Part shown: positions 1-25,996 of the stretch, one piece after another
Layout of the letters: every line of letters starts with the position of its first letter
How positions within the stretch are numbered: the first letter of the stretch is position 1
From: a virus
Reading direction: 5' to 3' (one strand)
Virus record (IMG/VR): IMGVR_UViG_3300025127_000233
Coordinates: 1 to 25,996 of that record
Length of the DNA stretch: 25,996 nucleotides
Translations under genes and position numbers: made by a program
The notes under the pieces: generated by a model
Told to the model about the DNA's origin: nothing
The model's database searches: none
What the model saw: only the letters and a program-made list of their open reading frames with translations

Positions 1-1
1 T

Positions 2-457
2 CAATTACAAAATTTTGTAATGGTGCAATTTATTGGGGGTGATGAATCATACTTACAAACAGATTTTATCGGATCAAGATCTCTTAATAAAAAACAATCA
101 CAAGAAATAATAAACATTTTAAACTTTGATTTAAAATTAAATGTCCTTAATGTTTTTTCTTTGAAAGATTTTTTTGAAAATACTTGTAAAATAGATATTA
201 ATTTAAACTATATCAATTATGCTTATCTTATAAAACACGCTAAAGGGTTTATTGGAATTGATAGTTCACTTAATCACATGTCCTCAAACAAGTTTTGTCA
301 AACTGAAGGAGTGGTTCTTTGGAACGATGATAATGTAAAAGAAAGATTTTGTTATGATAAAAACATAAATCTCACGACAAATACACCAAAAATAATGAGA
401 TTTGATGTAAACACAGTTATTGATAATTTTAAAAAAGTAATAAATAAAAAGCAGTAG
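2..457 (+). CDS. Glycosyltransferase family 9-like protein, C-terminal part (5' truncated)
   Basis: The reading frame is open to the left edge, so the true start lies outside the window; the ATG at 20 is probably internal. What remains is about 150 residues. The segment GFIGIDSSLNHMSSN (about residues 77-91 from the ATG) resembles the C-terminal nucleotide-sugar-binding signature of heptosyltransferase-like GT9 enzymes (Gly-x-Asp-Ser/Thr-x-x-x-His-x-Ala). In that family the enzymes transfer heptose or related sugars to surface glycans; here the substrate is unknown. The next gene starts at a GTG overlapping this stop (TAGTG), so the two are probably co-translated. Neighbouring genes (another glycosyltransferase, a methyltransferase-like protein, an oxygenase) fit a modification cassette. 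The family assignment rests on one motif and could be wrong. Confidence 0.5.
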   Translation, partial: QLQNFVMVQFIGGDESYLQTDFIGSRSLNKKQSQEIINILNFDLKLNVLNVFSLKDFFENTCKIDINLNYINYAYLIKHAKGFIGIDSSLNHMSSNKFCQTEGVVLWNDDNVKERFCYDKNINLTTNTPKIMRFDVNTVIDNFKKVINKKQ

Positions 458-1179
458 TGTTAAAATTAAATAAACACATAGATTTTTACTCACAGTATAA
501 AGGTATAATCCCAGATCCACAGCCTGCTATTTCAAATGTTCCAAGTGCTTACAAGAAAATGAAAGTTTTTCAAAGTGAAAGTTTTTTTTCAAAAACGGTA
601 AAAAAATGTATTCCTTTTTTAGATGCTCTTACTTGTGGGTATATTATACCTTTTCCAATGGATCAGGTTTACAGGTATGATAAAGAAAATACTAGAGCTA
701 TTTTTGAAACAAACCCACACTTACCGTCTGATTTTAGAGAAAGCCTAGGAGTAAGTTTTCATGAAAATTTTGAAGTTTCAGAAGATTTAAGGCACAACAA
801 AAGAACAGTTGAGGCCATATTTAAATTCATTAATCCTTGGGTTATAAAAACTCCACCAGGCTATAGTTGTATTTTCACACAACCCTTTAACAGAAATTTA
901 CCTTTTAAAATTATTGATGGAGTTGTAGATACTGACACATATACACAGAATATTCATTTTCCTTTTTACTGGACAAATCCACATACAGAAAGAGTTATAT
1001 TAGAAAGTGGGTCACCCATGGTTCTTGTAATTCCTTTTAAAAGAGATAGTTGGAGAATGAGATCTCATCTTGAAACACCAAAAGATATGGATGAGAAAAA
1101 TAAAAAAAGAATAATATTTAATTTAAAAATTGTAGACATGTACAAAAAAAGTTCTTGGAAAAAAAAGAGTTTTCGATAA
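457..1179 (+). CDS. Conserved phage/bacterial protein of unknown function (DUF6065-like)
   Basis: This 240-residue protein starts with GTG overlapping the upstream stop (TAGTG) and ends in a TAATG overlap with the next gene. Recognisable parts are a central VSFHENF segment, then NPWVIKTPPGYSC and QPFNRN (about residues 125-147), a VDTDTY turn, and IPFKRDSW near residues 193-200. From memory this order (TPPGYS, P-x-N, D-T-D, P-x-R-x-x-W) resembles the DUF6065 family, thought to be a compact beta-rich fold; that match is unverified. No signal peptide or membrane segment is seen. Its place between glycosyltransferase-like and oxygenase genes suggests accessory metabolism or virion or host surface modification rather than structure, but no function can be assigned. 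Confidence 0.75.
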   Translation: MLKLNKHIDFYSQYKGIIPDPQPAISNVPSAYKKMKVFQSESFFSKTVKKCIPFLDALTCGYIIPFPMDQVYRYDKENTRAIFETNPHLPSDFRESLGVSFHENFEVSEDLRHNKRTVEAIFKFINPWVIKTPPGYSCIFTQPFNRNLPFKIIDGVVDTDTYTQNIHFPFYWTNPHTERVILESGSPMVLVIPFKRDSWRMRSHLETPKDMDEKNKKRIIFNLKIVDMYKKSSWKKKSFR

Positions 1180-1670
1180 TGAAAAAAACAATACCCTTAC
1201 TCACATTTGGTTTTATAGATTGGATAGAAGAGCAGGACACTAAAGAAAAAATTATTATTGAATTTGGCTCAGGCGACTCTACAATATATTTCAGTAATAA
1301 ATTTAAAAAGGTTATTACTTATGAAGATGAGGTTGAATGGATAAACTTGATAAAATCTAAAGGTATAGACAACGTTGTTGTAAATTACCTAGACTATAAT
1401 TTTTATAAAAAAGAACCTAATTATTTCACGGAAGCTGATTTTATTTTAATTGACAATAATCCTCGTAACAAAAATTTAAGACTTTATGTGGCACAAAATT
1501 TAATAGAAAAAATCAACTATCAAAATATTTTAATTTTAGATAATAGTAATTGGAACTCCGATTGTTATTTTTATTTAAGAACAAAGTACAAATCTTTCAA
1601 AGATTTTATAGGTTTGAATTATAAATCAGAAACCACAGTAACAAGTGTTTTCTATGATAGGGCGCAATAG
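1179..1670 (+). CDS. Probable class I SAM-dependent methyltransferase-like protein
   Basis: The ATG at 1179 sits in a TAATG overlap with the previous stop, which is the usual junction in this genome, so I prefer it to the in-frame TTG at 1155. The product is 163 residues. Near the N-terminus IIIEFGSGDSTIYFS matches the glycine-rich motif I of Rossmann-fold methyltransferases (hydrophobic strand, E-x-G-S-G), followed by VITYEDE, where an acidic residue normally holds the SAM ribose. ADFILIDNN further on resembles the motif IV strand. At 163 residues it is short for a complete enzyme and no target-recognition domain is evident. It could modify a glycan or small molecule made by the neighbouring glycosyltransferases. 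The fold is moderately supported; the substrate is unknown. Confidence 0.6.
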   Translation: MKKTIPLLTFGFIDWIEEQDTKEKIIIEFGSGDSTIYFSNKFKKVITYEDEVEWINLIKSKGIDNVVVNYLDYNFYKKEPNYFTEADFILIDNNPRNKNLRLYVAQNLIEKINYQNILILDNSNWNSDCYFYLRTKYKSFKDFIGLNYKSETTVTSVFYDRAQ

Positions 1671-1672
1671 TT

Positions 1673-2221
1673 TTGAGAATTTCTTTAATACAATCTTCTC
1701 ATAATGCAATAGGGAGTGTTTATATACTTCATGATTATTTGTATAATAAAAACTATTTAAATAGACTAAAAGAATTAGTTAATAAAGCTATCGAAGAGGA
1801 GCCCATTGATAAATTAGTTAATGTTCACGCTAAAACAACAAACTGGGATAAACTATTAAAAGTTGAAGAAATGAAAAATTTTCATACTAGGATTTTAGAT
1901 ACCCTAATAAATATTTATACTCTTCGAACTCCTACACCTAACACTCACTTAAAATATTTTTTAAATTCCTCTTGGGGCATGAAACACAAAAAAGGCGACT
2001 ATACAATAGAGCATCACCACGCTCCTGTTGCTTGGTCAGGTGCATTTTATTTTGAGGTTCCTAGCGATACCTTTATGACTTTCCCTGATTTTAATCAATC
2101 TTTACAAATAAAAGAGAACATGTTAATTTTTTTTCCAGGTATAACAAAACACAGTGTTTCAACACATACGAGCGATAAAGAAAGAATTTCTATGGCATTT
2201 AATATTGATTGGCATAATTAG
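1673..2221 (+). CDS. 2-oxoglutarate/Fe(II)-dependent oxygenase family protein
   Basis: The product has 182 residues. It starts with TTG two bases after the preceding stop; no ATG exists until far into the protein and no clear ribosome binding site is visible, so initiation may rely on coupling. The C-terminal half carries the jelly-roll iron site expected for this family: EHHHAP (residues 113-118), SGAFYFEVP, FFPGITKHSV with His160 as the distal iron ligand, then ERISMAFNI with Arg171 for 2-oxoglutarate. This arrangement is typical of the putative 2OG-Fe(II) oxygenases common in marine phages (PF13759-like). Such enzymes hydroxylate proteins, nucleic acids or small molecules; the substrate here is unknown. 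A second, diverged member lies at 5433-6023. Confidence 0.8.
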   Translation: MRISLIQSSHNAIGSVYILHDYLYNKNYLNRLKELVNKAIEEEPIDKLVNVHAKTTNWDKLLKVEEMKNFHTRILDTLINIYTLRTPTPNTHLKYFLNSSWGMKHKKGDYTIEHHHAPVAWSGAFYFEVPSDTFMTFPDFNQSLQIKENMLIFFPGITKHSVSTHTSDKERISMAFNIDWHN

Positions 2222-2241
2222 AATATACGAGGAGAGAAATA

Positions 2242-3039
2242 ATGATTAAACCAGAAGAATTAAAAGATAAAAATATTAAACTATTTTTAGGCATGCCTAT
2301 GTACGGTGGACTTTTAACAGAGCCAACAATGCATGGTTTATTGCAATTACAAAGTTGGTCATCGCACGCAGGAGTTAATTTAAGGTTTCAATCTATGGGA
2401 AATGAAAGTTTAATAACAAGGGCAAGAAATACTATGGTTTCTATGATGATGGATCAAACTGATTACGTTGCAACACACTTATTATTTATAGACGCAGATA
2501 TAGGATTTGAATGGCAGAACATTGAAAGACTTATATGTGCTGACAAAGACGTGGCCTGTGGTATTTACCCAAGGAAACATTTACACTTAGAGAGAGTAAA
2601 AGGTATTTTAGAGAAAGAGCCAGACATATCTCCTGAAGACTTAGAGGCAAAATGTTTAGGGTACAATGTTAACTTAGATAATCCTGATAATCTGAAGGGA
2701 GAAAATGGATTTTTTAGAGTTAGTGAAGCTGCTACAGGAATGATGCTTGTTAAACGTGAAGTTTTTAGAAAAATGTTTAAAAAATTTCCAGAAAGAAAGT
2801 ATGAAACAGATCAGATAATCTCAGGCAAGTATTATAGATCAGATAATTGTTATGACTTATTTGCTGTTGGCCCCTATGAAACTGTTGGACAAAAAAGATA
2901 TTTGTCCGAAGATTATTATTTTTCAAGATTGTGGCAAGAGTGTGGTGGAGAGATTTGGGCTGATTTTGCCATGCCTCTTACTCACTATGGTAATAGAGCA
3001 TATCAAGGGGATGTTTCATCCTTATTGGCTAAAAAATAA
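2242..3039 (+). CDS. Glycosyltransferase, GT-A fold (DxD)
   Basis: This 265-residue protein has a good ribosome binding site (AGGAGAG ending 6 bases before the ATG). HLLFIDADIGF places a DxD-type metal and nucleotide-sugar motif at residues 84-86, VACGIYPRK follows at about 104-112, and LSEDYYFSRLWQECGG near the C-terminus matches the E-D motif region of GT-A enzymes. Known family members transfer a sugar from a nucleotide donor; the acceptor (capsid, host glycan or DNA) cannot be inferred. It is the last gene before the virion block and is followed by a promoter-like element rather than a coupled start, so it probably closes the upstream operon. Confidence 0.75.
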   Translation: MIKPEELKDKNIKLFLGMPMYGGLLTEPTMHGLLQLQSWSSHAGVNLRFQSMGNESLITRARNTMVSMMMDQTDYVATHLLFIDADIGFEWQNIERLICADKDVACGIYPRKHLHLERVKGILEKEPDISPEDLEAKCLGYNVNLDNPDNLKGENGFFRVSEAATGMMLVKREVFRKMFKKFPERKYETDQIISGKYYRSDNCYDLFAVGPYETVGQKRYLSEDYYFSRLWQECGGEIWADFAMPLTHYGNRAYQGDVSSLLAKK

Positions 3040-3047
3040 TGGAGTTA

Positions 3048-3075
3048 ATGACTTTTTATAGATTTTTAGTATATT
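3048..3075 (+). promoter_or_regulatory. Promoter-like element before the virion block
   Basis: ATGACT (3048-3053), a 16-base spacer and TATATT (3070-3075) give a sigma-70-like pair one mismatch from TTGACT. The ATG of the next gene is at 3082, so transcription would begin at or beside the start codon, giving an almost leaderless message. No Shine-Dalgarno sequence precedes that ATG, in keeping with this. It is inferred from sequence only. Confidence 0.4.
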
Positions 3076-3081
3076 ATTCTC

Positions 3082-4911
3082 ATGCCCCTAGTAAATTTTA
3101 GACCAGCACCTGGTATAAACAAAGAAGTTACCGACTATACAGGACAAGGAAAATGGACTGATGGAGATATGGTGCGCTTTTTTCAGGGTTCAGCACAAAA
3201 GATTAAAGGATGGCAAAGATTTATAACCACCACTTTAGTTGGTGTTGCTAGAGATATGCATGCTTGGGTGGCTCTTGATGGCACCAGATACAATGCTATA
3301 GGGACAGATAGAAAATTATATCTTTATGCAGAGGGGGTTGCGTATGATATCACTCCTCTTAGAAAAACAACATCCTCTTTATCTAATCCTTTTACAACTA
3401 ATGCAACTACATCAGTAGTGGTCACAGACACATCTCATGGCGCTGTCCAAGGAGATTTTGTGACCTTTGATTCTTTCTCCACCATAGATGGTTTAGATAT
3501 GAACAAGGAGTTTGAGATAACATCTGTTGCAAATAATAACGCTTATATAGTAACGACAACGGCTGCTGCATCTGGATCCACGTCAGGTGGAGGCGGAACA
3601 GGTAATGCAAAATATCAAATTAACATTGGTCCAGAATTATCAACTCCAGCTTTTGGTTGGGGAACGGACACTTGGGGTTCAGGAACATGGGGAACTGCTT
3701 CGAGCAGTTCTAATGTAACCTTAGAGGCAAGACAATGGTCTCTTGATAACTTTGGACAACTATTAATTGCAACTGTGTTAAATGGCGGTGCTTTTGAATG
3801 GAATCCTAATAGTGGAGTAACAACTAGAGCTACTGCAATAACTAATGCACCAACTAAATCAAGATTAGGTTTAGTATCTACTCCAGATAGACATGTTTTA
3901 TTTATGGGCACACAACCTGAAATCGGTGGCACTAATGCTCAAGATGATTTGTTAATAAGATTTTCTAATCAAGAAGATCGAAACACATACCAACCAACGG
4001 CAGAGAATACTGCTGGCTCACTGCGTATTGCCGACGGATCACGGATCGTGGCAGCTGAAAGATCAAGAGGACAAATACTTGTTTGGACAGATACGTCTTT
4101 ACATAGTTTACAATTTATAGGACCACCATTTACTTTTGGTCTAAGACAACTAGGTCAAAACTGTGGGATTATAGGAAGTCATGCGGGCGTTGATATTAAC
4201 GGTGTGAGTTATTGGATGTCTCAAGACTCCTTTTTCTTATTTGATGGTTCAGTTAAAAAATTACCTTGCACTGTAGAACAATTTATTTTTAATAATATTA
4301 ACATAACAGGATCAGAGAACGCTTTTGCGGGACACAATGGTGAGTTTAATGAGATTATGTGGTTCTATCCTAGAACAGGTTCAGACCAAATAAACGCAAT
4401 AGTCGCTTACAATTATTTAGAGGGCACTTGGTGGACGGGAACTCTATCTAGAACTACTTGGATTGATAGAGAGGTGTATGATAATCCGATAGCAACAGAA
4501 TATAATGCAACAGCGACCGCAAACAATGAAGTTATAAGTGGACTTACAGATGGAGCGTCCTCAGTTTTCTTACATGAGATCGGCAACAATGGTGACGGTC
4601 AGGCTATCACTGCCTTTGTTAAATCTGGTGTAGTGCAGATAGGAGAGGGTAATGAGTTTTCTTTTGTTTCTAAATTAATACCAGATATTGAAGATCAAGA
4701 GGGAACACTAAATGCTAAATTAGAATTTAAAAATTACCCTAATAATAGCACCGCAGTTACTAAAACAGTTTCTTTTCAAGACAACACAGACTTCGTAAGT
4801 TTACGTGGCCGAGGTAGAGAGTTTACAGTTAATGTGGTTTCTAATACAACAGGCACAGCGTGGAGACTTGGCACACAAAGATTTGACATACAGCCTGATG
4901 GTAGAAGATAA
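3082..4911 (+). CDS. Tail/hub structural protein (P22 gp10-like stabilisation protein type)
   Basis: This 609-residue protein opens with MPLVNFRPAPGINKEVTDYT, then VRFFQGSAQKIKGWQRF and MHAWVALDGTRYNAIGT: a pattern of paired sequence blocks (interaction with DNA-independent 'G-W' turns and 'Y-x-x-G-T' strands) that I recognise from marine phage proteins comparable to the P22 gp10 packaged-DNA stabilisation or T7 tail tubular B proteins. These form the tail hub below the portal. Residues about 95-180 look like an inserted domain ending in a glycine linker (SGSTSGGGGTGN), followed by FGWGTDTWGSGTWG, a repetitive Trp-Gly stretch. There is no ribosome binding site, and a promoter-like element lies immediately upstream. 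The stop overlaps the next start (TAATG). The structural role is likely; the exact position in the tail is inference. Confidence 0.65.
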   Translation: MPLVNFRPAPGINKEVTDYTGQGKWTDGDMVRFFQGSAQKIKGWQRFITTTLVGVARDMHAWVALDGTRYNAIGTDRKLYLYAEGVAYDITPLRKTTSSLSNPFTTNATTSVVVTDTSHGAVQGDFVTFDSFSTIDGLDMNKEFEITSVANNNAYIVTTTAAASGSTSGGGGTGNAKYQINIGPELSTPAFGWGTDTWGSGTWGTASSSSNVTLEARQWSLDNFGQLLIATVLNGGAFEWNPNSGVTTRATAITNAPTKSRLGLVSTPDRHVLFMGTQPEIGGTNAQDDLLIRFSNQEDRNTYQPTAENTAGSLRIADGSRIVAAERSRGQILVWTDTSLHSLQFIGPPFTFGLRQLGQNCGIIGSHAGVDINGVSYWMSQDSFFLFDGSVKKLPCTVEQFIFNNINITGSENAFAGHNGEFNEIMWFYPRTGSDQINAIVAYNYLEGTWWTGTLSRTTWIDREVYDNPIATEYNATATANNEVISGLTDGASSVFLHEIGNNGDGQAITAFVKSGVVQIGEGNEFSFVSKLIPDIEDQEGTLNAKLEFKNYPNNSTAVTKTVSFQDNTDFVSLRGRGREFTVNVVSNTTGTAWRLGTQRFDIQPDGRR

Positions 4912-5084
4912 TGGCTAAATTAACACTACAAAGATTTCCAGACGCTAGAGAAGAGTATGATGCTCAACAGCAAGCAGAACTAATAAGAGTTTTAGAAGCG
5001 ATAGTTCAACAACTCAATAGTTCTTATACTCAAGATACACAAGAAGAGTCTACTAGAAGGAGTTGGTTTTTTTCAAATGGCTGA
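4911..5084 (+). CDS. Small conserved phage virion-region protein
   Basis: This 57-residue protein starts at an ATG overlapping the preceding stop (TAATG) and overlaps the next gene by 8 bases, so it sits in the translational chain. It reads MAKLTLQRFPDAREEYDAQQ then a helix (AELIRVLEAIVQQLN), and ends RRSWFFSNG. I recognise this layout (short N-terminal strand, amphipathic helix, aromatic tail) from small proteins found beside tail genes in marine podoviruses, but no function is known to me. It may be a tail or neck component or an assembly partner. Its 3' end carries the ribosome binding site (AAGGAG) for the following gene. Confidence 0.75.
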   Translation: MAKLTLQRFPDAREEYDAQQQAELIRVLEAIVQQLNSSYTQDTQEESTRRSWFFSNG

Positions 5085-5433
5085 TGTATTTAAAAGATTT
5101 ATAACTAACATAACAACGACAGATTTAACGACAGTGTTTACGGTGCCAACAGCTAACGTGGCGGCTACACCACCAACACCTGTTTCAACATTTATAGTAA
5201 AAACTATTAATGTTCATAACTACGATGGGTCAGCAGCCGTGACTGTAAATGTTGACCACAATAATGGAAGTGCAGATTTTCAAATATTTCAAGTTGATGT
5301 TTCTGCATCTAACACCAACACAATAAGCACTAGCATGGTCTATCAAGAAGGTGATGCTATGAAAGTACAAGCAAATGCTGCCTCAAGAGCCATGGTTGAG
5401 GTTTCAGTATTGGAGGTAAAACAACAACAATAA
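5077..5433 (+). CDS. Predicted beta-sandwich structural protein
   Basis: This 118-residue, Thr/Val-rich protein is almost all predicted beta strand (FIVKTINVHNYDGSAAVTV; ADFQIFQVDV), with no charged helices and no signal peptide. Such small Ig-like or decoration-type proteins are common among phage head and tail genes. The start is an ATG preceded by AAGGAG about 14 bases upstream, inside the previous gene. It ends in a TAATG overlap with the oxygenase gene, so the two are likely made together. The role as a virion component (head decoration, neck or tail) is inference from composition and position. Confidence 0.7.
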   Translation: MADVFKRFITNITTTDLTTVFTVPTANVAATPPTPVSTFIVKTINVHNYDGSAAVTVNVDHNNGSADFQIFQVDVSASNTNTISTSMVYQEGDAMKVQANAASRAMVEVSVLEVKQQQ

Positions 5434-6023
5434 TGTATTTAATATCAACGGTCCCACAAGACATCACAGATAAACTGAATGAAGTTATAAAAGGCAAAAA
5501 TTTACAACCTGCTAACATGGATTTAGCGGGCAATATTAAAAATGAATTTTTAATACCAGAGGGTAAAGAACATGTTTACCCTTTAATCTTTGCTTTAATT
5601 GATAAACATAAAGAACAGTATCCACAACACTTTAAAAAAATAACTGGGTATACAGGTAAAAAGGAGATAAGTCTTCAACTACATTCTTTGTGGGTAAACT
5701 TTCAAAAAAAATATGAATTTAATCCAATACACGTGCACGAAGGATTATTTAGTTTTGTTTTTTGGCATAAGATTCCTTACAAAATAGAAAACGAGATAGC
5801 TAGATATCCTAATATGAAACCGGACCAAGTAAAAGCGGGTCATTTTGCTTTTTTACAAATAGGTGAAATGGGCAGAATACAGTCTATAGATTTACCTGTA
5901 GACAATAGTTGGGAGGGTAAAATAGCTCTTTTCCCCGCAGACTTAAATCACACGGTATATCCTTTTTTTACATCAGATGATGTAAGAATTACTATTTCTG
6001 GTAATGTAGGTTTCCCTTCATAA
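5433..6023 (+). CDS. 2OG-Fe(II) oxygenase-like protein within the virion block
   Basis: This 196-residue protein starts in a TAATG overlap with the structural gene before it. The C-terminal half shows the family layout: SLWVNFQKKYEFNPIHVHEG with His100 and His102 in the N-x-x-H-x-H block, then IALFPADLNHTVYPF with His173 as distal ligand, and DDVRITISGNV with Arg185 as the probable 2-oxoglutarate-binding residue. The catalytic residues therefore look intact. The N-terminal 80 residues are less familiar. It differs from the oxygenase at 1673-2221 and sits among virion genes, which suggests hydroxylation of a virion protein or a moonlighting structural role; both are inference. Confidence 0.75.
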   Translation: MYLISTVPQDITDKLNEVIKGKNLQPANMDLAGNIKNEFLIPEGKEHVYPLIFALIDKHKEQYPQHFKKITGYTGKKEISLQLHSLWVNFQKKYEFNPIHVHEGLFSFVFWHKIPYKIENEIARYPNMKPDQVKAGHFAFLQIGEMGRIQSIDLPVDNSWEGKIALFPADLNHTVYPFFTSDDVRITISGNVGFPS

Positions 6024-6028
6024 ATCTA

Positions 6029-6055
6029 TTGATTTAGTATCTTTTCGCCTATAAA
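6029..6055 (+). promoter_or_regulatory. Weak promoter-like element
   Basis: TTGATT (6029-6034), a 15-base spacer and TATAAA (6050-6055) lie in the only gap (40 bases) inside this part of the operon. The next ATG is at 6064, again with almost no leader and no Shine-Dalgarno sequence. The short spacer makes this a weak call. Confidence 0.3.
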
Positions 6056-6063
6056 ACTATATT

Positions 6064-6315
6064 ATGGCGAAAATTATAGATGAACCCGTTCTATTACGTC
6101 ATGACATAATAGACGGTAAAGAAGTCCCTGTATATAGTGCAAAAGTAGAAACAACGGTTACTAACACTAAGACAGGGCAAGAGTATAATTCACATGAGGA
6201 GTGTCAGGCAGATATTGACAATCCTGAAACAGAAACAACAGAGGCGGACATTAGAAGAGATGTCAATGTAATAGCACCTAATTTATTTAGTGGTGCAGCT
6301 ACAGGCGAGGAGTAA
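6064..6315 (+). CDS. Small acidic protein of unknown function
   Basis: This 83-residue, acid-rich protein contains KVETTVTNTKTGQEYNSHEECQADIDN and ends ADIRRDVNVIAPNLFSGAATGEE. It is separated from the preceding oxygenase by 40 bases holding a promoter-like sequence, and has no ribosome binding site. Its final codons supply the AGGAG for the next gene. I do not recognise a family. The strand-turn-strand N-terminal half and acidic linker could suit a chaperone or small tail-associated protein, but nothing in the sequence decides this. Confidence 0.65.
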   Translation: MAKIIDEPVLLRHDIIDGKEVPVYSAKVETTVTNTKTGQEYNSHEECQADIDNPETETTEADIRRDVNVIAPNLFSGAATGEE

Positions 6316-6316
6316 A

Positions 6317-7135
6317 ATGTTTAAGAAGATCCTACCAGCAATAGCAGGTGCAGCAGGTTTTGCATTTTTTGGACCAACAGGCGCTGCTATTGGTGCAGGT
6401 TTAGGATCAGCGATTAGAGGAGACAACCCTGCGAACATTGCAACATCAGCATTGATGGGATATGGACTTGGAAGTTTTGGTGCTAGCGTAGGTCTTCAAG
6501 GAGGAGCGGGCTTAGGTAAGTTTGCTTCTAGTTTAAAAGGAACTGCGGGTGTTGGATTTCAAGCCCCTAGCACAGGAGTCGGAGGAAGTTCGGCTTTTGC
6601 AAGAAGTGTTCAAGGACAAGCAGCGAGAGACGCTGTTGTAAGAGAGACAGCAAAAAAAGGATTAGGTGCACAGGCACTACAGTTTGCAAAACAAAATAAA
6701 TTATTAACAGGTGCGTTAGGCCTTGGAGCTTTAGGAGCTTTAGGAGCATTTGATGAAGAGGAAAAGGCAACTAGTATCCCTCCTCCACCAGAGGCAGGAA
6801 GTAGAGGTATGTTAGATATCGCTCCCCCTCGAGCAGTTTTTTTTGATACTGCAACTGGACAGTACGGAGCATCTTCTCCAACACTACGACCAATAGCACA
6901 GGTTGCTGAGGGAGGATTCCCTCGTAAGACTGGTCAGATTTCTGGTCCCGGCACAGAGAAGTCTGATGACATTCCTGCCATGTTAAGTGACGGAGAGTTT
7001 GTAATGACTGCAAAAGCAGTTAGAGGATTAGGTGCATTGAATGGTGCAGATAAAGATGATAAGTTAGAACAGCGTCGCAAAGGCGCTAAGATGATGTACG
7101 ACATGATGGATAAATTTGAAAGCAAGGTAGCATAA
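6317..7135 (+). CDS. Virion-associated protein with hydrophobic Gly/Ala N-terminus
   Basis: I take the ATG at 6317 (MFKKILP) because AGGAG (6308-6312) lies four bases before it; an earlier in-frame ATG at 6290 lacks a site. The 272-residue product begins with an Ala/Gly-rich hydrophobic stretch (about residues 5-60: AIAGAAGFAFFGPTGAAIGAG), able to insert into membrane. A second such stretch (LLTGALGLGALGALGAF) lies near residue 135-150. The C-terminal part contains GPGTEKSDDIPAMLSDGEFV followed by AKAVRG, a segment recurrent in tail, tape-measure-like and internal virion proteins of many phages. It is probably a component released or inserted during DNA entry. It is coupled to the next gene by TAATG. 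Confidence 0.65.
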   Translation: MFKKILPAIAGAAGFAFFGPTGAAIGAGLGSAIRGDNPANIATSALMGYGLGSFGASVGLQGGAGLGKFASSLKGTAGVGFQAPSTGVGGSSAFARSVQGQAARDAVVRETAKKGLGAQALQFAKQNKLLTGALGLGALGALGAFDEEEKATSIPPPPEAGSRGMLDIAPPRAVFFDTATGQYGASSPTLRPIAQVAEGGFPRKTGQISGPGTEKSDDIPAMLSDGEFVMTAKAVRGLGALNGADKDDKLEQRRKGAKMMYDMMDKFESKVA

Positions 7136-8124
7136 TGGTTCAAGAAGTAGTTCAATTTGCAAGGCAAGCCCCTTTCATTGAAGATAGAGTAGAAAAATTA
7201 TTAGCTTCAGTTTTTGGCATACCTCAAGTGGGACAGCCAGGAGATCCAAATTTCCAAGAGGCACAACCAGGATTAGCTGGAAGAGCAACCACCATCCCTG
7301 CTTTTGAAGTTGCAGGATTATCCCCACAACAACAAGCTGCTATACAAAGAGCAGAAGCTGGTCTTGGAGCATATAAACCTTTCTTAGACGCTGCTGGCAC
7401 AACCATTGGTGCGGGTCTTGGAGCTTTGACTGCAGCGCAACAGACTTTAGATCCAAATCAGATTTCAACCTTCATGGATCCTTTTCAACAACAAGTAACA
7501 CAACAAGCATTAGCTGAACTTGATAGACAGGCAGCTATTCAAGGACAACGAACCGCTGCAGAGGCAGTGGCCGCTGGAGCCTTTGGCGGTTCAAGATTCG
7601 GTGTTCGTGAAGCAGAAGAGGCTAGAAACTTAGCACAGGTAAAATCACAAAGAATTTTTGAAGATCTATCACGAAACTTTTTACAGGCACAACAGGCTCA
7701 AGCTAGAACCGCTCAACAGTTAGGAGCGATAGGCTCTCAAACTTTAAGAGGTGCGCAAGCACAAGCAGGTCTAGGACAGCTAGGGCAACAATTAGGTAGT
7801 AGGGATGTAGATAGGCTACTAGGCCTCGGACAACTGACACAACAGTTTGGTTTTGTCGATCCTACAACTCAAGCTTTTGTCCCTGGTCAAGCACAGATTG
7901 AAGCTGCTAGAGCAACAACTCTTGCTGAACAAAAAGAACCTTTTGAAAGAGTAGCTTTTGCATCTGATATTTTACGAGGTGTGCCTTCATCACAAATTAC
8001 TTATACACAATCTCCATCTCCTTCAGCACTACAACAAATTGCAGGATTAGGTATTGCAGGTCTTGGGGCAGTTGGATCTCTTGGGGGACTAGGAGGTATT
8101 AGTTCCTTGTTTGGAGGGATCTAA
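7135..8124 (+). CDS. Internal virion / DNA-ejection type protein
   Basis: This 329-residue, Gln/Ala-rich protein is mostly predicted helical. The central block STFMDPFQQQVTQQALAELD then AVAAGAFGGSRFGVREAE is one I recognise from internal core or ejection proteins of marine podoviruses. A Gln/Ala coiled region follows (QAQQAQARTAQQLG). The C-terminus is a hydrophobic glycine run (IAGLGIAGLGAVGSLGGLGG) resembling a membrane-inserting helix. It starts and stops in TAATG overlaps, so it is made with its neighbours. Together with the proteins on either side it probably forms the set ejected with the genome across the host envelope; this is inference from composition and position. Confidence 0.65.
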   Translation: MVQEVVQFARQAPFIEDRVEKLLASVFGIPQVGQPGDPNFQEAQPGLAGRATTIPAFEVAGLSPQQQAAIQRAEAGLGAYKPFLDAAGTTIGAGLGALTAAQQTLDPNQISTFMDPFQQQVTQQALAELDRQAAIQGQRTAAEAVAAGAFGGSRFGVREAEEARNLAQVKSQRIFEDLSRNFLQAQQAQARTAQQLGAIGSQTLRGAQAQAGLGQLGQQLGSRDVDRLLGLGQLTQQFGFVDPTTQAFVPGQAQIEAARATTLAEQKEPFERVAFASDILRGVPSSQITYTQSPSPSALQQIAGLGIAGLGAVGSLGGLGGISSLFGGI

Positions 8125-9242
8125 TGGCTATTTTAGACAGACCACTTTTTAAAAAAAAACTAAGTAAAAATCAATTACGTCAATACGGTATACCTGCATT
8201 TGCTAATGGCGGCTTTATTGAAGTAACTCCCGGACTATCTCAAGCGATGTTAGGAAGCCCTACCGCTTTATCAAATTTAGTTAGATCTCCTGAACAAATA
8301 TTAGAGCAAGATTATGGTAGGATATATCCTATTATTGCTGGAAAAAGGGGCATAGAAAAAGCAAAGAGAGAGTCAACAGAGGATATACTAGCCCTTGAAA
8401 ATGCTTTAAAACTAGAGGAAGAAAGAAAAAGAAAATTAAAAGCAGATGCTGATGCTTTAAGAAGTGTTAGGGAAGAAAAGAAAAAAGAACAAGAGAAAAA
8501 AAATGAAGAGGATGTTCCTAAACCAAAGGGCGACTTAACAGATCCTGATGATGCGGGAGACAAGGAGAGAGAAAAATTACAAAGCCTAGAAGAACTTGTA
8601 AAAGAAAAATCTGCAATTTATAAAAATTTAATTGGAGATCCAAAAGAGATGCTTCGTCAACAAGGGTTTCTACAACTTGCACAGTTTGGTTTAAATCTTG
8701 CCTCTGCTAAAGGAGGCAACTTTGCAGAGAAAATTGCCAACTCAGCAAAGGATCCATTACAAACTTTCGCAGCCCTTGGACAACAAGCCATGAAAGATGA
8801 AAGAGCCATAGATTTACTAGCAATAGAATCTGCTGAAGCAGATATCGCAAGAGAGAAGAAGTTCCAACAAGAACAAGTTCTTAAATCTTTTGACAAAGAC
8901 ACTATTGATAAATACGCAGACATAATTAAAAAAGCAAGTCCTGATGCAACTGAGCAAGAGATAAATCAAAAAACTTTAAATTTATTAGAAGGTAAGAGCG
9001 GTAAAACAGATGATGAAATTAAAAATGATTTGTTTGAAGAGCTAGTTTCTACAAGCGCAACACTAGCAACGCTAGATCCGAGAACACCAGAATACTTAAG
9101 CACTTACAATTCCATAAAAAATATTGTTTTTGGAGAGGACGACACAATGAAAGTGGGAGAGCTGTTTCAGGATGAAAAAGGTGATACTTATAGATTCGAT
9201 GGAAAAGAACTTGTTCTAGTTACCCCAGAAAAAAAGGATTAA
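8124..9242 (+). CDS. Virion-region protein with long charged helix
   Basis: This 372-residue protein has its start in a TAATG overlap. The N-terminus holds GIPAFANGGFIEVTPGLSQAM, a short Gly-rich block; residues about 80-165 are a highly charged, Lys/Glu-rich coiled coil (LEEERKRKLKADADALRSV). Then comes an amphipathic helical region QGFLQLAQFGLNLASAKG, typical of phage ejection-type proteins, and an acidic C-terminal domain ending DGKELVLVTPEKKD. No enzyme motif is visible. Lying between two other ejection-type proteins, it is probably a second internal virion protein. The next ATG follows after three bases. Confidence 0.6.
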   Translation: MAILDRPLFKKKLSKNQLRQYGIPAFANGGFIEVTPGLSQAMLGSPTALSNLVRSPEQILEQDYGRIYPIIAGKRGIEKAKRESTEDILALENALKLEEERKRKLKADADALRSVREEKKKEQEKKNEEDVPKPKGDLTDPDDAGDKEREKLQSLEELVKEKSAIYKNLIGDPKEMLRQQGFLQLAQFGLNLASAKGGNFAEKIANSAKDPLQTFAALGQQAMKDERAIDLLAIESAEADIAREKKFQQEQVLKSFDKDTIDKYADIIKKASPDATEQEINQKTLNLLEGKSGKTDDEIKNDLFEELVSTSATLATLDPRTPEYLSTYNSIKNIVFGEDDTMKVGELFQDEKGDTYRFDGKELVLVTPEKKD

Positions 9243-9245
9243 TCT

Positions 9246-12200
9246 ATGGTTAAAATACCAGAGGGATTTAAAAGGGTTTCCTCTCCCACTGTTGTCCCAG
9301 AGGGATTTCAATTAACAAACGAGAAGAAAGAAGAAGAAGATAAGCCCGGATTTTTTACATCTTTTTTTGCTGGTGTAGGATCTGGTGCAATTAAAATACC
9401 TGGAGGTATCGCATCTCTAGGAGCAGAATTATTAGATTTAGGATTAGATACAAATTACGCTGCAGAAGTAGAAACTTTTTTTGATGACATAAATCCTTTT
9501 GATGAAATAGCAGAAAAAACTCTTACCGGTAAAATAACAGAAGGTTTAGTTCAAATAGGTATACCCGGAACTGTGGGTTTTAAAATTGGTTCAAGATTAG
9601 CAAAAGGTGCGATAGATGCAAAGAAAGGCGGAAAGTACCTTAGTTTTGGTAAGGCTAAACAATTAGGCAAACCTAAAACAAAAGTTGAACAAAAATTAGA
9701 TGCTCTTGAGGCAAAGCCTAGAAGCATGGCTCAAAGATTAGGGATAGCATCTGGAGCTATTGCAGGTGCAACTCTGGGTGAGTCTGTAGCTTTCGATCAA
9801 AACTTAGGAACAATAGGTGATGTAATAGGTGGCCCTACAGAATTAGACACAACAGAGGGACTAGAGGGTTCGGAAGAGGCTAGTAGAAGATTATCGAATA
9901 GATTTAAGTTTGCCATAGAAAGTGGATTGATAGGAGCGGGTATTGGTGGTGTGATAGCTGGTGTTAGAGGTGCAGCTAAAAAAAGTCCTCTTGCAAGAAA
10001 CTTTGACAAAGATCCATTAAATAAATTACTAGGTAGAGTTGTTAATGCTGTAACACCTAGTGGTGCGTTTACAAGAGATATGTTTGAAAGAGTTCAATCA
10101 GGTAAAGAGGCAGTTTCAGCAGCAGCGTTGAAAGCAACACAGTTTGTTGATGAGATTGAAAAATCTGCTGACACAATAGTCAAAAGTTCTAATAAAGTTT
10201 TAGCTGGTAAAACAAAAGATAAAATGGCTAGACTAAAAAAACTAATAGATAATAGAATTAAAAACTATGGAGATTTTATAGATGAGATAGATACCTCAGT
10301 GCCAGTTGAACCTGGAGTTACATACAGAACATCAAGATATAAATCAACAAAAGAGTCTTTAAAAGCACAAAAAGAATTAGATGATTACCTGAATAAATTA
10401 GGAGCATCAAACAACGAAAAAAAAGAATTACTTGATGCGATTGGAGATGCTAGATATCAAATTGATTTGACCTCTGGTGAAGTTAGAAATATATCAGAGG
10501 CCGTTAGAAAAAATGCTCAAGCAGTTTTAGACGATCCTAGAGCAATCAGAGACGAAAAAATAAAGGCTGAAAAAATACTAGCAGAGGCAGATAGAGTTGG
10601 AGAGGCGACTAGATCGCAACTGGGAACATACATATCAAGAGAGTATGAGTTATTTAAAGATAATAAAAAACTATTTGGTCTTTTAGATGGAGATAAATTT
10701 AGACCTGCATCAGACGTTATAGAAAATGCAACTAAATACTTTGAAAAAATTATAAGAGTTAATCGTGCAAGTGAAGAAGTTAAAAATACAGCTAAGGCGA
10801 TTATTGATGAAAGAATACCAGAAGAGTCTATTAAAAAATTAAATCCTGTTGAACAAAGGGCAGCTAGAATTAGAAAACAAGAACTAATAGATGAAGAAAT
10901 ATCTAGGATTATGATTGATAAAGAAGGTAATAAAGATTTTTATAATGAGGCTACAGATTTAGTCACCTCTCTTCTTGCTACCTCTGGTAGAAATTTAAAT
11001 GAAATAAGCCCTTTAAATAGATTTAAAAGAGAATTAGGTCAGGCAGGACTTGAAATAGAAGATAATATTTTAAAAACTAGAACATTGAAAAGTCCTGAAC
11101 TTCGTGCTTTGTTTGGAGAGATAGATGATCCTTTTTACAATATAGCTAATACGATAAGTAAACAGGCACAATTTGTATCTCAGTTTAAAGTTTTTGATGA
11201 TTTATATAATAGCTCAGTCACCCCTAATGGACAAAGTGGTTTGTTTTTTAGAAACACTGAAGAGGCAACTGATTACATTACAAAACTTAAAGAAACTAGT
11301 CCAGAATTTGCAGATACAGCTTTTGATTTAGAAAAAGACTTGGTAAGAATAAATTCTGGTAGTCCTGTTGCAACTAAATTAGATGGGTTGTTGACTTTTA
11401 AACCAGTAGCTGACGTATTAAACAATGTTCCTCAAGCGATAGGTGATGGTGTATTTAATAATCTTTACAAATACATGGTGTTAGTTCCAAAAAGTTTTTC
11501 TCAACAATCAAAAACAATTTACTCTCCTTTCACTCACGTAAGAAACCTTTTGTCTGCAACTTTGTTTACAACGATGAACGGAAATATATTTTTTCAAAAC
11601 CCTGCAGAAACAGCTAGAAGTTTTGCATCTGCTTTTAAAGGCATAACAAGCAACAGTAAAGAAGCTTTAAAAAAACAATTATCATATCAAAGGTTGGGCA
11701 TCTTGGGAACAAACCCAATAATAGGAGACTTAGATACATTAGCAAAAGAAACAGGAACAAGTGTAGCTACCGGCAATTACAATGAGATGGTGGATAATTT
11801 ATTTTTAAGAGGTGCCGGTAAATTAGCTAAAAAAGCAAGAGATTTTTACATTGCAGAGGATAACTTTTGGAAAATATATAACTTTGAATCAGAGTTAAAA
11901 ACTATGACTAGAAATCTAAAAGATATTACTCCTGAAAATATTTTTGATCCTAAAAATATTAAAAGATATGAAAAATTATTAGGTAGAAAGATAGGCACTT
12001 TAGATCCTCAAACAGGACTTAGAAATGTTGCTGATGATCCTATATTTAAACAAACAGTTGATTTAAGTCCTGATGGTAGATTCATAGATTTTACAAAAGG
12101 TCAGGTCGTTACTGGCAAAAAACTTAAAGAAACATTTATAGAAAACATGGCAGCCAGTATAACTAAAAACAACATACCTAATTACGAATATGTTGGTGAG

Positions 12201-13610
12201 TTTATAAAAAAACTTAGAAGGCTTCCTTTGGGAACATTTGTTGCTTTCCCTGCCGAGATCATCAGAACAGGATTTAACACCATACAAAGAGCAGCTAGAG
12301 AAATAGGAACAGAGGGTTTTAGACAAACAGGACTTAGAAGATTAGCTGGAGTTATAAGCACAGCTAGTATCGTGCCAGCAGGCTTAGTAAAATTTGGTCA
12401 AACATTATCAGGAGTGAGTGATGATGAATTACAAGCTCTTAGATCTTTTGTGCCATCATGGTCAGAGAATAGTTTGTTGATGCCAACAGAAAAAGGTAAA
12501 GATGGTAAAATAAAATATATAGATCTAAGTTATATTTTTCCCTATGACACCTTAATTAGACCAGCAACAACTTTGTTGAATGAGGTAGCAGCTGGTCAAA
12601 AAACTGGGGAGAGCATAAACAAATCACTGGTGGACGCAGGTATTAAATCATCTGCTGAACTTCTTAAACCTTTTATGTCTGAGGCTATAGCTTTTGAGGC
12701 CATAGCGGATGTGTTTTTAAGAAACGGAAGATCTAGAGATGGAAGACAAGTTTTTAAACCTGGTGACACAGTAGGGGAGCAACTACAAAAGGCAACAATG
12801 CACATAGTTGAAACTTTTATACCGGGTTCAGTAGGACAAATCAAAAGATTGTTTCAGGCATCAGGAGAAAAAACTGCAGATAAGTATGGTCAAGTTTATG
12901 ATTTTGGAGATGAGTTTGGAGGTATATTTGGTTTTAGACAAATAGAGGCAGATCCAAAGAGGTCACTTCCATTTGCTGTTTCTGATTTTAAAAATCAAAT
13001 TAAAAGTGCGAGATCCTCTTTCATAGGAGACGTGGCTAAAGGAGGGCTTGTTTCACCAGGTGAAATAATTCAACAATATATCGGAGCAGAAAGAGAAAGA
13101 TTTGAAGCTTACAGACAAATGTACAAAGTTATTCAAGATGCAGAAAAATTAGGGATGTCTAGGTCAAGCATAATTAAAGAACTAAGATTGACTAAAAAAG
13201 AAAAAACTGCGTTGTTAAACGGGAGGTATGTGCCTTATAGAATAACAGATTCTGTGCGTCAAATATTTGCTGAAAACTACGCAGAGCTAGAAGAAAAATT
13301 AGGTAAAAAATTAAGCAATCCTTTAAACACTGCAATACCTCAGATAAATAAAATTTATAGTAAGAATTTAAGTTTAGATTTAACAGAAGATCCTAAATTT
13401 GAAATTGAAATACCAGACATTTTATTTGAAAAAGAAGATTTTGTTGTTCCTGCCCTGCCGGGCGGTAATCAGCCAGTAACTCCTCTGGTAAAAATACCAG
13501 AGGGATTTAAACGTGTCAGTCAACCATCGACAAACGTTACAGTTGATGATAGGTTTAGACAAGCAACACTAACAGATCCTATAAATAGGGAGATAGCAGG
13601 AATTAACTAA
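9246..13610 (+). CDS. Very large internal virion / ejection-type protein (1454 residues)
   Basis: This is the largest gene here. The N-terminus has two copies of an I/V-P-E-G-F motif (residues 4-8 and 17-21), which I know from the start of similar long phage virion proteins. A Gly-rich hydrophobic stretch follows (FFTSFFAGVGSGAIKIPGGIASLG, given in part, about residues 37-58), with further ones near 170-185 and 225-240. The middle (about 280-1000) is charged and helical, without a recognisable lytic transglycosylase or protease motif. Residues 1416-1425 repeat residues 3-12 (KIPEGFKRVS) exactly, and the DNA repeat is 21 bases long. The size and place suit a T7 gp16-like role in forming the DNA-entry channel, but this is inferred. 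It ends in a TAATG overlap. Confidence 0.65.
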   Translation: MVKIPEGFKRVSSPTVVPEGFQLTNEKKEEEDKPGFFTSFFAGVGSGAIKIPGGIASLGAELLDLGLDTNYAAEVETFFDDINPFDEIAEKTLTGKITEGLVQIGIPGTVGFKIGSRLAKGAIDAKKGGKYLSFGKAKQLGKPKTKVEQKLDALEAKPRSMAQRLGIASGAIAGATLGESVAFDQNLGTIGDVIGGPTELDTTEGLEGSEEASRRLSNRFKFAIESGLIGAGIGGVIAGVRGAAKKSPLARNFDKDPLNKLLGRVVNAVTPSGAFTRDMFERVQSGKEAVSAAALKATQFVDEIEKSADTIVKSSNKVLAGKTKDKMARLKKLIDNRIKNYGDFIDEIDTSVPVEPGVTYRTSRYKSTKESLKAQKELDDYLNKLGASNNEKKELLDAIGDARYQIDLTSGEVRNISEAVRKNAQAVLDDPRAIRDEKIKAEKILAEADRVGEATRSQLGTYISREYELFKDNKKLFGLLDGDKFRPASDVIENATKYFEKIIRVNRASEEVKNTAKAIIDERIPEESIKKLNPVEQRAARIRKQELIDEEISRIMIDKEGNKDFYNEATDLVTSLLATSGRNLNEISPLNRFKRELGQAGLEIEDNILKTRTLKSPELRALFGEIDDPFYNIANTISKQAQFVSQFKVFDDLYNSSVTPNGQSGLFFRNTEEATDYITKLKETSPEFADTAFDLEKDLVRINSGSPVATKLDGLLTFKPVADVLNNVPQAIGDGVFNNLYKYMVLVPKSFSQQSKTIYSPFTHVRNLLSATLFTTMNGNIFFQNPAETARSFASAFKGITSNSKEALKKQLSYQRLGILGTNPIIGDLDTLAKETGTSVATGNYNEMVDNLFLRGAGKLAKKARDFYIAEDNFWKIYNFESELKTMTRNLKDITPENIFDPKNIKRYEKLLGRKIGTLDPQTGLRNVADDPIFKQTVDLSPDGRFIDFTKGQVVTGKKLKETFIENMAASITKNNIPNYEYVGEFIKKLRRLPLGTFVAFPAEIIRTGFNTIQRAAREIGTEGFRQTGLRRLAGVISTASIVPAGLVKFGQTLSGVSDDELQALRSFVPSWSENSLLMPTEKGKDGKIKYIDLSYIFPYDTLIRPATTLLNEVAAGQKTGESINKSLVDAGIKSSAELLKPFMSEAIAFEAIADVFLRNGRSRDGRQVFKPGDTVGEQLQKATMHIVETFIPGSVGQIKRLFQASGEKTADKYGQVYDFGDEFGGIFGFRQIEADPKRSLPFAVSDFKNQIKSARSSFIGDVAKGGLVSPGEIIQQYIGAERERFEAYRQMYKVIQDAEKLGMSRSSIIKELRLTKKEKTALLNGRYVPYRITDSVRQIFAENYAELEEKLGKKLSNPLNTAIPQINKIYSKNLSLDLTEDPKFEIEIPDILFEKEDFVVPALPGGNQPVTPLVKIPEGFKRVSQPSTNVTVDDRFRQATLTDPINREIAGIN
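9252..9272 (+). repeat. Long-range direct repeat, copy 1 (in the 1454-residue gene)
   Basis: These 21 bases recur identically at 13491-13511. Both copies encode the KIPEGFK part of a repeated decapeptide, one at each end of the same gene. The remaining three codons of the decapeptide differ at the DNA level. Confidence 0.85.
13491..13511 (+). repeat. Long-range direct repeat, copy 2
   Basis: This is an exact 21-base copy of 9252-9272, about 4.2 kb downstream and in the same reading frame, close to the 3' end of the same gene. It encodes residues 1416-1422 of the protein. Confidence 0.85.
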
Positions 13611-14572
13611 TGGCACCACCACGTAACATAAGATTTGCAACCAGTAAAGACGCAATAGGCAGAGATCTAGACATAGCTAGAGCTAGAAAAGAGTTTTTTC
13701 CTGACAGACCTGATGTCTCTGACGATAGGGCGCTTCGCCGAATGCAACAGGCAGATCAGTTAGTATCATTTAAAAATCAATTTACTAAGCCAGTGCAAGG
13801 ATCATCTAATCTTTTACAGATGACAGCAGACGCTCCTCGTACTTTAGCGCAAGAAGAGATGAGACTTGCTAGAGAGTTCGGACCCACATTTCGAGAAATA
13901 GGAAGCGATATTGCCTTTGGAATTGGAAGTATCGCAAAGGGTATAGGAGACAGGATTCAGTCTGGAAACTTTGGAATCCTTGGAATTGCAAAAGATTTGT
14001 ATAATAGAGCAACCGGAGCTTTAAGATCAGGGGTGGATAAATTATCTAGTGTTGATTTAGAGATTCTAAAAAATAAAGATAAATATAATTTTGTATCTAA
14101 CAAACCTAAATTACAAGGTATAGAACAATTAGAAGTTGACGCAAAATTAGCAGCAAACATAGAAAGAAACGCAGGTATAATTGCAGCCAACAGAAATTTA
14201 TTTGGAGATTACTCTGAGTTTGGTGGCCCAGTGTCTATGGAAACAGCTGAAGTAAAAGAGTTAGATCCAATAATTGCACCCAAAGCAGAACCAACTAAAC
14301 AAGAGGTACAAACAATCAGAACTCCTTTTATAACCACTAATGTTGGTGTAGGAGCAGGTCCAACAACTTTTGATAGGACAATAGGAATTATAGAGCGAGA
14401 TCCGCAAACTTTACAAGATACCACTATAGAATCTTTTAGAAATCCTAGCCCTGGGCTACAAAGAGCTTTAGCGGGAGCTGATTTTGTAAAACAAGAGGAT
14501 CAAAAAATATTAGATTTTTTAAGACAAACTAAAAGGTTGTATGAGGGTGGTATAGTTTCCTCAAGAAGATAA
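13610..14572 (+). CDS. Virion-region protein of unknown function
   Basis: This 320-residue protein starts and ends in TAATG overlaps. The first 110 residues are basic and helical with DPR-like turns (ARARKEFFPDRPDVSDDRAL). An IAFGIGSIAKGIGDRI stretch near residue 100-116 is mildly hydrophobic and amphipathic. The C-terminus ends LYEGGIVSSRR, similar to the short 'GGI/GGF' peptides in the proteins encoded at 6317 and 8124. No enzyme motif or known domain is seen. By position it is another internal or tail-associated protein, though I cannot name a family. Confidence 0.6.
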   Translation: MAPPRNIRFATSKDAIGRDLDIARARKEFFPDRPDVSDDRALRRMQQADQLVSFKNQFTKPVQGSSNLLQMTADAPRTLAQEEMRLAREFGPTFREIGSDIAFGIGSIAKGIGDRIQSGNFGILGIAKDLYNRATGALRSGVDKLSSVDLEILKNKDKYNFVSNKPKLQGIEQLEVDAKLAANIERNAGIIAANRNLFGDYSEFGGPVSMETAEVKELDPIIAPKAEPTKQEVQTIRTPFITTNVGVGAGPTTFDRTIGIIERDPQTLQDTTIESFRNPSPGLQRALAGADFVKQEDQKILDFLRQTKRLYEGGIVSSRR

Positions 14573-14871
14573 TGAAACGAATACCTAGAAAACCTGGACA
14601 ACCCAGAAAGTCTAAGTTACACTCCGATCTCTATACAGATGAGAATCCAAAAGGGACAATTAAAGGACTTGGTTTTAAAGATGAAATATCAGCTAGAAAG
14701 AGCGTTGCTAAAATTCGTAGAAGCGGTAGAAGCCATGCTCATAAGACTCAAGCTGCTATTGCTATGGAGCAAAGAGCTAGGGTTGCTGGTAAAACAAAAC
14801 CTGCAGGGATATATAGGAAGTTCATCGAAGCGCAAAAGAAAAAAACGAAAGAAAGACGAAGACGAACATAA
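14572..14871 (+). CDS. Small, very basic conserved phage protein
   Basis: This 99-residue, Lys/Arg-rich protein has three blocks I recognise from a family found in many marine phages and some bacteria: HSDLYTDENPKGTIKGLGF, SGRSHAHKTQAAIAMEQRA and GIYRKFIEAQKKKTKERRR. The function of the family is unknown to me. The strong positive charge suggests binding to nucleic acid, possibly packaged DNA. It is coupled to the preceding virion gene by TAATG and lies directly before the endolysin, so it is late. No membrane segment is present, so it is not a holin. Confidence 0.75.
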   Translation: MKRIPRKPGQPRKSKLHSDLYTDENPKGTIKGLGFKDEISARKSVAKIRRSGRSHAHKTQAAIAMEQRARVAGKTKPAGIYRKFIEAQKKKTKERRRRT

Positions 14872-14898
14872 TAAACATTGGGGCATAGGAGGTTTTTA

Positions 14899-15348
14899 AT
14901 GATAAAAATTACTGACGAATTGAAGGCACGGGTACAGGACCATGAGGGCCTGAGGACATCCGTTTATCTCGACACACTGGGCAAAAAAACTGTGGGTATC
15001 GGCCACCTCGTGCAACCACATGAAATGGAGAGATTTGCAGAGGGAGTAGAAATACCCATGGATGAAATCATGGAGATATTTGAAATGGATTTAAACAGGG
15101 CTGCAGCAGGGGCTGACATGTTAATACAAGAAAACGTTGGTCACGATTTGCCTCAACACGTAGGTGAGGTAATTCTTGAGATGGTGTTTCAGCTGGGGAC
15201 AACGGGCGTATCTAAGTTTAAAAAATTTTGGAAAGCACTAAGAGTTAAAGACTGGAAAAAAGCATCAGAGGAAATGAAAGATTCCAGGTGGCATTCACAG
15301 ACACCGAAACGCTGTGAGTCGTTAGCAGAGATTGTAGCTAATACTTAG
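14899..15348 (+). CDS. Endolysin, T4-type lysozyme (GH24 muramidase)
   Basis: I choose the ATG at 14899 because a perfect AGGAGG (14887-14892) stands six bases ahead; the in-frame TTG at 14878 would run through that site. The 149-residue product shows the T4 lysozyme catalytic triad with T4-like spacing: Glu16 in DHEGLR, Asp25 in YLDT, Thr31 in KKTVGIGHL. The C-terminal half ends with the substrate-groove block SRWHSQTPKRCESLAEI, close to the R-W-x-x-Q-x-P-x-R signature. It would hydrolyse peptidoglycan for lysis. There is no signal peptide, so a holin would be needed, and none is seen nearby. The gene is visibly richer in G+C than its neighbours. Its stop overlaps the convergent gene's stop. 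Confidence 0.93.
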   Translation: MIKITDELKARVQDHEGLRTSVYLDTLGKKTVGIGHLVQPHEMERFAEGVEIPMDEIMEIFEMDLNRAAAGADMLIQENVGHDLPQHVGEVILEMVFQLGTTGVSKFKKFWKALRVKDWKKASEEMKDSRWHSQTPKRCESLAEIVANT

Positions 15349-15566
15349 TCTTCAATTTCTTTTACAGTTTTTTGATGTGACTCTAACGCATCCCACACCT
15401 CAACCTTTGACCAATGAGCCATGACACATTTAGATATGTCCTCGTGTAAAACTTTCAACCAACTAATATCCATCGGTATACTTCTACCTTTGTTATCAGC
15501 GATGTGGTCTACTTCTTCATTAGTTAAAGATAAATTTAATTTACCATTGTCATAAGTTATTCTCAT
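15345..15566 (-). CDS. Small protein at the end of the replication operon
   Basis: This 73-residue protein starts at the ATG (15566) that overlaps the polymerase stop as ATGA; an upstream in-frame start would lie deep within the polymerase gene. The N-terminus forms a short strand pair (MRITYDNGKLNLSLTNEEVDHI), followed by a helix (DISWLKVLHEDISKCV). There is one cysteine and no clear metal or enzyme motif. It is co-translated with PolA and so may act in replication, but I do not recognise a family. Its stop TAA shares bases with the stop TAG of the convergent endolysin gene. Confidence 0.7.
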   Translation of the reverse strand: MRITYDNGKLNLSLTNEEVDHIADNKGRSIPMDISWLKVLHEDISKCVMAHWSKVEVWDALESHQKTVKEIED

Positions 15567-17443
15567 TTTATTTCTCCCCAGTTTGTTCCTATTTTTGCCT
15601 CGCATTTCACGGGCACGTGAAGTTCAACGGCAGACTCCATCGTATCTTTTATTTCTTTTACCTGGGTCTCATCGGCTACAGAAATATTTAGTTCGTCATG
15701 TATTTGTATCATCGGGACAATCCCGTGATTATTCCACAAATCAACCATGGCTTTCTTGGTTTGATCTGCCGCTGAACCTTGTATCAACCTATTCAATGCA
15801 CGATAGGTTCCTGCTCTTTTCATTTCATTCCACGCCCATGTCTTTTTGGCGTTTTCATAATTCATCATTCTTTTGTCGTGGAAGTCTTTGTTTTCCCATA
15901 GATCAAATCTACATTTACGACCGAGCAGAGTATTTATATATCCGTTTTGTTCTGTGTATCTTGTAGCACGAACAATAATATTATTTAAAAAACTTACGTT
16001 ATCGTTGTATTTCTTCTTCAAAGATTTAGCTTGATCCTGACTGATATCTAGAGAATCAGCTAGTTTAGATATACCCATTCCATACATTAGCCCCAATCCT
16101 ATTGTTTTAGCTTCTTTCCGTGATATTTGAGCCATATTAGCAGTTACTTGGTGGAAGTCCTCTCCATCATGGAAGAACTTAATTAGGGTATCAGCGCCCT
16201 CTAAATCGTGTTTTTTGGCATAATGTACGAGCAATCTAGGCTCTTGCTGAGAATAATCGAGAGAAACCCACTTTTGTTTATTTTCTGGTAAAAACAAAGA
16301 TCTAATCTTTGGACCTATGATTTCGTTGCGAGAAGGGACCTGTTGTAAGTTAGGATTGTTCATAGACAACCGCCCACTGACCGTGCCACCATACTCCCCT
16401 TTTAACTGATTAATCTCAGCGTGAATACGCCCTTCAACTTGATGTTTTAAAATAGAATCTATAAAGGTGGTGTGTGCTTTGTTATATTCTCTAGCCACCG
16501 ATATTGATTGTATCAAAGGGTTGTCACTTTCTTTCATAGAGAGATTACTAATCTTTGCTTGTTTATTTTTTTCAGTGAGTTCATACTTCTCACCAAGCTT
16601 ATCAAAAACTTTTTGTAAAGAAGCAGCAGTGTAAATATCAGAAGCATCTATACTAATACCTGTTTCTTTTTTTATATTTTTATAAATTTTATCCTCTTCG
16701 TTTTTAAAAAACTTTTTTGTTTTTTCAGCCTTATCTAAATCTACACAAACACCTTTCCATCTCATCTCTAAAAGTAAACGAAGTAAATCTGTTTCTAAAT
16801 TAAACACATCAGTCAGTCCTTGCCTTTGTATCTCAACTCTGAGAACCTCCCACAACTTATAAGTCAAACGAGTGTCTTGCTCTGCATACACACCAACATA
16901 TTCCACAGGAACTAAATGCATATTCTCTATGGCTTTAAAGCCATGCTCTTTGCCAAAGTCTTCTAAAATATTTCCTTGCTTTCTCTCACCTAAATAATCC
17001 TTAGATAAATTATTTAAACTATAACTAAATCTGTTTTCATCTACCAGAGGAGCAGCTATTAAAGTATCATATACTTTAGTGACATCGCACTCTACACCCC
17101 AACGTCTAAGCCAACCTAAATCATAAACAGCATTGTGGCATATCACTATTGGATCTTGTTTAAATAATTTTGTGAGCCACTTCTTAACTTCTGACTCAGA
17201 AAAGTTACCGCCTCTTTCATGTCTAACAGGAAAGTAACCATCAAACCCTTCAAAAGATATAGCGACACCTACAACAAAACCTTTGTTCGTTGCCCACCCG
17301 CCACCTAAATTTTTAATTTCTGGATCGTAAGTTTCTAAATCTATAGCGACTTGTTTTATCCCTGTGACTTCTGGAAATCTAGGTCTTGACCACTCTGGTT
17401 TGTTTTCTTTCTTCAACAAATCCATCTGTTGTTCAAAGATCAT
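15563..17443 (-). CDS. polA: DNA polymerase family A with 3'-5' exonuclease
   Basis: This 626-residue replicative polymerase has DnaQ-like exonuclease motifs in order: Asp35/Glu37 (AIDLETYD), Asp108 (HNAVYDLGWL) and Tyr186/Asp190 (YAEQDTRLT). The polymerase motifs follow: T-x-S-G-R-L-S near 354-360, motif A Asp396 (SLDYSQQEPRLL), motif B Arg442/Lys446/Tyr454 (RKEAKTIGLGLMYG) and motif C His582-Asp583-Glu584 (IHDELN). All catalytic residues are present. The residue matching E. coli Phe762 is Leu450, the form reported for many marine viral PolA proteins. There is no 5' nuclease domain. It starts in an ATGA overlap with the helicase stop, behind GAGGAG, so the two are translationally coupled and probably work together at the fork. 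Confidence 0.95.
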   Translation of the reverse strand: MIFEQQMDLLKKENKPEWSRPRFPEVTGIKQVAIDLETYDPEIKNLGGGWATNKGFVVGVAISFEGFDGYFPVRHERGGNFSESEVKKWLTKLFKQDPIVICHNAVYDLGWLRRWGVECDVTKVYDTLIAAPLVDENRFSYSLNNLSKDYLGERKQGNILEDFGKEHGFKAIENMHLVPVEYVGVYAEQDTRLTYKLWEVLRVEIQRQGLTDVFNLETDLLRLLLEMRWKGVCVDLDKAEKTKKFFKNEEDKIYKNIKKETGISIDASDIYTAASLQKVFDKLGEKYELTEKNKQAKISNLSMKESDNPLIQSISVAREYNKAHTTFIDSILKHQVEGRIHAEINQLKGEYGGTVSGRLSMNNPNLQQVPSRNEIIGPKIRSLFLPENKQKWVSLDYSQQEPRLLVHYAKKHDLEGADTLIKFFHDGEDFHQVTANMAQISRKEAKTIGLGLMYGMGISKLADSLDISQDQAKSLKKKYNDNVSFLNNIIVRATRYTEQNGYINTLLGRKCRFDLWENKDFHDKRMMNYENAKKTWAWNEMKRAGTYRALNRLIQGSAADQTKKAMVDLWNNHGIVPMIQIHDELNISVADETQVKEIKDTMESAVELHVPVKCEAKIGTNWGEIK

Positions 17444-18954
17444 CTTAATATCTCCTCAAACTCGTAAGGAGATGTAGAGGGAACAATGTATAAATTTTCC
17501 TTCGCTCTAGTCATACCGACATAAAAAACTCTTCTTTCATCATCTCTATTAACCCACATATTATCATTTATTCTTTTAGAAATATCAGAAAATAAAATTA
17601 CATTCTGGCTCTCTCCGCCTTTAGCTCCATGAATTGTAGAGAGTTTTATATTCGCCTCTTCATCTATGTCGTGTCCACTATTTAGTATATGCTTGATATA
17701 TAATTTATCCGACTCCGATATTCTACTGAGAGCTAACTCCCAAGGAGTTTCGACTAAAGTATTTAAGCCCCAGTCTTTTTTTAAATCAATGTAGCTATAT
17801 AGTCCCTCAAAGTCTGCTCCAGGCAAACCCTTCTTACCTCTAGAAACACCATTTTTGCCAACGGGCATAAACTGATACATGGCTTTCACATCTTCATAAG
17901 ATAGCTCTTGTTTATTTTGCAAACTAATCCAAGCTCTATAAGCTGTGGCAACGTCTTTGCTGATAGATAAATAATTATTTTTTTCAAATAGATAACCTTT
18001 GTTTTTTAATTCTTGTGCAACTTCATTTATATAATAATTTGTTCTGCCCAGAATTAACCACTGACCATGGCGTAAATCTATACTTTCAAAATTAGTGTTG
18101 CGCACTTGTCCTTCATCTTCTCTAGGTCGCCAAGTTTTATTTATTCTTTTATTTATTCTAGACACAAGGTTATTTGATTTTTCGAATATGGTTTTAGGTA
18201 TTCTATAAGATTGATCCAATACTTGCAAATGACTATCCAAGTCTATTAGTTTAGATACATCAGCACCACTCCAAGAATAAATAGCTTGATCGTCATCCCC
18301 AGCTAAAAACGATGCATGTGCCTGACGTATCATAACCATCACCATCTCCCACTCGTTTGGCTTCAAATCTTGTACCTCATCTACAATGACAAGCTCTAAC
18401 TTTGGAGACTGTGCGATACGATTAAATTCAGTTATTAAATCAGTGTAATCTTTTATTCCTCTTTTCTTTTTAAACATTCTGTAAGCTTTATCCACTCTTT
18501 GAAGTCTTGCAAGGCCCCCAACAACATGACCATATTTTTGAAACTCTTGTTCTAAGCTAGTGTTTTTAACTCTATATAAATCTATCAAAGACAAACCGGA
18601 GTCCTCTTCCCCCACGGCGACATCGTCTACTTTTATTGACTTAGATATGTCGACACCACATTCATTATAAAAATCTTTAAAATCTTGTCTTTGAATAATA
18701 TCTGTATGTGTGCACCCAAGCCATTGATAAGCTAAACTGTGTAGAGTTCTAAACCACTTCAAATCTTTTCGTGGCAACTTAAACAAAGAGCAAGCACGAT
18801 CTATCGCCTCTTGAGTTGCCTTCCTAGTAAAAGAAAAATAACCAATCCTATCAGGAGCCGTTCCACAACGTAAAGATTCCTCTACAATTTCTAATAATTT
18901 TGTAGTTTTGCCGGTGCCAGGGGGCCCTATTATTTTACAAACTTTTGTTAAAAT
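17440..18954 (-). CDS. UvrD/Rep-like superfamily 1 helicase, probable ATT start
   Basis: The complete product would be 504 residues. Motifs in order: Walker A GPPGTGKT (10-17), Ia SFTRKAT (41-47), RTLHSLAYQW (about 69-78), Walker B VIVDEVQD (189-196), III LAGDDDQAIYSWSGAD (217-232), V LSTIHGAKGGE, VI VFYVGMTRA. All are SF1A motifs. In this frame there is no ATG, GTG or TTG between an in-frame stop (18972-18970) and Walker A; the first conventional start is a TTG at 18786, which would delete Walker A and Ia. An ATT at 18954 stands seven bases after AGGAGG and overlaps the end of the primase gene, so I use it. It presumably unwinds DNA for the polymerase encoded next. A sequencing error or frameshift from the primase are alternatives. 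Confidence 0.88.
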   Translation of the reverse strand: MLTKVCKIIGPPGTGKTTKLLEIVEESLRCGTAPDRIGYFSFTRKATQEAIDRACSLFKLPRKDLKWFRTLHSLAYQWLGCTHTDIIQRQDFKDFYNECGVDISKSIKVDDVAVGEEDSGLSLIDLYRVKNTSLEQEFQKYGHVVGGLARLQRVDKAYRMFKKKRGIKDYTDLITEFNRIAQSPKLELVIVDEVQDLKPNEWEMVMVMIRQAHASFLAGDDDQAIYSWSGADVSKLIDLDSHLQVLDQSYRIPKTIFEKSNNLVSRINKRINKTWRPREDEGQVRNTNFESIDLRHGQWLILGRTNYYINEVAQELKNKGYLFEKNNYLSISKDVATAYRAWISLQNKQELSYEDVKAMYQFMPVGKNGVSRGKKGLPGADFEGLYSYIDLKKDWGLNTLVETPWELALSRISESDKLYIKHILNSGHDIDEEANIKLSTIHGAKGGESQNVILFSDISKRINDNMWVNRDDERRVFYVGMTRAKENLYIVPSTSPYEFEEILR

Positions 18955-20504
18955 GGTATCTCCTCCTCTTTATCTTGTTGTATTTCTACTTCCTGTTTGG
19001 TGATTATTTTATCACTGGGGATCCACCAAACTAATTGACCTTTCTTGTTATTTAATTTTCTCTTAGAATAATCACCGCCTAAGTTTCTTAAAAAGATTCC
19101 CATTTGATTTGATGTCAATGCACCATACCTTCTATTTCTCATGTACTCTTGCAGCTGATCCAAACGAAAGTATACCCTGCTTTCTTCATCGTCCACGAAA
19201 CACTGACCATTGAGAATATCATCAATGTCCAGAGCATTCGCTTGATTAGATATATATCTAGTAAGAATATTTCTAAACTCTCCCTCTGGTGTCATCTCAA
19301 ACTCTGATTTAACTTTTATAGCTTTCGACACAATAGTTGTTATGTACAAATCCCAGTCTTCTCTTTTCATAATCGAAGGCATTGAAGCTAATTTAACTAG
19401 ACACTTCTTTCTAAACTTGTGTTGATCGTATAGCTCTTCGATAGTGCAGACTATTGTTTGCTCATTGTTCACGGTCACATGATAAATCGTATCCTCGTTA
19501 TCTCCATACTGTATTACGTTCCCTACATCAGTGATTATGTTGCTATCGCCCACACCATACTTTCTAATTCTACATTTTGATTTATTACAAAAAGAACACA
19601 TGGGTTGGTCTTTACATTTATATCCCCAATCTTTTTTATCCGCCTGTCTAATAATTTTTTCTATTTCTTTTGGTTGTAAAGGGTCCTCAAAATATTTGTG
19701 ATGAAATTTGTGAACCTCTTTCTCAAAGTTTTCTCCAAATTTTTTCTTTGCATAAACAGAGTATTGAAAAAGAAAGTTGTCTCTGTTTCCTGGTTGAACT
19801 GTTTTGTTTTCTGTTAAATAAGCTTCGATGCAGTAAGGTGCATCAGTAAAATCTGAGTTTTCTTTTTTTAAAGATAATTTTTTTAATTCAATGTCTGTAA
19901 TAGATTTTTTTTCTACTTCTTTTAAAAATTCGTCTAGGTCTAAAATGTTTCCCTCGTCACTAAAAGCATATCGCTCTGTGTGGTTCAGTCCGTTGTGGTA
20001 AGGTAAGTTTAAAAAACTACCGACCTCCCAGTCTTTTGCATTACCCTCTCTTAATAATTTTTCTTGTTTTGGAAAAACTTCACAATGCCCAAGACCCATG
20101 AAAGCAGCTAACTCTTTTAATTTATTGTGAACAATCGCAGCAGAAACATAATCTTTAAAAAATAAAAATATATGTGCGCCACCACTTTTAGATTTTGTGA
20201 CTATAAACGGTAAATTTTTTTCTGATAATTTTTTTGCGATGGATACGTGATCGAGGGGATATTCATCGACATCAATACACCCCCACCGACACTTATCCTC
20301 GTCGTTGATTGGAAATACACCAAGACTAGGCCAAGCACCAGAAAGGTGATCGCTCCAAAGATTTTCATCTAATGGTTTCTTTCTTATCCAAGTTTCGCCC
20401 TCAGCTTTATTGTCTTCTCTGAGACTCTCTTTAGGTTGGAACGTACCATAAGCACGCTCCAAACCTAGAAAGATCTCTTTAAATTTAGAGACCCGTTGTT
20501 CCAT
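18948..20504 (-). CDS. Archaeo-eukaryotic-type (AEP) primase, phage form
   Basis: This 518-residue protein has AEP catalytic motifs: GCIDVDEY with Asp78 and Asp80, SKSGGAHIF with Ser107 and His111, and CEVFPKQ with Glu142 as the likely third acidic residue. FLNLPYHNG and the later GNRDNFLFQYSVYAKKK match the region after the catalytic core and the PriCT-like helical part of TOTE-type AEP primases. A four-cysteine site (Cys297, Cys303, Cys306, Cys311) probably binds zinc or an Fe-S cluster. The last residues, KEEEIPF, mimic the SSB acidic tip. It starts in a TAATG overlap with the SSB-like gene. It probably makes primers for PolA. Primase, and perhaps primase-polymerase, activity is inferred from family. 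Confidence 0.82.
   Translation of the reverse strand: MEQRVSKFKEIFLGLERAYGTFQPKESLREDNKAEGETWIRKKPLDENLWSDHLSGAWPSLGVFPINDEDKCRWGCIDVDEYPLDHVSIAKKLSEKNLPFIVTKSKSGGAHIFLFFKDYVSAAIVHNKLKELAAFMGLGHCEVFPKQEKLLREGNAKDWEVGSFLNLPYHNGLNHTERYAFSDEGNILDLDEFLKEVEKKSITDIELKKLSLKKENSDFTDAPYCIEAYLTENKTVQPGNRDNFLFQYSVYAKKKFGENFEKEVHKFHHKYFEDPLQPKEIEKIIRQADKKDWGYKCKDQPMCSFCNKSKCRIRKYGVGDSNIITDVGNVIQYGDNEDTIYHVTVNNEQTIVCTIEELYDQHKFRKKCLVKLASMPSIMKREDWDLYITTIVSKAIKVKSEFEMTPEGEFRNILTRYISNQANALDIDDILNGQCFVDDEESRVYFRLDQLQEYMRNRRYGALTSNQMGIFLRNLGGDYSKRKLNNKKGQLVWWIPSDKIITKQEVEIQQDKEEEIPF
18960..18967 (-). promoter_or_regulatory. Strong ribosome binding site deciding the helicase start
   Basis: AGGAGGAG lies within the last codons of the primase gene. 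Counted from AGGAGG, the ATT at 18954 follows seven bases later, while no standard start codon in the helicase frame lies within reach. A site this strong would be unexplained unless it serves the helicase. Confidence 0.65.
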
Positions 20505-21304
20505 TAAAATGGAACATCTTCAGCAGCAGCGTTCTCCTCATCCGAATAATCCACTGATACCTTGCCTGCTCTTACTTGCTCACTAAAAGCGGCAGCGGTG
20601 TCAAAGACTTTTTCGTCATTTAAAAAGTCTTCTTTTTCAAACTTCAATGCCCACCAGTTACCCTTAGAATTTCCTGTAAAGAAAGTGCTAAGTTTATAGA
20701 TCCTGTAGTAGGAAGGGGCTAAAAACAGTTTTTTAGTTTTAGGATTTTGAATAAATTCATTCTTCAAACTGTATGCCCAATTCCTAGCAGGACCAAGACC
20801 TGACTTTGATAAGGACATAACAACGGCTTCTGGTGTTGGTCCTTGATTTAAAACAAGCATATAAAAGTTTGCTGTTTCCTCTATGTAGTTTCCACTAGGT
20901 AAACGAAACTTTCCGTCATCGCCACGCACTGAATCGGTTGGCTTATTAGTTGGCGTAAAGACATTAATAGGAGCACCTGGTCCTCCTGTGCCTCTCTCTT
21001 GCCACTCAACCCAAGTCTTCTCATAGCCACAGACGATAACATCAATGCCATCTTCAGGATAACAAGACTCAGTAGTATTGTTATAAATTAATCCTGCTTT
21101 AGCACCTTCGACTGGTTTTTTGTCTTTAGTCCCAGTTATTTCTGGAGATGTTGTTTGTAGTATTTTTAGTCTTGGTTGTGGTAGATCGTCAACTGTGACG
21201 GTCTCCAAACCTGCACCTGCCATTTTTTCGAGAGCCTCGATTTTTGCAGCAGGTAAACTTTCTGCCTTTGTGGTGACAGCACCATTTGATTTTTGATTTG
21301 TCAT
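20504..21304 (-). CDS. Phage single-stranded DNA-binding protein-like
   Basis: This 266-residue protein has a low-complexity N-terminal 25 residues, then a core with aromatic strands (IDVIVCGYEKTWVEWQERG; NFYMLVLNQG; WWALKFEKEDF) compatible with an OB-like fold. It ends in an acidic tail, DEENAAAEDVPF, whose last residues match the conserved SSB C-terminal tip that binds replication partners. Position directly before the primase and helicase genes supports the assignment. It is longer than bacterial SSB (about 180 residues) and the core was not matched to a named family. AAAGGAC precedes the ATG; the stop overlaps the primase start as TAATG. Confidence 0.72.
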   Translation of the reverse strand: MTNQKSNGAVTTKAESLPAAKIEALEKMAGAGLETVTVDDLPQPRLKILQTTSPEITGTKDKKPVEGAKAGLIYNNTTESCYPEDGIDVIVCGYEKTWVEWQERGTGGPGAPINVFTPTNKPTDSVRGDDGKFRLPSGNYIEETANFYMLVLNQGPTPEAVVMSLSKSGLGPARNWAYSLKNEFIQNPKTKKLFLAPSYYRIYKLSTFFTGNSKGNWWALKFEKEDFLNDEKVFDTAAAFSEQVRAGKVSVDYSDEENAAAEDVPF

Positions 21305-21321
21305 TTTTTATTTGTCCTTTG

Positions 21322-21885
21322 TTATTTTTTTCGTTCGATCTTCACCTTCTTAAAGGTGTGCACACCAAACTTTTCTTGATCGGCAGAAGACATCGAACCC
21401 TTAGCAATCTGCTCCTCGACTAGTTTGGATAGTGTATTCCATGCCACTGCTTTTTTATTACTAGGGTACAGACCTCTGTCTTGTAGCTCGTTCATAATAT
21501 TAGTAGCGTCGGAATCTTGTCCACGGCCAAATGTCAACACAACATTATTTTTGATAACATCATCAAGACCATTTTGTTTTAACCAACTAAAACAAAAGTC
21601 TTCGTTCTCCATTGTAATGTTTGCACGTAGTTGATCTTTGACTGAAACTTTTGATCCGTCAGTTAGCGTTAATGATTTAACGCCTACTTTTTCAACCATA
21701 GAAGGGATGACTTCATTCTCTAATTGAAACTCCCTTTCTTTTGCTTTTTTTATTTCTGCTTCTTTGTCAGAAATAAATTGACGAACATTGTCTAATTCGT
21801 TACATGCTTCGCCAAGATCTTTTACATCTGAGCTGTCTAAAGTATTTATTTGAGACTGCTCAAAAGCTTTATCCATAAGACCCAT
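21322..21885 (-). CDS. Conserved phage replication-region protein with coiled coil
   Basis: This 187-residue protein begins with a coiled coil (about residues 20-60: DNVRQFISDKEAEIKKAKER), followed by a small domain, GVKSLTLTDGSKVSVKDQL, then FSWLKQNGLDDVIKNNV and TFGRGQD, and ends with basic residues. I recognise this order from proteins in phage replication operons, but no activity has been attached to it that I can name. A clear AAGGAG stands seven bases before the ATG. It lies 17 bases before the SSB-like gene and 12 after the preceding one, so it belongs to the same transcript. A role as a DNA-binding or nuclease-modulating accessory factor is only a guess. Confidence 0.7.
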   Translation of the reverse strand: MGLMDKAFEQSQINTLDSSDVKDLGEACNELDNVRQFISDKEAEIKKAKEREFQLENEVIPSMVEKVGVKSLTLTDGSKVSVKDQLRANITMENEDFCFSWLKQNGLDDVIKNNVVLTFGRGQDSDATNIMNELQDRGLYPSNKKAVAWNTLSKLVEEQIAKGSMSSADQEKFGVHTFKKVKIERKK

Positions 21886-21897
21886 AATATAACTCCT

Positions 21898-22218
21898 TTA
21901 TAATTCTATTGTTATGGGAATATATATAGCACTTTCTCTATCCCATTTCAATACTTTAAAATTATTATTTGTAATTTTTGCAGCAACAGCACAAACAATC
22001 CCTATTAATACAGGGTCTCCCATCAATACTAAATAATCCTCCGAGGTAAAATCTTTTAATTTTTTTTCTACAGAAAATGTAAATCTTGAAGAATTTACTT
22101 GAACTTGTTTTGGATTTTCAAACATGATGTAAGGAGTTCCGAATCTCTCACAATCAGAAATATCTCTATAACCACCATTAGGTAGCTTAGTATTTGTTGT
22201 CACATATACTCTGTTCAT
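21898..22218 (-). CDS. Conserved small phage protein, first gene of the replication operon
   Basis: This 106-residue protein has RVYVTTNTKLPNGGYRDISD, then ERFGTPYIMF, DYLVLMGDPVLIGIVCAVAA and FKVLKWDRESAIYIPI. I recognise this layout from marine phage genomes, where it is always hypothetical. The conserved GDPxLI segment and K-W-D-R motif look like a structural core rather than an active site. A moderately hydrophobic helix (residues about 70-80) is probably buried rather than transmembrane. It is the promoter-proximal gene of the minus-strand replication operon, with a divergent promoter region directly upstream. Its function is unknown. Confidence 0.75.
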   Translation of the reverse strand: MNRVYVTTNTKLPNGGYRDISDCERFGTPYIMFENPKQVQVNSSRFTFSVEKKLKDFTSEDYLVLMGDPVLIGIVCAVAAKITNNNFKVLKWDRESAIYIPITIEL

Positions 22219-22230
22219 TCTCTAATCTAT

Positions 22231-22265
22231 TTGTAATAGTTATACCAAAGAGTATCATAATACAA
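22231..22265. promoter_or_regulatory. Interleaved divergent promoter-like elements
   Basis: Plus strand: TTGTAA (22231-22236), 16 bases, TATCAT (22253-22258), aimed at the gene at 22268. Minus strand: TTGTAT (22265-22260), 15 bases, TATAAC (22244-22239) with a TGG extension before it, aimed at the replication operon. Each -10 element lies inside the other's spacer, so two polymerases could not occupy both at once. Both are short of consensus. Confidence 0.4.
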
Positions 22266-22267
22266 CT

Positions 22268-22471
22268 ATGAAATATATAATGATGATTTGGCTCTGTATT
22301 AATGATCCTTATATTCCCTTAAGTAGCACCTGCATTGAGGATATCCCTCCTCAAAGATTTGATACGCTAGAGGAATGTAAGATCGCTGCAACACAAGCTT
22401 ATGAACAGGTAAAAGATCCTGGAATATATCTCACAACTTTTTGTAGTAAGAAACTCTTGACAGACATATAA
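22268..22471 (+). CDS. Small four-cysteine protein of unknown function
   Basis: This 67-residue protein has a short hydrophobic start (MKYIMMIWLCI) and four cysteines (Cys10, Cys22, Cys37, Cys59) separated by helical and turn segments (RFDTLEECKIAATQAYEQV). The hydrophobic N-terminus is too short for a clear signal peptide. Even so, the cysteine pattern and the small size resemble small secreted or membrane-anchored proteins seen in marine phages and bacteria. No ribosome binding site is visible, and a -10-like TATCAT ends nine bases before the ATG, so the message may be nearly leaderless. The last codons contain the -35 of the promoter for the next gene. Confidence 0.65.
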   Translation: MKYIMMIWLCINDPYIPLSSTCIEDIPPQRFDTLEECKIAATQAYEQVKDPGIYLTTFCSKKLLTDI

Positions 22472-22486
22472 GTTATCCTATATAAA
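22457..22486 (+). promoter_or_regulatory. Early-type promoter for the SNF2-like helicase gene
   Basis: TTGACA (22457-22462) is followed by TCCTATATA (22476-22484) after 13 bases; the -10 can be read as TATATA (16-base spacer) or TATAAA (18-base spacer). The -35 lies within the last codons of the preceding gene. The same layout occurs at 23980 and, on the minus strand, at 25087. Confidence 0.7.
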
Positions 22487-22508
22487 GAACTTAGAAAGTT
22501 TATAGAAT

Positions 22509-23975
22509 ATGTATCCGAATTTTAAGACGAAGCCATTTACTCATCAATTACAAGCGTTAGGTTGTAGTTGGAGCCACGAAAATTTTGCATATTTCATGGA
22601 GATGGGAACAGGCAAATCGAAAGTTTTGATTGATAATATTGCCATGTTGTATGACTCCGGAAAAATTAATGCAGCTGTTATTATAGCACCCAAAGGAGTT
22701 TATAGAAACTGGGAACGATTAGAAATACCTGCACACTTACCAGATCACATTGAAACTAGAGTCACGACTTGGGTAGCGCCAAGCTCTCGTAGAAAAGAAG
22801 ATACAAAAAATTTAAAAAAATTATCTGAATCTTTTGATGGTCTTGATATTTTTTTAATGAATGTCGAGGCTTTGGCTCACAAACCAGCGGTTGACTTTTT
22901 ACAGAAGTATTTACTTGGAACTCTTAGTTTGTTGTGCATTGACGAAAGCACCACGATTAAAAGTCCTTCTGCTCAACGAACTAAAAATATTTTAAAAATT
23001 TGTAGAGGGGCCTCGTACAGAAGAATTTTAACAGGATCCCCGGTCACTAAAAATCCTATGGATTTATATTCACAATGTGCTTTTCTTGACGAGGATCTAT
23101 TAGGGTTTAGTTCTTATTGGGCGTACAAATCTAGATATGCGATAGAGGTAAAACGACATAGTTCTACTCACGCCTATCCACACATTGTTGGATTTAGAAA
23201 CTTGGATGAGTTATCTAATAAATTAGCTAGCTTTTCTTTTCGAGTATTGAAAGAACAATGTTTAGATTTACCGGATAAAATTTATTCACCTAGATACATT
23301 GAACTAAGTAAAGAACAAGAGAAAGCTTACAATGATCTAGCGACATTTGCGATTGCGCAACTTGAAGGACAAACTCTAACAGTCGATAATACAATGACAA
23401 TGCTTCTTCGACTACACCAGATTACTTGTGGTTATCTGCCCACGGACAACGGCCAACCGCCAGTCCCGCTAAAAAATAATAGAATGGATGAGTTATTAAA
23501 TGTTTTAGAAGAAACAGAAGGCAAGGTAATCATCTGGGCAAACTATCGTTATTCAATATTAGACATAGCAAATACTTTACGTAAAAAGTTTGGGGAGGAA
23601 ACCGTAGTCACTTACTTTGGTGATACCAAAGACAAGGACAGGCAGGAGATTGTAAAACAATTTCAAGACAAGGACAGTCCTGTTCGATTTTTTATAGCCA
23701 ATCAACAAACTGGTGGCTACGGTCTAACATTAACAGCAGCTCACACTGTTGTATATTATTCTAATAATTATGATTTAGAAAAGAGAATACAGTCAGAAGA
23801 CAGAGCGCATAGAATAGGTCAAAAAAACAACGTCACTTACATTGATATTATTTGTGAAAAAACTGTCGATGAAAATATTGTCAATAGTTTGAGAAACAAA
23901 ATTGATTTAGCCTCACAATCATTAGGAGAAACTCTGAAAGAGTGGTTAATAGAAAGCAAAAGAAAAAAGAAATAA
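22509..23975 (+). CDS. SNF2-family superfamily 2 helicase/ATPase
   Basis: This 488-residue protein carries a complete SF2/SNF2 ATPase core: the Q-like HQLQAL (12-17), motif I EMGTGKS (31-37), motif Ia APKGVYRNW (60-68), motif II DEST (145-148), motif III ILTGSPVTKN (173-182), motif V QTGGYGLTLTAA (400-411) and motif VI SEDRAHRIGQ (429-438). There are no extra DNA-binding or nuclease domains, as usual for the short phage SNF2-like proteins. Such proteins translocate on double-stranded DNA and are thought to act in phage recombination, replication or clearing of bound proteins; the precise role here is unknown. It has its own promoter and is transcribed away from the replication operon. Confidence 0.92.
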   Translation: MYPNFKTKPFTHQLQALGCSWSHENFAYFMEMGTGKSKVLIDNIAMLYDSGKINAAVIIAPKGVYRNWERLEIPAHLPDHIETRVTTWVAPSSRRKEDTKNLKKLSESFDGLDIFLMNVEALAHKPAVDFLQKYLLGTLSLLCIDESTTIKSPSAQRTKNILKICRGASYRRILTGSPVTKNPMDLYSQCAFLDEDLLGFSSYWAYKSRYAIEVKRHSSTHAYPHIVGFRNLDELSNKLASFSFRVLKEQCLDLPDKIYSPRYIELSKEQEKAYNDLATFAIAQLEGQTLTVDNTMTMLLRLHQITCGYLPTDNGQPPVPLKNNRMDELLNVLEETEGKVIIWANYRYSILDIANTLRKKFGEETVVTYFGDTKDKDRQEIVKQFQDKDSPVRFFIANQQTGGYGLTLTAAHTVVYYSNNYDLEKRIQSEDRAHRIGQKNNVTYIDIICEKTVDENIVNSLRNKIDLASQSLGETLKEWLIESKRKKK

Positions 23976-23979
23976 GGTG

Positions 23980-24009
23980 TTGACAACGCAGTGGGAGTTC
24001 CTATATATT
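23980..24009 (+). promoter_or_regulatory. Early-type promoter for the small-gene cluster
   Basis: TTGACA (23980-23985), 13 bases, then TCCTATATA (23999-24007): the same layout as at 22457. A TATATT at 24004-24009 offers an alternative -10 with an 18-base spacer. The next ATG is at 24044, leaving a leader of about 30 bases with a GAAAGAGAAC ribosome binding region. Confidence 0.7.
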
Positions 24010-24043
24010 ATTACATATAATAAATTAAAAGAAAGAGAACGAA

Positions 24044-24268
24044 ATGGGTAAAGTAAACGCATACGCAAGAGATAAAGAAGACGAACTAGCAGATCTTTAC
24101 AATGAACTAGATGAGGCCAAAGCAGCTTTAGATAGAGCTAAAGAAATGCCAGGGTTCCAACAACTAACTAAGACTCATAGAGAAAGGGATTTTTCTTTGT
24201 TAGAATCTGAGATCAACGATTTTGTGAGTTTAGTTGATGATTACATGAGAGGGGATGAGCCTAAATGA
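24044..24268 (+). CDS. Small coiled-coil protein
   Basis: This 74-residue protein is strongly charged and helical. Residues about 9-36 (DKEDELADLYNELDEAKAAL) carry heptad-like hydrophobics typical of a coiled coil, followed by a second helix (LLESEINDFVSLVDDYM). It has no enzyme motif. It is the first gene after a strong early-type promoter, and its stop overlaps the start of the ribbon-helix-helix gene as ATGA, so the two are made together, perhaps as partners. The family is unknown. Confidence 0.7.
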   Translation: MGKVNAYARDKEDELADLYNELDEAKAALDRAKEMPGFQQLTKTHRERDFSLLESEINDFVSLVDDYMRGDEPK

Positions 24269-24426
24269 CAGACATTAAAAAATATAAATCAGTCATTGTA
24301 AGAGTAGAAACACATAGAAAGTTAAAAGAAATAGCTGGTGAAGATAGAAAAATATCTGGCATACTTTCTCAGTTAGTTGAGAAAGAGCATAAAGCCTGGA
24401 GTAAAAAAGTAGACAAGTTTCAGTAA
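24265..24426 (+). CDS. Ribbon-helix-helix-like small DNA-binding protein
   Basis: This 53-residue protein is coupled to the gene before it by an ATGA overlap. YKSVIVRV (about residues 7-14) would be the DNA-contacting strand, THRKLKEIAG helix A, and ISGILSQLVEKEHK helix B, with a short turn between (EDRK): the layout of Arc/CopG-type repressors, which dimerise through the strand and insert it in the major groove. It may regulate the phage's own promoters. The nearest inverted repeats are in the structured segment directly downstream and at 25541-25558. The assignment comes from pattern only, at modest confidence. Confidence 0.65.
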   Translation: MTDIKKYKSVIVRVETHRKLKEIAGEDRKISGILSQLVEKEHKAWSKKVDKFQ

Positions 24427-24470
24427 TGAGGAGGAGGCACCTACAAGATCTCCGCAGGTCTTTTTCATAA
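24426..24470 (+). CDS. Possible 14-residue Arg-rich leader peptide
   Basis: An ATG overlapping the ribbon-helix-helix stop (TAATG, the usual coupling junction here) opens a frame reading MRRRHLQDLRRSFS, with three successive AGG arginine codons. The frame runs through the 5' arm of the first hairpin and the small inner hairpin of the structured RNA segment, so a ribosome on it would change the folding. The GAGGAGG it contains could instead simply be part of a stem. It is speculative. Confidence 0.25.
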   Translation: MRRRHLQDLRRSFS

Positions 24471-24621
24471 TCATAATCATGGTGTCTCCTCTTGATTACT
24501 GATAGCGAGAATCAGTAATTATCTCTGAAGTCTACCTCCCAAACAGATGGATGAGATCTGTTTTAGCTCTCGCATGAACGGCTGAGGGGATTAAAATGCC
24601 ATTCCTCGCATCCCCTCGGCT
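24429..24621 (+). ncRNA. Candidate structured RNA: four hairpins with a possible pseudoknot
   Basis: Within a 210-base gap four strong stems follow one another. P1: 24431-24441 with 24481-24491, 11 pairs including one G-U. P2: 24495-24503 with 24511-24519, 9 perfect pairs, loop AGCGAGA. P3: 24541-24548 with 24556-24563, 8 perfect pairs, loop GGATGAG. P4: 24581-24591 with 24610-24620, 11 pairs including one G-U. The P2 loop GCGAGA (24505-24510) is exactly complementary to TCTCGC (24568-24573) between P3 and P4, allowing a pseudoknot around P3. P1 encloses a smaller stem (AAGATC/GGTCTT, 24445-24450 with 24457-24462) followed by five T. The segment looks richer in G+C than its surroundings. It matches no tRNA, tmRNA, RNase P or riboswitch I can recognise. 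It could be a trans-acting RNA or a leader of the 41-residue gene. Confidence 0.65.
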
Positions 24622-24636
24622 TAAGAAAGGATGGAG

Positions 24637-24762
24637 ATGTACAAGTTAGAATACGAACTAGATTTAAAAGAGTTATCTATAGAAGAACTAAAAAATTTAC
24701 AAGAGGATATAAAAAAAGAACTTGATCGTAGAACTGTAAAAGTTGTTGATAAAACAGAATAA
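24637..24762 (+). CDS. 41-residue peptide following the structured RNA
   Basis: The frame reads MYKLEYELDLKELSIEELKN then LQEDIKKELDRRTVKVVDKTE, a regular amphipathic helix with alternating Lys/Glu. I choose the ATG at 24637, six bases after AAGG; an ATG at 24631 is in frame but lacks spacing. The codon pattern and strong helix periodicity suggest it is a real gene rather than chance. It would be controlled by whatever the structured segment upstream does. Its function is unknown; a helical anti-host or adaptor peptide is possible. Confidence 0.6.
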   Translation: MYKLEYELDLKELSIEELKNLQEDIKKELDRRTVKVVDKTE

Positions 24763-24782
24763 AAAAGGGGGCCGAAGCCCCC
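24761..24782 (-). terminator. Rho-independent terminator with UUCG loop (minus strand)
   Basis: On the minus strand GGGGGC, loop TTCG and GCCCCC (24782-24767) are followed by six T (24766-24761): a textbook intrinsic terminator with the very stable UUCG tetraloop. It lies eight bases after the minus-strand gene at 24791-25033. On the plus strand the hairpin is followed only by TGATTTGATT, so termination of the 41-residue gene would be weaker. Confidence 0.9.
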
Positions 24783-24790
24783 TGATTTGA

Positions 24791-25033
24791 TTAGTTATCT
24801 TTTCTACAGTTGTCTTCATAAATGAAGTCATGTGTAGACATTTGATGAGTGGCTCTATATCCGGACTTATGAGGAACGTCGGGGTTGTCCCACCATTCCA
24901 AAATAGTCAGGGTATATAAAAAACCACCTTCGCCGTCGTCACATTTTTGAACTTGGACTACTTGTTTCTTGTCAATGTTTTTGACCCAGTTAGTCAAGTT
25001 CTCAGTTTCTTCGGTTAGAAAGTATCTTGCCAT
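24791..25033 (-). CDS. Small protein of unknown function, own promoter and terminator
   Basis: This 80-residue protein starts at the ATG (25033) preceded by AAAGGAG; a longer frame (25087) would run through the promoter, so it is rejected. It reads MARYFLTEETENLTNWVKNI, then KKQVVQVQKCDDGEGGFLYT, LTILEWWDNPDVP, and an acidic, two-cysteine tail. Beta strands dominate the centre. It stands alone between a consensus promoter and a UUCG terminator, which suggests high, independent expression early after infection, as with phage genes that target host functions; that role is inference. No family is recognised. Confidence 0.75.
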   Translation of the reverse strand: MARYFLTEETENLTNWVKNIDKKQVVQVQKCDDGEGGFLYTLTILEWWDNPDVPHKSGYRATHQMSTHDFIYEDNCRKDN

Positions 25034-25058
25034 TCCCTGTTTCTCCTTTCTGCCACCC

Positions 25059-25087
25059 ATTATATAGGATATATCCCATAAAGTCAA
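25059..25087 (-). promoter_or_regulatory. Strong sigma-70 type promoter (minus strand)
   Basis: TTGACT (25087-25082), a 17-base spacer and a perfect TATAAT (25064-25059). It also contains TCCTATATA (25069-25061), shared with the promoters at 22457 and 23980. It drives the gene starting at 25033, with a leader of roughly 20 bases carrying AAAGGAG. Confidence 0.85.
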
Positions 25088-25207
25088 TTGGACAAAGTGT
25101 CGCAGGTAAAAGTTGGAAAATTGTCCTCAACTTAGGGGATAACTTTCCATAAATTAAAACTTGACTTTTTAATATCATTTTATCCAAAAAATCTATATAA
25201 ATATCCA

Positions 25208-25250
25208 TAAGAGCGGGAGTGTTTACCCTGTTTCGATTCTCCCGCTTTTA
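25208..25250 (+). promoter_or_regulatory. Leader hairpin directly before a ribosome binding site
   Basis: AGCGGGAG (25212-25219) pairs perfectly with CTCCCGCT (25239-25246), extended by four more pairs (one G-U) to 25208 and 25250: 12 pairs around a 19-base loop. The 3' side runs into TTTTA, and AAAGGA (25252-25257) for the ATG at 25265 begins two bases later. It could act as an attenuator, a translational operator or an mRNA-stabilising 5' hairpin. A TATATAA at 25194-25200 is a possible -10 with no good -35. Confidence 0.6.
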
Positions 25251-25264
25251 CAAAGGACAACGCT

Positions 25265-25489
25265 ATGTTGAACGATATAAAAACAAAAATCGTGCTAGCT
25301 GTCCAACGACAGCAAGTCTACGATCCAGTGTTGAAAGACACGGTAGGTAAAGTCTTAGTGACTTTTGCTGATGGAATGGTGAACGGTTATCTCGAAGAAG
25401 ATTGGGATAACATGATGGAACAAGTAGATTCTATGCTCGAAAAGGCTTTTATTGTAGAGCCTAGAGCTTTCCAACCTCAGCTGGATTGA
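25265..25489 (+). CDS. Small protein of unknown function downstream of a leader hairpin
   Basis: This 74-residue protein has AAAGGA seven bases before the ATG. It begins with an amphipathic segment (MLNDIKTKIVLAVQRQQVYD), then a beta-like VGKVLVTFADGMVNGYL and an acidic helix (EEDWDNMMEQVDSMLEKAF). No cysteines, signal peptide or enzyme motif are seen. It is probably an early gene with post-transcriptional control by the hairpin in its leader. Its last 13 bases overlap the 3' end of the convergent gene at 25477-25656. The family is unknown. Confidence 0.65.
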   Translation: MLNDIKTKIVLAVQRQQVYDPVLKDTVGKVLVTFADGMVNGYLEEDWDNMMEQVDSMLEKAFIVEPRAFQPQLD

Positions 25490-25656
25490 CGATTATAACT
25501 AAGATTTTCTTTCTCTTTTTTTGCAGGCTCATCCTCGCCACAAAGACATTTGTCTTTGGACATCTCAATAGATAATTTATTTTGTAATGACGCTATCATT
25601 AGATTTCTAAGCTCAAACTCGCTTATTGCCTTGTGGTCTAAATCAAATTTTTTCAT
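25477..25656 (-). CDS. 59-residue protein with CxC motif
   Basis: The frame reads MKKFDLDHKAISEFELRNLM and continues through a helix (IASLQNKLSIEMS) into KDKCLCGEDEPAKKEKENLS. A single C-x-C and many charged residues suggest a small, possibly metal-binding peptide, but two cysteines alone are not enough to claim this. A TATACT (25673-25668) with a TG extension lies just upstream, giving a very short leader; AGAAG before the ATG is a weak ribosome binding site. An 18-base inverted repeat (25541-25558) lies inside the gene. It overlaps the convergent gene at 25265-25489 by 13 bases. Confidence 0.55.
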   Translation of the reverse strand: MKKFDLDHKAISEFELRNLMIASLQNKLSIEMSKDKCLCGEDEPAKKEKENLSYNRQSS

Positions 25657-25725
25657 GAGAACTTCTAGTATATCAAAGTTCGCAAGTCAATATCTACATA
25701 AAAATTAAAATAAATTACTTGACTT

Positions 25726-25996
25726 TTATGTGATTTCTTTTTTGCTCAATAACCACTGACCAGGGATCACTTGAACCCTGCCCACATCATTATCCATTTT
25801 ATCCGAACCAATATCTGCTGCCAAAATGATGTACTCTTCTGTTTCTGCGAGAACATATCCCACAGAAAGAACTTCGGGAGGCCTAATTTTGAGGGCATCA
25901 TTTAGACTATGCCAACCACTTTCTTTTTCATATGCGTCTAACCATCTAACAACATAGAGTTTTTTCCTGGGATGAGTTTGAGTTGTTCCCCCAACT
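25726..25996 (-). CDS. Conserved phage hypothetical protein (5' end beyond window)
   Basis: The frame is open to the right edge, so the start is outside the window or uses a rare codon; at least 89 residues are visible. It reads KKLYVVRWLDAYEKESGWHS, then PPEVLSVGYVLAETEEYIIL, AADIGSDKMDNDVG and RVQVIPGQWLLSKKEIT. I recognise this arrangement (V-R-W-x-D, G-W, V-x-S-V-G-Y-x-x-x-E, I-P-x-x-x-V/W-x-x) from small beta-rich proteins common in podovirus genomes, where the function is unknown. It is transcribed on the minus strand, 69 bases before the CxC gene and possibly on the same transcript. Confidence 0.75.
   Translation of the reverse strand, partial: VGGTTQTHPRKKLYVVRWLDAYEKESGWHSLNDALKIRPPEVLSVGYVLAETEEYIILAADIGSDKMDNDVGRVQVIPGQWLLSKKEIT

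Follow-up and report, generated by a model that had tools for sequence, protein, structure and literature searches.

A conserved structured RNA of about 200 nt with two competing helices in a group of uncultured marine phages

The virus record IMGVR_UViG_3300025127_000233 (25,996 bases; the window analysed here is positions 1-25,996) contains a spacer between two small ORFs in which four consecutive stems had been predicted from the sequence, raising the question of whether it encodes a functional RNA and what such an RNA might do. The window helicase is closest to those of phages DSL-LC04 (54.6% identity) and 023Pt_psg01 (54.0%), followed by the pelagiphages HTVC027P (50.6%) and HTVC023P (46.9%). 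Elsewhere in the window, a minus-strand gene (18948-20504) encodes a primase whose archaeo-eukaryotic primase domain is of the AEP-TOTE type. The spacer and its flanks are arranged as follows:

24265-24426, + strand, upstream ORF for a ribbon-helix-helix (RHH) protein, Arc-like at weak score
24421-24621, + strand, conserved structured RNA of about 200 nt, reaching slightly beyond the bounds first proposed
24637-24762, ORF of 41 aa

The four stems, and the complementarity between 24505-24510 and 24568-24573, were present as described in the original prediction. The plus strand of 24420-24630 folds at -77.1 kcal/mol, compared with -52.7 ± 4.6 kcal/mol for dinucleotide shuffles (z -5.4, reached by 0/200), in a calculation that leaves out pseudoknots and tertiary contacts; the minus strand of the spacer gave a z of only -2.2. 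A search with the RHH protein as the first query, followed by conserved pieces of the RNA, identified homologues in 50 other IMG/VR contigs from marine, uncultured phages, with one copy each. A covariance model built from 32 distinct members gave exactly one match per contig, at 107-167 bits. In a MAFFT alignment, the whole structure exceeded all 500 shuffles in cells paired, in doubly changed pairs and cells and in covariation score, and also exceeded every slid control; the 500 shuffles were not exceeded in the number of further pair types.

The first stem, P1, consists of the following parts:

24421-24441, + strand, 5' strand, the first 7 nt of which (CAGUAAU) form the outer base
24442-24480, + strand, apical segment, with an inner hairpin (24445-24451 with 24456-24462)
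24481-24501, + strand, 3' strand, in which AUUACUG (24495-24501) is common to P2

P1 had been predicted as a stem of 11 pairs; the stem is there, but it has about 20 pairs (24421-24441 with 24481-24501), and in the window exactly 20, with a G.G mismatch at 24428. Across the 32 distinct sequences P1 is 98.8% paired, and 7 of 19 pairs are doubly compensated. Its arms align without gaps from the anchors CAGTAAT and ATTACTG, so no fitting enters into the pairing. Each of the 29 distinct arm pairs forms a helix of ~20 bp, and when arms were swapped among members the pairing fell, with 0/5000 permutations reaching the observed value. Pair 14 switches between A-U and G-C at least five times on the helicase tree, a count that recombination may inflate. 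Variation is slight in the outer P1 base and in most of P2, and their support is therefore mainly constancy together with G-U changes. Different P1 tips occur in the window and in contig L093, which encode identical helicases, so the tips appear to be exchanged by recombination. Seven contigs (L138, L140, L135, L137, L122, L133 and L062) carry a tip of ~100 nt in place of the short one, with the conserved bases GGAAAGGU ... UUGCAAA ... GUCUCUUGCAAA.

P1 contains 43 G-U pairs against a single A-C mismatch, which identifies the plus-strand RNA as the selected molecule. The apical segment is highly variable, from 0 to ~110 nt across homologues, and the core contains 1-nt indels; the gap is thus not coding. 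The homologue alignment that had been proposed as a check on the prediction accordingly showed stem arms changing with compensation, and frame-breaking indels as opposed to a coding region. P1 and P4 are palindromic at the DNA level too, and the reverse strand scores weakly with the covariance model, as might be expected of a DNA palindrome. A coding sequence, a DNA palindrome or a chance structure is nevertheless extremely improbable, and is already contradicted by the indels, the covariation, the strand-asymmetric G-U pairs and the folding z-score. The spacer almost certainly encodes a conserved functional structured RNA, absent from Rfam and with compensatory changes in its stems, and to this extent the original prediction is supported.

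The remainder of the RNA combines stems of differing variability with long invariant segments:

24495-24519, + strand, P2, 9 bp (24495-24503 with 24511-24519)
24504-24510, + strand, P2 heptaloop AGCGAGA, of which 24505-24510 pairs with 24568-24573
24530-24542, + strand, GUCUACCUCCCAA, unpaired and invariant in 32/32 distinct sequences
24541-24563, + strand, P3, 8 bp (24541-24548 with 24556-24563), with the invariant loop GGAUGAG
24568-24573, + strand, UCUCGC, partner of the P2 loop, with the invariant core CUCGCA
24580-24621, + strand, P4, 12 bp here (24580-24591 with 24610-24621)

All cells of P2 pair in the 32 distinct sequences; three positions vary by G-U only, and the closing pair U24503-A24511 is U-A in 27 and C-G in 5, providing one compensatory pair. 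Five pairs of the GCGAGA:UCUCGC helix are invariant and the sixth is lost in 5 members, a near-invariance with which covariation neither supports nor refutes the helix. P3 is a real hairpin around the invariant GGAUGAGA, with some double changes; groups differ in its register (the alternatives were identified by eye in the alignment), and column-wise pairing is therefore just 74%. P4, normally starting 5 nt past CUCGCA, is very variable in sequence and keeps its pairing, forming a long hairpin wherever the region is complete. GUCUACCUCCCAA, GGAUGAGA and CUCGCA are invariant across the aligned members. GUCUACCUCCCAA contains ACCUCC, resembling the 16S anti-Shine-Dalgarno sequence.

The strand AUUACUG at 24495-24501 complements both the 5' CAGUAAU and a second CAGUAAU at 24513-24519 (within UCAGUAAU), and no complete member examined has lost either complementarity. 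Because this middle strand is common to both helices, the base of P1 and P2 are mutually exclusive, and the conservation of both complementarities points to a bistable RNA. A three-strand arrangement of this kind arose in 6 of 5000 dinucleotide shuffles. In energy calculations without pseudoknot terms, full P1 without P2 was the ground state in 38/38 members, with a margin of 1.2 to 13.3 kcal/mol; when the first 12 nt were masked, P2 appeared in 34/38. The model first proposed for this RNA corresponds to the second state, with P2. In the predicted ground state GCGAGA:UCUCGC is an ordinary helix, and it is formation of P2 that turns it into a pseudoknot, so the pseudoknot of the original prediction holds as one of two conserved, exclusive arrangements and not as the predicted ground state. 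Taken together, these data suggest that the RNA is probably bistable by design.

We examined the genomic setting of the RNA. Its place is fixed: it always has the helicase gene on one side and, on the other, a conserved gene of 74 aa (gene 0, MLNDIKTKI...), which occurs 3' of the RNA in the same contigs. The RNA is present at all model-scanned gene-0 loci that extend far enough upstream; at the loci lacking a match, the contig starts within about 325 bases of gene 0. The covariance model found no match in the more distant RHH loci tested or in the full genomes of the four nearest isolate phages, and DNA similar to the element was not found among 50,697 phage records. A pattern scan of 84,980 prokaryote genomes gave 7 matches, judged by eye to be chance and none of them real. 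Looser pattern-scan matches in viral contigs (e.g. L103-L104, L106-L121, L141-L169) were likewise rejected as chance. The literature searched on pelagiphages does not report this RNA.

Features bearing on its transcription are:

23980-24009, + strand, candidate sigma-70 promoter (11/12 matches)
24766-24783, no strand assigned, candidate terminator with a better U-tract for a minus-strand gene
25265-25489, gene 0, 74 aa, 50/74 columns invariant over seven divergent members

The promoter and terminator together would place the RNA on a transcript of roughly 760 nt, which is also predicted to carry two small genes 5' of the RNA and one 3'. The RNA would be made from the plus strand, within this predicted short early transcript. 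Other members have a different downstream gene or lack one, with the gene-0 promoter coming directly afterwards. Gene 0 matches nothing in Pfam and PHROGs only marginally, and within the collection searched it is confined to this phage group. In the members examined it is preceded by a highly conserved promoter-like block, TTGACTTTTTAATATC...TATATAAAT, and a leader hairpin, GAGCGGGAG..CUCCCGCUUUU (25161-25264 in the window, z -3.6). The CUCCCGC arm of this hairpin resembles CUCUCGC in the RNA. A minus-strand gene of 98 aa (24791-25087) lies between the RNA unit and gene 0, and among the members compared is present only in the window, L076 and L089; the start region of this gene shows strong complementarity to the invariant segment of the RNA (-18.1 kcal/mol). 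Some members contain a second, unrelated structured spacer 3' of the RNA, with a ACCCGUCCGUGAACAGCGGGUG hairpin and a long outer stem (L068:498-640, - strand, z -6.1; a differently cut piece from L006 gave z -0.1), and its core occurs in 11 contigs (L068, L071, L074, L081, L082, L085, L096, L097, L237-L239).

Although the place of the RNA is fixed, its 5' neighbour is not. The upstream ORFs encode RHH proteins, proteins of cluster 16 or other small proteins, comprising at least three families. One earlier suggestion, that the RNA is an autoregulatory target of the RHH protein, does not agree with this observation, since many members have a non-RHH gene upstream of an unchanged RNA. This independence from any one neighbour speaks against RHH autoregulation, and also against the RNA being a 5' UTR switch dedicated to a single gene. 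What recurs is the position of the stop codon. In the window, the RHH ORF ends with CAG UAA within the 5' strand of P1 (UAA at 24424-24426). The stop is formed by CAG UAA inside the CAGUAAU strand in 30/43 members and lies at the first base of the strand in 2/43, thus overlapping the 5' strand of P1 in 32/43; in the other 11/43 it lies 7-11 nt before the strand, where a terminating ribosome would cover the strand just partly. A ribosome terminating at these stops would cover the strand in whole or in part, which suggests that termination gates the switch. Tight packing and the exclusion of ribosomes from the RNA could account for the stop position with no sensing, and the exclusion of ribosomes is the simpler reading.

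From the competing helices and the stop overlap we infer, tentatively, a ribosome-gated conformational switch, the reading we favour while rating it somewhat below an even chance. In the free transcript, the 5' strand CAGUAAU would close the 20-bp P1. If this strand were removed, AUUACUG would pair with UCAGUAAU to form P2, the loop of which would dock on UCUCGC, giving a pseudoknot that encloses P3 and the invariant segment GUCUACCUCCC. The agent of removal would most likely be a ribosome terminating at the stop inside or just before the CAGUAAU strand; cleavage of P1 is an alternative trigger. Were a terminating ribosome to take the strand, the RNA would report translation of the upstream gene. 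Candidate outputs are a change in the stability of the carrying transcript, its cleavage by RNase III, or the freeing of invariant unpaired segments to bind a partner. Against the switch, P4 is not followed by a U-tract and masks no start site, and the downstream gene is not conserved. A broader proposal seems rather unlikely: that the RNA represents a new class of switch monitoring translation termination of any upstream gene, with the stop codon built into its own first strand, and that its P1 and P4 tips are exchangeable, carrying a portable loop motif that can compete for the loop of P2. This motif is located in the window at:

24449-24456, + strand, loop motif UCUCCGCA, in the P1 tip of most members and in the P4 loop of others

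Of 36 members, 34 carry a pyrimidine-rich loop ending in GCA (UCUCCGCA or a variant of it) at the tip of P1 or in the loop of P4, against an expectation of 0.09 from shuffled loops that is uncorrected for the kinship of the 36 members. Many of these loops look, on inspection, able to pair with that of P2.

The same motif, moving between P1 and P4, is also consistent with a processed, trans-acting small RNA. According to this explanation, RNase III or another nuclease would cut the 20-bp P1, which is long enough for RNase III, and the product would refold into P2, the pseudoknot, P3 and P4, and act on other RNAs or a protein via the invariant unpaired GUCUACCUCCCAA and UCUCCGCA. A fixed genome position with varying neighbours on both sides is reminiscent of a free-standing RNA, and the unpaired motifs are invariant while the stems vary. 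However, a promoter of its own was not seen upstream, and the stop codon inside the RNA is left unexplained. Duplex energies to the ribosome-binding sites of the window gave scattered matches with no conserved target, and no such antisense target falls within any gene whose conservation with the RNA is established. We regard this explanation as possible, on the unlikely side.

The transcript setting, with the RNA between promoter and terminator, strong hairpins at both of its ends and P4 near the next ribosome-binding site in many members, would also suit a passive cis element, one that protects or separates cistrons, or tunes translation of the next gene, as a stable structure in a 3' or intergenic position and with no conformational switch. 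The downstream gene, however, is of several kinds or absent. A barrier, moreover, does not need long invariant loops, and a passive element is in our judgement unlikely.

Still less probable, and to be considered very unlikely, is a signal for another machine, such as a put-like antitermination RNA, a packaging RNA or a replication origin. The RNA is structured, single copy and in the early region; a conserved promoter and hairpin leader follow 144-684 nt past the end of the RNA model, and several relatives have a candidate small terminase gene a few kb downstream. Its location near the end of a transcript, where the nearest promoter is about 440 nt away and the terminator follows after only ~150 nt, argues against antitermination, the G-U bias speaks against a DNA signal, and no result points to packaging or origin roles.

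Structured RNAs of ~200 nt are uncommon in small phage genomes, and whichever reading holds, the present RNA constitutes a well-defined new family with a covariation-supported, directly testable model. It is outside every Rfam family tested. At gathering thresholds, no family of Rfam 15 matched, riboswitches and ribozymes included, and ARAGORN gave no match either, in agreement with the earlier statement that no tRNA, tmRNA or riboswitch class fits. A permissive Rfam search returned a partial match to RF02926 (DUF2693-FD) covering a hairpin alone, at 18.3 bits against a gathering cut-off of 44.5 bits, and only model positions 25-42 of 49. The likeness is confined to a hairpin of 18 nt, in which both the U-A closing pair and the heptaloop AGCGAGA are identical; the match excludes P1, P3, P4 and the UCUCGC partner, and in the record tested it was not obtained for members with the C-G closing pair. 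RF02926 has a closing stem and a second hairpin, with two hairpins on a central loop (PMC9756865), and the match to the phage RNA, limited to model positions 25-42, does not take in the closing stem plus second hairpin. We treat the common AGCGAGA hairpin as a lead only.

GOLLD and ROOL, like the RNA described here, are ornate structured phage RNAs with no assigned function, but they are several times longer than ~200 nt, and no Rfam model of either matched. Both are large RNAs of phages or prophages, and are among those shown to form oligomers (PMC12286853). HK022 put is a cis-acting structured phage RNA of the early region (PMC9378689). The present RNA resembles it in being a phage-encoded structured RNA in cis in the early region; put, however, acts on the polymerase of an early operon, whereas the present RNA lies towards the end of a short predicted transcript and is built differently. 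Ribosome-mediated attenuators and leader-ORF switches of the trp and erm type use mutually exclusive helices, with the stop codon of an ORF inside or next to one of the strands. The phage RNA has the same two properties, mutually exclusive helices and a strand at the ORF stop. It differs in that no terminator or sequestered start site was found as an output, and in that the ORF is not a leader peptide but an ordinary gene of changing identity. If the stop-codon-gated switch is true, the phage would read the translation of such an ordinary gene in place of a leader peptide.
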